Shown here piece by piece: positions 1 through 43,770 of a DNA stretch of 43,770 nucleotides. A program made the translations under genes and the position numbers. Each line of letters opens with the position of its first letter. Positions within the stretch are counted from its first letter, which is position 1. Location of the stretch: IMG/VR virus record IMGVR_UViG_3300024520_004058, positions 1 through 43,770 of that record; one strand, 5' to 3'. The notes beneath the pieces are model-generated. The model worked only from the letters and a program-made list of their open reading frames with translations. It was not told the DNA's origin and did no database searches. Source of the stretch: a virus.

Positions 1-492
1 TTGTCCTAACATATGTATTGAGACGCGTACCACTAAATTAGGTGGAAAGGCGCCGTATTTTTCTATATAATCCCTTACTATTTTATATTCGCGCGTGGGA
101 AGCCAGTGTTTCGTATTAGGCGTAAGTATTGCAATTTTCACAATACCTATAAGGCAGTCTAGACTAGGTAGATCGCCACTGTCGAACCACCGGAAATAGT
201 CTGGACTTTGCTTGGTGACCAATTCAGCGAATGCAGCTATATAGCGCTCATTATTACAGCCTTTAATAAAGCGCTCGTACCTACGCTCCATTGCAATCAA
301 AACAACCGGAAAAACATACCGGCCTTTTAGCGCGTAGCATATAGAACAAACTGAGCCGATAATTTGCCGCAGTTTAGCGCCAATATTGCAATAGGCCGCG
401 GGTATGTTGAATGCTTTACAAGGCATCTTACCCGGGTTGGAAAGGCCTTTGCTTTTTCCACCTATAATCTGGTCTAGTTGCTTAATTTTCAT
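1..492 (-). CDS. GP88-like phage cysteine-motif protein, cut at its C-terminus by the window edge
   Basis: An open frame of 164 codons starts at ATG 492-490 and runs off the window, so the C-terminus is missing. The translation has a Lys/Ser/Gly-rich N-terminus (GGKSKGLSNPGKMPC), then PAAYCNIGAKL and the cysteine motif GSVCSICYALKGRY at about residues 46-60. It resembles the phage 'gene product 88' (GP88) family as I remember it, which has the same CxxxGxxLxxxxGSxCxxCYAxKGxY spacing; no activity is assured. Its start overlaps the stop of the upstream 122-residue gene by 11 bases, so the two are probably translationally coupled. The DNA here is visibly more AT-rich than the rest of the window, which suggests separate acquisition. 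Family assignment is from motif memory only. Confidence 0.7.
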   Translation of the reverse strand, partial: MKIKQLDQIIGGKSKGLSNPGKMPCKAFNIPAAYCNIGAKLRQIIGSVCSICYALKGRYVFPVVLIAMERRYERFIKGCNNERYIAAFAELVTKQSPDYFRWFDSGDLPSLDCLIGIVKIAILTPNTKHWLPTREYKIVRDYIEKYGAFPPNLVVRVSIHMLGQ

Positions 493-850
493 CAGATAGC
501 CCTTTATTGTGAATTGTGTCTTCTAGCGCGCGGACAAGAATATTTAGCGCTTGAATTTTCGCCACGGCCTTGTCTAGCGTGAGATTGTCTAAGAGGCATT
601 TATCCGCGGGTAAATATCCTAAATTTTCGCGGACATTATTGTGTAGTTGCGCCTCGATTACTTTTGCGTTTAACGGGTAATGGCAATCCAAAAGGATAAT
701 CCGCCTTTGATCAAGTAGAGTCTGTTCGAATCGCTTATTTTTGCGCTTGGCATTCAATATCTTGTCAAAGGCCTTTTCCTTTTCTACCTTCTCCTGATCA
801 GAGAACACGTTTACTAACATATCCGCCTTATTACGATAAATTTTATCCAT
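482..850 (-). CDS. hypothetical charged protein, 122 aa
   Basis: I do not recognise this protein. It begins at ATG 850 behind a good ribosome-binding site (AAAGGAAA, about 6 bases upstream). The N-terminal half is strongly charged and probably helical (Lys/Glu/Asp/Arg-rich, residues 1-50); the C-terminal part (residues 88-112) has regularly spaced Leu/Ile/Val that could form a coiled coil. No cysteines form a metal site and there is no signal peptide. It lies directly upstream of the GP88-like gene and overlaps its start by 11 bases, so they form a small leftward operon. Codon use is AT-rich (many AAA, AAT, TTA), unlike the genes after position 1140. Confidence 0.65.
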   Translation of the reverse strand: MDKIYRNKADMLVNVFSDQEKVEKEKAFDKILNAKRKNKRFEQTLLDQRRIILLDCHYPLNAKVIEAQLHNNVRENLGYLPADKCLLDNLTLDKAVAKIQALNILVRALEDTIHNKGLSDEN

Positions 851-1057
851 TTATTTTCCTTTGAATTATTGCCTGGTTTTAACTGCCTGGTTTATTCGCT
901 TATAGGCCGGCCTCGCCTCTTTTCCTGGTGTGCTGCGTTGCTCATACCCACCTTTTTGTTTTGTGCTTTTCGCACGTTCACCTAAATATGTCCGACCGTC
1001 AAAAACTACTCATTTTTTCGCCTAATTGTAACGGAAACAACCAGGCCGTCACACGAT

Positions 1058-1072
1058 TCAACTAATAGTTGA
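1058..1072. promoter_or_regulatory. palindromic operator-like site
   Basis: TCAACTA-A-TAGTTGA is a perfect 7-bp dyad with a one-base centre. It is preceded by CGATTCAAC (1054-1062), which recurs at 8699-8707 in the other divergent control region. The form is typical of a dimeric HTH repressor site. A candidate ligand is the small HTH protein at 10230-10469, but nothing here proves that link. Confidence 0.4.
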
Positions 1073-1162
1073 TCGGGCAAAAAATGACGATCGGGACGAC
1101 CTGGCCTACCTGGCTGCTGCGCAGCGACTTATAGCTGCTGTCAGACATGGAGTCAGGGCGTA

Positions 1163-1223
1163 ACTGGCGCGGCGCTACGGGCATGTCTGACCCCAATGCT
1201 GCCAGTCACTGGCGCGGCGCTAC
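1163..1223 (+). repeat. 16-bp direct repeat pair upstream of the DUF559-like gene
   Basis: ACTGGCGCGGCGCTAC occurs at 1163-1178 and again, unchanged, at 1208-1223, 45 bases apart. Between and around the copies is an inverted pair GTCAGACATG (1140-1149) / CATGTCTGAC (1182-1191). The repeats could be iteron-like or operator-like. A longer reading frame from ATG 1147 passes through them, but it lacks a ribosome-binding site there, so I treat the repeats as non-coding. Confidence 0.5.
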
Positions 1224-1266
1224 TTGTAAAAGCGCACTTTCCGTGCTAAACTGGGAGGAGGCAAGG

Positions 1267-1635
1267 ATGAAATACCACGTAAAGGGCAATATGGCTCGAC
1301 ATTACAGCACTTATCGCAAACGAAAGCTTAAGCGCCCCTCCACTCCTCAAGAAGCCGCGATCTGGTCCTACCTGGCCCAACGCAAGACCGGCTTCAAGTG
1401 TACCCGCCAATATGACATCGGCGACTATTACGTAGACTTCGCCTTTCCCGACATTCGCCTCGTGGTCGAGATATGTGACTACGAGCGGAGTAAGCGGGCT
1501 AAGCACCTGGAAGCTCGGGGCTGGATCGTTCAGCAGTACACACATGCTGAATGCGATGAAGCTTATGGCTCGGTGGTCGCCAAGCATATTCACGACCTGG
1601 TGGCCAGTGTGGCACGCGAACGATACATCAACTAG
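1267..1635 (+). CDS. DUF559-like (Vsr/PD-(D/E)XK fold) endonuclease-like protein, active site altered
   Basis: The start at ATG 1267 is chosen for the strong ribosome-binding site GGGAGGAGG just upstream; a longer frame from 1147 would read through repeats and has no such site. The 122-residue product matches the DUF559 pattern: TPQEAAIW (residues 26-33), an Arg/Gln pair (residues 47-48), IGDYYVDF with Asp57, and LVVEIC with Glu68, followed by a Leu/Gly-rich helix-strand. DUF559 proteins belong to the very-short-patch-repair endonuclease fold. In most members the Glu strand reads E-x-D and is followed by a conserved His. Here it reads E-I-C-D and that His is absent, so cleavage activity is doubtful. 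It stands alone on the plus strand between leftward genes. Confidence 0.75.
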   Translation: MKYHVKGNMARHYSTYRKRKLKRPSTPQEAAIWSYLAQRKTGFKCTRQYDIGDYYVDFAFPDIRLVVEICDYERSKRAKHLEARGWIVQQYTHAECDEAYGSVVAKHIHDLVASVARERYIN

Positions 1636-1650
1636 CGGGTGAGGGGCCGA

Positions 1651-1861
1651 CAGGGAAACCCCAACCCCCAAGGGCAGGGGAATTTCCTGAGGGACCCACC
1701 CCATCGGCCCTCACTGACGAGTCATTCTCCGCTATCGCCTCTTGCAGCCCTCCAGCCAATACATTGATTCGAGTCCACGCAATCATCATATAGATTGCCA
1801 GAGTCATCAACTGGGAAGAGGGCTCTAGAAATTCCCTGCTCCTTGGGGGTTGGGTTTCCTT
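1651..1861. repeat. long imperfect inverted repeat between convergent genes
   Basis: The left arm (about 1651-1687) and right arm (about 1828-1861) are near reverse complements over roughly 35 bases. Both contain the core CCTTGGGGGTTGGG (as its complement on the left) flanked by GAAATTCCC and TTTCC. The spacer is about 140 bases. A smaller inner pairing, GGGGCCGA with TCGGCCC (near 1643-1650 and 1705-1711), adds structure. The element lies exactly between the 3' ends of a plus-strand and a minus-strand gene, so it may act as a two-way transcription barrier or be a small mobile-element remnant. A reading frame on the minus strand here (1870 to 1628) has no ribosome-binding site and I do not call it. 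Confidence 0.55.
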
Positions 1862-1951
1862 ATCGCCCATCGCAGCGTAATACTCGCCATATCAGCCAAT
1901 TACGCCATATTCTTCGCGCGCGTGCGCGTAAGGGGGAAATTTCAGGGGCTG

Positions 1952-2590
1952 TTAATCGCGTGGAGACCGTCGTACGATCTTAGGCAACACCCAGCGCTTA
2001 TCGCAAACCAGGCACATGGGGCCACGCACAGAGGGCTCACAGTACGCATCGCAGCACTTGGGCGGGAAGGTATGCTTGCAGCGGTAAAGCTGGGCGCGTA
2101 TCTCCCCAGCCAACTCAAGAGTTCGGTACTCCTGCTCCGCCGCTCGCCCCGCCGTGCCGGGACGGCCCAACGTGGGCGGTATGTACAGCGGCGCAGGCGT
2201 GTAGCGATGCATGTTTATCTCGCCTGAGTGCGCCGAGGGATCGAGGCCCCCTTCAAGTACGACATCTGCCGGGTAGGGCGGTACGTGCGGCCAGGCAGTG
2301 TAGGTGCGTATCATTACGTCAGAGCGGCGGCTGTCGTGGGGGTGCCTGGTCCGATTCAGCACGATACAGTCCCCGCCCCGCAAATGGAAGGGTGTAGCGT
2401 CATCAGGGTCAGGCATGGTGCCCCACGCACTGGCCAGTGCGCAGGCAATCTGCTCAATTGCCGGGTAGTACCGGTTCTTCCAGGTGTACTCATCACCCAG
2501 GACTAACATGCTCGGCACCAGGGAGAGGCTGTACCGCCGCTCCAGGGCGCGTAGATCGCCGTCAAGCGGCACAAAGATCTTGTCAGTCAT
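1952..2590 (-). CDS. hypothetical protein with C-terminal CLVCDK zinc-knuckle-like module, 212 aa
   Basis: Start chosen at ATG 2590 (MTDKIFVPL) behind AGGAGG; an upstream in-frame extension has no ribosome-binding site. I do not recognise the N-terminal 160 residues. They include an Arg/His/Asp-rich stretch (residues 79-90) but no motif I can name. The C-terminus has several cysteines, KCCDAYCEP then SVRGPMCLVCDK, which closely resembles the ERKAWPSARGRVCLICDK end of the two Gly-rich proteins at 3703-4247. This shared module is probably metal-binding. It is the last gene of the leftward operon that begins at 8617, overlaps the preceding small gene by 8 bases, and is followed by the inverted repeat at 1651-1861. 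Confidence 0.75.
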   Translation of the reverse strand: MTDKIFVPLDGDLRALERRYSLSLVPSMLVLGDEYTWKNRYYPAIEQIACALASAWGTMPDPDDATPFHLRGGDCIVLNRTRHPHDSRRSDVMIRTYTAWPHVPPYPADVVLEGGLDPSAHSGEINMHRYTPAPLYIPPTLGRPGTAGRAAEQEYRTLELAGEIRAQLYRCKHTFPPKCCDAYCEPSVRGPMCLVCDKRWVLPKIVRRSPRD

Positions 2591-2747
2591 GTTGTGCCTC
2601 CTGGCGCGCCTGCCAGCCCCAAGTAAACTCACCACCACCAAGGATCTCATTGGTTAATTGCTTTAGCACCCTGGCAACTTCTCGCTTGCTGTTCGAGCCT
2701 ATCTTGACTGCGAACTCTACTGGCCTCACAGGCTTGTCCATAATCAT
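2583..2747 (-). CDS. small hypothetical protein, 54 aa
   Basis: A short gene with ATGA overlap to the gene before it (start ATG 2747, previous stop 2744) and an 8-base overlap with the gene after it. The ribosome-binding site AAGGAGGGGG lies within the last codons of the upstream gene. The second in-frame ATG at 2741 is an equally possible start. The product is basic in its first half (Lys/Arg) and has a Gly-Gly-Gly turn near residue 38 followed by FTWGWQ. I recognise no family. Tight packing on both sides is the main support. Confidence 0.6.
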   Translation of the reverse strand: MIMDKPVRPVEFAVKIGSNSKREVARVLKQLTNEILGGGEFTWGWQARQEAQHD

Positions 2748-2932
2748 CCCCCCTCCTTGAGCGCAGCGCAGATTATCTCGTACTCAGTATCAATGTGCGC
2801 CTGAGTTATAGGCCCCGGAGCGTGGACCATGATCTGCTCATACCGCCCCTTGGCCGATACCAGCGCCGTCCGCAGCCGATCGTTCTCTGCTTGGAGTTCG
2901 TCTATCTTTACCTGTCGCCAGTGCTCGGTCAT
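2744..2932 (-). CDS. coiled-coil 'AEN-KLR-KGRY' module protein, 62 aa
   Basis: Starts at ATG 2932 in an ATGA overlap with the upstream stop; the ribosome-binding site is made from the upstream gene's last codons. The product is a short helix with leucine-zipper spacing (ELQAENDRLRTAL), then SAKGRYEQIM, then a motif ending in EYEIICAALKEGG. The same order, AENxxLRxAL-KGRY-IM-EY-ALKEG, forms the C-terminal third of the riboflavin-kinase-like protein at 5036-5533, so the two are paralogous modules. A role as an oligomerisation or docking piece is inference. Its own last codons (AAG GAG GGG) supply the ribosome-binding site for the next gene. Confidence 0.7.
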   Translation of the reverse strand: MTEHWRQVKIDELQAENDRLRTALVSAKGRYEQIMVHAPGPITQAHIDTEYEIICAALKEGG

Positions 2933-3321
2933 CCCCCCTCCTTGAGTAGGCTTTCCAATTGGTTCGCGAACCCTTCAAGCTGTGCAGCTCTCGCAACCCT
3001 AGTGAAATTGCTGTTAGCCTCAGCCCTCCAAGCAGTGATCTTTGCTTCCAGCGCCGCCCGTAGCGCATCTGCCTCAGCTTCCGCCCTCTGAGCCCTTGCT
3101 TCCGCCCGATCCCTGTCGCGCTTGGCTCGGTCCCGTTCAAAGGCGAACTGACTGAGCTTGTTTCGCTCTTTGGATAGCTCGGCATTGGACGCCCGCAGCT
3201 TGGCGTTCTCGGCTTGAAGGTGGCGCACATCTGCCACCATTGGTGGGACGATGGTTGACCCACACCCCCCGCACTTTCCTGCGTAGACTATTTCCCCGCA
3301 CTCGCATTTCCATGTTGCCAT
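2929..3321 (-). CDS. zinc-ribbon plus coiled-coil protein, 130 aa
   Basis: Start chosen at ATG 3321 (MATWKCECG); AAGGAGG lies 10 bases upstream, and TTG 3327 is a possible alternative. The N-terminus holds C-x-C-G and C-x-x-C-G pairs (CECG, KCGGCGS), a small zinc ribbon at about residues 6-21. It is followed by a long charged coiled coil (residues 35-105) rich in Arg/Glu/Ala with a repeated RDRAEARAQRAEAEAD type pattern. The end reads LLKEGG, and those codons form the next gene's ribosome-binding site. No enzyme motif is present. It belongs to the same tightly overlapped leftward cassette. Confidence 0.7.
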   Translation of the reverse strand: MATWKCECGEIVYAGKCGGCGSTIVPPMVADVRHLQAENAKLRASNAELSKERNKLSQFAFERDRAKRDRDRAEARAQRAEAEADALRAALEAKITAWRAEANSNFTRVARAAQLEGFANQLESLLKEGG

Positions 3322-3323
3322 AA

Positions 3324-3584
3324 TCAATCGCCCTCCTTGAGCAGTTTTATCCAGCGGGGCATAACGTCCCAGATATCGATGGGGTCCTCGTTGCACGAGT
3401 CACAGTGGGGCAGGCGACACTTGTATCCCGAACAGTGAGCGGTGCCAATATGCTCCATGGATTCTTTCAGTGCCGCTCGTAGCTTGGCGTTCTCTTCCCT
3501 CGCTTCTTGAAGTTGTCGGTTTCTGGCCGTCTCAGAGTCCATTGTAGACGCGTCCGCAATTGTTGTTCTGATGTGTCTAATCAT
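3324..3584 (-). CDS. hypothetical coiled-coil/cysteine protein, 86 aa
   Basis: Start at ATG 3584 (MIRHIRTTI) behind GAGAGG; a frame extending to 3674 has no ribosome-binding site and overlaps a better small reading frame. The product has a coiled-coil segment with EENAKLRAAL (about residues 29-38), the same motif as in neighbouring cassette proteins. A cysteine/histidine cluster (HCSGYKCRLPHCDSC, about residues 49-63) could bind a metal. It ends in LLKEGD, whose codons carry the next gene's ribosome-binding site. I do not recognise a family. Confidence 0.65.
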   Translation of the reverse strand: MIRHIRTTIADASTMDSETARNRQLQEAREENAKLRAALKESMEHIGTAHCSGYKCRLPHCDSCNEDPIDIWDVMPRWIKLLKEGD

Positions 3585-3664
3585 TTTGTAACCTCTCTCA
3601 TTAGCCTTGTTATACGTTGCGCTGCGTCCAATGCGGCACGACCCGGATTGTGGCTCGGCATCAT
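3581..3664 (-). CDS. possible small gene, 27 aa
   Basis: A 28-codon frame from ATG 3664 ends in an exact ATGA overlap with the 86-residue gene downstream. It would fill most of an otherwise unexplained 118-base gap in a densely packed operon. The product is a basic amphipathic helix (AALDAAQRITRLMREV). There is no strong ribosome-binding site, so it may instead be a leader that couples translation. Low confidence. Confidence 0.35.
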   Translation of the reverse strand: MMPSHNPGRAALDAAQRITRLMREVTK

Positions 3665-3702
3665 CTCTATCCATCGCGGCTCGTTTGGTGTCGTCTTATT
3701 CT

Positions 3703-3957
3703 TCACTCAGCCACCGCAATTACCTTATCACAAATTAAACACACCCGCCCCCTTGCGCTCGGCCACGCCTTACGCTCGCAATCTGGGCAGAGGTAGCCTG
3801 TTAGGTCTACCCCATCGCCATCGCCATAGCCATAGCCAGAGCCATCGCCATCGCCATAGCCAGAGCCATCGCCATAGCCATAGCCGTAGCCAGAGCCATC
3901 GCCATCGCCACAGCCAGAGCCGTAGCCAGAGCCAGAGCCATAGCCTACCTCTGCCAT
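3703..3957 (-). CDS. Gly-rich low-complexity protein with C-terminal zinc knuckle, copy A, 84 aa
   Basis: After MAEV, about 45 residues are Gly alternating with Ser, Tyr or Asp (GYGSGSGYGSG type). Then comes DLTGYLCPDC and ERKAWPSARGRVCLICDK, two CxxC pairs that look like a zinc ribbon. The Gly region is encoded by a hexanucleotide repeat. It starts at ATG 3957, 13 bases inside the end of the preceding copy, behind only a weak G-rich site. It is one of two tandem copies of the same gene. Low-complexity Gly/Tyr/Ser tails in other systems can drive self-association, but any such role here is inference. I know no named family with this layout. Confidence 0.65.
   Translation of the reverse strand: MAEVGYGSGSGYGSGCGDGDGSGYGYGYGDGSGYGDGDGSGYGYGDGDGVDLTGYLCPDCERKAWPSARGRVCLICDKVIAVAE
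3811..3943. repeat. hexanucleotide repeat tract, copy A
   Basis: About 130 bases built from GCCATA, GCCAGA and GCCATC, with rarer GCCGTA and GCCACA, in varied order. On the coding (minus) strand they read GGC followed by TAT, TCT or GAT codons. The tract keeps the reading frame for any number of units. Confidence 0.85.
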
Positions 3958-4247
3958 ACCGGAACCCCGTCAATTACCTTATCACAAATTAAACAAACCC
4001 TACCCCTGGCACTTGGCCACGCCTTGCGCTCGCAGTTCGGACAAATGTATCCAGTTAAGTCGGGTTCAGAGCCATCGCCAGAGCCAGAGCCAGAGCCATA
4101 GCCAGAGCCATAGCCAGAGCCAGCGCCATAGCCATAGTCAGAGCCAGAGCCAGAGCCAGAGCCAGAGCCATAGCCAGAGCCATCGCCATCGCCAGAGCCA
4201 GAGCCAGAGCCATCGCCATAGCCAGAGCCATCGCTTACCTCTGCCAT
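3945..4247 (-). CDS. Gly-rich low-complexity protein with zinc knuckle, copy B, chimeric C-terminus, 100 aa
   Basis: The layout is that of copy A: MAEV, a longer Gly-[Ser/Tyr/Asp] tract (about 56 residues), DLTGYICPNC and ERKAWPSARGRVCLICDK. After CDKVI it departs from copy A and ends DGVPVWQR, which is exactly the C-terminus of the DUF6948-like protein encoded just upstream. This is what a tandem duplication would leave at its junction: the end of copy B is fused to the end of the upstream gene. The start at ATG 4247 lies inside the 3' end of that upstream gene. Expression level is uncertain because the ribosome-binding site is weak. Confidence 0.65.
   Translation of the reverse strand: MAEVSDGSGYGDGSGSGSGDGDGSGYGSGSGSGSGSDYGYGAGSGYGSGYGSGSGSGDGSEPDLTGYICPNCERKAWPSARGRVCLICDKVIDGVPVWQR
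4066..4233. repeat. hexanucleotide repeat tract, copy B
   Basis: About 165 bases of the same GCCAGA/GCCATA/GCCATC units as copy A, but richer in GCCAGA (Gly-Ser) and slightly longer. Unit order differs from copy A, so the tracts have diverged since duplication. Confidence 0.85.
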
Positions 4248-4528
4248 ACCGGAACCCCGTCAATTGCCTCGGTTGCAACTTCTGTGCAAGGCGTTATTTC
4301 CTTTGCATCAATCAACAGCTTATACGGCACGGGGACAGTAAATTTACACTCCGCTGTCAGATTCGGCGCGGTTGCCAATTGCTCAATTGCCGCGGCCCCA
4401 TCCCAGTACCATATGCGCCGACAGTCGGTTAGTTCGACCTCAAGCCCTACCCTGCTCTCTAGTGTCCCATAAAAAACACCGCTTTTCTCACAGCGCACAA
4501 TTACTCGCTTTCCTGTCAAATCTCTCAT
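4235..4528 (-). CDS. DUF6948-like phage protein, 97 aa
   Basis: Start at ATG 4528 (MRDLTGKRVIVRC) behind AAGGAGGG. The pattern VIVRCEKSGVFYGTLESR, then EVELTDCRRIWYWDGA, then AIEQLA, and an end in VPVW, matches small phage proteins that I recall as DUF6948. Their function is unknown. It is probably a compact beta-rich cytoplasmic protein. The last codons (IDGVPVWQR, stop) also contain the start of the first Gly-rich gene in another frame, and that segment was copied in the duplication next door. The start overlaps the upstream stop as ATGA. Confidence 0.75.
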   Translation of the reverse strand: MRDLTGKRVIVRCEKSGVFYGTLESRVGLEVELTDCRRIWYWDGAAAIEQLATAPNLTAECKFTVPVPYKLLIDAKEITPCTEVATEAIDGVPVWQR

Positions 4529-4845
4529 GCTTCCCTCCTTGTGCTTAATCGTCCACCGCCAGGGGGTGCAACACAAGGCCCCGTACGCGGTTTGATAGCC
4601 TCAGCCACTGCCGACTCCGCACCAGAGATGATACGAGCAGCATGTATGCGCCCTTCGTTCATACCCTGATGCGATACCCCATTGTCGAAGTCAGCCGCTT
4701 CGCTACATAGGTAGTGTAGATCACAGTACGCATTGTAGAGCAGTTCGTTGCGCTTACGTAAATCCCGCACCTCGTCTCTTAGTTGAATCTCAGTCATGTA
4801 CGGGACCTCCGCTGACCTCCGCTCACCACATGTCTCTTCAGCCAT
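4525..4845 (-). CDS. hypothetical protein, 106 aa
   Basis: Start at ATG 4845 (MAEETCGERR), two codons after an in-frame GTG (4851) that overlaps the upstream stop. An alternative start at ATG 4797 (MTEIQLRDEV) has its own GGAGG 8 bases upstream and may be the real one. The middle has a helical, charged segment (QLRDEVRDLRKRNELL) of the coiled-coil type seen in neighbours. It is followed by LYNAYCDLHYLCSEAADFDNG and an Ala-rich helix, and the end is Pro/Gly/Arg-rich. I do not recognise a family. It ends in an ATGA overlap with the DUF6948-like gene. Confidence 0.6.
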   Translation of the reverse strand: MAEETCGERRSAEVPYMTEIQLRDEVRDLRKRNELLYNAYCDLHYLCSEAADFDNGVSHQGMNEGRIHAARIISGAESAVAEAIKPRTGPCVAPPGGGRLSTRREA

Positions 4846-4847
4846 AA

Positions 4848-5033
4848 TCACTCTTCCTCCTTTTCAAAACGTAAAATCTCATATCCGACGACCTCTGTTT
4901 GCTTCTCCCAGATACACCCGCAGCCACCCATGCAGTAATACCGCTCCCCATCAGTGCTATCCATCTCGTCTGAGCCGCAATTAGGGCAGAGCCGCCCTTC
5001 GGCCTTGATGAACTCCTGTTGCGTAATTTCCAT
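4848..5033 (-). CDS. small zinc-ribbon protein, 61 aa
   Basis: Starts at ATG 5033 (MEITQQEF); GTG 5039, overlapping the upstream stop, is an alternative. The product has LCPNCGSDEM, then YYCMGGCGCIW, giving C-x-x-C-G and C-x-x-x-C-x-C pairs separated by about 15 residues, a typical small zinc ribbon (residues 16-42). The tail is acidic (FEKEEE). Such phage proteins often bind nucleic acid or transcription proteins, but no partner can be named here. The upstream gene's KEGE codons supply the ribosome-binding site. Confidence 0.7.
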   Translation of the reverse strand: MEITQQEFIKAEGRLCPNCGSDEMDSTDGERYYCMGGCGCIWEKQTEVVGYEILRFEKEEE

Positions 5034-5035
5034 AA

Positions 5036-5533
5036 TCACTCGCCCTCCTTGAGCGCATCCAGCACCATCTTGTATTCCTCATCCACATTGGCCTTAGTCA
5101 TGCACCCTGTCGAATAAACAGGATGTCCTGCGCTGCCCACCCGTGATCGCATGATCAAATGATAGCGCCCCTTGACGCAGGTCAGCGCAGCCCGCAGCTT
5201 GGCGTTCTCGACCTCTGCGGGCGCCCCCACCGTCATCAGCCGGGCGAAGTTGATCAACCAATCGCTGGGCACCTGGCCAGTCACCAAGACCTCCAGCCTG
5301 GAGGCGTGCATGCTCCTATCAGCGTTCCAGCCAATGACATGCACTTCCACAATGCCGCTGCCGTCAGCGGTGATCACGCACCCCCGATACTCCATGTAGC
5401 CATCGATGGAGATCAGGGAGCCCACATAGGCCCCCGGCGCCAGGCCCTTGTCTACGAGATTTGCGGTGGGCCAGCCGCGCCCCCGCCCGAGCCCCTTGCC
5501 CTTAACGGGCGTTCCAGTGATTCTGATTTTCAT
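5036..5533 (-). CDS. riboflavin-kinase-like domain fused to a coiled-coil KGRY module, 165 aa
   Basis: Residues 8-90 follow the riboflavin kinase (flavokinase, RibF C-terminal) pattern: a Gly/Arg-rich turn KGKGLGRGRGWPTAN with the Mg/ATP-binding PTAN at 22-25, LAPGAYVGSL, a short YRGCV strand, then IVEVHVIGW with Glu63 in the position of the catalytic E-x-H strand. The FAD-synthetase (adenylyltransferase) half found in bacterial RibF is absent. Residues 107-165 repeat the module of the 62-residue protein at 2744-2932 (VENAKLRAAL, KGRYHLIM, EEYKMVLDALKEGE). Known family members phosphorylate riboflavin to FMN; activity here is inferred from motifs only. The start overlaps the previous stop as TGATG. 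Confidence 0.65.
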   Translation of the reverse strand: MKIRITGTPVKGKGLGRGRGWPTANLVDKGLAPGAYVGSLISIDGYMEYRGCVITADGSGIVEVHVIGWNADRSMHASRLEVLVTGQVPSDWLINFARLMTVGAPAEVENAKLRAALTCVKGRYHLIMRSRVGSAGHPVYSTGCMTKANVDEEYKMVLDALKEGE

Positions 5534-5778
5534 CAGTAGGTCGCCTCCATCCGTGTGCCTGCTTTACCTGTGACAATGATGCGCTTTGGCAACTCCACGA
5601 ACTCTGAGGGCTTAATGCGCATCTTCTTACGTGAGAGTAAGAGTATCGCCATGGCGGGTGAGATTTTAATCGCCAACGTGACGCCCCACAAGAAGGGTTG
5701 GTTCTCCTTCAACTCGGAAAACATCCGGTAGCACCGATTTTGCTTGTTCAGTTTCTTCTGTAGATCTTTCGTATTCAT
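5533..5778 (-). CDS. hypothetical protein, 81 aa
   Basis: Starts at ATG 5778 in an ATGA overlap with the upstream gene. The N-terminus is basic (KDLQKKLNKQNR). A hydrophobic stretch follows (about residues 29-49, FLWGVTLAIKISPAMAILLL) that could be a membrane segment, although a lysine sits inside it. The C-terminal half is again basic. I do not recognise a family. It sits directly before the riboflavin-kinase-like gene with a one-base stop/start overlap. Confidence 0.6.
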   Translation of the reverse strand: MNTKDLQKKLNKQNRCYRMFSELKENQPFLWGVTLAIKISPAMAILLLSRKKMRIKPSEFVELPKRIIVTGKAGTRMEATY

Positions 5779-6230
5779 GATTGGTCCTTAAGTGCTTGAC
5801 GTAATTGTCTGATGGCGGCTTCTACATCCGCCGTGGCGTCCAGAACGGCTGAGGATTCGTTCAGCAGTGCCAGGACTTGGTCGATCGTCAAGTCCATACC
5901 TGTCGCCCCGTCACGATAGTAGTGGCCATACTTGCCTGTGTGCATCTCGTAGCGCGGTTTACCTTTGGGCGTATGGGTGATGCCACCGTATGGGGGTTCG
6001 GCAGGGGGCTCGGGCCAGGCATCGTATGTCCTCCGCCAAACCTCGGCGGAACATACGTTGGTGTGCATCTCATTGGGCTGACTACCACAATCACAGGGAG
6101 GCTGTGCGCGCCCCGCCATGTTAAACCAGGCGTACGCACCTCCACAGTTCGTTGTAGCCTGGCAGATTGTACCGATCTCGGTAAGTTTTGGTGCGGGCAT
6201 GCCGCAGATCTTACATTTCATTTTAAGCAT
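5775..6230 (-). CDS. cysteine-rich putative zinc-binding protein, 151 aa
   Basis: Start at ATG 6230 behind AAAGGAGCAGCAC, a ribosome-binding context shared with several other genes in this window. The first 65 residues contain CxxC (CKIC), further Cys at CQATTNC, and PPCDCGSQPNEMHTNVC, enough for one or two zinc sites. A Pro-rich linker follows (about residues 73-95). The C-terminal third is helical and acidic, with regular Leu/Ala spacing. No family is recognised. It is separated from its upstream neighbour by 12 bases. Confidence 0.65.
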   Translation of the reverse strand: MLKMKCKICGMPAPKLTEIGTICQATTNCGGAYAWFNMAGRAQPPCDCGSQPNEMHTNVCSAEVWRRTYDAWPEPPAEPPYGGITHTPKGKPRYEMHTGKYGHYYRDGATGMDLTIDQVLALLNESSAVLDATADVEAAIRQLRQALKDQS

Positions 6231-6242
6231 TGTGCTGCTCCT

Positions 6243-6653
6243 TTAATTCTTCAATCGTTTATAAATGTTCAAACAGGACTTGCAGGTAGCCTCCTCTATG
6301 TTGGTCGTCATTTTTCTACCGTACAAAACGCCACAGTGAGGAAACTCCCCGTTTGTCATGTGCATCTTGCGTGAGTCCACGCAGGCCTGGTAGTCCTCAA
6401 ACCCCATAGCCCGCATCAAGGTCGTCTCCATATCGATGGCGATGCGCAGTGCCCGCACCTGGCGTATTTTCCAGGCGGAATAAACGTCAAACTCCGCCGC
6501 CATGCGATAATGCCCGCCACCGGGGCGAGCCACCTTAATCATCATGCGAAAGGTCAGGTCTGTGCGCGTCACCGTGAGTACGCCAGAGGTGTTACGGTCG
6601 ATGACTCTAAACAATTCTGGCACATCGTCTGGGCGTAGGTCAATGAGTGTCAT
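6243..6653 (-). CDS. hypothetical protein with C-terminal Cys pairs, 136 aa
   Basis: Starts at ATG 6653, overlapping the stop of the primase/helicase gene as ATGA, so it is probably translationally coupled to it. The first 70 residues look like a beta-rich domain (VLTVTRTDLTFRMMIKV). A helical part follows (residues 60-85). The C-terminus has PHCGVLYGRK and CKSCLNIYK, where CxxC plus His/Cys could bind zinc. I do not recognise a family. Its position suggests a role linked to replication, but that is only context. Confidence 0.6.
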   Translation of the reverse strand: MTLIDLRPDDVPELFRVIDRNTSGVLTVTRTDLTFRMMIKVARPGGGHYRMAAEFDVYSAWKIRQVRALRIAIDMETTLMRAMGFEDYQACVDSRKMHMTNGEFPHCGVLYGRKMTTNIEEATCKSCLNIYKRLKN

Positions 6654-8617
6654 CTCGGCACCTCCAGTCTGTTGCGCCCGTTGTGCGCGTACTCCACCAC
6701 TTCGCCCTCTGCCAAAAGTTCGGCTACCAGGGTTTGTATGGTCTTGGCCGACAAAGCGCCCCCGCCAAAGGGGTCAACGATGTTCTGCCCGCTGATAGGC
6801 CTGTGCCCGCCAGCAGAAGTACCTGCCTTGTAGTAATCGCCCTCCACGGCAGAGGTGGTGATATAAGCCATGATGGCGTCTTTACTCTCCTGGTCGACGG
6901 CAACTTCGTCCACCACGACAAAAGCGCCCTTGGAGTACCGCACGGGTATCCCTGTGGGTTTCTGGCCGTAGTTACTCTTGTCAACGTCCAGGCGCATAAC
7001 CCCTTCGCGGTCGTCCTGCTGCAGAACCCACATCATGCGCACCGCCCCCTGCCAAGCTGTGCTGCCGGAGTAGGCATGCTCCACGCTCTTTGGTGGGTGT
7101 GCCAGGACCAGTATCCAGCAGTTGTGATCCAGGGCGAGCCGGAACAGGATCTGCTTTGTAAACTGGCCGACTGCCGTACGGTCATTCTCTTCGCCATGGA
7201 AGACATCCATAAGTGTATCGATCACCAGCACTTTGTACTCAGACCCCATCGAGGCCAGCTTACTCTTGAGCTGAAAGTAGAAGGGGCCCGGCACGATCTT
7301 ATTGCCCTCCATCTGCCCTATAGCATTGTCCTCACCTATGCGGGGCAGGATCTGCAGCATACCGGGCTCAATGGCGTCCATTATCTCGGGGTCCTGATCG
7401 ATGATGGCCCAGCGGCGCAAGGCGATCACATTTTTAGGATCTTCGCACATGGCCATGAGTACCCGTGTCGGCTCCAGCACGGGCAAACCCAGCCAGGGCA
7501 TGCCTGCCGCCAGAGCGATACCAAGCTGTAGTGAGAGGAGCGACTTGCCGCCACCCCCTCGGCCAGTGAACAAGGTAAGTGAGGGCTCTTTAAGCACCCA
7601 GTCCTGCACGACCCAGGTCAGGGGCGGCGGATTGTCCTCGATGTCGCAGAAGTCCAGGGAGTCCAGGGTAAACTCCGTGAAGATGTCCGTAAAGGCCTGC
7701 ACGCCCACAGGGCATGCCGGATTGAAGTACCACAAGGTCTGCAGCTTGTCGGTCTCAGGTCGGATCGCCCCCGGCAGCCGGGACAGCCGCGAAGGGTTCA
7801 AACATTTACGGTCGGCGCCCAGCGGCGTCAGGTAGCCATCATAGAGTAGCTGTTTGACCTGCACGTCCCAGGACTGAGCCGTCTCATCGACTTTAAGCCA
7901 CACATGTAGGCTCTTGCCCCCAGAGTCAATAACAGCCGCTACAGGGGCTCCCTGTGCGATCATATACGACCAGAAGCCCGCCTGGGACTTCTTGTCCTTA
8001 TCGTCAAACTCACAGACTACATACTCATGGCGCAGTATTTCTGCGTCACAACGTGATGAGAGTAGGGGGTTGGGGCATATGTAGGGGCCGACATGCTCAG
8101 TCAGCGGGACAGGGGTGGTGGCGTACTTATCGCCTGAGCAGAGCATGTCGGTAGGGCGAAACAGCGAGAGGATCGCATTGGTGGGGTCGTTGACTGCCTG
8201 CAGGGTGGACGCTCGCAGGGGGAGCCCCCTACTGGCCAACGTAGCGTAGACGCTGCCCTCCACCTGTGCGGGGCCCCGCTTACGGGCCGCTGAGTGGACC
8301 CGGTTGCATACGGGGCGCCGAGTCCAGTCGGCCTCAGTGGTCCAGTCGGAGATGTACGCCACGCCAGGGGCATACTTGGCAAAGGTCTGCCAACCCCCAC
8401 CCTGCTGGTTACGCTCGTAGGCTCGGTCTACCTGGTGGTCGAAGTCGTCTCGATCACCGTGCGTTTGGCTGCTCCATTCTCTGAAGGGCTCCCGCCCCTC
8501 CTCGCCTGCCAGGTGCGCTACCGCACAGGCGATCTCCCACCACTCTTGTTCTGAGCAATTGGGGTCAATAATGTCTAGTATCGTACGGATATTATCCGCG
8601 TTGGGTTGTGCGGTCAC
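6650..8617 (-). CDS. bifunctional PrimPol-like primase / RepA-type helicase, 655 aa
   Basis: Starts at GTG 8617 behind AAAAAGGAGCAGCC; no ATG fits. Residues 20-90 resemble a PriCT-2 primase accessory domain (EQEWWEIACAVAH, REWSSQTHGD). Residues 195-295 look like an archaeo-eukaryotic-type primase core: E-F-D at 203-205, SGGKSLH at 232-238, NPSRLSRLPGA near 274-284. From about 335 there is a RecA-fold helicase/ATPase of the RepA/AAA_25 type, with Walker A GRGGGGKS (352-359) and Walker B VLVIDT near 463-468. It would make primers and unwind DNA at the phage fork. It is the first gene of the leftward operon. Confidence 0.85.
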   Translation of the reverse strand: MTAQPNADNIRTILDIIDPNCSEQEWWEIACAVAHLAGEEGREPFREWSSQTHGDRDDFDHQVDRAYERNQQGGGWQTFAKYAPGVAYISDWTTEADWTRRPVCNRVHSAARKRGPAQVEGSVYATLASRGLPLRASTLQAVNDPTNAILSLFRPTDMLCSGDKYATTPVPLTEHVGPYICPNPLLSSRCDAEILRHEYVVCEFDDKDKKSQAGFWSYMIAQGAPVAAVIDSGGKSLHVWLKVDETAQSWDVQVKQLLYDGYLTPLGADRKCLNPSRLSRLPGAIRPETDKLQTLWYFNPACPVGVQAFTDIFTEFTLDSLDFCDIEDNPPPLTWVVQDWVLKEPSLTLFTGRGGGGKSLLSLQLGIALAAGMPWLGLPVLEPTRVLMAMCEDPKNVIALRRWAIIDQDPEIMDAIEPGMLQILPRIGEDNAIGQMEGNKIVPGPFYFQLKSKLASMGSEYKVLVIDTLMDVFHGEENDRTAVGQFTKQILFRLALDHNCWILVLAHPPKSVEHAYSGSTAWQGAVRMMWVLQQDDREGVMRLDVDKSNYGQKPTGIPVRYSKGAFVVVDEVAVDQESKDAIMAYITTSAVEGDYYKAGTSAGGHRPISGQNIVDPFGGGALSAKTIQTLVAELLAEGEVVEYAHNGRNRLEVPR

Positions 8618-8649
8618 GGCTGCTCCTTTTTGCCTGGTTACGGACCTAA

Positions 8650-8678
8650 ACTATACCGTCTTTGAGGGGATGCGACAA
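8650..8678 (-). promoter_or_regulatory. leftward sigma70-type promoter
   Basis: On the minus strand, TTGTCG (8678-8673) is followed by 17 bases and TATAGT (8655-8650), matching the -35 and -10 consensus in 4 of 6 and 5 of 6 positions with ideal spacing. It points into the primase/helicase gene at 8617 and would drive the whole leftward operon. The operator-like dyad at 8691-8708 lies just upstream of the -35. Confidence 0.7.
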
Positions 8679-8690
8679 CGGTAACGCACT

Positions 8691-8720
8691 GGTTGTATCG
8701 ATTCAACCGCTGGTTGTTTC
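8691..8720. promoter_or_regulatory. operator-like dyad with extra half-site
   Basis: GGTTGTATCGATTCAACC (8691-8708) is an 18-bp palindrome with one mismatched pair, centred on ATCGAT. CTGGTTGTTTC (8710-8720) adds a further half-site and is the exact reverse complement of 1034-1044. CGATTCAAC (8699-8707) recurs at 1054-1062. Two control regions 7.6 kb apart therefore share binding-site-like sequence. The regulator is not known; the HTH protein at 10230 is one candidate. Confidence 0.55.
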
Positions 8721-8900
8721 GCCTATGCAAGGTACGTTAAGGGCGTACAGTTGGTAATCGCGGCCAAAAGCAGGTGCATGCCGGTGCGAAAAGAAACCTG
8801 CACCCCATGAATGAGGCGAATGCGAATCAGGCGGGGGTCGACCGAAGGCGGTGTATGTCGTGAAAATTCAGCCGTCATAATTTAACAAAGGAGCAGCACG

Positions 8901-9092
8901 ATGGATAGAGAGACGATCAGGGTACTTTTAACCACGGCATTGTCTGAGCGAGATGCCTATTGGGATGCACTACGCGCCCTGGAGCAGGCAGTCGGCCACG
9001 ACATTGACGACCTTACGTCTGTGTTGGATGACTACACGGATGTTAATGGCACCGCTCTGGACGACTTCATTAAGGTCGTCACCGGACAATGA
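8901..9092 (+). CDS. small acidic hypothetical protein, 63 aa
   Basis: Starts at ATG 8901 behind AAAGGAGCAGCAC. The product is acidic and mainly helical, with repeated Asp pairs (DIDDLTSVLDDYTDVNGTALDD). No Cys, no membrane segment and no family that I recognise. It is the first gene of the rightward early operon and overlaps the next gene by 4 bases (ATGA). Position and acidity would suit a host-takeover protein, but nothing shows that directly. Confidence 0.7.
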   Translation: MDRETIRVLLTTALSERDAYWDALRALEQAVGHDIDDLTSVLDDYTDVNGTALDDFIKVVTGQ

Positions 9093-9280
9093 GCGCTAGG
9101 CCCTACGTCAAGAAGCCAGATATCTGTCTCCCCATCTCTGAAGAGTTCGTACAGGAGCTCATCATGGATTGGCTGGAGCGGGACATAATGCCGGATTGGC
9201 CGAGAGATATTACTATCGAAAATAACTACGGGAACTCCCCGTGCTTCACCGTGACAATAAAGGACGACTCAGATGGGTAG
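9089..9280 (+). CDS. small hypothetical protein, 63 aa
   Basis: Starts at ATG 9089 in an ATGA overlap with the previous stop. The product has an amphipathic middle (EEFVQELIMDWLERDIMPDWP) and a short beta-like end (CFTVTIKDDSDG). Three Trp/Pro-containing turns suggest a compact fold. No family is recognised. The start of the following coiled-coil gene lies 8 bases inside its 3' end. Confidence 0.65.
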   Translation: MSARPYVKKPDICLPISEEFVQELIMDWLERDIMPDWPRDITIENNYGNSPCFTVTIKDDSDG

Positions 9281-9644
9281 AGACATGGATTGGCGGGAGC
9301 GCTGCCGCAAGGTGGAGACACTGCTACAGCAGGCAGAGATACGCACCAAGATGCAGACGATCAAGATTGAGCAGATGGAATCGGACATCGCGGTTGCGAT
9401 GGGCATTGTGCAAACGCTGCGGACGGAAAACGCAGCGTTTCGCAAAGCTTCCGAGGAGTTGGTGGAGGCCACGCAGGCTCTGGTCCTGGGTGACGATAAG
9501 CCCGAGTCCACCAGGGCGCGCTGGGACGATGTCCACGGCAAACTGGCAGAGGTTCGCAAGGGTGTGTCCTGTGGCAATATGCATGTGCTGGGCGAACGCT
9601 GCGAGTTGTGCGGCGTGATGGAGGGGGGCCCCGAGGATGGATGA
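9273..9644 (+). CDS. coiled-coil protein with C-terminal Cys cluster, 123 aa
   Basis: Starts at ATG 9273; ATG 9285 is also possible. Residues 8-65 form a heptad-like coiled coil (KVETLLQQAEIRTKMQTIKI and onward) containing LRTENAAFRKA, similar in style to the ENAKLR motifs of the leftward cassette. The C-terminus has CGNMH, then CELCG, a C-x-x-x-H and C-x-x-C arrangement that could hold zinc. Function unknown. It overlaps its neighbours on both sides by 8 bases. Confidence 0.65.
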   Translation: MGRDMDWRERCRKVETLLQQAEIRTKMQTIKIEQMESDIAVAMGIVQTLRTENAAFRKASEELVEATQALVLGDDKPESTRARWDDVHGKLAEVRKGVSCGNMHVLGERCELCGVMEGGPEDG

Positions 9645-10179
9645 CGACCCCAAGTATTTTAATGAGCGGCGGTACGAACACTTCATCGACTGGGTAGCGC
9701 CCCAGCAGAGGATAGTGGACGTGCCGAGCCGGTTGGCCTTGGCCCGCCAGGCCCACCAGGCCGGATGGGACGCAGGCCAGGCAGCCTTCGCCCCACGCAT
9801 GTACACCTACAGGGCAGGGGTGATAGACATTTACGATGGCGACACCATGACCGTACTGATGGATATGGGGCTGAAGGAGTACAAGGTCCGGACGCTACGC
9901 CTCTACGGCATCAACACCCCCGAGCTACGGGGTGAGGAGCGCGAGCAGGGTTTAGTGGTCCGCGACTATGTGCGTGAGCAGCTTGGGTCGAACACACCCT
10001 GGACCATGAAGCGCCCCAAACTTGTCCTGCCGTCAGTTGTGATCGAGACGCACAAGGACAAGTCCGGCAAGTACGGTCGCCTACTGGCCACGGTCTATTA
10101 CTACCGCGACATGGGCGGGTGGCTCAACCTGAACGCTGAGCTGCTGCGCTTAAATTACGCAAAGGAGTACGGGTCGTGA
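9637..10179 (+). CDS. thermonuclease-like (SNase family) nuclease, 180 aa
   Basis: Residues 62-178 match the staphylococcal nuclease domain: VIDIYDGDTMTV (Ca-binding Asp and DGDT), LRLYGINTPE (catalytic Arg and Glu), KYGRLLATVY (second catalytic Arg) and LNAELLRLNYAKEY. All main active-site residues (Asp, Arg, Glu, Arg) appear to be present. The family cuts DNA and RNA with calcium. The first 60 residues form an extra N-terminal helical part (VPSRLALARQAHQAGWDAGQ). There is no signal peptide, so it should act in the cytoplasm, perhaps in host DNA breakdown or recombination. It starts at ATG 9637 within the end of the previous gene. Confidence 0.85.
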   Translation: MDDDPKYFNERRYEHFIDWVAPQQRIVDVPSRLALARQAHQAGWDAGQAAFAPRMYTYRAGVIDIYDGDTMTVLMDMGLKEYKVRTLRLYGINTPELRGEEREQGLVVRDYVREQLGSNTPWTMKRPKLVLPSVVIETHKDKSGKYGRLLATVYYYRDMGGWLNLNAELLRLNYAKEYGS

Positions 10180-10229
10180 GCCGCGTACAGTCTGAAAACC
10201 GCGAAAAGAAAACAGGGGACATTTGAGAA

Positions 10230-10469
10230 ATGCCTAAGAAAAAGAAAGGATGGCAGTACGGCCAGAAAGCCCAGCTTGCTTTGCGCGCGGGGATGACCCG
10301 GTCGCACCTTAACGATGTGTTGAATGGGCGGATCTATGCTACGCCCGAGGTGGCGACACGCATCGCGGACGCTGCGAAAACTTTAGGGTTGGATATCAAA
10401 CGGGCGAACCTCATATTCCCCGAGCAGTACCCACACCATCTACTTGACAAGATGAAAGGAAGAAAATAG
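10230..10469 (+). CDS. small helix-turn-helix DNA-binding protein, 79 aa
   Basis: A basic N-terminus (MPKKKKGWQYGQ) precedes a Cro/CI-type HTH: AQLALRAGMTRSHLNDVLNG, then YATPEVATRIADAAKTLGLD. The recognition helix would be TRSHLNDVLNG, about residues 23-33. The size fits a Cro-like or anti-repressor-type regulator. It is followed at once by a strong terminator, so it ends the early rightward operon. A 16-codon frame opens at GTG 10176, overlapping the SNase stop, and may be a leader. The gene's own ribosome-binding site is weak (GGGG 8-13 bases upstream). It is a candidate ligand for the dyads at 1058 and 8691. Confidence 0.8.
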   Translation: MPKKKKGWQYGQKAQLALRAGMTRSHLNDVLNGRIYATPEVATRIADAAKTLGLDIKRANLIFPEQYPHHLLDKMKGRK

Positions 10470-10500
10470 AGTGATGGAGTCTCGCGTGATTACCGAGATG

Positions 10501-10548
10501 CGCCAGGTGGGTGGCTGCTCCAAACTTCTTACCCACCTGGCGTTTTTA
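10501..10548 (+). terminator. rho-independent terminator
   Basis: CGCCAGGTGGGT (10501-10512) pairs perfectly with ACCCACCTGGCG (10531-10542) over 12 bp, with an 18-base loop, followed directly by TTTTTA. It ends the rightward early operon just before the tRNA-like element. Confidence 0.9.
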
Positions 10549-10550
10549 TT

Positions 10551-10631
10551 GTTGACGTAGCGTAATGGCCACGCCCCGGTGCAGCCCTTTCGGGTCGGGT
10601 TAAGTAGGTTCGATTCCTGCCGTCAACACCA
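10551..10631 (+). tRNA. tRNA-like element with encoded CCA, atypical middle
   Basis: A 7-bp acceptor GTTGACG/CGTCAAC closes the element and is followed by A and CCA (10628-10631). TA at positions 8-9, a 4-bp D stem GCGT/ACGC with AATGGCC loop, and a T arm GTAGG-TTCGATT-CCTGC are all present. The 29 bases between the D and T stems do not form a standard anticodon arm. The best fit is TTCGGGT as a proline-CGG-like loop in the stem GCCCT/CGGGT, with one T-C mismatch and about 8 extra bases before it. Total length is 81, longer than a normal short-variable-loop tRNA. It may be a working odd tRNA, a decaying one, or a tRNA mimic. Confidence 0.5.
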
Positions 10632-10650
10632 ATTTATTTTCGGAAAACAC

Positions 10651-10679
10651 TTGACAAACTGAAACTGCCCTAGTACTTA
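10651..10679 (+). promoter_or_regulatory. sigma70-type promoter for the replication operon
   Basis: A perfect TTGACA (10651-10656), a 17-base spacer and TACTTA (10674-10679, 4 of 6 matches) lie 25 bases before a 66-residue gene that opens the replication operon. The region is AT-rich and sits just after the tRNA-like element, so transcription of the helicase-polymerase block can restart here after the terminator. Confidence 0.75.
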
Positions 10680-10703
10680 TAGGGCTACGGAGGAAAACGT
10701 AAA

Positions 10704-10904
10704 ATGGATTATGACCTCGCCAAAGACATGGTGACAGCAGCCACCAAACTCAGCGGAGACCGCTGGCAAATGCTTAACACTCAGGGTAGATACCACGAAG
10801 CCCTCGCCTGTCTCTCTACACACTACCTGGCAAACCGAGCCGAAAACATTGAGTTTCGCGTCGTCGCTGAGCGCATGAAAGCGTTGATTGACGCTGGCCA
10901 GTAA
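10704..10904 (+). CDS. small hypothetical helical protein, 66 aa
   Basis: Starts at ATG 10704 behind GGAGG (about 9 bases upstream), the first gene after the promoter at 10651. The product is predicted helical throughout (DLAKDMVTAATKL, HYLANRAENIEFRVVAERMK) with a mild excess of charged residues. No motif or family is recognised. It is followed 29 bases later by the SNF2-type helicase. Confidence 0.7.
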   Translation: MDYDLAKDMVTAATKLSGDRWQMLNTQGRYHEALACLSTHYLANRAENIEFRVVAERMKALIDAGQ

Positions 10905-10933
10905 TACTTAACCGCACATAACCGGAGCAGCCT

Positions 10934-12502
10934 GTGCGTATCTCATATCAAGACCCATACTTTGTCGTCAAATGTACGTTTGATGAGCGCGCCATACCCA
11001 AGGCCGCAGGCTTCAAGTTTATCGAGAAGCGCTGGCGGACACGCAACGTCTACCACGCCATGAAGCTCAGCTCCTGCTTCGATGACTCCGCCACCGCTGA
11101 GCTGACCCGCCTCATCGCCCGTGTTGAGGAGAGCAACTCCACGACCCCCGAGATTTTCTACGAGGCGCCCCAGGACCTGGACTACATGGCCCACCAGCAC
11201 GTAGGCATCCGGTTCATCATTGAAAATAAGCAGTGTCTCCTCTGTGACGACATGGGTGTCGGCAAGACCATCCAGGTCATAGGCGCGATGAATGAGATCA
11301 AGCCTAAGCGCACGCTCATCGTCTGCCCCGCCTCACTCCAGCACAATTGGGCCAGAGAACTGGCCAAGTGGAGTACGCAGCAGAAACTGGTCACAGTCGT
11401 AGGGCCTGCCCGCCGCGCAAAGGTGACGCCCTTTACCGACATCACGATCACCACGTATGGTCGCAGCGCCAATACTTGGATGGATATGTACCGCGACACT
11501 AAGTGGGACCTGCTCGTCTTCGATGAGGCGCAGAAGATCAAGAACTCTGATACCCTGGCCAGCAAATGCTTCATGCCCTTGGATGTGCCCCGCCGCGTCT
11601 ACGTCACGGGCACACCCATTCTCAATCGCCCCATCGAACTGCACAACATCGTCAACCGTATTGACTATGAGTTCTGGGGTGACCGCGTCTCGTACGGCAT
11701 GCGCTACTGTGGGGCATACTACCAGCAGCAGTGGCACTACCCCGGCGCGACCAACAAGGCTGAGCTGCAGTTCCACTTACGCTCGCGGCACATGCTGCGG
11801 CGCACCAAGGCCCAGGTCCTACCCAGCCTACCGCCCAAGCGGCGTGAGGTCATCGAGCTGACAGACACCTACCGTAATGTCGACCGCGACTCCCAGTCAT
11901 TCTACGCGGAGCTGCGCGAAGACCCGTTTCAAGACGAGTGGGCGACCTTCGAGCGCTTGTCCCACCTCAGACACATGTCCGCCCAGGCGAAGATGCCCTT
12001 GGCCCTTAAGCACATCCACCTGGTGCTGGAGAGTGTCGACAAGGTCGTCATCTTTGCCTACCATCGTGACATACTTGATGGGCTCAGCGATGCGCTGCAG
12101 AAATACAATCCCGCACAGATAGACGGGAGTACGACCAAGCGACACGCCCAGGTAGACAAATTTGAGAGCGGGGAGAACGGGTGCCGCGTATTCATTGGCC
12201 AGATAACTGCAGCAGGTACGGGACTCACCCTGGCCAGCGCATGCCACGTAATTTTCGTAGAGTTGGACTGGGTGCCGGGTAACCTTACGCAGGCAGAAGA
12301 TCGCTGCCATCGCATAGGCCAAATAAATCCGGTAACCGTGCAGCACTTGGTGCGCCGTGACTCTATTGATTCTCGTATGCTAAAATCAATCGTGAAGAAA
12401 CAAAACAACATAGACAATTGCCTTGATGATGGCGCAGAGTTTGATTGGTACTCTGAGTTAATCGGGGCAGCACAGGAGCAGCCAGTATGGATGGTGAAAT
12501 GA
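10934..12502 (+). CDS. SNF2-family DEAD-like helicase / translocase, 522 aa
   Basis: Starts at GTG 10934 behind CCGGAGCAGCCT. The N-terminal 80 residues resemble the small domain found ahead of the motor in phage SNF2 proteins (AIPKAAGFKFIEKRWRTRN). The motor has Walker A DDMGVGKT (105-112), TLIVCPASL (motif Ia), FDEAQKIKN (motif II, DEAQ at 197-200), VTGTPILNRP (motif III), and in the second RecA domain AGTGLTLASACHVIF and AEDRCHRIGQ (motif VI). Family members move along duplex DNA using ATP, often in fork remodelling, and resemble SMARCAL1/HARP. It lies before the exonuclease and SSB genes, so a recombination-replication role is likely. Confidence 0.85.
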   Translation: MRISYQDPYFVVKCTFDERAIPKAAGFKFIEKRWRTRNVYHAMKLSSCFDDSATAELTRLIARVEESNSTTPEIFYEAPQDLDYMAHQHVGIRFIIENKQCLLCDDMGVGKTIQVIGAMNEIKPKRTLIVCPASLQHNWARELAKWSTQQKLVTVVGPARRAKVTPFTDITITTYGRSANTWMDMYRDTKWDLLVFDEAQKIKNSDTLASKCFMPLDVPRRVYVTGTPILNRPIELHNIVNRIDYEFWGDRVSYGMRYCGAYYQQQWHYPGATNKAELQFHLRSRHMLRRTKAQVLPSLPPKRREVIELTDTYRNVDRDSQSFYAELREDPFQDEWATFERLSHLRHMSAQAKMPLALKHIHLVLESVDKVVIFAYHRDILDGLSDALQKYNPAQIDGSTTKRHAQVDKFESGENGCRVFIGQITAAGTGLTLASACHVIFVELDWVPGNLTQAEDRCHRIGQINPVTVQHLVRRDSIDSRMLKSIVKKQNNIDNCLDDGAEFDWYSELIGAAQEQPVWMVK

Positions 12503-13137
12503 ACGAAATGTTGGAGCGTCTTTGCGCATCCAATGAACGCATGGCGGAGGCGATGGTCGCCTTGGCCGCAAATTGTGGGGACTACCGTGACTGGTTGTTC
12601 CATGAAGTGACCCTCCGTGGGGTGAACCCAGACCAGGCCCGCCGCATGCGCACAGCGGACCTCGATGTCCTGGCCAGGGACCTGAACATGCAGGAGTCGA
12701 TGGGCTCTTACTACCTCATGGCGCCGGACCGCTCACCCTTCCTACCTAAAGAGCGTGCTGTCCGTGCGACAGGGGCACAGCTTGCCCGCATCCGCCAGGT
12801 GCAGGTTGAGAAGCAGACAGCCCTACGCAACGCCACTGAATGCTGCCCCGTCTGCGCTGGCACTAAGACGATGCCCGAGAGTGGCGAGGCCTGCCTGGTC
12901 TGCGTGCCAGAGGTACAGGTGCAGGAGAAGGTGCGTACGGAGACGCCGGTAGAAGACAAGGCGCTGACGCTGGAGGCCTTTCGTCTACTATGCATTGAGT
13001 TCGCCCGAGAGCAGGGGGTTGACGTTCACCACAAGATCATCCGCTCCTTTGGTGTCACCAAGCTTAAAGATCTGAAGCCTGAGGACTACCCGCTCGTCAT
13101 CGCTAAATTTGAGGAGCAGCGGAATGTCTCACAGTAA
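12487..13137 (+). CDS. hypothetical replication-module protein with Cys pairs, 216 aa
   Basis: Starts at ATG 12487 behind CAGGAGCAGCC; ATG 12499, which overlaps the helicase stop as ATGA, is an alternative. The first 100 residues are helical. A CPVCAG...CLVC pair (about residues 119-138) suggests a small zinc site. The last 60 residues (LTLEAFRLLCIEFAREQGVD, then KIIRSFGVTKLKDLKPEDYP) look like the short helical tail seen on some phage SSB or annealing proteins, a weak resemblance. It overlaps the next gene by 14 bases. Function cannot be named. Confidence 0.65.
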   Translation: MDGEMNEMLERLCASNERMAEAMVALAANCGDYRDWLFHEVTLRGVNPDQARRMRTADLDVLARDLNMQESMGSYYLMAPDRSPFLPKERAVRATGAQLARIRQVQVEKQTALRNATECCPVCAGTKTMPESGEACLVCVPEVQVQEKVRTETPVEDKALTLEAFRLLCIEFAREQGVDVHHKIIRSFGVTKLKDLKPEDYPLVIAKFEEQRNVSQ

Positions 13138-14293
13138 CATTGGCCCCTCTGGATCTCATCGCTGGATGAACTGTCCCAGCAGCCCGAACCTGTGTAAGGG
13201 TATGCCCGATAAGACGAGCCCTTACGCGGCACATGGTATTGCAGTTCATGAGGTCTGCGAGATTTCGCTGATCAAAAAGCATGACGCGGATGTGCTGGTC
13301 GGGGCAACGATGACCAACGGCATCACCATTGAGCCAGACGATGCAGTTGCCGCACAGATCTTCATTGATTTTGTGCGCAGTATCTACGGGGGCATGGCGG
13401 ACCCCGAGCCACTGAGTGTGGAGCATCGCTTTGACCTTAATTGGATCATGCCTGGCATGTTCGGTACTGCAGACGCAGTTGTCCGCGAAATGTTCAACAA
13501 GCTATACGTCATCGACTACAAAAATGGGTCGGGAGTAAACGTAGAAGCGAAGGACAATTCGCAGGCAATGTACTATGGGTTGGGCGCATTGGGTGAGGGC
13601 AACCAGGCGATGTATGAAGAGGTCGTACTCGTCATCGTACAGCCGCGAGTGTTTAACGCTGACCCCATCAAGACATGGTCGCTGCCCGCAGATGACCTGA
13701 TGACTTGGGGGCTGGAAGTGTTGAAGCCCGCAGCGGAGGCCACGACTAAACCTGACGCGCCGTTCTGCGCAGGGTCGTGGTGCAAGTTCTGTCGCGCCAA
13801 GCCCATCTGCCCTGCCCTTAAAAGCAAGGCGCTGAGCGTAGCCCGGCAGGCCTTCGATGTCGACATCACCGCTGGCCAGGTATCTCTGCCGAGCCCAGCG
13901 CAATTGTCGGAGCGGGAGATCGCAGACGTTCTGGACTTCCAGGCGATGCTGAAACCCTGGATGGATGCATGTAAGGAGTATGCCATTGATCGCATGCGTG
14001 CAGGCGCCAAGATACCTGGCCGCAAGTTGGTCAGGGGTAAGGCCTCGCGCAAGTGGAACAGTGATGCCGCAGTCATCAAACGCTTGAACCGTAAGATAAA
14101 GAAGTCCCAGCTTTGGACTGATCCAAAGTTGAAATCGCCAGCTAAAATGGAGGCACTCTTAAAGAAGGAGAAGATCGACCCAGCAATACTTGTAGACCTG
14201 ATCGAAATCACGCGGGGCATCAGCCTGGTGTCCGCAGACGACAAACGCAAGGCACTGCCCAACGCAGCGTCCGTATTCACACAAGGAAATTAG
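13124..14293 (+). CDS. DUF2800-type PD-(D/E)XK exonuclease, 389 aa
   Basis: Start at ATG 13124 (MSHSNIGPS) behind GAGGAGCAGC; an in-frame start 15 bases upstream lacks a site. The N-terminus SGSHRWMNCPSSPNLCKGMP and HGIAVHEVCE is typical of DUF2800. GTADAVV with LYVIDYKNGSGVNV gives the nuclease core (Asp and Asp-x-Lys), as in RecB/Cas4-like nucleases. A cluster of Cys (CAGSWCKFCRAKPICPAL, about residues 215-232) fits the Cas4-type iron-sulfur or zinc site. Such proteins are thought to resect DNA ends and pair with a DUF2815 SSB, which is the next gene. Confidence 0.85.
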   Translation: MSHSNIGPSGSHRWMNCPSSPNLCKGMPDKTSPYAAHGIAVHEVCEISLIKKHDADVLVGATMTNGITIEPDDAVAAQIFIDFVRSIYGGMADPEPLSVEHRFDLNWIMPGMFGTADAVVREMFNKLYVIDYKNGSGVNVEAKDNSQAMYYGLGALGEGNQAMYEEVVLVIVQPRVFNADPIKTWSLPADDLMTWGLEVLKPAAEATTKPDAPFCAGSWCKFCRAKPICPALKSKALSVARQAFDVDITAGQVSLPSPAQLSEREIADVLDFQAMLKPWMDACKEYAIDRMRAGAKIPGRKLVRGKASRKWNSDAAVIKRLNRKIKKSQLWTDPKLKSPAKMEALLKKEKIDPAILVDLIEITRGISLVSADDKRKALPNAASVFTQGN

Positions 14294-14297
14294 TACC

Positions 14298-14900
14298 ATG
14301 GCAGACGAAGTAAATGACGAAGTAAATGACGACAACGCTGGCTACATCGTAACTCCCGAGTTTCGCTTGAGCTTCCCCGACCTGTTTGAACTGAACAAGA
14401 ACCAGAAGTATGGCCTGGTCATGTTGTTTGACGCAGGGACGGACATCTCTGAACTCAAGCGCATTGCCAAGGAAGCGCTGGTTGCGAAGTTCGGCAAGAA
14501 GCTCCCCAAAGACATTCGCAATCCGTTTCGCTCCGGCGAAGAGAAGGAGTACTACGAAGACGACCAGGTCTGGGCTCGCGCAGTGACGACCTACCAGCCT
14601 GCAGTTGTCGATGACCAGGGGCAGGAGATCCTCGAAGCTAAGAAGGTCTACGGCGGACAGTATGCCAAGGCTTACATCAATGCCTACGCCTACGAGTACC
14701 AAGGCAAGAAGGGCGTGGCGTTCGGCTTGGAGTCTGTACAGATTGCACGACAGGGTGAGCCATTCGGTAAGAACCACTCTGCCAGTGCAGCTAAGGCGGT
14801 GTTCGGCACCGTAGAGTCGGCGGGCGATAATCCCGGCGACTACGAAGGGGGAGACGAGGCAGGCGGCTCAGACGGCTCAGACGAAATGTTTGACACCTGA
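14298..14900 (+). CDS. DUF2815 single-stranded-DNA-binding protein, 200 aa
   Basis: Five bases after the exonuclease. FRLSFPDLFE, LDAGTD-like FDAGTDISELKRIA, NPFRSGEEKEYYEDDQVWARA and KVYGGQYAKAYINAYAYEYQGKKG-type strands match DUF2815, the phage SSB family related in fold to T7 gp2.5. The C-terminus is very acidic and Gly-rich (DYEGGDEAGGSDGSDEMFDT) and almost ends in Phe, like other SSB tails that recruit partners. It should coat exposed single strands for the polymerase and exonuclease. A strong terminator follows at 14911. The N-terminus carries a small repeat, EVNDEVND. Confidence 0.88.
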   Translation: MADEVNDEVNDDNAGYIVTPEFRLSFPDLFELNKNQKYGLVMLFDAGTDISELKRIAKEALVAKFGKKLPKDIRNPFRSGEEKEYYEDDQVWARAVTTYQPAVVDDQGQEILEAKKVYGGQYAKAYINAYAYEYQGKKGVAFGLESVQIARQGEPFGKNHSASAAKAVFGTVESAGDNPGDYEGGDEAGGSDGSDEMFDT

Positions 14901-14910
14901 CCTAACACAT

Positions 14911-14945
14911 GGCGCGGGACATTCAAATGTCCCGCGCCTTTTTTA
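14911..14945 (+). terminator. rho-independent terminator after the SSB gene
   Basis: GGCGCGGGACATT (14911-14923) pairs with AATGTCCCGCGCC (14926-14938) over 13 bp with almost no loop, followed by TTTTTT. It would reduce read-through from SSB into the polymerase genes. I see no strong promoter between it and the polymerase, so partial read-through is probably used. Confidence 0.9.
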
Positions 14946-14958
14946 TTTGGAGCAGCAC

Positions 14959-15048
14959 ATGCAAAAAGTTATACATAAGTTCGGGTCGCCCGACACCATC
15001 GAGGGTGCCATTGAGAGTCAGAGGGGGCCGACTGATGCCAAGCGGTAA
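14959..15048 (+). CDS. possible small gene, 29 aa
   Basis: ATG 14959 follows TTGGAGCAGCAC, the same ribosome-binding context that precedes at least five larger genes here. The 29-residue product is mixed in charge (MQKVIHKFGS, then DTIEGAIESQRG). Its stop lies 14 bases inside the start of the polymerase exonuclease half, so it may couple translation of that gene. Short length keeps confidence moderate. Confidence 0.5.
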   Translation: MQKVIHKFGSPDTIEGAIESQRGPTDAKR

Positions 15049-15934
15049 AGTAACAATTGATTTTGAGACGCGCAGTCAGATAGACCTACGCAAGGTGGGG
15101 GCGCACCGTTACGCAGCGGACCCCACGACCGAGGTACTCTGCCTGGCAGCACGCAAGGATCAGGACGACCCCGTCATCTGGATCAACGATAAGTTCAACA
15201 TCTTTGAGGCGGACCTACCCCTCATCGGTTTCCAGAAGATCGTACACCTCATCCGCAAGTCCGCCATTGTAGAGGCGCACAACGCAGAGTTCGAGTATGC
15301 GATCTGGAATGAATGTCTCACGCGCTACGGCGCCCCGCCACTACCGCTGGAGCAGTTCCGCTGCAGTGCGGCAATGGCGGCAGCCATGGGTCTACCCCGT
15401 AGTCTCAAGGACGTAGCCAAGTGCCTGGGTAGCCCCATCGACAAGGACATGGGTGGGCACAAGCTCATGCTTAAGATGTGTAAGCCGCGCGCCTCGCGCA
15501 AGGCTGAGCGTGAAGCTGAGCCAGACAGAGATGAGGTCGCGAACCCCTACTGGTGGGAAGAACCTGAGGATATTATCCGCCTGGCAGAGTATTGCCTTAC
15601 GGACATCGAGGCCGAGGAGTGGATCAGTGACGCGATGCCTTGCCTCTCCCCAGACGAGCAGGCGGTGTGGTTGGCCACGGCACGCATGAACCAACGTGGT
15701 GTGCAGGCTGACCTGGCGAGCTGCCTGACCATGGAGACGATGGTCATAAACTACAAGGAAGTGCTGCAGCAGGAGTGCCAGGAGCTCACAGGCGTTCGCG
15801 GCACGCAGACGACCAAGTTGCTGGCCTGGCTGAACGAACATGCCGACCATGAGATCCCCAACATACAAAAAGAAACATTGGAACAGGAGCTACTAAAAGA
15901 TGACGCTATCAGAAGAGCTGAGCTACAAGGCTAA
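15035..15934 (+). CDS. family-A DNA polymerase, N-terminal (3'-5' exonuclease) half of a split gene, 299 aa
   Basis: Start at ATG 15035 (MPSGKVTIDFETRS) after GAGGGGG; an upstream in-frame ATG at 14909 falls in the terminator. Exonuclease motif I is IDFETR (Asp9, Glu11), motif II VEAHNAEFEYAIW, motif III EYCLTDIEAEE, so proofreading looks intact. The end enters the polymerase thumb region (RGTQTTKLLAWLNEH, then ETLEQELLKDD) and stops at AIRRAELQG. Intact relatives carry on into an LPDxVRRxLELR helix, which here is found in the separate gene at 16084. The polymerase is therefore split near that junction, and both halves have their own ribosome-binding sites. Confidence 0.85.
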   Translation: MPSGKVTIDFETRSQIDLRKVGAHRYAADPTTEVLCLAARKDQDDPVIWINDKFNIFEADLPLIGFQKIVHLIRKSAIVEAHNAEFEYAIWNECLTRYGAPPLPLEQFRCSAAMAAAMGLPRSLKDVAKCLGSPIDKDMGGHKLMLKMCKPRASRKAEREAEPDRDEVANPYWWEEPEDIIRLAEYCLTDIEAEEWISDAMPCLSPDEQAVWLATARMNQRGVQADLASCLTMETMVINYKEVLQQECQELTGVRGTQTTKLLAWLNEHADHEIPNIQKETLEQELLKDDAIRRAELQG

Positions 15935-16091
15935 GTTACGTGCGATGAGCAGCGAGGAGCTGTGCGCCCACTACGCTATCATGCGTGAAGAGATTTACAC
16001 ATTCCACACCGCCAAGCAGGTGGGCAATATTGATAAGCAGGTGCGTTCCCCTGGCCGGGTCGCGATCACGGGGAGGAGAGACTATGAGTAA
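15900..16091 (+). CDS. small gene lying in the break between the two polymerase halves, 63 aa
   Basis: A frame from ATG 15900 overlaps the last 35 bases of the exonuclease half and the first 8 of the polymerase half. The product is helical and charged (SEELSYKAKLRAMSSEELCA and an Arg/Lys-rich end); I recognise no homing-endonuclease, intein or intron motif. A ribosome-binding site is weak (AGGAG about 8 bases upstream, inside the polymerase codons). It may be a real small gene or filler left by the event that split the polymerase. Confidence 0.5.
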   Translation: MTLSEELSYKAKLRAMSSEELCAHYAIMREEIYTFHTAKQVGNIDKQVRSPGRVAITGRRDYE

Positions 16092-17247
16092 GCCCTTACC
16101 TGATGAGGTGCGCCGCGCCATTGAGCTGCGCCTGCAGATTGCAAAATCATCAACATCTAAGTTGACTGCAATCTCCCAGCGTGTCTGCTCAGATGACCGG
16201 GTGCGCGGTACGCTGCTCTACCACGGGGCGCACACGGGTCGCTGGTCTGGGTCGGGCGTGCAGTTGCACAACCTACCCTCGCGATCACTGGCCGTAAAGC
16301 ACACTGCCCTGGAAGGCGTGCTGGAGGCCTATGCCCTCGGCGGTGTAGACTTCCTGCGCGTGGTGTACGATGACCCCATGGCTGTCGTCTCTGCGCTCAT
16401 CCGCCCACTACTAATTGCGGCGCCAGGTAAGACCCTGGTGTGTGCAGACTATAGCTCCATCGAGGGGCGGGTCCTGGCCTGGCTGGCGGGAGAGGATTGG
16501 GTCGTGGACTCCTATAAGAAGGGGCTCGATCCGTACATCGTGGCCGCACTCACCATCTTTGGCTGTAGCTATGACGAGGTCACGCCCAACCAACGCCAGA
16601 TAGGTAAGGTCGCGGAGCTTGCCTGTGGCTACCAGGGAGGCAAGAACGCCTACCTGCGTTTCGCCAAGGACTACGGCATGAGCTTCGAGCCAGAGGATGC
16701 GCAGAAGATCGTTGATGATTGGCGGGAGGGTCGCCCGCAGATACGTGCGTACTGGTACAACATTGGTGAGTGCTTTATGAACGCCATTCGCCAACAGGGC
16801 AAGGTGTTCAAGTACCGGGGCATTCAGTTCCGCAAGACCAAACGCGGGTACCTGCAGATCAAGCTACCCTCCGGTCGGTGGCTGTGGTATCCCAAGGCCA
16901 GGATTGAGCAGCGCGTGCCAGTGTGGGGTGGGGCGAAGCGAGACTGTGCGACCTACTTTGGTAAGGACGACAAGGGCAAGTGGTGCCAGCTCTCTACCTA
17001 CGGGGGTAAGCTCACAGAGAACATCGTCCAGGCTGTCGCGCGGGACCTGCTCAGCGAGGCTAAGCTGCGCTGTGAGGTGGAGGGCTTGTCGATGGTCCTC
17101 TCCGTACATGATGAGATCGTGCTAGAAGAGGCGATCCGCACGGCGAACCTGCAGCAACTCATAGATGTAATGTGCGATTCTCGCGACTGGGCGGACGGGT
17201 TGCCTGTCGAAGCGGATGGTTGGATAGGTAAGAGGTACAGAAAATGA
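16084..17247 (+). CDS. family-A DNA polymerase, C-terminal (polymerase) half of a split gene, 387 aa
   Basis: Start at ATG 16084 (MSKPLPDEVRR) behind GGGGAGGAGAG, the strongest site nearby. The product begins in the thumb helix (LPDEVRRAIELRLQIAKSST) and covers palm and fingers: HGAHTGRWSGSGVQLHNLPS, motif A VCADYSSIEGRVLAW (catalytic Asp), motif B RQIGKVAELACGYQGG (O-helix Arg, Lys and Tyr), and motif C LSVHDEIVLE (catalytic Asp-Glu). All catalytic residues are present. It must act with the exonuclease half at 15035 to make a complete enzyme, presumably as a two-chain complex. The stop overlaps the next start as ATGA. Confidence 0.88.
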   Translation: MSKPLPDEVRRAIELRLQIAKSSTSKLTAISQRVCSDDRVRGTLLYHGAHTGRWSGSGVQLHNLPSRSLAVKHTALEGVLEAYALGGVDFLRVVYDDPMAVVSALIRPLLIAAPGKTLVCADYSSIEGRVLAWLAGEDWVVDSYKKGLDPYIVAALTIFGCSYDEVTPNQRQIGKVAELACGYQGGKNAYLRFAKDYGMSFEPEDAQKIVDDWREGRPQIRAYWYNIGECFMNAIRQQGKVFKYRGIQFRKTKRGYLQIKLPSGRWLWYPKARIEQRVPVWGGAKRDCATYFGKDDKGKWCQLSTYGGKLTENIVQAVARDLLSEAKLRCEVEGLSMVLSVHDEIVLEEAIRTANLQQLIDVMCDSRDWADGLPVEADGWIGKRYRK

Positions 17248-17441
17248 ATGACCAGAAATTTTTGAGGTGGATACACGACAGGCTACAGCGCTACGGCGAT
17301 CACCCGAACACCGACTTCATGTTGAGGCTGAGTAATATGGCGGGGCCATGCCAACATCAGGGGATGATTCTAGACCACAGATCGATGCGCGCAGTGTGCA
17401 TCTGCGGTTACGCCGAGACAATGAGGAGTGGGAATCGATGA
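17244..17441 (+). CDS. small hypothetical protein with Cys/His residues, 65 aa
   Basis: Starts at ATG 17244 in an ATGA overlap with the polymerase stop. The N-terminal half is helical (QKFLRWIHDRLQRYG). The C-terminal half has PCQHQG and VCICGY, a C-x-H...C-x-C set that might hold one metal. No family is recognised. The next gene starts in the same ATGA fashion. Confidence 0.65.
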   Translation: MNDQKFLRWIHDRLQRYGDHPNTDFMLRLSNMAGPCQHQGMILDHRSMRAVCICGYAETMRSGNR

Positions 17442-17764
17442 TGACCAGGCTAATCTTCATCAAACGTATCGTCGCATTTATTGCGGGACTGTTTATCGTC
17501 AAGCCTGATGACAACCAGTACTTGAGTGTGGCGGATGACGCGAGTTACGACTTCGATGGTGATGACTTCTCGATGGCTATGTGGACACGCCACCTCTCTG
17601 ATGAGGAGATCGCCGCGCTGCGTGATCAACCCACTGGACGGGTCTATCGCGAGACAATGATGGACGCGCATTGGATCGGTTGGGATATGGCTGAAGAGGG
17701 TTCCGAATCTACAACACACTTTTTAATAGAATGGAGCAAAGACGATGATGATACTGGGAATTGA
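17438..17764 (+). CDS. hypothetical protein with N-terminal membrane anchor, 108 aa
   Basis: Start at ATG 17438, overlapping the previous stop as ATGA; GAGGAG lies about 10 bases upstream. Residues 4-22 (RLIFIKRIVAFIAGLFIV) form a basic-then-hydrophobic segment that could insert in the inner membrane, with the rest of the chain either side. The remainder is acidic (YDFDGDDF, DMAEEGSES, and DDDDTGN at the end). It resembles no family that I can name. It overlaps the RuvC-like gene by 20 bases. Confidence 0.6.
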   Translation: MMTRLIFIKRIVAFIAGLFIVKPDDNQYLSVADDASYDFDGDDFSMAMWTRHLSDEEIAALRDQPTGRVYRETMMDAHWIGWDMAEEGSESTTHFLIEWSKDDDDTGN

Positions 17765-18389
17765 CGTAGGCCTGGTCAACACTGGCTGGGCAATCATGTC
17801 CTACTATGACGGCTGGCATGTACATGAGACGGGCATCATCAAGACTGAGGGTAGTGCGAAGAAGGTTAAGATCTACAAGTGTGACGACCTCACTCGACGG
17901 GTGCGGGAGATACTCGATGGTCTGGCCAGTGTTGTTGGCACCTATCAGCCCAAAGCTATCGTGGCTGAGATGCCGAGCGGTGGGTCGAAGAGTGCCGCTG
18001 GCGCCCGAGGTATGGCAATAGGTTTGACCGCTACCGTGGCCTTGGCCTGGGGAACGAAGCTACCCCTGATCTCGATCATACCCACGCAGTCTAAGAAGGC
18101 GTGCTGCGGTAGCGCGAACGCTAGCAAGAATGCGATGCAAGCCTTCGTCGCGCAACAGCACCCCGAGGTGGCAGAGCAGTACGCCAAGTCCAGCAATAAC
18201 TCTGGCTACGAGGGGTGCTTTGAGCATATCGCGGACGCCATCTGTGCAGTACATTCCGCCGAGCATGACTCGACCGTGATGCTACTTATGCAGGGTGCAG
18301 CGTATGTCTCACTCGGTGGGACAAGCGTTATGCAGTTGCCCGCAGGATACGGCCCGGTGACCACGGGAGGTGATGCCCCGTGGGAGTAG
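17745..18389 (+). CDS. RuvC-fold Holliday-junction resolvase-like nuclease, 214 aa
   Basis: The N-terminus ILGIDVGLVNTGWAI is the RuvC motif I strand with catalytic Asp. AIVAEMPSGGSKSAAGARG supplies the second acidic residue (Glu) and a Gly/Ser-rich loop. HIADAICAVHSA near residue 165 supplies the last Asp. Order and spacing fit RuvC/RNase H-fold resolvases used by phages to resolve branched DNA before packaging. Length is slightly above E. coli RuvC; the last 45 residues are a Gly-rich tail without a clear role. ATG 17748 is an alternative start. It closes the well-supported part of the rightward operon. Confidence 0.8.
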   Translation: MMILGIDVGLVNTGWAIMSYYDGWHVHETGIIKTEGSAKKVKIYKCDDLTRRVREILDGLASVVGTYQPKAIVAEMPSGGSKSAAGARGMAIGLTATVALAWGTKLPLISIIPTQSKKACCGSANASKNAMQAFVAQQHPEVAEQYAKSSNNSGYEGCFEHIADAICAVHSAEHDSTVMLLMQGAAYVSLGGTSVMQLPAGYGPVTTGGDAPWE

Positions 18390-18559
18390 TGGAACAATTG
18401 ATCGCTGAATTTCTCGTAGAACTCGCGCGCCATGAGGAGGACTTCCCTGCCCTCACGGCGCCAGAGATCTTAGGGCTGCTCGCCCCAGGAGCAACCGAGG
18501 GTGACATCGGAATTACCACTGGCTGTAGCAGCCGCGAAGGTGATGACTTCACCGGGTGA
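18380..18559 (+). CDS. probable small gene overlapping the late operon end, 59 aa
   Basis: GTG 18380 follows GGGAGGTGATG, one of the best ribosome-binding sites in the window, and overlaps the RuvC-like stop by 10 bases. The product begins with an acidic amphipathic helix (VVEQLIAEFLVELARHEEDF) and ends in a Gly/Ser/Thr-rich tail. Its last 90 bases lie antisense to the end of the minus-strand tail gene (18470-19990). The two operons therefore run into each other, and I see no hairpin terminator between them. No family recognised. Confidence 0.5.
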   Translation: MGVVEQLIAEFLVELARHEEDFPALTAPEILGLLAPGATEGDIGITTGCSSREGDDFTG

Positions 18560-19990
18560 TATATCCGACAAAATCTCTATGAGATTCTCGGAGACGTTGC
18601 CCCACTTACTCACGGTGAACGTGGCGAGTATGGTGCCCCCGGTTGTGGTCTGTGTCAGTGCCCCGTCCGCAAAGTCAACGATGGAGTTTGCACTTAGCTC
18701 AGTCCAGGCGGGTACGCCCGCGATAGTGGCGTTGCGTAATACCTGCACCTTCACTTCGTTATTGCCCGTAACCGCTCCGCCCAAATGTAGTAGACGTATA
18801 ATCCCCGACTGCAATGCGGTCTTAAACGCACGCTTTACCCGCAGCGAGAAGATGGCCACTTGCGTAGATGTCACAATCGCAACACTCACCTGGTGCCCGT
18901 TCGTAACTTCGATGGTGTGGTTAGTGCCACCCTGGATACTTACCGCCATGGATGCTGACTCCAAGGCGTAGCTCACGGCGTCCGCGTTGTTCTCGATACT
19001 GGCGAACAAAGGAAACGAGGCGTCCGTAAACGTGGGTAGGATCTGAGTGTTGGGGCTCGCTGTAGACCACTTAATCCTGTGGACCAGAGTGAACCCCTTT
19101 TCCGTCAGGATGAAGAACCGCAGGGGTGCGGCGCCCAAGTACCCAAACGTGATGGCGTACACGTACAGTCGTTCAGGGTCGATGGTCACGCCAGAGGGGC
19201 CCGCCCCGTCCATAGTGTCCACGTTCCAGGTCTTGTTGCCTTCGTCAGTAGTGAAGATGGCGTTATCCCCTGCACGATCTTGCACGAAACCCCCAACAGT
19301 ACCTGTCGCCGTAGCCAGGACTAGGCTGTACGCACCGTTGCGCACTTCCACGTCTTTAGCCACAAAGATCACCGTTGCGCCAATGGCGTAGGTGTACCAA
19401 TCGTTGTACGTGCCCGCCGCGATCTCATTAGCGCTCTGGGTAGGTGTGCCAATCGTGACGGCAACAGTATGTGCCACGCCATTTAGAGTTATGGTCACGT
19501 CCCCTGCACCCGTAGTCCCGACAGTTATAGTCAGGGTGTGTAGGTCCACGGAGCCCCTGGACCGGTGGATGATACCCAACACGCTACCGTCACCGTAGGC
19601 CCCCCGCGACCCAAAGGCCGCGAAGTTCTCCACCGTACCAACGCCTATAGCCTGGTTAAGCTCCGCCGTTGAGGCATCGAAAAGGGCAGTAAACTTAGCT
19701 TCAATCCCTTGGCCAGGGTGATAGACCGCGCGGCGAACGGACTCCATGCGGAGACTTGACTGAGCTGTGGCTCCGGTTATCAAGTGGAGCTTTGCGTTCG
19801 TAGTCGAAGCTGCGCCTGTTGCCACAGCATGGATATCCATGACCTCATCGTGCGCGGTGAGGTCATGCACGAACTTCAACTGAGCTTGGGGCTCAAGACT
19901 TGTGGTACGCAATTCACCAAAAGCGGCCATAGACATGTCGCCACCAGAGGAGATCAGTAGGCTAGAAGGAACTCGGGTAAGTGATGCCAT
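18470..19990 (-). CDS. putative tail/fibre-associated virion protein, 506 aa
   Basis: Last gene of the late operon, four bases after the fibre gene. The product is rich in Thr, Ala, Gly, Val and Ser with many short beta strands (DLHTLTITVGTTGAGDVTIT, TFTVSKWGNVSENLI). It has no signal peptide, Cys cluster or enzyme motif I can identify. Composition and place, immediately after the T7 gp17-like fibre, fit a tail appendage or receptor-binding component. Residues about 150-250 look like a repeated beta unit (VTITLNGVAHTVAVTIG). The exact role is inference. The C-terminal codons overlap, antisense, the small gene at 18380-18559. Confidence 0.65.
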   Translation of the reverse strand: MASLTRVPSSLLISSGGDMSMAAFGELRTTSLEPQAQLKFVHDLTAHDEVMDIHAVATGAASTTNAKLHLITGATAQSSLRMESVRRAVYHPGQGIEAKFTALFDASTAELNQAIGVGTVENFAAFGSRGAYGDGSVLGIIHRSRGSVDLHTLTITVGTTGAGDVTITLNGVAHTVAVTIGTPTQSANEIAAGTYNDWYTYAIGATVIFVAKDVEVRNGAYSLVLATATGTVGGFVQDRAGDNAIFTTDEGNKTWNVDTMDGAGPSGVTIDPERLYVYAITFGYLGAAPLRFFILTEKGFTLVHRIKWSTASPNTQILPTFTDASFPLFASIENNADAVSYALESASMAVSIQGGTNHTIEVTNGHQVSVAIVTSTQVAIFSLRVKRAFKTALQSGIIRLLHLGGAVTGNNEVKVQVLRNATIAGVPAWTELSANSIVDFADGALTQTTTGGTILATFTVSKWGNVSENLIEILSDISPGEVITFAAATASGNSDVTLGCSWGEQP

Positions 19991-19994
19991 AAAA

Positions 19995-21182
19995 TTATCC
20001 TATTTGCTCGATGTTGATGTACGAATAAATCTCGGGGTGCCCGGCTGAATTGCGAGCGGGCCCAAACCCCGTGGTCGACTTGGTTATACTACAGTGGTGC
20101 TGCAGCTCCAAGACGGTGGTCTGCGTGAGTATGAGTTTTGACTTAGGGAGAAACGAGCGGTTGGTCTTCGCGCCCGTGGCGTCAGCAAACTCTGAGGTCC
20201 CGTAGATCTCGATGCTGTCCCCACTGGTGGCGTAGAGGCGGCACTGATGCTCCACGACTTCGTAGGCTGGGGCACTGGCCTCGATGAGATACGTGCCCAC
20301 GGGCAGGGTGATGGCGTTAGTTGCCAGGCTGGCCCCAGTTATGTCGTTGGCTTGGACGGTCGTCAAGTCCCGTGTACGCCAACCCAACGCGGTGAAGGTG
20401 CCCCCGTCCGTACCTTGCGCCTTCTCGTCTACGATGAAGAGCACCTTGCGTATCTGCGCGGCCAGGGACAGTAGACGGAACTCAATGTCGTCCCCCTCCT
20501 CCAAGCCTTCACACATTGTGACGAGGGTTGTACTCGTTTCGACAAAGGCCCCCGCCATCTGCCAGACGCCGTTGATGACGACCACCAGCGTGTTGGACCC
20601 CGGCACGTAAGCGGGCACCGTGAAGATCGTTTGCCCCACCGTTGCAGTCTGGCTGCTCTTACTGGCGCCGACGACCGTGTCATCGACTGCCAGGTTGGCT
20701 GCCGCCCAAGCCTTGGTCACTGCGTCCTGCCCATTCACTGGGTCGACCACATTGATCAAACGCTTTGTGCCGGCATCGATCGCGGTGTCAGTCGCATTGC
20801 CGACCAGGGCACGGTCGGTCACCTCCTTGAGCTGCTGCATCTTCTGGACGTTCTTATCCAGTGCGGCCTCAAGGACATCAGGGTAGTAGGTGGACTGGTT
20901 GGCGATGTCCGTCTCTTGGGTGAAGGGTGCCGCGCGGCGGATAGTCAGGGTGGACCCGCTGGCCCAGATAGCTGTAGTGACGATCGTGCCGCCAGCCTCA
21001 ACCCCTACGCCAGTCACCGAATAGTCAGTGGTCAGGGTGAGGACGACCTCGGCCAAGGAGGTGTCGTCAGTTTGGATGACCTCCAACTCGTCCGCGGCGT
21101 CTACGCGAAACGTATAATTGAAAATGGTTGTGCCCCCGTCAGTGACGTAAGGTCCGTTCTTGGCAGTCTCTGTGGATATCAT
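19995..21182 (-). CDS. tail fibre protein with T7 gp17-like N-terminal domain, 395 aa
   Basis: The first 120 residues match the T7-type tail fibre anchor: GTTIFNYTFRVDAADELEVI, DYSVTGVGVEAGGTIVT, LTIRRAAPFTQETDIANQ, and YPDVLEAALDKNVQKMQQL followed by a helix. This domain fixes the fibre to the tail in T7-like phages. Residues 180-270 are a second beta domain (FTVPAYVPGSNTLVVVINGV). The C-terminus (from about residue 260) is a C1q/TNF-like or similar beta domain (TFTALGWRTRDLTT, then YLIEASAPAYEVVEHQCRLY), probably binding the receptor. The start overlaps the giant protein's stop as ATGA. Confidence 0.8.
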   Translation of the reverse strand: MISTETAKNGPYVTDGGTTIFNYTFRVDAADELEVIQTDDTSLAEVVLTLTTDYSVTGVGVEAGGTIVTTAIWASGSTLTIRRAAPFTQETDIANQSTYYPDVLEAALDKNVQKMQQLKEVTDRALVGNATDTAIDAGTKRLINVVDPVNGQDAVTKAWAAANLAVDDTVVGASKSSQTATVGQTIFTVPAYVPGSNTLVVVINGVWQMAGAFVETSTTLVTMCEGLEEGDDIEFRLLSLAAQIRKVLFIVDEKAQGTDGGTFTALGWRTRDLTTVQANDITGASLATNAITLPVGTYLIEASAPAYEVVEHQCRLYATSGDSIEIYGTSEFADATGAKTNRSFLPKSKLILTQTTVLELQHHCSITKSTTGFGPARNSAGHPEIYSYINIEQIG

Positions 21183-24100
21183 TTACGCTCACCTTTCTTT
21201 GTGGGGCTGGGGGCCAGGATCTGTACGAGCGATCCTACGCGGAACTCTTCCTCTTCGCCGAACTGCACAAAGCCCTCTTTCAGTTTACTTAACACCTTTG
21301 GTGCCGGGATACCATACGCGAACGCGACTACATTCGCAATCGACCACAGCGTTTTCTCGGCCTTTTCGTCATCATCCAACTCCATAGCCCACTGTATCGG
21401 AGTGGCAATGGCATTTGCAACTAACTCGGGCCCAGCGGATAAGGGCGTACCGATCGTGCCCTTCCAGGGTTGGTTGCGCACCTTGCCCTCCACACCCCCA
21501 ACGAGGTCACGGACAACAGGCATACCTATGAACTGGTACGTAAGTACTTCGACCCCAGCGTCCACCAGGTCTTCGTCATCGAACTCTTCGCCCCAGATCA
21601 TGTTGCTGAAAAGCGCGTGCATGGCCAGTGCCGGCAGGATGCCCTCCAGCATATACGCGGTAGACGCCTGCCCCAAACCGAACTCGGGGTCGTTCACATA
21701 CCGGCGATAGGTCGCCCGCTGTCTATGGCCAAACTTCAAAGTGAATGTGGAGAATAGGGAGAACAGGCGGAACCAGCCCTTGCTGCGCTGTAGCACTGAG
21801 GTGTCCATGGGCCTGTTAGTGGGCTGGCTTATCTCGATAGCCTCATCGGCAAAAGCGATAGCCTCTTCCTGAGTCTTCCCAGCAGTGAGCTGCTTATTGT
21901 ATGCACCGAACCACAGCGGCATCACCGTGGCCTGGTCCAGCATACGAATGAGTACAAAGAGGTGCGGCGTAATCTCATTCGCCACCCGTCCGACTTTCGT
22001 AGTGCCAATGCGCCGTAAGGAGCTGGCCATGCGAGGTAGGTCTCGGTCAAAAGATGTGGCGCGGTCGCGCATAAATGGGCTGAAGGCATACATGGTGTCC
22101 CGCATTTTGATGAAGTCTCGGCCATACACCGTGCGCGCACCATCAATGTATGCGCCCATGCCAATCTCATTTATGCCGCCAGGAGTAGAGAACCACTGCT
22201 TGAGGGACACGGAGACATTGGCTCCGAGGATAGCCAGAGTTGTGGCTCGCGCCATCCAGTCGATGTGCCTCTCTACACCTACCAGGCCTCCCGAGTCGGG
22301 CCGAGCAATGTGCGCCAGGTTCTTACGCACGTTCGCCCAATGCTCGTTACCTAAGACCCTCTTTATCTCCGACTCAACGCGCTTATCGCGGAGTACGGAC
22401 CAGGCATGCTCTGTGACTTCACCCAGGTGTAGGTACCGGTACTTATCGGCGATGTGCCTGGCCAGTACAGAACCATTCAGCAGGATTGGCAGCGATGTCG
22501 CTTCCGCCTGCCGGCGCTCTAAGAAGCCGGACTTCGTGTTGATGGGGGCCCCAAACATAGCCGCCTTAGTTGACAGTGCGTCAAAGTTCTCCGCGACAGC
22601 CTGGGCTATATCAGCGATCGCCTGGCTATCGAAGTTCAGGGGGTAGTAGCCCCCGGTGAGAGTTTTGGTCGTACCGTCAGCCAGGTCAATGGTGAACTCC
22701 GCGGCCACCACGCGCTCCTGCAAGAACCCCTCCCTGCGCAGATGCACCTGGTTGACCTCATCAAAGTCCTGCGACAAGAGATCCCATGTACCCTGAATCG
22801 CGTCCCAACTGGCGGGAGAGATGTTGCTGACGATGTCGTTGTACTGCTGATCGTTCAACTCGTAGCCTTTGAGTGCGGTCGAATAGTTGTAGTCAGTACC
22901 CCGGTGTCTGGCCAGCTCAAGGATGCGCTCGTATGTCCACTGCCAATGAACGCCCGCAGTACGGGCGAACACCGGCGGGATCGCGAGGTCACGCAACCCA
23001 TCCGCTGACTTCAGAATCTGGTTCGGGTACAGCTTGGCCTCGGCGTAATGCACCTCATGCAGCTTCGCGTACTCGTTCTTAATGCGTGTGCCGTCACGCT
23101 GGTACCGCGACATTGCGCGGCGAATGGGGTCGATGATCGTGCGCTCCCAGAGCCCCTTCGCCCCACCATGGATACGAGTGTTACCGTCCATGTCCTGCAT
23201 GGTCGTGGTCAGGGTGCTGAGCCCGCCCCGGTACTGGTCCATAAGTTCGTCCGCCCGGTTCAGCAGGCCACCCTCTTTGTTATCGGGGCGCCCCTTAAGG
23301 CTGCCGGACTGCTCAAGCATGTCGTTGACGAGGCCTTGCCGGTCAATCTCCTTGCCCTCCAAGATGAGCTTCACCTCATTGGCCCCGCGGAAAGCCAGGA
23401 CATCCAGCACCGCCATCATGTCTGTAAACTCTTCAACCGTCAGGTCTTTGTAGTCTGTCACCTCGGCCTGCGGGACCATGAACCGCTCGTTGTGGCGGGT
23501 CCGGATATTGTCCAGGTTGTCCGTGCTGTCCAGTAGATCGCCCGCGTTCTGCGTCTCGGTCTCAGGGTCGAACTTCATGCCGGGCAGTAGACTGTAGTCA
23601 TGCACGATCGTCTTGATGGCGTTGCGCTGCCTGGAGGCGATCGACTTAACCTTCTTGGTCTTCTTGCCCGCCTGCTTGACGCCACGGTCGGAGAAGCGGG
23701 TGTACGTCCGGCTCATCTTGGCCAGTCGCACCTGGATCTCTGCCTGCTGCAATAGGTCAAAGGCCTTCCCCGGCGCTGACTCTTCCAGCAAAGCGACCGT
23801 CATGTCACGGAACAGCTTAGCGGCGTTGTTCACGAAACGTGAGGTCTGCCGAGCCCCGGTATGGTCGAGCGTGGCGAATGCGATCTCCGCTGTCTGGCGC
23901 CGCTGCCGGCGCAAGTGTGCTGACTTCTTGCCGGCCAGGTCAATCATCAGTGCGCTCAGATCGTCCAAGGCCTGGGCATACTCTTCTGTCGATGCGACAA
24001 AAGCGTCAATGTCCGCTTCGTCAATATCCTCAAGCACCTTCTTCTGCAGGTAGTCCTCGATCAGCGCTTCGCGGAGATTGGCCACTTGCCCCTCTGTCCG

Positions 24101-27100
24101 CAGGTTGCCCGAGCGGGGGCCACGGTAATTGGCCATAGCCCAGATCTGGTTGATGAGGGTGCGTGGGTTCATCTCCAAGTCAGTGGCCAGGATCTGCAGG
24201 TCAGTGGTGAGGAAGCCCGGTGCGCGCGCTTCTACGCCCTCTGCGGGCGTGGCTATAGTTGAGGTCGCCGCGCTAAGGGCTCGGCCCAGGGCGGCACTCT
24301 CCTGCGACTTCTGCAGTGCCACAGCTTCTGTCAGCTCTTTCTCAATAGTGCGAAGGACGCGCTGTACCGATTTGATGTTCGCATGAGATCCCTGCTCGCG
24401 GTCAGCCCTCACCTTCGCCGCACCCAGAATGCGCTTAGCCGCAGCGGGTCTTGCGCCCAGGCGGCGCATCAAGTCTTTTATGGTGGCGAGGCGCGCCTTC
24501 ATTGTCGGTGCCAGGTTGCTCGGTGTAAGGGGTACGGCCTGCACGGATGTGGACCGAGTGCTGCCCTTCTTCCGGTTCTCGGTTATCGAGACAGATGGGG
24601 GCTCTTTTGGTATCGTAACCTTCTGGTCCTTAGGGATATTCGACATGTCCTCCTGCAACGTATGCAGCGCCTCAGAAGGCGTAAAGCCCTGTGTAGGCGG
24701 GACGGTCTCTACCTCGACAGCGCTCACCAGACCCCTGCGCTGCAGATCACGGACCTGCTCAGAGGTGGCGTAATTGCTTGCGGACTCGACCGTAATGGGT
24801 TTACCGACCAGGCTTTTAATGGTCTGGAAGATGACGTTCTCATCGATCGCAGCACCTGCGACCTTAACCCGCTCAGCCTGATGGTCTTGTGCGATCTCGG
24901 CCTGCTCTTCCTGAAACTTGGCACGGATCTGATTGCGCACAGACTTCATGGTCGCGACCCAGCCGGACATAGCTTTCGGGGCGATCCCCGCTTCCAGTAG
25001 CGCAGCGCGCGCCTCGCTCGACTGCAGAGGAGCTTCAAGTAGTTTAGACTCAGAGACTTTCACCTCTGAGGCAAACAGGCGTTCCATCACCGCTTCGATC
25101 TCACCGTTAAAGTGCGCAACGTCTTGACTGCCTGCGGTCACCTGACGCATATGGCTTAAGTAGATTTCGCCGAGCCAGGTCTTGAACCGGGCAAAAGCCT
25201 CTTTGAGTTTGGATGTCGGCGCTTTGCCTGTAGCCAGGTAATCAACAAAAGCATTGGCGAACTTCTCTTGCGGGCGGACGATATCCTTGTTATCAACGTC
25301 AAGTAGGTCCGCCAACTCATCTATGCCAATGAACTCTTTAACTGTCTTGAGGTCGGCCTTTACCGAGTCAGGTGCGAGGCCCGAGTTTACGAACGCCTGC
25401 ATTTCCAAGCCGAACACATGGCCTAGCTCATGCCAGAGGGTGTCGTCCTTGCGTTGCTCAAAAAGGCCAATGTATATTGAGCCATCACTCAATCGCGTGG
25501 CCGCGCCGCGCGCCGGCGGCAACTTGCCTTGGTCGGTGAGGCTACCTAAATCGTTGGTGATCGCCGTGGGCGTAGCGGTCTTCTCGGTCTCGTTGAGTGA
25601 CTCTGGCCTGCTCTTAAGCGCTGCGCCCTCCTCGCGGATCTGTTCGCCCAGCTTACCGGAGGTGACCTGGTTGATACGCTCCTGCATCCGATCGGTCATC
25701 TCGACAAACTCAGCCTGGGTGCTGGAGCTGATCATCTTTATGTTCTGTGCCAGGGTGAGGGCATCCGCGCCCAGGACGCCCATGCGGGTCGTCCAGGCGG
25801 TGAGCAGGGTCTTGTAGTTCTCCTGCTGCTGCTTGTCGCCCGTGATCCGACCGACCTCTACCGCACGGGCATTGATCGCTTTGGCAATCTCCTTGGAGTT
25901 CGCCTGATTTTCCTGCACGGTGTCAAAGCGCCGCTGGATCTCTGCGTCCAGTAGCCCGGCCTCGCGCTCTTCCTCATTGATGGCGTCTCGCGTCATCCGC
26001 AGCATGGGCCGCAGCGTGGCGAACTCCTCTGCGTTAAGTTGGGAGCCAAGCTTATCTATGGCCAGGGAGATGGGGACGCCCAGGTCAGCCGACATGCTGA
26101 GCGTGCGTTTGTTGATGCCCAGCTTTCCGGCCACTACAGGGTCCAGGTCGGCCAAACGCAATACGTCCGCCGGGTGAATGAACATCGTCTCGTCTGCGCC
26201 GATCTCCTGCAAGAAGACCTGTTTGACTGCCGGTGAGGCGTCAAGTTCGGTCTCGGCCAGGTCATCGATCGCGGCAGCCAGACCATCCATACCGCTGCGC
26301 GTAAGCTCCGCTGAGTTGAAAGCGTCTTTGCTCGCGCTCACCGCGCTCATCGTATTGAAGCCCACGGACATGCCGAACCCTGCCGCAGCGCCCGCTTTAC
26401 CGGCCTTGATGATGCGTCCGCTCTCGTCCTCCAGTCGGGTGAACAGCGATTCGTTTGGATGATGCTCAGCGAACCACTTGCCGATAACGGTGTTGAGTTC
26501 CTGAGTCGCCTCAGTAGTCCCCTCACCCAGCAGTGCGCCCCCGGTATTTGCCGCAGCACGGCCAATAGTCAGTGCCGCACCCGTGGAGTTCGCGGCCTGA
26601 ATGAACCCCTTCTCTTTCGCCGCTTTGATGATCCGCTTGCGTAGCTGGCTGCTGACGAGGTGCCGGACCCCTGGTGCGGCTTTCAGTATTGCGCCGCCAC
26701 CAATGACTTCCAGGCCCCCGTTCGCTGCGCCCACGATCAGCGCAATAGTCAGTGCGGCCTCGGCGTTGGTGATCGTGCCATCAGGCTTAAAGGCCAAGTC
26801 GCCGTCCGCCTTCAGGTCGAACTTAAACTCTTCTGCGAACTCAAGCATGGCCAGGGCGGATTCCAGCTCCGCTGCACCCTTAGCCCCGCCGACTGCAGCA
26901 CCATACGCCGCGCCCGCTATTGCTCCTGGTCCAGTTACAGACCCAGCCGCTGCGCCGGCAGCCGCCCCTGCGATAGCCTGGACGCCTACATCAAATAGGA
27001 TGGGTGTGGTCTGCACCGTCTCTTTGAGGATCAGGCTCAGTATGCCAGAGGCCTCGATGTCGCGCTGCCGCTGCTGCAGCTCCTGTAGCCTGGCCTCGTC

Positions 27101-27529
27101 TTTCTCCGTGAACTCAGTGTCGCCAATGAGCTGCTCTGAGCCAGAGATTATGCCGAACTTTTGCTGAGCCAGGTTGGCCATTTCGACAGTATCGAGGCCT
27201 TGCTGAAAAGCGCCGAGCAACGTAGCCTGTTTGTGCGACTCGCGCAGGGAGCTGAGCGTACTGGTGTCGTCCATGTGCGCCAGCTTGGGCCAGTCATCCT
27301 GCCCCACAGACGCCATTAAGGGGTTTCGCAGCGCGAAGTTGACCAGGCGAGGATTAGTGTTGATGTATGTGGACAACGCCGGCCCCGCCCCATTCGTCTT
27401 GATGGACGTAATTACGCTCGGGGGTAAACCTAAACGTACAGACTCCTCGATAGTATTGGCGGCCACACGCGGGCCGGTCTCCCTGGCGACAGCATCGAGG
27501 TACCTGAGTTGTTCGTTGAAGTCGGGCAT
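21179..27529 (-). CDS. giant internal virion (ejection) polyvalent protein with HELGH metalloprotease motif, 2116 aa
   Basis: At 2116 residues this is the largest protein here and occupies the T7 gp16 position. Residues about 185-215 are an Ala/Gly membrane-active stretch (AGAAAGAAAGSVTGPGAIAG). Residues 700-704 read HELGH in DTLWHELGHVFGLEMQ, a zinc metalloprotease motif, with EKFANAFVDYL at about 755 giving a possible third ligand. This resembles the metallopeptidase domains of 'polyvalent' phage proteins. Long helical regions follow (about 890-1400), then a C-terminal part with aromatic and hydrophobic segments (TLAILGANVSVSLKQWF, FRLFSLFSTFTLKFGHRQR) typical of large polyvalent-protein tails. 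It is probably packaged and ejected with DNA into the host. Specific substrates are unknown. Confidence 0.82.
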   Translation of the reverse strand: MPDFNEQLRYLDAVARETGPRVAANTIEESVRLGLPPSVITSIKTNGAGPALSTYINTNPRLVNFALRNPLMASVGQDDWPKLAHMDDTSTLSSLRESHKQATLLGAFQQGLDTVEMANLAQQKFGIISGSEQLIGDTEFTEKDEARLQELQQRQRDIEASGILSLILKETVQTTPILFDVGVQAIAGAAAGAAAGSVTGPGAIAGAAYGAAVGGAKGAAELESALAMLEFAEEFKFDLKADGDLAFKPDGTITNAEAALTIALIVGAANGGLEVIGGGAILKAAPGVRHLVSSQLRKRIIKAAKEKGFIQAANSTGAALTIGRAAANTGGALLGEGTTEATQELNTVIGKWFAEHHPNESLFTRLEDESGRIIKAGKAGAAAGFGMSVGFNTMSAVSASKDAFNSAELTRSGMDGLAAAIDDLAETELDASPAVKQVFLQEIGADETMFIHPADVLRLADLDPVVAGKLGINKRTLSMSADLGVPISLAIDKLGSQLNAEEFATLRPMLRMTRDAINEEEREAGLLDAEIQRRFDTVQENQANSKEIAKAINARAVEVGRITGDKQQQENYKTLLTAWTTRMGVLGADALTLAQNIKMISSSTQAEFVEMTDRMQERINQVTSGKLGEQIREEGAALKSRPESLNETEKTATPTAITNDLGSLTDQGKLPPARGAATRLSDGSIYIGLFEQRKDDTLWHELGHVFGLEMQAFVNSGLAPDSVKADLKTVKEFIGIDELADLLDVDNKDIVRPQEKFANAFVDYLATGKAPTSKLKEAFARFKTWLGEIYLSHMRQVTAGSQDVAHFNGEIEAVMERLFASEVKVSESKLLEAPLQSSEARAALLEAGIAPKAMSGWVATMKSVRNQIRAKFQEEQAEIAQDHQAERVKVAGAAIDENVIFQTIKSLVGKPITVESASNYATSEQVRDLQRRGLVSAVEVETVPPTQGFTPSEALHTLQEDMSNIPKDQKVTIPKEPPSVSITENRKKGSTRSTSVQAVPLTPSNLAPTMKARLATIKDLMRRLGARPAAAKRILGAAKVRADREQGSHANIKSVQRVLRTIEKELTEAVALQKSQESAALGRALSAATSTIATPAEGVEARAPGFLTTDLQILATDLEMNPRTLINQIWAMANYRGPRSGNLRTEGQVANLREALIEDYLQKKVLEDIDEADIDAFVASTEEYAQALDDLSALMIDLAGKKSAHLRRQRRQTAEIAFATLDHTGARQTSRFVNNAAKLFRDMTVALLEESAPGKAFDLLQQAEIQVRLAKMSRTYTRFSDRGVKQAGKKTKKVKSIASRQRNAIKTIVHDYSLLPGMKFDPETETQNAGDLLDSTDNLDNIRTRHNERFMVPQAEVTDYKDLTVEEFTDMMAVLDVLAFRGANEVKLILEGKEIDRQGLVNDMLEQSGSLKGRPDNKEGGLLNRADELMDQYRGGLSTLTTTMQDMDGNTRIHGGAKGLWERTIIDPIRRAMSRYQRDGTRIKNEYAKLHEVHYAEAKLYPNQILKSADGLRDLAIPPVFARTAGVHWQWTYERILELARHRGTDYNYSTALKGYELNDQQYNDIVSNISPASWDAIQGTWDLLSQDFDEVNQVHLRREGFLQERVVAAEFTIDLADGTTKTLTGGYYPLNFDSQAIADIAQAVAENFDALSTKAAMFGAPINTKSGFLERRQAEATSLPILLNGSVLARHIADKYRYLHLGEVTEHAWSVLRDKRVESEIKRVLGNEHWANVRKNLAHIARPDSGGLVGVERHIDWMARATTLAILGANVSVSLKQWFSTPGGINEIGMGAYIDGARTVYGRDFIKMRDTMYAFSPFMRDRATSFDRDLPRMASSLRRIGTTKVGRVANEITPHLFVLIRMLDQATVMPLWFGAYNKQLTAGKTQEEAIAFADEAIEISQPTNRPMDTSVLQRSKGWFRLFSLFSTFTLKFGHRQRATYRRYVNDPEFGLGQASTAYMLEGILPALAMHALFSNMIWGEEFDDEDLVDAGVEVLTYQFIGMPVVRDLVGGVEGKVRNQPWKGTIGTPLSAGPELVANAIATPIQWAMELDDDEKAEKTLWSIANVVAFAYGIPAPKVLSKLKEGFVQFGEEEEFRVGSLVQILAPSPTKKGERK

Positions 27530-29784
27530 TAAGGGCCTGTCCTATTCTGCGTTCTGGGGTAGAAGTCGGGGCTGTTGTAAAGCTCATCAATGTCCCGGTG
27601 GGCCCTTGAGTCGCGCACGAATCCTGGCTCAGGCACGCGGTTCATGCGGCTGAGATCAGGCTCAACGAATTTATTTGGCTGCTTCTGCCATGTGTTGATG
27701 ACGTTGTAGTCCTGTGCCGTAAGCGTGCTGGTGTCGTGCCCCGCTGCTCGCCACTGTTTAGCGATGCGCGTTTTGTCCGCTTCCGTTGCGGGCAGGACGA
27801 ACTTCTTCCCGGTGCGTAAGGCTGTCGACAACGTGGTCTCCCCCATGCCGGTCAAAGTCTGGACATCAGGGAGCAGGACGGCGGCCACAGCTTTCTTCGT
27901 CGCGGCCTGGACATTATTCTCTGTGGCGGTGTTGAGCGGGTTGATCTGTCTGCGTGCAAATTCGTATGCGTGAACGAGATCGGCGTCATCTTGCAGATCC
28001 TCACGCGTAACCAACCCAGTAGAGGCGTCGCCATCTCCGATACGAATCACGTTCAGGGCATCGAGGAACATATCGAACGGCAGGGACACTCCTCCCTTGG
28101 ATTTGAACTCAGTAATGTCCGAAATCTGAGCTTGCGTTAAGGGTATGGAGGTGCCGTCAGGTCCTGCCGCGTAAATCTTTTCGTTGATCTGGCCCTGCGT
28201 TAGGGGCTTATTGTCCTTAAATCCCGTATCGATAGCCATTTTGATCTGGAGAGACTTCTGCAGGTTAAATGGATTCTCTTTAATTGGTTTGGGTTCGCCC
28301 GCTGCACCGATTGGTGTTTGCGCAGCGTTGAACTGGCGGCGCAGAGTTCTGCGCTGTTCGCCAGATATGTTGCTGCCCTGGCGCGAGATGAACCGATCGA
28401 ACTCTGCGCGGCTCATGCCTGCTGCGATCCGATCGCTCAGATCACCTGCAAGCGTGGAGTAGCTTGCGGCCTGGCTGGAGACAATCTCGCCCCGAGCACG
28501 GGTGACCCGGTGGTTTAAGTCAGCCAGTAAGTCAGAGCGCACATCGGGGTCGATATCCAACTCCGCTACGTCTTTCTTGACTTGCAGTAAACGGGCGTTC
28601 AACCCTTCGATATCGTTCTCCTGATTGTAGCTGTTGACCTCGGCGCGGGGCATCGTGCTTTCTGAAAGGGCGTCTACACTCTGTACTTTCTGGGAGTTAC
28701 GGATCTCGGACTGCAGCTTAGCCACCACGGTGGGCTCCATCTCGCTGGAGTACTGGTCCAGTGTGCGCTGTGCCGAAGTAGTGTCTTCCTCTGAAAGTGA
28801 TACGGCCACGGAGGACGTTGCCGCCCGAGAGACAAAGAGCCGAATCTGTCGCTCACGCTCACTGGCGGGCAGGTCTTCTCTATCCGCTCGGGCGTTAATC
28901 AACTTCAGTCCTGCACCCCAGGCCTTTTGCTGGCCTTCAGTAGACTGCCTGTTCCCCGTAAAAGCAACGATAAGGTTCGCCTCGTTCGCAGCAGAGTCGA
29001 TCTTCTGGTTTATCAGTTTGTGCGCAGCGATCTTTTTCTCTAAGTCATCAACGACCGCACCGTCCATCTGCGCACCGAACATCTCCAGGCTCGCTTCAGC
29101 GGCATCTGTATTTTTTGCGCCAATAGCCACAGTTACGCCGCGGGACACAGCGGCAGTCAAGTTCGTGCGCTTATCGAGCTTAATATCGTCAGGGTCGTCC
29201 CCGTTGAGTATCCCATTGGACTCAATCATCTTCAGCATGACGTTCACGGCTGTCGCCTGCATGGGCGCGTTCTGCCAGGCCTCACCAATGCTGGTATGTG
29301 AATTGGCCAAGCCAGCGGTGAATGCGTCCTTACGGTGCCGCTCGCCCTCGCCCGCCTCAAAGGACAGCATGCTGCCCATCTCACCTGAGATCGATCGACC
29401 TGTGAGCTGCTCGAAGGACTTGCGCGCGTTCGGCGTAAGCCCCTGGCCAATATCACCCGCCAAAGCTTTGTACGAGGCCTCATAGTCTCGCGTCACGCCG
29501 CGAGCATTCACGCCACGCCGGGTGTCCTGCATGCCTCGGCGGACTTCGCGAACATTCGACTGAAACGAGTTCCACGCATCCAGGGTGTCGGCGTTGTCCC
29601 GCTCTTCCTGTATGCGGAGTTCCTCTTCGGCCATGACTCCGCCGAAAGCGCCAACTGCCGCCCCGAGCCGAACGCCCGCCTGGGCTACGTTCTCCCCGAA
29701 AGCTCCGCGGCTGTCGTTCTGTATGAATCCGCCGGCCAGGTTCTGCAGGGGTACGCTCGGCGCAGTAACAGGTACTTCTGGCAT
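27529..29784 (-). CDS. internal virion protein (gp15-position), 751 aa
   Basis: Lies between the gp14-like and giant gp16-like genes, as gp15 does in T7. The N-terminus (PLQNLAGGFIQNDSRGAFGE, then AQAGVRLGAAVGAFGGVMAEE) and a long helical body with many Glu/Asp/Arg/Ala residues fit a tubular ejection-core protein. I see no enzyme motif. Sequence resemblance to T7 gp15 itself is not obvious, so the assignment rests on position, size and composition. Its stop overlaps the start of the giant protein as TAATG, which suggests a fixed ratio of the two. Confidence 0.7.
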   Translation of the reverse strand: MPEVPVTAPSVPLQNLAGGFIQNDSRGAFGENVAQAGVRLGAAVGAFGGVMAEEELRIQEERDNADTLDAWNSFQSNVREVRRGMQDTRRGVNARGVTRDYEASYKALAGDIGQGLTPNARKSFEQLTGRSISGEMGSMLSFEAGEGERHRKDAFTAGLANSHTSIGEAWQNAPMQATAVNVMLKMIESNGILNGDDPDDIKLDKRTNLTAAVSRGVTVAIGAKNTDAAEASLEMFGAQMDGAVVDDLEKKIAAHKLINQKIDSAANEANLIVAFTGNRQSTEGQQKAWGAGLKLINARADREDLPASERERQIRLFVSRAATSSVAVSLSEEDTTSAQRTLDQYSSEMEPTVVAKLQSEIRNSQKVQSVDALSESTMPRAEVNSYNQENDIEGLNARLLQVKKDVAELDIDPDVRSDLLADLNHRVTRARGEIVSSQAASYSTLAGDLSDRIAAGMSRAEFDRFISRQGSNISGEQRRTLRRQFNAAQTPIGAAGEPKPIKENPFNLQKSLQIKMAIDTGFKDNKPLTQGQINEKIYAAGPDGTSIPLTQAQISDITEFKSKGGVSLPFDMFLDALNVIRIGDGDASTGLVTREDLQDDADLVHAYEFARRQINPLNTATENNVQAATKKAVAAVLLPDVQTLTGMGETTLSTALRTGKKFVLPATEADKTRIAKQWRAAGHDTSTLTAQDYNVINTWQKQPNKFVEPDLSRMNRVPEPGFVRDSRAHRDIDELYNSPDFYPRTQNRTGP

Positions 29785-29787
29785 AGC

Positions 29788-30285
29788 TTAACTCCGCTTT
29801 TTGTCGTTGAACATCTTGACCCGTGTGGCGCCACCAAGTAGTGAGCTGCCAGCATCGAGGAACCCCGTGGTCAGGGCGCTGCTGCCACGACTGCGGTCAA
29901 GCTGGGCCTGGTTTAGAAACTGGCTACGCTGTAAGCCGAACCCAAACTGCTCAGATTCGAGGTTGCTTTCCAGCGCCATCTTGTCGAAAGTCTCAGTGTC
30001 GGCGATATCCATCAGCGCGTCTTGTGGGCTGCCACTACCAAGCTGCACGGTACCCCCGGCGAAGGACACATTGGTCGTGCCTCGCGCCTGGCCGGCCCGG
30101 TTGGCCAAGTGGCCCCGCTCAATTGCGGTAATCTCCGCGGCGCGCAGGGCTCGCGCCTCTGCGATCTCGGCGTTCTGCTCGTTCTGTTTCGCCGAAAATT
30201 CGGACTGCTCCTTCGCCGCTCGGGCGCCCATGACACTACTGGCCGCGCTAAATAATGATCCCGCTATAAGTAAAGGTGTCGCCAT
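29788..30285 (-). CDS. internal virion protein, gp14-like, 165 aa
   Basis: Start at ATG 30285 (MATPLLIAGSLFSAASSVMG) behind GGAGG; a longer frame has no such site. The first 25 residues form a small hydrophobic segment like the membrane-active start of gp14-type proteins. A long Ala/Glu/Arg helix follows (AAKEQSEFSAKQNEQNAEIA and onward). Gly/Ser-rich stretches and LESNLESEQFGFGLQRSQFL come next, and the protein ends in a Gly-rich part. Small hydrophobic-then-helical proteins at this place form the outer pore during T7 DNA ejection. It follows the gp13-like gene directly. Confidence 0.72.
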   Translation of the reverse strand: MATPLLIAGSLFSAASSVMGARAAKEQSEFSAKQNEQNAEIAEARALRAAEITAIERGHLANRAGQARGTTNVSFAGGTVQLGSGSPQDALMDIADTETFDKMALESNLESEQFGFGLQRSQFLNQAQLDRSRGSSALTTGFLDAGSSLLGGATRVKMFNDKKRS

Positions 30286-30286
30286 A

Positions 30287-30736
30287 CTATGCCTCCAGTA
30301 TTGCCAGGTAGAATCCATCGCGGCCACTTGGGTACTCAGGGTACACAGTAAATCCGCACCACTCTAGCCAACGTATATTCGTACTGTTATCTTTGTTCAC
30401 TAAGGTAACCAGTTCAGGGCAATGTTGCAACATTTCCGCAACGTAAGATCGCGTTTGCTTCAAGAACCCCAACTGGATATCGAATATTTCATCAGTCGCA
30501 ATGAGCCAGGCGAACCCTCGTTTCGACATCAGGGAGCCCAGGCGGGCGACACCAAACATCGCGATCGGGGAGCCGTGCCGGATGACCGTCTTGGCCATAG
30601 GACCGAGCTGTACCGCCTGTAACAGATTGCCCAAAACGTCAGGGATGAGTTCTCGGTCGGCCAGGTCAGAGTCCCGTGGAGTCGAGAAGACTTCTGCGAT
30701 GTCACGGACTTTGGCGTCTCGTACATAGTGCGTCAT
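30287..30736 (-). CDS. gp13-like GNAT-fold virion protein (DUF2833 type), 149 aa
   Basis: The product begins MTHYVRDAKVRDIAEVF and has the strand/helix order of a GNAT acetyltransferase: PIAMFGVARLGSLM, FAWLIATDEI, a long helix (LKQTRSYVAEMLQHCPEL), then VNKDNSTNIRWLEWCGFTV, the usual final GNAT segment. This is the pattern of T7 gp13-family proteins, which are needed for particle assembly though not part of the mature virion in large amount. Whether it acetylates anything is unknown. It overlaps the upstream nozzle gene as ATGA. Confidence 0.8.
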   Translation of the reverse strand: MTHYVRDAKVRDIAEVFSTPRDSDLADRELIPDVLGNLLQAVQLGPMAKTVIRHGSPIAMFGVARLGSLMSKRGFAWLIATDEIFDIQLGFLKQTRSYVAEMLQHCPELVTLVNKDNSTNIRWLEWCGFTVYPEYPSGRDGFYLAILEA

Positions 30737-33156
30737 TCACCGACCTGAACATCCGGCAGGAGGCCCAGGACTGTGATAGCTACGGGGTCGGGGTTTGTGA
30801 CAGTCAGGCTGCCGGCCTTGCCCCACTTACCTTTAAGCGCAACCTCGATGTCCCCGGTGAATAACCCTGTCGCCTCGTTGTAATCCTCGGACTGGCGCAG
30901 TTTCATCTCGACCTGCCTCCCGCCTGTTGGCCCTACGAATCCCCCACGCGTATCCTGCATACGCAGAACCACGCGGGGTATCGTTCGGGTTTTCCCCTGT
31001 AGCTCCTGCCCAGGATCGACACCAAGGGTGACCAAGGTGCTGGTGTACGGGAGCCCCACATGAATGTTTGTTGCCGCGGTGGGCAGAGTGATGTTGCCGC
31101 CGACTACGACCAGGCCCTCCACAGCATTACCGTCTGCCAGGACCGCAACCGTCTCCCCCTCAAGATGATCCAACCCAGAGAGGTTGGTCACTGCGCCGCT
31201 ATTGCGGGAGAGTGAAGAGTCCATGAAGATCATACTGTTCAGATCGAGGTTGGGCAGCCGGGTCGTCAGTTTCTCAAGGAAGCGCTTCTCTATGCCGTTG
31301 ATGATGCGCTTCACGATAAAGTACACATCGTCCTCCGCGTCACCGGGGACCGTGGCGATCGACTCAAAGGCCCCGTCAGTCACATGTCTGTGCCAGGCAA
31401 AGACTTCGTGGTCGCGGACGTATGTCAGCCCATACAAGTTGCCGTCACTACCCACCACCCAGAGGATCGACTCGGGCTCTTCCTGGTACGCCCACTCCTT
31501 GATGGTGATATCGCGGAAAATGTGATTGGCCATGATTGTCAGGTCTGAGCCAGTAAACCCATCTGTTTCAAGCTGATAGAACATATCTAGGACTTTCTTG
31601 CCCGAGCGTTGGGCGAACAGCAAGGTGTTGCCCACCACGATAGGGGGCACGCTGCCCACACCCCGGTACCCCTGGATATCGAAGCGTACGGTCGTGGGCG
31701 TCATCGCGTCAGTGTTATTGCCGCTACCCATAACCCACTCTGCGCCACTGGTCATAACCATCAGGTTACGCATAGGCGTCATATGCTTAATCTCGTTAAC
31801 TCGCGTGGACGCAATGGTCGCCTCGATGGCGTCATCGTCCTTGAGTGGCTGAGATACGGAGAGGTTCGACAGGTTGCCCGTGCGGGTCGCCCATACGGTC
31901 TGGGGTCTATTATTCGTCCGCGCGAAGATCAGGCGCTGCTGGTAGATCGCGACTGAGCCAGGGTAGTTATCAACAGAGGAGAAAGGCGTCCGCGCCTGCT
32001 GTGGCTTGTCCTGGGTGTCTTCGTCATTGGTGAAATAGTCGCGCACTGCTGGGGCTTTCGTGATGGCGATTGCCCCAGAGAACCCCTGCTTGTTGCGGTA
32101 GAACACGTACTCCGCCACGCCATTCTCACGGAATAATATGCGCTCGATGTCAAAGTTGTCGGGGTTACCGCTGGCTGTCTCATGTATGTAGATCGTATCG
32201 TGGCCAAGAGTATCCGCATCCCCGTACGCCCACTCGCCAGCGGAAAGCGCTGCGGCCAGGCTAAGCGACTTGGTCAGTTCCTCGGGGAAGATATAGGGTG
32301 GGTTGGGGACGCCTGTATATACTTTCGCCAACTTCGACATTTGGAAAAAAGCATCAGGCTCTAAGATCTCGGGGTCGCCTACACCTCGAAGTTTTAGGTA
32401 GTACGTGTTGCCGCCCAAGGCGGAGAGCACCCACTCATGTACTCCCGCGCCGGCCATACCCCCCAACCCATTGGCGACGATCGCTTCGTAGCCCAGGCCG
32501 GCGGAGACTCCCACAACGGCGGCTTCCTCCACCTGCACCATGGCTGTCTCCGCGCTTGGCAGGGACTCTTCGCCCGAGTATCCTATCGCGGAGACCTGGT
32601 ACCGAGCGTAGTCGTACGTGGCCGCAGTCAACACCGCCCCCGCGTATTCGGTGCTGTTAATGCCCAGCTTAGGTATGCCCACCGTGGGTGTGAAGGTCAT
32701 AGTCGTGAACGTCCACTCATGGTGGTCGGTCCGCGTTAAGGACGTAGGGGGGTGCTTGTCGCTGGCAAAGAACATCGTGTCGGCAGATTGTGCATAAGTC
32801 AGTCCGCCAATCTCCGCGATGCCGTAGGGGTGCGTGATCTCAACTATCTGCCCTGCACTAGGATGCCCCGCAGGATAGACGACCAAACCGTTGTCCTGTA
32901 TGATGCGCATTGTGGTGTCAGTAAACTCGAGAATGTAGACCTGTTCCACCGAAAACTGGAAGGGGATCAGGCGTCCCTCGCGCCGCGCATCACCTAGGTA
33001 CTGGGTGCCGGGTCGATTAGATGCGCCGCCATGAGCATGCACGAAAAAGTTCGTAAGCTCTTTGGCACCAACGTGGTACTTGTTGATGTCGACGCGGGCA
33101 TTGAGTGAGGGTGAGAGTTCTCCGCCGGTAAAGGCCGGTTGCATAATTCTGGCCAT
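30733..33156 (-). CDS. tail tubular protein B (T7 gp12-like nozzle), 807 aa
   Basis: The N-terminus ARIMQPAFTGGELSPSLNAR and the NFFVHAHGGASNRPGTQYLG segment are signatures of gp12-type nozzle proteins. The remainder is beta-rich with a tail that ends in VAITVLGLLPDVQVGE, typical of the family, and its length (807 against about 790) fits well. Six copies would form the nozzle below the gp11 adaptor. It starts at 33156 in a TAATG overlap with the gp11-like stop. No odd features. Confidence 0.9.
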   Translation of the reverse strand: MARIMQPAFTGGELSPSLNARVDINKYHVGAKELTNFFVHAHGGASNRPGTQYLGDARREGRLIPFQFSVEQVYILEFTDTTMRIIQDNGLVVYPAGHPSAGQIVEITHPYGIAEIGGLTYAQSADTMFFASDKHPPTSLTRTDHHEWTFTTMTFTPTVGIPKLGINSTEYAGAVLTAATYDYARYQVSAIGYSGEESLPSAETAMVQVEEAAVVGVSAGLGYEAIVANGLGGMAGAGVHEWVLSALGGNTYYLKLRGVGDPEILEPDAFFQMSKLAKVYTGVPNPPYIFPEELTKSLSLAAALSAGEWAYGDADTLGHDTIYIHETASGNPDNFDIERILFRENGVAEYVFYRNKQGFSGAIAITKAPAVRDYFTNDEDTQDKPQQARTPFSSVDNYPGSVAIYQQRLIFARTNNRPQTVWATRTGNLSNLSVSQPLKDDDAIEATIASTRVNEIKHMTPMRNLMVMTSGAEWVMGSGNNTDAMTPTTVRFDIQGYRGVGSVPPIVVGNTLLFAQRSGKKVLDMFYQLETDGFTGSDLTIMANHIFRDITIKEWAYQEEPESILWVVGSDGNLYGLTYVRDHEVFAWHRHVTDGAFESIATVPGDAEDDVYFIVKRIINGIEKRFLEKLTTRLPNLDLNSMIFMDSSLSRNSGAVTNLSGLDHLEGETVAVLADGNAVEGLVVVGGNITLPTAATNIHVGLPYTSTLVTLGVDPGQELQGKTRTIPRVVLRMQDTRGGFVGPTGGRQVEMKLRQSEDYNEATGLFTGDIEVALKGKWGKAGSLTVTNPDPVAITVLGLLPDVQVGE

Positions 33157-33731
33157 TACGCCCTCGCGTTTATAAAATCCATCCCGATGTCATCGTTCGT
33201 GCTGCGCCGCTCACCGGCGTCTACGCCTCGGGCATCCGCCAACACGGTCTGGTACAGGCTGTACTGTTGCTGTTGCATATGCATGTTCCCGGTAAGGGCC
33301 ATGGCCAGATCTGCTGCCAGGCGATAGGAGAACGCTTCGACAAATCGATGATCGAAGGCGCCCTCGTCCGTTTGATCGAATACGTAGAGTAAGGTCAGGG
33401 GTACGTCCTGCTCGGTGACGAGCGTGCGTTGCCTGATCTCAAACTGCAGCGGATCGACAGAGGTGGTGACGGGGACGATCTTCACCGCTCGTAAGCAATC
33501 CGCCGGCAGAGTGTATGCGTAAGTCCAGCCAGTTAGCGCGGTCTCATCCTGGCCCAGGTCAACCGTCTTGGTCGCGAAGTTCCAGGGGTGGGCGCGCAGG
33601 ACGCTCTTGCGAACGTCATCGTAGAACATTTTGCAGGCTTCCGCCTCTGCGCTCTCCTCATCGATATCATTTATCGTGTCGGAGCCAATGCGCAGTAGCG
33701 ACTGATTGCAGATTGTTACCTGGCTACTCAC
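33156..33731 (-). CDS. tail tubular protein A (T7 gp11-like adaptor), 191 aa
   Basis: Start is GTG 33731, overlapping the previous stop as GTGA. The order VTICNQSLLRIGSDTINDID, a helix with EACKMFYDDVRKSVLRAHPW, then WTYAYTLPADCLRAVKI and VTEQDVPLTLLYVFDQTDE and a final helix bundle (FVEAFSYRLAADLAMALTG) is typical of gp11/TTPA adaptors. Twelve copies join portal and nozzle. The neighbouring nozzle gene agrees. Confidence 0.88.
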   Translation of the reverse strand: MSSQVTICNQSLLRIGSDTINDIDEESAEAEACKMFYDDVRKSVLRAHPWNFATKTVDLGQDETALTGWTYAYTLPADCLRAVKIVPVTTSVDPLQFEIRQRTLVTEQDVPLTLLYVFDQTDEGAFDHRFVEAFSYRLAADLAMALTGNMHMQQQQYSLYQTVLADARGVDAGERRSTNDDIGMDFINARA

Positions 33732-34213
33732 TCAAACTCATCCGCTCCTGCGGCATCTGGAGGCTTAGGTGTCTCGACTGGGGCCTCAGGTTTAGGCTTA
33801 CGTGGACCGCGCTTCCGCCCGCCCTTCTTTTTCTGAGCGGGCTTCTCCGTAGGGGTGACGATCTTATCGGTCTTGAGACTTTCAGTATCGTCCTCGGCGT
33901 CCGCAGAGCTTTCAGTGCTGGTGACCGAAGCTTTAGCTGCGGCGAAGGCGTCATCATCGCCTTTCTTTTGGGCGTCTCGTTTCTCCTGGGCGGCTTTCGC
34001 TTTGGCGATTCGCTCTGGAGAGACAGGCTTCCCTGGTAAAGTGGTGATCGTAGGATCTGGCGGTGCGGGTACAAATTTGCCCTGGTCTACGAAATGCTTA
34101 ATGGACATGCCGAGAGACTCAGCAGTACACACTTGCACACTGCCGCGGGCATGGTAGCCGTGGGCACGGGTCGTGCAGTTCTTCAATGCCTTAAAATTAC
34201 GTAATTCAGCCAT
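33728..34213 (-). CDS. charged low-complexity hypothetical virion-region protein, 161 aa
   Basis: Start chosen at ATG 34213 (MAELRNFKALKNC) behind AAAGGAAAA; a longer frame would run through the terminator stem. The first 50 residues look folded (CTTRAHGYHARGSVQVCTAE, SLGMSIKHFVDQGKF). The rest is Lys/Glu/Ala/Pro-rich and probably disordered, with a basic patch QKKKGGRKRGPRKPKP near the end and an acidic tail. I recognise no family. It lies between the terminator and gp11 and may bind DNA or a head protein through the basic patch; that is inference. Confidence 0.65.
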   Translation of the reverse strand: MAELRNFKALKNCTTRAHGYHARGSVQVCTAESLGMSIKHFVDQGKFVPAPPDPTITTLPGKPVSPERIAKAKAAQEKRDAQKKGDDDAFAAAKASVTSTESSADAEDDTESLKTDKIVTPTEKPAQKKKGGRKRGPRKPKPEAPVETPKPPDAAGADEFE

Positions 34214-34234
34214 ACAAGTTTTCCTTTTGTGAAT

Positions 34235-34262
34235 AGAAAAAGTGGGGCCTTTCGGCCCCACT
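34235..34262 (-). terminator. rho-independent terminator after the capsid-cement genes
   Basis: On the minus strand AGTGGGGCC-GAAA-GGCCCCACT forms a 9-bp GC-rich stem with a tight tetraloop followed by TTTTTC. It lies 13 bases after the cement gene stop and before the charged protein gene, inside the late operon. It would lower transcription of the tail genes relative to capsid genes. Confidence 0.9.
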
Positions 34263-34275
34263 CAGTCCGATTGGC

Positions 34276-34680
34276 TTACAGGTCGTTTGCAGGTGCCTGC
34301 ATAACGAGGTGGGCGTCAAATGCCCCAGCCGTCAACGGGCCAGTGGCAACTGTGTAGTTCAGACGGATGTAGCGATCCGCGCCTGCGGGGATGCGCAAAC
34401 GGGCAACTTCGTAGCCCGCTACCAACGTAGCCTTTGCAACAGCGGTAATCGCCCAGAGGTCTGACGGTGACGCGCCAAAACCAACTGCCGAATCCGTCTC
34501 CAAGTCAAACACAACTGTTGCTGCTCCCGCAGCGGTACAGGTCGTATTGACTCGGATGACCAGGTAGAGTTCGCGGTCGATCGCGTCACCAAGGACGCCC
34601 ATATCGATCACGTTCGTAGATGGCGCCGTAACGGTAACCGCTTGGGCGTCACTCAACTGCAATGCTTTATCAAGGATCAT
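34276..34680 (-). CDS. capsid cement/decoration protein (Bbp16-like), 134 aa
   Basis: Starts at ATG 34680 behind AAGGAG. MILDKALQLSDAQAVTVTAP and STNVIDMG at the start, a beta-rich Thr/Ala/Val body, and VARLRIPAGADRYIRLNYTV toward the end match the small Bbp16-type cement proteins of BPP-1-like phages. These sit on the outside of the capsid and strengthen it. It comes right after the major capsid gene and right before a terminator, so capsid and cement end one transcript. Confidence 0.82.
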   Translation of the reverse strand: MILDKALQLSDAQAVTVTAPSTNVIDMGVLGDAIDRELYLVIRVNTTCTAAGAATVVFDLETDSAVGFGASPSDLWAITAVAKATLVAGYEVARLRIPAGADRYIRLNYTVATGPLTAGAFDAHLVMQAPANDL

Positions 34681-34705
34681 AGTGTTTTACTCCTTATCCC
34701 TTAGG

Positions 34706-35725
34706 TTATACTTCGTGGCCGGCGAAAGTGCCAGTGGCCAAGGCTTCAGCTTCCGTGATCGCGTCAACGCGGCGGACCGGAATACCGTCAAAGGCAAGAA
34801 CGCGCTTACCCTCAACCGTGTCGAAAGTCAAATTGACGTTCGAAGTATTCTTGATCTGCAGACGCAGGAAGGTGCGTACCCGGCGACTGACATAGAAGAC
34901 CGCGCGACCCATGCCGAGATTCTCGACAAGCTCAGAAGCGATGATCATGTTGTCAATCAGATCGAGGCCCGAACTTGCATCTTTCGTCAAGTTGGAAACA
35001 TCGATGTTACAGATACGAACGCACTGGCGCCAGTCACGCAGCGTGAAACCCGCTTTCCACTGAAAGTGGTCGCGGTACGCCATGTAGGGGTTGCCTGCGG
35101 AGTCATCCACAACCTGAAGACCTAAGTCCTCATGCTGGATGCCTGCCTGCGAACCCTGCGGGATAATGCCGAAGGCACTTTCCGGGCTCCAGACGATGAG
35201 CCAAACAGACGTATTATCTGCCCCTGCGGCACCACCGTCAAGCATGTTGTAGCCGCTGGACGTATCCGAAGCGCTGGCAACATCGTAGCGTGGCGTCAAG
35301 CCGATGAACTTTTCAGGATCAGTGGACGCGCCATAGAACAGCGTGGTCGCCATTTCTTGGCTCAGCGCTTCGATGTATGCCTTGGACTCAGACAGACGGA
35401 ACTCAGCAGTATTGCCGTTGAGCTGGGCGAGGTCTTTATCAACCTTGCTGAAGCCTTCGAGCATACCGCAGGTGTCCGTGACCTGTTTGGTCTGAGACTT
35501 ACTTTCAGCGACACCATAGTTGAGCAGGCGCCAGGTGACGGCGGGCAAACCCGTGCGGACAGTCGTCTTATGTCCGGTCGGCAAGTTGCCTTCCTGCCAG
35601 GTCATATCTTCGAGGATCTCATTCTTTGCTGAGAGCAACTCGATGATGGTATCGATCTTGTTGTTCACGTCCAAACGGCGTGCCAGATCTTGCAGCGTTG
35701 GATTGGTGTTACCAATAGTAGCCAT
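34706..35725 (-). CDS. major capsid protein (BPP-1-like), 339 aa
   Basis: Starts at ATG 35725 behind TAGGAGAA. The pattern TLQDLARRLDVNNKIDTIIE, EILEDMTWQEGNLPTGHKTT, YGVAESKSQTKQVTDTCGML and YIEALSQEMATTLFYG is that of the BPP-1-type (HK97-fold) major capsid proteins. The length agrees with that group. No protease or delta domain is visible. Neighbours are the scaffold upstream and cement protein downstream, as expected for a head module. Confidence 0.9.
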   Translation of the reverse strand: MATIGNTNPTLQDLARRLDVNNKIDTIIELLSAKNEILEDMTWQEGNLPTGHKTTVRTGLPAVTWRLLNYGVAESKSQTKQVTDTCGMLEGFSKVDKDLAQLNGNTAEFRLSESKAYIEALSQEMATTLFYGASTDPEKFIGLTPRYDVASASDTSSGYNMLDGGAAGADNTSVWLIVWSPESAFGIIPQGSQAGIQHEDLGLQVVDDSAGNPYMAYRDHFQWKAGFTLRDWRQCVRICNIDVSNLTKDASSGLDLIDNMIIASELVENLGMGRAVFYVSRRVRTFLRLQIKNTSNVNLTFDTVEGKRVLAFDGIPVRRVDAITEAEALATGTFAGHEV

Positions 35726-35742
35726 TTATATTCTCCTAACTC

Positions 35743-36405
35743 TTAGGAAGTGCCCCCGTAGAGGATCTCCGCATGAGTCTGTTCAGGTTTCGTATTAGGT
35801 AGCCCGCCACGGACAATTGAGTCCTCACCCAGTGCGACACCGGCTTTCGCCAACATCCGCAGCAGAGGTGGGTAGCTCCCCATCCAGTGACTTGCAAGCA
35901 TCTCTTTCAACCCATCATCAGCGTACTTATCGACAACTGTTTTGGCCTGGCCGAGCATCTCTTTGTGGTTCGGGTCTGAAGTAATGTCCTTCGTCCACTC
36001 CGCCAATTGAGCGTCTGAGTCAGCTTTAGCGGCTGCCAGTTGCTTATTGGCGTACTCTTCATGTGCGGCAACCAGTTTACTTGCGTCTTCCTGGGTGAGA
36101 TTCGCGTCCTTAAACAACGGTCCGAACGTATCGACAAGCGATCCGGTCAGTGCTTCACCTTTCTCATTGGTGAAGGCGTATGTTTCAGGTGCGCCTACAG
36201 GAGTATCGCTTTCACTGGGTGCGCCTTCTGCTGCCGGGGCAGAGTCGGTTGCACCAAGTAGAGACGTTGGCTCCGCCGCCGGTGCAGGATCAGCCGCGGG
36301 GGCTGGGTCTGCCGCTGGAGGCGTAGAAGGTGCTGGTGCGGGATCGCCACTATTAGTGTTAGTTTGAGTGGCGGCTGGCGCTGCTGTTCCTTCTGTCGGG
36401 TCCAT
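35743..36405 (-). CDS. scaffolding protein, 220 aa
   Basis: The first 75 residues are Pro/Ala/Thr-rich and disordered (PAADPAPAADPAPAAEP). ETYAFTNEKGEALTG and a helical, acidic part (NLTQEDASKLVAAHEEYANK and on) follow. GSYPPLLRMLAKAGVALGED in the last third is common in scaffolds of T7- and BPP-1-like phages. Place directly before the major capsid gene supports the call. The start overlaps the upstream stop as TAATG. Confidence 0.8.
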   Translation of the reverse strand: MDPTEGTAAPAATQTNTNSGDPAPAPSTPPAADPAPAADPAPAAEPTSLLGATDSAPAAEGAPSESDTPVGAPETYAFTNEKGEALTGSLVDTFGPLFKDANLTQEDASKLVAAHEEYANKQLAAAKADSDAQLAEWTKDITSDPNHKEMLGQAKTVVDKYADDGLKEMLASHWMGSYPPLLRMLAKAGVALGEDSIVRGGLPNTKPEQTHAEILYGGTS

Positions 36406-36701
36406 TACTCATTCTCCGATTTGAAATTTTCGTTTTGTGCCAGTCTGAACTCCTCAGGACAACTTTCCATTACGTCCTTGAAGAAAATCAGACCGTGTTC
36501 CCGCCTGCCCTCGTTGTAGAAGGTATGACTGTTACCTGTAAAGCACGGTTCAAATATCCTTGCTTCTGACAATACCCGCCAAATGAACCTACGTCCAGTG
36601 GCACTCTGCATAACGTGCCTGATATCTGAGAGTTCTCGCTCCCGGTCACGCATGCGTTTAAGTTCGGCATCTAACTTTTCCTGCTGTGTTGTCACTGGCA
36701 T
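36405..36701 (-). CDS. Bbp19-like head-region protein, 98 aa
   Basis: The core ATGRRFIWRVLSEARIFEPC, then FTGNSHTFYNEGRREHGL, IFFKDVMESCPEEF is the signature I recall for Bbp19-type phage proteins. Function is unknown; the gene is regularly found between portal and scaffold. It starts at ATG 36701 behind GAAGGAGA. The N-terminal 30 residues form a charged helix (DAELKRMRDRERELSDIR). Confidence 0.78.
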   Translation of the reverse strand: MPVTTQQEKLDAELKRMRDRERELSDIRHVMQSATGRRFIWRVLSEARIFEPCFTGNSHTFYNEGRREHGLIFFKDVMESCPEEFRLAQNENFKSENE

Positions 36702-36726
36702 AAATGTGCGATCTCCTTCGCGTTAT

Positions 36727-38388
36727 TTATAGTATCTGGTCGAGTACACTGGTCCCGTTAAGCTCGGCTTCCGATAACGTCCGAGCCCCCTGGGCAAGTT
36801 GTGTAGCCTGTTCCATTGCAGCAGCTTCCTGCTCCTGCTTGGCCCGCTGAGCGCGGATAGCTTCCACCTCTTTCTTGTCATTAAATAGTGTTGCTGGTGC
36901 ACCCTGGATGTCTCCGTACATGTAGACCATCTCGTCAAAGTCAAAAACGTCAACGACTTCAGGTTTTATCGCGGCCAGGCTACCACCAAATCTTACGGTA
37001 TTTTCTATGCCGGCGACCGCAACAAGCTTCTGTGCCTGGGCCAAAATCGAGATATACTCAACCTTAAGCTCCTGGCCTTGCAGCTCTTGTGGCGCCTCAG
37101 GAATGAGCCCAACATCGACCATAAGATCGAATGTCCGCTCAATCAGCGGGTCCAGCAGCTCGCCCTCCAGGCGCTCCAGCACTGGCCCAAGCATCAGCAT
37201 CTTCTCCTCATTACGAATAGCGACCTCTGTCGCGGTCATCGTCTTAGGCGCCATGTTGGCCAACATGAGGAATAGGTCGTTGAACATCCGCTTGCCAATG
37301 TCGGCACGAACGCCCTGGATCTTATTCTCCATAGAGCCAAAGTCTGGACGGATCTCATACAGCGGGGCAAAGCCCTGCGGCGTGGCCGCCGAATTGTCGA
37401 AGGTGACGCCACCGGGCATCGTGTTGATGATCTCGTTCTTCAGGCTGCCCGGTGCCCGCAGCGGCGGGTCAATGACCTTGTCCAGGGCGATGAGCGTCTT
37501 CTTCTGCATTTTCTGCAGCATTTTGACATCAGCCAGGACATTCATGCCTGGGCTCGACCCGTAGACATCTGTGCCCGGTACGTCCCACCGCGGGGCGAAA
37601 ACCGGGAACTGGCGGAAAAATCCAGTCTGCAGAAAGTCGGTCTCTGCCGTACTCTCCGCCATCCAGTGGATGCTGCGCCAATGCCGCCCTTGCGGATCTT
37701 TGGTATCCATGCGGTCATCATTCGGCTCAATCACCTGATGAACCTGGAAACCCTTCTCCGTAGAGCTGCGGTCTACGAGGTTGTGTACGGACTGTGGAAC
37801 CCGCTTGCCCTCGTATTGCTGAACGATCTGCCGAGCCGTCATCCAGAACGATCGATAGAACGTATCGACCTGCATGGTGGCGCTCGTAGCAAGATAGTAC
37901 TCTCCGATTGTGTACGGCTGAAATCGGGTAACTGTATTGAAATCGGCCAGTTGTGACATCGCCGCGGTGCCGAAAGTGCCCAGCTCCGCATAGACATGGT
38001 GCAGCACGCTATAAAGATTTGACCGTCCGAACACCAAGCGCATCCGCTCTTCGATCTCCTCCAGCCAGGCTCGTACGGCCAGGTTCTTATTCAAAGCGGG
38101 GTCCTGCACTTTAAGCTGGAACCATGGCCGTGCCGGCGAGGTAAGGCCCGCCTGTAGGCCTGCGGCCAAGATCCCAACATTATACTCAGGGTTACCGTCA
38201 ATGATGAAGTCAGACTTCTTGGAGCCGCTATTCCGCTCAGTGGACGAACTGCTCTGATTCAGGTTGCGCCCGTGGCGGGGCATCATGTGGTCGACCAGGT
38301 CCTGCCAGTGAGAATCCCAGTCCTGCCGATCGTCCACCAACTCGGCCATACGGGCGTCCAGCGCCTTCTTCTGTTCGAGGAAACCCAT
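36727..38388 (-). CDS. portal (head-tail connector) protein, 553 aa
   Basis: Start chosen at ATG 38388 (MGFLEQKKALDARMAEL), one base after the stop of the small upstream gene; an in-frame extension to 38625 would overlap that gene completely. RQDWDSHWQDLVDHMMPRHG, AGLQAGLTSPARPWFQL, YHRSFWMTARQIVQQYEGK-type segments, DVKMLQKMQKKTLIALDKVI and MTATEVAIRNEEKMLMLGPV are typical of T7/BPP-1 portals. Length fits (about 535 in T7). Twelve copies form the DNA channel. The C-terminal 60 residues are helical and Gln/Ala-rich. Confidence 0.9.
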   Translation of the reverse strand: MGFLEQKKALDARMAELVDDRQDWDSHWQDLVDHMMPRHGRNLNQSSSSTERNSGSKKSDFIIDGNPEYNVGILAAGLQAGLTSPARPWFQLKVQDPALNKNLAVRAWLEEIEERMRLVFGRSNLYSVLHHVYAELGTFGTAAMSQLADFNTVTRFQPYTIGEYYLATSATMQVDTFYRSFWMTARQIVQQYEGKRVPQSVHNLVDRSSTEKGFQVHQVIEPNDDRMDTKDPQGRHWRSIHWMAESTAETDFLQTGFFRQFPVFAPRWDVPGTDVYGSSPGMNVLADVKMLQKMQKKTLIALDKVIDPPLRAPGSLKNEIINTMPGGVTFDNSAATPQGFAPLYEIRPDFGSMENKIQGVRADIGKRMFNDLFLMLANMAPKTMTATEVAIRNEEKMLMLGPVLERLEGELLDPLIERTFDLMVDVGLIPEAPQELQGQELKVEYISILAQAQKLVAVAGIENTVRFGGSLAAIKPEVVDVFDFDEMVYMYGDIQGAPATLFNDKKEVEAIRAQRAKQEQEAAAMEQATQLAQGARTLSEAELNGTSVLDQIL

Positions 38389-38389
38389 G

Positions 38390-38647
38390 TTAAGACCCCA
38401 GTAGTGATTTGGTTGTCGTCTCCGCCTGGCCGAGCAACCCGAGTCCTCCGGTGCGATTCGTTCCCTGGAAACCTGCGACCAGGGCGGACTGCTTGCGTAT
38501 GCGTTCGCGACTATCGCGTAACTGCTTGGCGGCGTTCTGGTTTGGCGGCGGCGGTACGTGGGGGGCTTCTGCCACGGGGGTGGAATCATCGCGGTTGGGT
38601 CGGCCCCAGGCGTCCACTCCCCCAAAAATGTTATCTACTGCTGACAT
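38390..38647 (-). CDS. small head-region protein between terminase and portal, 85 aa
   Basis: Starts at ATG 38647 behind AAGGAGG. The product begins AVDNIFGGVDAWGRPNRDD, is Pro-rich in the middle (EAPHVPPPPNQNAAKQ), then has a basic helix (LRDSRERIRKQSALVAG) and a Gly/Thr-rich end. Small proteins of this kind occur before the portal in related phages; the function is not known. The stop lies one base before the portal start, so translation is probably coupled. Confidence 0.72.
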   Translation of the reverse strand: MSAVDNIFGGVDAWGRPNRDDSTPVAEAPHVPPPPNQNAAKQLRDSRERIRKQSALVAGFQGTNRTGGLGLLGQAETTTKSLLGS

Positions 38648-38657
38648 GTGGGCCTCC

Positions 38658-40019
38658 TTAATAGGCTAAAACATCATACTCATTGTTGGCCATGTGGGGC
38701 TTGCCAGTCTGTAAACTGCGAAGGCCCCCAAGCTTTGACTGTACCGGAAACGCGAAGGTCAGGCATAGTGCGTCCGCGGGGTCGGGACTAAAGCCGATCC
38801 GCTTCTTCATGTCTTCTTTCTTCTCCATACCTATCCGTCCTAAAGAGTCGTAGAAGTACTCGGGGGCGACCAGCGAGGCGACCATCTGTTGGTCGTCAGG
38901 TATCGCGCCACCCAGCTCAAACCACTCTTTCGCTGAGTCCCACATCTCTGCACGCTTGTTTATGTACCTATGCGCCTGCAGGGGTGATCCCCCGAACTTA
39001 ACCTCTATGGGGGCGAATCCAAGTTCGCGAAGGCGATCTATAACCCCTTCTCCCCGTCCACCATCGATAAATACTGCGTCTGGTTCATGTTCTCGTATCG
39101 CAGTTACTATACGTCCGGTAAGCTCCATATTGTCAAGTTTTTTGTAAATTTGCATGTCAAGTACGGCCAGCCCCTGGCGGAACAAAATGCATGAGCGATC
39201 GTCACCGAAGCGCGCAACATCGACGCCAAGGATCTTTGGCGCCCCCATATATTGGTCGATCTGCAGGTGCTTGCCTCGCGCCGGCTCGACCAGGTCAAGC
39301 GGGATCATCACATTGTCCAGGGATGCCGTAAAGTCGCAGTACCACTCCTGCCGGAACTTCGCATCTGACATGTCCGCCCGACTCTCCTCGATCTCGAAGG
39401 CATCCGACCATGGGTGTCGCTCATCCTCGCACAGTCCGGCCAGGGTATCCGTGACCGAAAATACGCGGGCAAACCACCCAGGTTTTTGTAGCGCGTCCAT
39501 GTAGAGCTGATAAAATTTGTTCATGCCTTTCGGCGTACCGATAAACAGGCACCACCCCTTACGGTCAGTAAGGCAGGGGCGCACAACGGCGTCCCAGGTG
39601 TCGGGCTTCATGTCCGCGACTTCGTCCATGACGACCCCGTCAAAATAGAAACCACGCATGGCGTCAGGGTTGTCCGCGCCGTATAAGCGAATCGTAGCGC
39701 CGTTATGCTCGAAGGAGATCTTGAGTTCCGACTCGTTGATCTTGACGCCAGGTAGATGCCCGCAGTACAGCTTAAAGTAATCCCAGGCGATACCTTTGGC
39801 CTGGATGCGCAGTGGCGCAACATAGGCGAAGCGCGGCATGGACAGCGTGCTTTTCAACGCAGCATCGACCAGGGCGTTCACCGCACAGACGGTCTTACCC
39901 CAACGGCGATGACACACCAGCACCGAGAACCTGGCCAGGGACTCATGTACCAAAGCCTGGTAGCGGTGGGGCAGATAACCCGTGTTGATAGTCAGGTCAT
40001 CAGGTATCGCTGCTGACAT
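38658..40019 (-). CDS. terL: terminase large subunit, 453 aa
   Basis: Start at ATG 40019 behind GAGGAGG; TTG 40022 is possible. The ATPase has Walker A CHRRWGKT (about 37-44), Walker B GVVMDEVAD, and coupling motif FIGTPKGMNKF. The nuclease has GVDVARFGDD, VFIDGGRGEGVIDRL and DPADALCL with the catalytic Asp residues in RNase H order. The enzyme cuts phage concatemers and drives DNA into the prohead. It overlaps the small terminase by 20 bases. Confidence 0.93.
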   Translation of the reverse strand: MSAAIPDDLTINTGYLPHRYQALVHESLARFSVLVCHRRWGKTVCAVNALVDAALKSTLSMPRFAYVAPLRIQAKGIAWDYFKLYCGHLPGVKINESELKISFEHNGATIRLYGADNPDAMRGFYFDGVVMDEVADMKPDTWDAVVRPCLTDRKGWCLFIGTPKGMNKFYQLYMDALQKPGWFARVFSVTDTLAGLCEDERHPWSDAFEIEESRADMSDAKFRQEWYCDFTASLDNVMIPLDLVEPARGKHLQIDQYMGAPKILGVDVARFGDDRSCILFRQGLAVLDMQIYKKLDNMELTGRIVTAIREHEPDAVFIDGGRGEGVIDRLRELGFAPIEVKFGGSPLQAHRYINKRAEMWDSAKEWFELGGAIPDDQQMVASLVAPEYFYDSLGRIGMEKKEDMKKRIGFSPDPADALCLTFAFPVQSKLGGLRSLQTGKPHMANNEYDVLAY

Positions 40020-40461
40020 CAATGACCTCCTCTACCGCGTCCTTAAGTGCCTGCTGGCCAGGGGTGCGCCCGATACCCGATTGAATGATGAAGGTATGCT
40101 TGGTGTCGATCTCTTTGCGCTCAATGAAGTCGCCAGCCATTTTGCCTAAGACCTCACAGGACCTGATGCGGTCCTTATCCTGCAAGCACTCATCGCGCAT
40201 ATTTTGCGTAAGATAGATCTCGCGCTCCTGACGATCGGCGATCAGCACATCAGCAATGAGGTCGTTGCGCTGCTTGAGTAGGCGCATGCCGAACACGGTA
40301 GCCAAGAGCTTCTTTATGGCTGTCTGCGAAATCTTTGTCAGCTTCGCGGTATGTTTGACATCGCCGTTATATGCGGCCAGGAAGAGCTGTAGCTTGGCCT
40401 CAGATATGCCGATCCACGTAAGGTCACGCTTATCGGTGTCAGTCAAGGTTAAGGCTTCCAT
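40000..40461 (-). CDS. terminase small subunit-like protein, 153 aa
   Basis: Starts at ATG 40461 behind ATGGAGTAA. The first 55 residues include an HTH-like region (AKLQLFLAAYNGDVKHTAKL, then TKISQTAIKKLLA), as in small terminases that read the packaging site. A helical middle (DVLIADRQEREIYLTQNMRD) and a C-terminal segment with IQSGIGRTPGQQALKDAVEE follow. Position directly before terL supports the role. Sequence identity to a named family is not certain. Confidence 0.82.
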   Translation of the reverse strand: MEALTLTDTDKRDLTWIGISEAKLQLFLAAYNGDVKHTAKLTKISQTAIKKLLATVFGMRLLKQRNDLIADVLIADRQEREIYLTQNMRDECLQDKDRIRSCEVLGKMAGDFIERKEIDTKHTFIIQSGIGRTPGQQALKDAVEEVIDVSSDT

Positions 40462-40463
40462 GG

Positions 40464-41204
40464 TTACTCCATATCGGGTCTAGGCGTAATGTCCGTCATT
40501 TTGACGTTGAGGTAGCTCTGGCCGGCGATGCGAACTTCAGACAGTAGCTGGCTCAGCGGGTCGAGGTTCTGTAGGATGCCAATCACCTTATCGCCCGTGG
40601 CGGTAATGACCTCCACCCACTTGCCGATAAGCGCGGTTTTACCTACCCACTCCGCGGCGAGGACTTTGGCCGTGGCGTCACCGGCTGCCGTCTTGTTCGC
40701 AGCGAGTCCGGCCTGTAGAGCCTTAATAGCCTCGGCGTTGGTCGTGCTTTCGCCCAGGTCGCCGATCTTCAAGTAGAAGCCGTTAAAGGGTTGGGTCATG
40801 TTCTTGGACTCACCATCGGCCAGGGGGGAAGTATACAGCCATCGCATCTCGGCGTTGTTCATCCCGGCCAGGTCGTTATTCATGGCCCACTTAAACGTGC
40901 CGGTGTCCTTAATACGGATCGGGTTACCCTCCTTGTCGACCTGCACCTCGTCATTGATGACGAGAACAGTGTCGCGGGAGATCGTCTGGGCCAGCCCATC
41001 CTTTGGGATGTCTTCGACCTTGGAGGGGACGATCTGCTGCATGGCGGCGGACATGGCCAGGAATACCGCTTGCTCTCGTTTGGTCGGCACAAAGTTCTGC
41101 CGGTCCTGCATGTCTGACGCGGCGAGGCCGTTCTGCGCTCGATCTGTCAGCGTTGAGCAACCTGCGAGTAATCCTGCGATGATGAGTAGTCCGATTGTTT
41201 TCAT
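40464..41204 (-). CDS. predicted lipoprotein, 246 aa
   Basis: The signal MKTIGLLIIAGLLAGCS has a lipobox with Cys16; Ser at +2 fits outer-membrane sorting. After it come a Thr/Asp/Gln-rich linker, then VFLAMSAAMQQIVPSKVEDI, DTVLVINDEVQVDKEGNPIR and an Ala-rich helix (NAEAIKALQAGLAANKTAAG). A lipoprotein next to the terminase genes could be a superinfection-exclusion, adsorption or lysis helper; none can be proved here. It indicates a host with a lipoprotein-sorting envelope. The start overlaps the upstream stop as ATGA. Confidence 0.78.
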   Translation of the reverse strand: MKTIGLLIIAGLLAGCSTLTDRAQNGLAASDMQDRQNFVPTKREQAVFLAMSAAMQQIVPSKVEDIPKDGLAQTISRDTVLVINDEVQVDKEGNPIRIKDTGTFKWAMNNDLAGMNNAEMRWLYTSPLADGESKNMTQPFNGFYLKIGDLGESTTNAEAIKALQAGLAANKTAAGDATAKVLAAEWVGKTALIGKWVEVITATGDKVIGILQNLDPLSQLLSEVRIAGQSYLNVKMTDITPRPDME

Positions 41205-41623
41205 TTCTCTTCCTCTGTTATTTCCTTAAAGAACTTGCCGCCCGCAAAGTGGACGGCTCCGTAGTAAAATACTGCTTTGCATGCGGCCCAAACGAATGAG
41301 CCTCCGGGCTTGCATAGCTTCGATTTGAACAAGATAACCAGGATAATCTTGAAGAACAACCAGTCCGCGGCTCTTCGGTCTTGCTCTGTGCCGCCGGCCC
41401 AATACAGTCGATCGTGCCAAAAGGCAGCAAAGTTGATACATACGCCAGAGATTTCATTGGGTACGAGACCAGCCAAAGCGCCTTCCGGACCACAGTAGTC
41501 GTGTTCGGGGTCGTACTCCAAGAGGTATTCTGGCGCCTTGGCTCCGACCAGGGTAGTAACGAGCAGCCCCGTTGCCCAATTCCTTCTGGCGGCGTCGGGT
41601 ATATGTATCGTCCCATAATTCAT
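41201..41623 (-). CDS. phospholipase A2-like protein, possible lysis or envelope factor, 140 aa
   Basis: DYCGPEGALAGLVPNEI (Cys44-Gly-Pro) followed by NFAAFWHDRLYWAGG (His70-Asp71 and Tyr74) and RRAADWLFF (Asp87) resembles the PLA2 pattern C-G-x-G...C-x-x-H-D-x-x-Y...D, where His and Asp form the catalytic pair. The disulfide-forming Cys set of secreted PLA2 is mostly missing. A hydrophobic segment (FFKIILVILF) and a second, VWAACKAVFYYGAVHF, could associate with membrane. There is no signal peptide. DUF1353-like phage proteins also show an HD..Y pattern, so the call is tentative. It is flanked by the exported protein and the lipoprotein. Confidence 0.45.
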   Translation of the reverse strand: MNYGTIHIPDAARRNWATGLLVTTLVGAKAPEYLLEYDPEHDYCGPEGALAGLVPNEISGVCINFAAFWHDRLYWAGGTEQDRRAADWLFFKIILVILFKSKLCKPGGSFVWAACKAVFYYGAVHFAGGKFFKEITEEEK

Positions 41624-42177
41624 TCAGTCGGTGTAATCGTTACGTTCGGCGGCAGGTCGGGCTCTACTACGGGCTCAACCACGGGCTCAACGGGCGTGGG
41701 CCTAAACGCCTCAAGGCTCGCATAGGTGTTGCCCTCGTCGTCTAGCACATCGCTCCACTTGTCGGGCTTAGCGCGTTCGACCTCGGGACCAAAATGCACT
41801 TGCTTGCTCTGGACCACTCCGGCCTTCACGCGGTAGTAAAAAGCGATCCCGCCGATACCTCTAGGCCCATTGTAGGGGATGACGACTAGACCATGATTGC
41901 CGAGCTTATTCTTAAGCCCTTTGGCTGTCAGCTTCTCGTCCTCAGAGCCCCACCAAGTAGGCCGGATGCCGGAGAAGTTCTTGCGACCAGGAACCATGAT
42001 CTTCTCGCCGTCCTCACCTACCTCGCCCGAGTCGGCCGGACCCGCAGCGATCTCTGCGACCTCGGCCTCTAGCAGTGACTGCATGTGGGCGCGTAGAGTC
42101 TCCTCGGCTGGGCTGTCTGTTTTGCGCTGGGCGTGGACTGAGAATGCGAGGATTAGGAGTGTCAGTACGTATTTCAT
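41620..42177 (-). CDS. exported hypothetical protein, 185 aa
   Basis: Start at ATG 42177 (MKYVLTLLILAFSVHAQ): a classic signal peptide with likely cleavage after HA or AQ. The mature part is acidic (EETLRAHMQSLLEAEVAEI), then has a beta-rich core (GLVVIPYNGPRGIGGIAFYY) and ends in a Pro/Val repeat (PVEPVVEPVVEPDLPP). The pattern suits an exported or periplasmic protein. Family unknown. The stop overlaps the next start as ATGA, so it is coupled to the PLA2-like gene. Confidence 0.65.
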   Translation of the reverse strand: MKYVLTLLILAFSVHAQRKTDSPAEETLRAHMQSLLEAEVAEIAAGPADSGEVGEDGEKIMVPGRKNFSGIRPTWWGSEDEKLTAKGLKNKLGNHGLVVIPYNGPRGIGGIAFYYRVKAGVVQSKQVHFGPEVERAKPDKWSDVLDDEGNTYASLEAFRPTPVEPVVEPVVEPDLPPNVTITPTE

Positions 42178-42181
42178 TAGT

Positions 42182-43770
42182 CTACCTTTTTGGTTTCGTT
42201 GATGCGTCATAGCCGCCATTCGGCAGGGCTGTCGTGGGGTTAATAAGGACTCCGTCTATGTAGCGTACAAAACCGGTGCCAGATTGTGCACCACCGATAT
42301 TCAGCGCACTGGTATAGTTGCCTATTGAGAATGTCTCCCCCGTATAGGTGCCGAACATAGTCAAAGCCACACCATCTCGCCAGATCTGAAAATCTGCGCC
42401 CGTCCTCGTTACTGCAACGTGATACCATGTGTCTGCCACCCATGCGTCACGGGCACTCATGTTTACTTCTAGTGCCGTCAGGTGCTTGTTCTGGAAGAAA
42501 ATGCGCGGGGTAGAAGCCTGGATATAGAGGGCTGTCCAGTTATCTGAGTCATCGTACTGCTGGATGATATACTGGCTATCTGCGGTCGAGACATTTGTGA
42601 GTCTAATCCATGCGCTCCAGGTGAAATCATTCGTCGCCAAGTCGATGTTATCGGGCACAGTAACGCGGGAGAGTCGGTCTGCTGTGAGCTTGAGGATGCC
42701 ATCGCTGTCACCATGAGGCCCCGCGAGGTCAGTATCTAGCTCCGCACTGGTCTCAAAAGTCACAACGCTATTCACATCGTCCGCCCGCCCCTCATCGAAG
42801 GTGCTGGTTGCTGCATCTGCGCCCGTAAAGTTCAGCAGCAGGGTGGACTGGGGGTCGTGCCTGTGCGGGTCCGGATCGAACCCCGTCATCGCGACCCCGT
42901 TGTTGTTCGTCAGGTCGTTGCTACCGTGGGCATCCTCTACGTCCGGCCCATCGAAATCCCAGTACGCCTCAAGGTTCGTCTTTAGGTTCGCCGATAGATC
43001 CGCATATGCCAAGCCCGCTCCATAGTTGTAGACCTCTGTAATCTCAGCCGCGCTAAGGACCTCCCGCCAGACACCCACTCGGGCAATCCCGCCATCGTGA
43101 TACTCCGTGACAGCTGCACGCCCTAGAGCCCCAATGTGGAGAGGGCTGTTATCCGAGTTGATTCCTGTTGAGTAAGCGAGATCATCCATCGCACCGTTAT
43201 CAACGGATATACTGAGCAGGTTCCCTGTGGGGTCGTGTTGTAACACAATGAAGTACCACTGGAACAGCGTGGGGGTAAAGGTGTAGGAGTTATTGTTGTT
43301 GTCTGCCCCATTAGACGAGACCTGCCAGACCAACTCTGCGTTATTAAGGAGGTTATACTCCCTGTGATTGCCTGAGGTTTCCCATTTGCTGAATATCTCA
43401 CCAACAACGTTGGTCTCCCACATGACCCACAGGCAGATAGTTAGCCCCTCGTCGCCAAAGGACAGACTAGCTGTATCCGCGGTAGAGAAGTACTGGCTGC
43501 TGCCTACCTCGAAGTCGGCACCGTGCATGATCCCTGGGCCACTCGTAGTATCCGTCATGGCACCATTAGCCGTCAGGTCGTTACTCCCCGCAGAGTCAGC
43601 GTGTGTCACTAGGCCGATCTCGTCTAGGTTCCAGGCGGCTTCTAGACTTCGTGTGAGTTTCCCTGAGAGGTCTCGGTGTCTGAGCCCTTTGCCTTCGTTG
43701 TAGTGCTCTGTGACTTCGTTGGCTGAGAGTAAGCGGCGGTAGATGTAGGTGGGACCTATGGCTCCGTCCA
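42182..43770 (-). CDS. LamG-domain repeat protein, N-terminus beyond the window
   Basis: The frame stays open to the end of the window: reading on past GTG 43609 gives YRRLLSANEVTEHYNEGKGL and similar LamG-type ends, so no start is inside the window. At least 528 residues are visible. They contain the end of one LamG/concanavalin-like domain, a second (ADFEVGSSQYFSTADTASLS, TICLWVMWETN, WREVLSAAEITEVYNYG) and a third (FTWSAWIRLTNVSTADSQYI, WYHVAVTRTGADFQIWRDG, ALNIGGAQSGTGFVRYIDG). LamG domains bind sugars or proteins, so it is probably a virion adhesin or depolymerase-like tail part. It leads into the exported protein. Confidence 0.75.
   Translation of the reverse strand, partial: DGAIGPTYIYRRLLSANEVTEHYNEGKGLRHRDLSGKLTRSLEAAWNLDEIGLVTHADSAGSNDLTANGAMTDTTSGPGIMHGADFEVGSSQYFSTADTASLSFGDEGLTICLWVMWETNVVGEIFSKWETSGNHREYNLLNNAELVWQVSSNGADNNNNSYTFTPTLFQWYFIVLQHDPTGNLLSISVDNGAMDDLAYSTGINSDNSPLHIGALGRAAVTEYHDGGIARVGVWREVLSAAEITEVYNYGAGLAYADLSANLKTNLEAYWDFDGPDVEDAHGSNDLTNNNGVAMTGFDPDPHRHDPQSTLLLNFTGADAATSTFDEGRADDVNSVVTFETSAELDTDLAGPHGDSDGILKLTADRLSRVTVPDNIDLATNDFTWSAWIRLTNVSTADSQYIIQQYDDSDNWTALYIQASTPRIFFQNKHLTALEVNMSARDAWVADTWYHVAVTRTGADFQIWRDGVALTMFGTYTGETFSIGNYTSALNIGGAQSGTGFVRYIDGVLINPTTALPNGGYDASTKPKR

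Follow-up and report, generated by a model that had tools for sequence, protein, structure and literature searches.

The window, meaning the whole stretch of DNA analysed here, is the IMG/VR virus record IMGVR_UViG_3300024520_004058 with its 43,770 bases. It contains a podovirus-like gene set (terminase, head-tail connector, GP7-type capsid, tail protein, primase/helicase, DNA polymerase A (PolA), RuvC and a SNF2 helicase). ORF 5036-5533 on the minus strand sits among these viral genes, in a bona fide viral genome, and has the location of a viral accessory gene. It belongs to a co-directional series of overlapping genes: its start overlaps the stop of the upstream gene at 5533, while its own stop overlaps the start of the next gene, either the GTG at 5039 or the ATG at 5033. 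The codon-position GC of the ORF (0.59/0.47/0.77) is close to that of the neighbouring primase gene (0.62/0.44/0.72), a pattern that the antisense ORF does not fit. No Rfam match was obtained within the window. The locus comprises the following features:

5036..5533, minus strand: 165-aa ORF with ATG start, riboflavin kinase (RFK)-like domain N-terminal and phage module C-terminal
5282..5527, minus strand: RFK-like (flavokinase, PF01687) domain, residues 3-84, from Pfam and hhalign
5459..5500, minus strand: GKGLGRGRGWPTAN, residues 12-25, FlapI and PTAN Mg-ATP motif, from gapless alignment to cellular RFK GxxLGRTIGFPTAN
5339..5350, minus strand: VEVH, residues 62-65, E63 being aligned with the catalytic base E268 of C. 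ammoniagenes FADS
5039..5215, minus strand: C-terminal phage module, residues 107-165, homologous to ORF 2744-2932(-)
2744..2932, minus strand: 62-aa ORF representing the same C-terminal module alone, from homology to residues 107-164
5033..5054, minus strand: CTCAAGGAGGgcgagTGATTATG junction, in which the terminal LKEGE codons include the next gene's Shine-Dalgarno-like AAGGAGG
6650..8617, minus strand: primase/helicase, from Pfam AAA_25 and PriCT_2 and PHROG primase

Homology to riboflavin kinases

A preliminary description of this DNA had proposed a riboflavin-kinase-family domain at residues 8-90, combined with a loss of the FAD synthetase (adenylyltransferase) half. The family assignment is borne out by profile comparisons. 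The curated gathering score of PF01687 (Flavokinase) is 19.6 bits, which the ORF 5036-5533 protein exceeds with 27.9 bits (E 3e-6; residues 3-82 on profile positions 5-91 of 124) and with 28.2 bits in a record-wide search. An HMM built from 36 RFK domains, those of 35 cellular RibF loci (most of ordinary RibF length) and of E. coli RibF, gave 30.2 bits for the protein and 8.2 bits for the best of 5,000 shuffles, and hhalign of the single sequence against 25 RibF domains returned 97.8% (E 1.3e-12, residues 3-84). The cellular loci were chosen by patterns and tblastn searches partly derived from the phage protein and therefore lean towards it, a bias of which the Pfam result is free. By pairwise BLASTP only 22 residues in the PTAN region were aligned with E. 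coli RibF (E 3e-4), and the protein scores far under the cut-offs of the NCBIfam RibF equivalogs, so that it has to be regarded as a distant member. Both results would also suit a chance similarity restricted to the GRGRGWPTAN-like motif, but this reading is extremely improbable, as the profile matches cover residues 3-84 including the E-x-H strand and lie above all 5,000 shuffles. Phmmer against PDB sequences yielded chance matches only. In a Pfam scan up to E 10 the archaeal CTP-dependent riboflavin kinase family was unmatched, while Flavokinase and Monellin were listed, the latter being spurious. The FMN-adenylyltransferase (FAD_syn) module PF06574 has no match anywhere in the record, in agreement with the proposed loss of this half. 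Judged from these comparisons, the ORF 5036-5533 protein carries a true RFK-superfamily domain; of the span first given the RFK similarity stands, but the recognisable part extends over about residues 3-84, and the C-terminal, flavin-closing third is unmatched.

The GRGRGWPTAN turn and the E-x-H strand described before are both present, at residues 16-25 and as VEVH at residues 62-65. The kept residues comprise G7, G12, G16, R17, G20 and P22-T23-A24-N25 as well as G34, Y36, E63, H65 and D72, corresponding to the consensus GxGxGRxxG[W]PTAN with W21 where F is usual. Identity to cellular RFKs amounts to 22-35%, and conservation of the core residues at this level would be expected from selection on the phosphoryl-transfer site. 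In the C. ammoniagenes FAD synthetase (CaFADS) PTAN comprises residues 207-210 and E268 is the catalytic base, while the flavin site is closed by FlapI, FlapII, L6c and helix a1c; L6c and a1c belong to the core closing the isoalloxazine site (PMC5428420). W21 is no objection to RFK function, since CaFADS F206W retains RFK activity (PMC5428420) and GWPTAN is also found in three Hymenobacter RibFs (L040, L054, L064).

The RFK module of bacterial RibF (E. coli; C. ammoniagenes FADS, PDB 2X0K/5A89) has in common with the phage protein the predicted fold, the FlapI glycines, PTAN, the base Glu and the H and D of the ExHxxDF strand region. In contrast to RibF, the phage protein is without adenylyltransferase and has an extra C-terminal phage module. 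Its FlapII is shortened, with NIGxRPT absent by sequence and NIG lost; this by itself does not disqualify the protein, as FlapII is also short in some Bacteroidales RibFs (L035, L061, L066). Moreover, a Pro aligns with the Arg of LRxExxF, which is invariant in all cellular RFKs aligned, the Tyr of DLYG is lost, and helix a1c has no recognisable sequence counterpart. The flavin-closing elements FlapII, L6c and a1c thus appear to be missing in their cellular form, and other helices may substitute for them; it is in the Arg and a1c, both apparently lost, that the protein really departs from cellular RFKs. The monofunctional RFKs of human (1NB0) and S. pombe (1N06) are also stand-alone and of similar size (Z 9.5-9.7 with the RibF-guided model described below), but they have a complete flavin-closing half, whereas the phage protein fits the bacterial FlapI spacing gap-free.

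An AlphaFold2 model was built from a 38-row alignment rich in RibF. Residues ∼1-99 mostly reached pLDDT 76-92, with block means of 61-92 over residues 1-100; residues 11-20 (FlapI, 61) and 91-100 (66) formed the low blocks, and the C-terminus was poor. In a Foldseek search with this RibF-guided model RFKs rank first in the PDB, the best matches being those of C. ammoniagenes, S. pombe, human and pneumococcus, and in VIA-align the bacterial, yeast and human RFKs reached Z 8-10 over 110-120 residues. The next-best kind, V-ATPase barrels with Z ∼6, lies ∼3-4 Z units under the RFK rows and was dismissed as common barrel resemblance. Riboflavin kinases, and no other beta-barrel family, are the best matches of this model, as the preliminary assignment would predict; since RibF sequences shaped the model, we take the structural match as consistency and not as independent proof. 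A single-sequence AlphaFold2 model (mean pLDDT 49) was too poor for an independent check.

Flavokinase domains in other viruses

The earlier remark that flavin-metabolism genes are not usual in phage accessory operons goes too far, since genes for flavin cofactors are rare in phages and other viruses but not absent: a riboflavin kinase is encoded by the huge phage LR756502 and another by Indivirus, and one phage annotation lists ribF (PMC13384950). Mentions of riboflavin-related genes in the literature searched are confined to virome or phage annotation lists (PMC6008428, PMC8876492, PMC9040601, PMC13384950), and an experimentally tested phage riboflavin kinase was not found there. No close relatives of the ORF 5036-5533 protein were detected in the viral contigs or bacterial genomes searched, and 50,697 phage records gave chance matches only. 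Likewise, neither the neighbouring primase nor ORF 5775-6230 has close relatives in IMG/VR. The flavokinase domain is absent from the terminase relatives in IMG/VR (0/50, many of those records being fragments) and from the two nearest annotated podoviruses, MW202640 and MW202722 (terminase 48/47%), and for this reason the RFK gene looks like a sporadic acquisition. Several candidate matches were rejected. Most RibF matches in records labelled as phage represent host DNA, with a bifunctional RibF near full length on short unannotated or bacterial-looking records; the match in Streptomyces phage DrGrey is antisense to an annotated CDS and, at E 4, due to chance; and the DNA-pattern matches L002, L008-L020, L022, L023, L025 and L026 are not RFK domains.

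Distant phage RFK domains do exist, in LR756502 and in one terminase-linked lineage of IMG/VR contigs:

L003:13415-14098, minus strand: RFK-like gene of the terminase-linked lineage
L021:260-757, plus strand: RFK-like gene of the same lineage
L024:977-1474, plus strand: RFK-like gene of the same lineage
L028:2992-3636 of LR756502.1 (642-kb huge phage), plus strand: stand-alone RFK, 214 aa, 82 bits in the record search

In the contigs L003, L021 and L024 the RFK-like gene is followed by a conserved 185/186-aa gene and then by the gene for the terminase large subunit. Like ORF 5036-5533 they encode a phage RFK-like domain that stands alone, has PTAN and lacks the LRxE Arg. In contrast to it they adjoin the terminase gene, the protein is extended N-terminally in L021 and L024 and carries a long insert in L003, and Ser replaces the catalytic Glu. 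This loss of the Glu shows that phage versions can give up catalysis. The insert interrupts the L003 barrel and has weak ParB-like similarity (phrog_723, E 0.008). The LR756502.1 RFK resembles the ORF 5036-5533 protein in being phage-encoded and without FAD synthetase, but its C-terminal fusion domain is a different, Cys-rich one, and the two are not close: it retains the R of KIRNQ and the a1c region, and ATAN replaces PTAN. This Cys-rich domain may be a mobile module, because a relative on viral contig L147 matches only the C-terminal part (residues 131-213). The riboflavin kinase of Indivirus ILV1 (BFVD A0A1V0SD03; Foldseek E 5.7e-3) is a virus-encoded RFK fold too, but belongs to a giant virus of eukaryotes and to a 321-aa protein.

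Possible functions of the phage protein

We tentatively favour, with a probability of about 0.45, that the ORF 5036-5533 protein is a divergent stand-alone ATP-Mg-dependent riboflavin kinase of altered efficiency. The RFK domain would bind Mg-ATP and a flavin and, using Glu63, would phosphorylate riboflavin at its ribityl 5'-hydroxyl with ATP as donor, so that FMN is formed. A short loop and helices, possibly including the phage module, would take the place of the host-type FlapII NIGxRPT, L6c LRxE and helix a1c, and due to this replacement of the flavin-closing elements we propose a reduced or altered efficiency. Production of FMN or depletion of riboflavin could then shift the host flavin pool during infection. 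Among the record proteins scanned (some small ORFs lay outside the scan) none is a flavoenzyme needing FMN, and the flavin-dependent thymidylate synthase ThyX was not found in the record as a user of FMN.

A binding-only pseudoenzyme ranks close behind the active kinase and is a possibility to be taken seriously, if somewhat less probable. The RFK barrel would in this case hold a nucleotide and/or flavin and act as a sensor of this ligand or as a scaffold for protein binding, and the phage module would supply the output by oligomerisation or partner binding. The flavin-closing half missing by sequence is consistent with such a role, and so are the separate lineage in which PTAN persists next to a Ser in place of the catalytic Glu, the ParB-like insert that the L003 barrel holds, and the C-terminal module that also stands alone in the 62-aa ORF 2744-2932. 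However, E63, T23, N25 and the FlapI glycines are all kept although a pure scaffold could dispense with them, and no partner or ligand is known. The combination of a kept catalytic core with replaced flavin-contacting elements would also suit a same-fold kinase for another alcohol, be it a modified flavin or some other small molecule; the new specificity would then be determined by the rebuilt C-terminal third. We consider this unlikely, as no PF01687 member with another substrate was found in this analysis and, to our knowledge, none is known.

The Glu equivalent to CaFADS E268 could have been kept for a different reason. In the head-to-tail assembly of CaFADS this RFK base is salt-bridged to R66 of the adenylyltransferase module of the neighbour (PMC5428420), and the phage protein might imitate RFK and dock on the bifunctional RibF of the host via the RFK/FMN-adenylyltransferase interface, altering FMN and FAD synthesis; it does not, however, conserve the L6c and a1c residues of this interface, and we regard such docking as highly unlikely. 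It is also rather unlikely, though less so, that the RFK barrel was acquired by phages more than once and remodelled in its flavin-closing half to form a flavin- or nucleotide-responsive regulator or a decoy subunit of host FAD synthetase instead of a metabolic enzyme. The ORF 5036-5533 protein, with intact catalytic residues and a phage helix module, would then represent an intermediate form.

The protein adds a new variant, unusually placed, to a domain family already known. A minimal RFK in which the flavin-closing part is replaced would make it possible to test which parts of the enzyme can be spared, and whether the FMN/FAD pool of the host is manipulated by a small phage. Should the protein be inactive, it would clearly exemplify the reuse of a vitamin-kinase barrel by viruses.

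The phage module and the overlapping genes

The phage cassette module that the preliminary description had seen attached to the domain is real: residues 107-164 match the protein of ORF 2744-2932(-) with 41% identity (E 1e-12), and the module DNA in the two genes is 72% identical over 60 nt (repeat family D6). Shorter similarity of the ENAKLRAA type is found in ORFs 2929-3396 and 3324-3674. Junctions equivalent to that at 5033..5054 occur at 2744, 2929 and 3324 (families D4/D7). Since the common ending LKEG[G/D/E] coincides in four genes (2744-5054, minus strand) with CTCAAGGAGG ahead of the next start codon, CTCAAGGAGG at the LKEG ends is probably kept as ribosome-binding site of the next overlapping gene. 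LKEG[GED] as a conserved peptide motif was rejected, because the embedded AAGGAGG ribosome-binding site explains it better.

Within the same region, tandem near-duplicate genes at 3703-4576 (minus strand) encode Gly/Ser/Tyr/Asp-rich repeats followed by a zinc-binding-like tail, CPxCERKAWPSARGRVCLICDKVI. ORFs 3945-4247 and 4235-4576 have the identical end IDGVPVWQR, whose DNA includes the start of the next gene.

Elsewhere in the record, ARAGORN reported a single tRNA-like gene at 10551-10631 (plus strand), with a two-base and unassigned anticodon. The DNA polymerase A at 14909-17247 (plus strand) looks split: the upstream ORF 14909-15934 holds an exonuclease-like part, judged by eye and without Pfam match, the polymerase part restarts at 16084, and a 63-aa ORF (15900-16091) in another frame lies in between. 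A DUF559 (PF04480) protein is encoded at 1147-1635 (plus strand), opposite to the accessory gene run, and its N-terminus contains an NWRGAT/HWRGAT stretch twice.

Follow-up and report, generated by a model that had tools for sequence, protein, structure and literature searches.

How does a phage come to carry a family A DNA polymerase, a textbook single-chain enzyme, in two separate genes, and do the two products still make one polymerase? The window analysed here is the whole of the IMG/VR virus record IMGVR_UViG_3300024520_004058 (43,770 nt), a single metagenomic record with head, connector, tail and terminase genes of phage type. Its replication module occupies about 10.9-18.4 kb of the + strand, in the order SNF2-like helicase, DUF2800/PD-(D/E)XK nuclease, Enc34-type single-stranded DNA-binding protein (SSB), exo, a small open reading frame, pol and RuvC. 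The nuclease gene lies at 13127..14293 (+; PF10926, E 2e-84), the ssDNA-binding protein gene directly upstream of exo at 14298..14900 (+; PF10991 Enc34 ssDNA-binding protein, E 9e-28) and the RuvC-like resolvase gene downstream at 17745..18389 (+; PF02075, E 2e-7). The interval between the SSB gene and exo holds an intrinsic-terminator-like hairpin (14911..14950, +), a 12-pair stem followed by TTTTTTATTT; given this hairpin, exo, the small ORF and pol may be transcribed as a unit of their own or may need read-through. At 10551-10631 of the window ARAGORN calls an unusual tRNA-like gene whose anticodon has two bases; Rfam gives no match in the window.

We find that the window contains two separate coding regions whose catalytic residues are intact. 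The exo gene (15035..15934, +; 299 aa) encodes a DEDD 3'-5' exonuclease domain and the first thumb helices, and the pol gene (16084..17247, +; 387 aa) encodes the last thumb helix, the palm and the fingers of a family A DNA polymerase. The two lie in different frames, and their ends and coordinates agree with those of the first-pass annotation. Both match the same PHROG, phrog_17 DNA polymerase (exo, E 4.8e-23; pol, E 4.7e-75); in addition, pol matches the Pfam family PF00476 DNA_pol_A (E 1.1e-21), and exo is up to 38% identical over 99% to annotated phage DNA polymerases. Profiles derived from relatives give one match each, to the exo ORF (E 2e-111) and to the pol ORF (E 3e-170), with no further match and no other DNA polymerase anywhere in the window. 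The annotation had assigned all exonuclease motifs to the first gene and all polymerase motifs to the second, and profile alignment of both genes locates the residues in just this way. The first gene holds D9/E11 (DFET), N83/F86/E87 and Y186/D190, and thus the Exo I DxE, Exo II and Exo III YxxxD carboxylates of a DEDD proofreading exonuclease (D9, E11, E87, Y186, D190). The second holds motifs A (D122), B (R171/K175) and C (H342-D343-E344), that is, the catalytic D, R/K and HDE of family A, with all invariant residues kept. At the Exo II position Klenow has D where the window has E; because 42 of the 48 aligned sequences also carry E there, E87 is a family trait and not damage. Each half likewise has its own start and ribosome-binding site, as proposed. 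The Shine-Dalgarno duplexes before the exo ATG at 15035 and the pol ATG at 16084 reach -11.1 and -11.7 kcal/mol, respectively, against a random mean of -2.9, and the one that serves pol (GGGGAGGAG region; 16070..16078, +) lies within the small ORF.

Where does the break fall? A model of the one-piece relative L087 (mean pLDDT 94) comes nearest, among solved structures, to Klenow and other Pol I enzymes. In this model the junction maps to residues 272-276, a loop of about 5 residues that connects thumb helix 263-271 with thumb helix 277-289, confirming that the polymerase is cut in its thumb. The first thumb helices are therefore on the exo chain and the last on the pol chain. In Pol I enzymes these helices pack against one another, therefore a complete thumb should need both chains. 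In the window the exo side of the junction reads ...ELLKDD and the pol side LPDEVRRAIELRLQ (junction stretch LPDEVRRAIEL). That intact relatives run on through this point is borne out by the alignment of two one-piece enzymes, L004 (...LLAGKDLPDEARKALQIRQ; junction stretch AGKDLPDEARKALQI) and L001 (...LAGEDLPCSVREALRLRQ), both continuous through the junction. The flanking protein sequence of the window aligns with one-piece relatives free of gaps and no residues are lost at the junction. At the broken ends the exo chain is longer by 9 residues and the pol chain by 4. The site tolerates added sequence, since the relative L003 has about 25-30 extra residues there.

What separates the two halves is a segment of about 191 nt (15905..16095, give or take a few nt; +), flanked by gap-free alignment and having no counterpart in one-piece relatives. 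The description of the locus as a two-gene split holds for both genes as given; what it overlooked is a third ORF of 63 aa in the gap (15900..16091, +). This ORF starts within exo, which it overlaps by 35 nt, and ends within the start of pol, which it overlaps by 8 nt (ATGAGTAA). Its ATG is preceded at the usual distance, about 11 nt, by AGGAG (duplex -6.6 kcal/mol), and its codon score of 0.179, as compared with 0.215 +/- 0.082 for the real genes of the phage, exceeds that of 99.3% of same-length stop-free off-frame stretches. For the putative product AF2 without an alignment predicts helices at residues 3-15 and 18-47, with a pLDDT of about 90 for residues 1-30. The protein has no relative in Pfam, PHROGs, NCBIfam, phages, IMG/VR or viral folds, and shows no significant similarity to the small ORFs of L021 and L099, two interrupted relatives described below, or to that of phage MEP401. 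Nor does the ORF match any nuclease, and the window's gap holds no homing endonuclease or recognisable mobile gene. On its codon usage and start signals, the 63-aa ORF is best treated as a real orphan gene with a putative product. The break is thus a gene-carrying insertion, not a simple break. Might the small helical protein itself be a third subunit, sitting in or on the broken thumb and acting in trans as a switch of processivity or proofreading? Its position would be comparable to that of the thioredoxin-binding insertion in the thumb of T7 polymerase, yet we regard such a role as quite unlikely.

Does the phage make one chain after all, with the insert removed from the RNA as an intron or from the protein as a split intein, or bypassed by the ribosome? 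Joining the flanks would keep the frame, phage polymerase genes often contain introns and inteins (PMC10580990), and in one relative, L196, the polymerase has an interruption that resembles an intein, close to a GIY-YIG gene. Against this, the region has no Rfam match at E up to 5 or at the gathering threshold, its predicted RNA fold is no more stable than that of shuffled sequences (z = +1.2), the tails of 9 and 4 residues are far too short for the parts of a split intein, and each gene has a ribosome-binding site and start of its own. A spliced mRNA, which the annotation had named as an observation that would speak against fission, is thus unsupported. Both a group I/II intron, for which the insert offers neither an Rfam match nor a fold beyond the shuffles, and a split intein, whose N- and C-intein segments are absent, were rejected, and a single chain by any of these routes appears very improbable.

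How common is such a division among relatives? The search for one-piece relatives that had been suggested found both domains in a single ORF at 224 of 243 loci, some of them overlapping, and one-piece enzymes at 64 of 67 further loci, 66 of which come from bacterial and archaeal genome contigs. The window's split is absent from all its close relatives found, and exact peptide patterns from the exo half retrieved no close relatives in IMG/VR; L115, the nearest row to the window in the careful tree (80/81), is one-piece. Trees of the exo and pol halves show no significant conflict, as expected if both came from one gene, and separate origins of the halves were rejected. A polymerase cut at the same thumb loop does occur in L099 (IMGVR_UViG_3300049856_000235, 2583-6173), which falls with the window in one well supported clade of 16 members (100/99). 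As in the window, start and stop signals overlap: the exo stop and the pol start of L099 each overlap the neighbouring ORF as GTGA. The two loci differ in that the insertion of L099 measures about 1.4 kb and has four ORFs, two of which encode an HNH_3+NUMOD4 homing endonuclease and an RNA ligase, and in that its identity to the window is only about 40%. A single fission shared by the window and L099 is slightly favoured by the large quick tree (AU p 0.63) and slightly disfavoured by the small careful tree (AU p 0.23).

These data bear on the possibility that the split is an assembly artefact, a sequencing error or a decaying pseudogene. The locus is known from one metagenomic virus record, and no near-identical record was found. 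Yet about 191 nt of coding-like sequence fit between the halves with overlapping start and stop signals, a different insertion occupies the same loop in L099, and the catalytic residues are all intact. No base error could give rise to 191 nt that look like coding sequence, and because this gene-like stretch separates the halves, a single read error is excluded as a sufficient cause; we therefore uphold the view that the locus reflects fission, and think there is very little chance that it is an artefact or a gene in decay.

Other relatives are interrupted elsewhere. The polymerase of L180 is cut before motif A. Four related contigs, L137, L148, L159 and L163 (for example L148, 394-2347), share a frame break inside the exonuclease domain, where the open frames overlap by 17 nt; whether this represents fission, frameshifting or an inherited error is undecided. 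In L196 (6100-7330) the break in the polymerase comes after TGRW, where intein-like sequence begins (CLAEDTQVLVMDL...); an ORF resembling a GIY-YIG endonuclease separates the parts, and the arrangement resembles a fractured gene whose intein is split. L046, L050 and L057 carry only the palm and fingers of a related polymerase, with no thumb or exonuclease nearby.

A question remains, do the two chains of the window work together? The products could act separately and have no need to reassemble, the exo chain serving as a free nuclease and the pol chain as a polymerase that lacks proofreading. Stand-alone palm-fingers genes exist in other phages (phrog_10285; L046, L050 and L057), and the first thumb helix of the exo chain (204-240 by L087 numbering) has diverged to an unusual degree in the window (z -2.8) and in L099 (z -1.9), the two enzymes with a cut at this loop (segments picked after inspection, two cases only). 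In both, normal scores are found for the catalytic domains, for the tip of the thumb and for the last helices. This divergence is a lead, indicating either that a new interface has been remodelled or that constraint has been relaxed there. However, a cut inside the thumb leaves the pol chain without the first thumb helices. The exo chain, for its part, keeps a thumb stub with a normally conserved tip and last helix. Helix 263-273 on the exo side and helix I on the pol side of the window match one-piece relatives in their conservation, and the order and adjacency of exo and pol are retained. Independent action of the two products therefore seems unlikely to us.

We consider it probable instead that a family A phage polymerase has been split by the insertion of a small gene in its thumb loop and that its chains reassemble as a 'gene in pieces'. 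In such a course of events a small mobile or passenger gene would, probably, have inserted into the permissive thumb loop of a Pol I-like replicative polymerase. The three genes would be carried on one message and yield three proteins through coupled re-initiation at their overlapping starts. Packing of the exo chain, with the first thumb helices, against the pol chain, with the last, would then re-form the thumb and with it one polymerase capable of proofreading. As for the inserted gene, it may be what is left of a mobile element, or may have replaced one, an element such as the homing endonuclease that L099 carries at this site. Whereas the insertion step rests on sequence comparison, we infer that the chains would assemble because the cut lies inside the thumb and because there are two precedents: the split Aeh1 nrdA gene, whose enzyme is fully active, and gp43A and gp43B of phage 25, which co-purify with polymerase activity (PMC2988022). 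As the window's gap contains no homing endonuclease, its cause is argued by analogy with L099, whose HNH endonuclease at the same loop points to the insertion of a mobile gene.

With a polymerase that is naturally cut in the thumb, a two-chain system is at hand in which to study the grip of the thumb on DNA and the coupling between synthesis and proofreading. Moreover, L099, with a homing endonuclease in the gap at the same loop, suggests a route by which mobile genes may lead from single-chain to multi-subunit polymerases. On the practical side, gene callers and marker surveys that rely on full-length PolA will overlook such split enzymes.

How does this arrangement compare with known split enzymes? 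Among the relatives, the viral contig L021 has a family A polymerase (4912-7149) that is likewise interrupted by a small ORF, about 62 aa long and overlapping; there the break lies between the exonuclease and the thumb, and the small ORF is dissimilar to that of the window. In gp43A/gp43B of the Aeromonas phages 25 and 44RR, in Aeh1 nrdA and in the T4 topoisomerase genes, an enzyme is split by a homing endonuclease or another insert and its parts reassemble (PMC2988022). The window conforms to this 'gene in pieces' pattern in that one gene has become two adjacent genes with their own starts. A mobile gene in the gap, usual in the pattern though not obligatory, is lacking, and a nuclease is found only in the relative L099. 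The inserts of those systems are homing endonucleases or untranslated spacer, whereas that of the window is a 63-aa orphan gene; furthermore, gp43 belongs to family B. Within family A, the polymerase of the Methylophilales phages MEP401 and MEP402 is split by a small ORF (PMC10580990), and, as in the window, the MEP401 enzyme is encoded by two ORFs with one small ORF of unknown function between them (gp13, gp14, gp15). Its break, however, falls within the polymerase domain, immediately ahead of motif A, and not in the thumb, and neither a shared break position nor a homologous small ORF links the two. Split phage polymerases are thus known from family B and, as one case in family A, from MEP401/MEP402. 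The polymerase described here, also of family A, is divided in its thumb, with the exonuclease on one chain and the polymerase on the other, and is a new variant and not a new kind of system.
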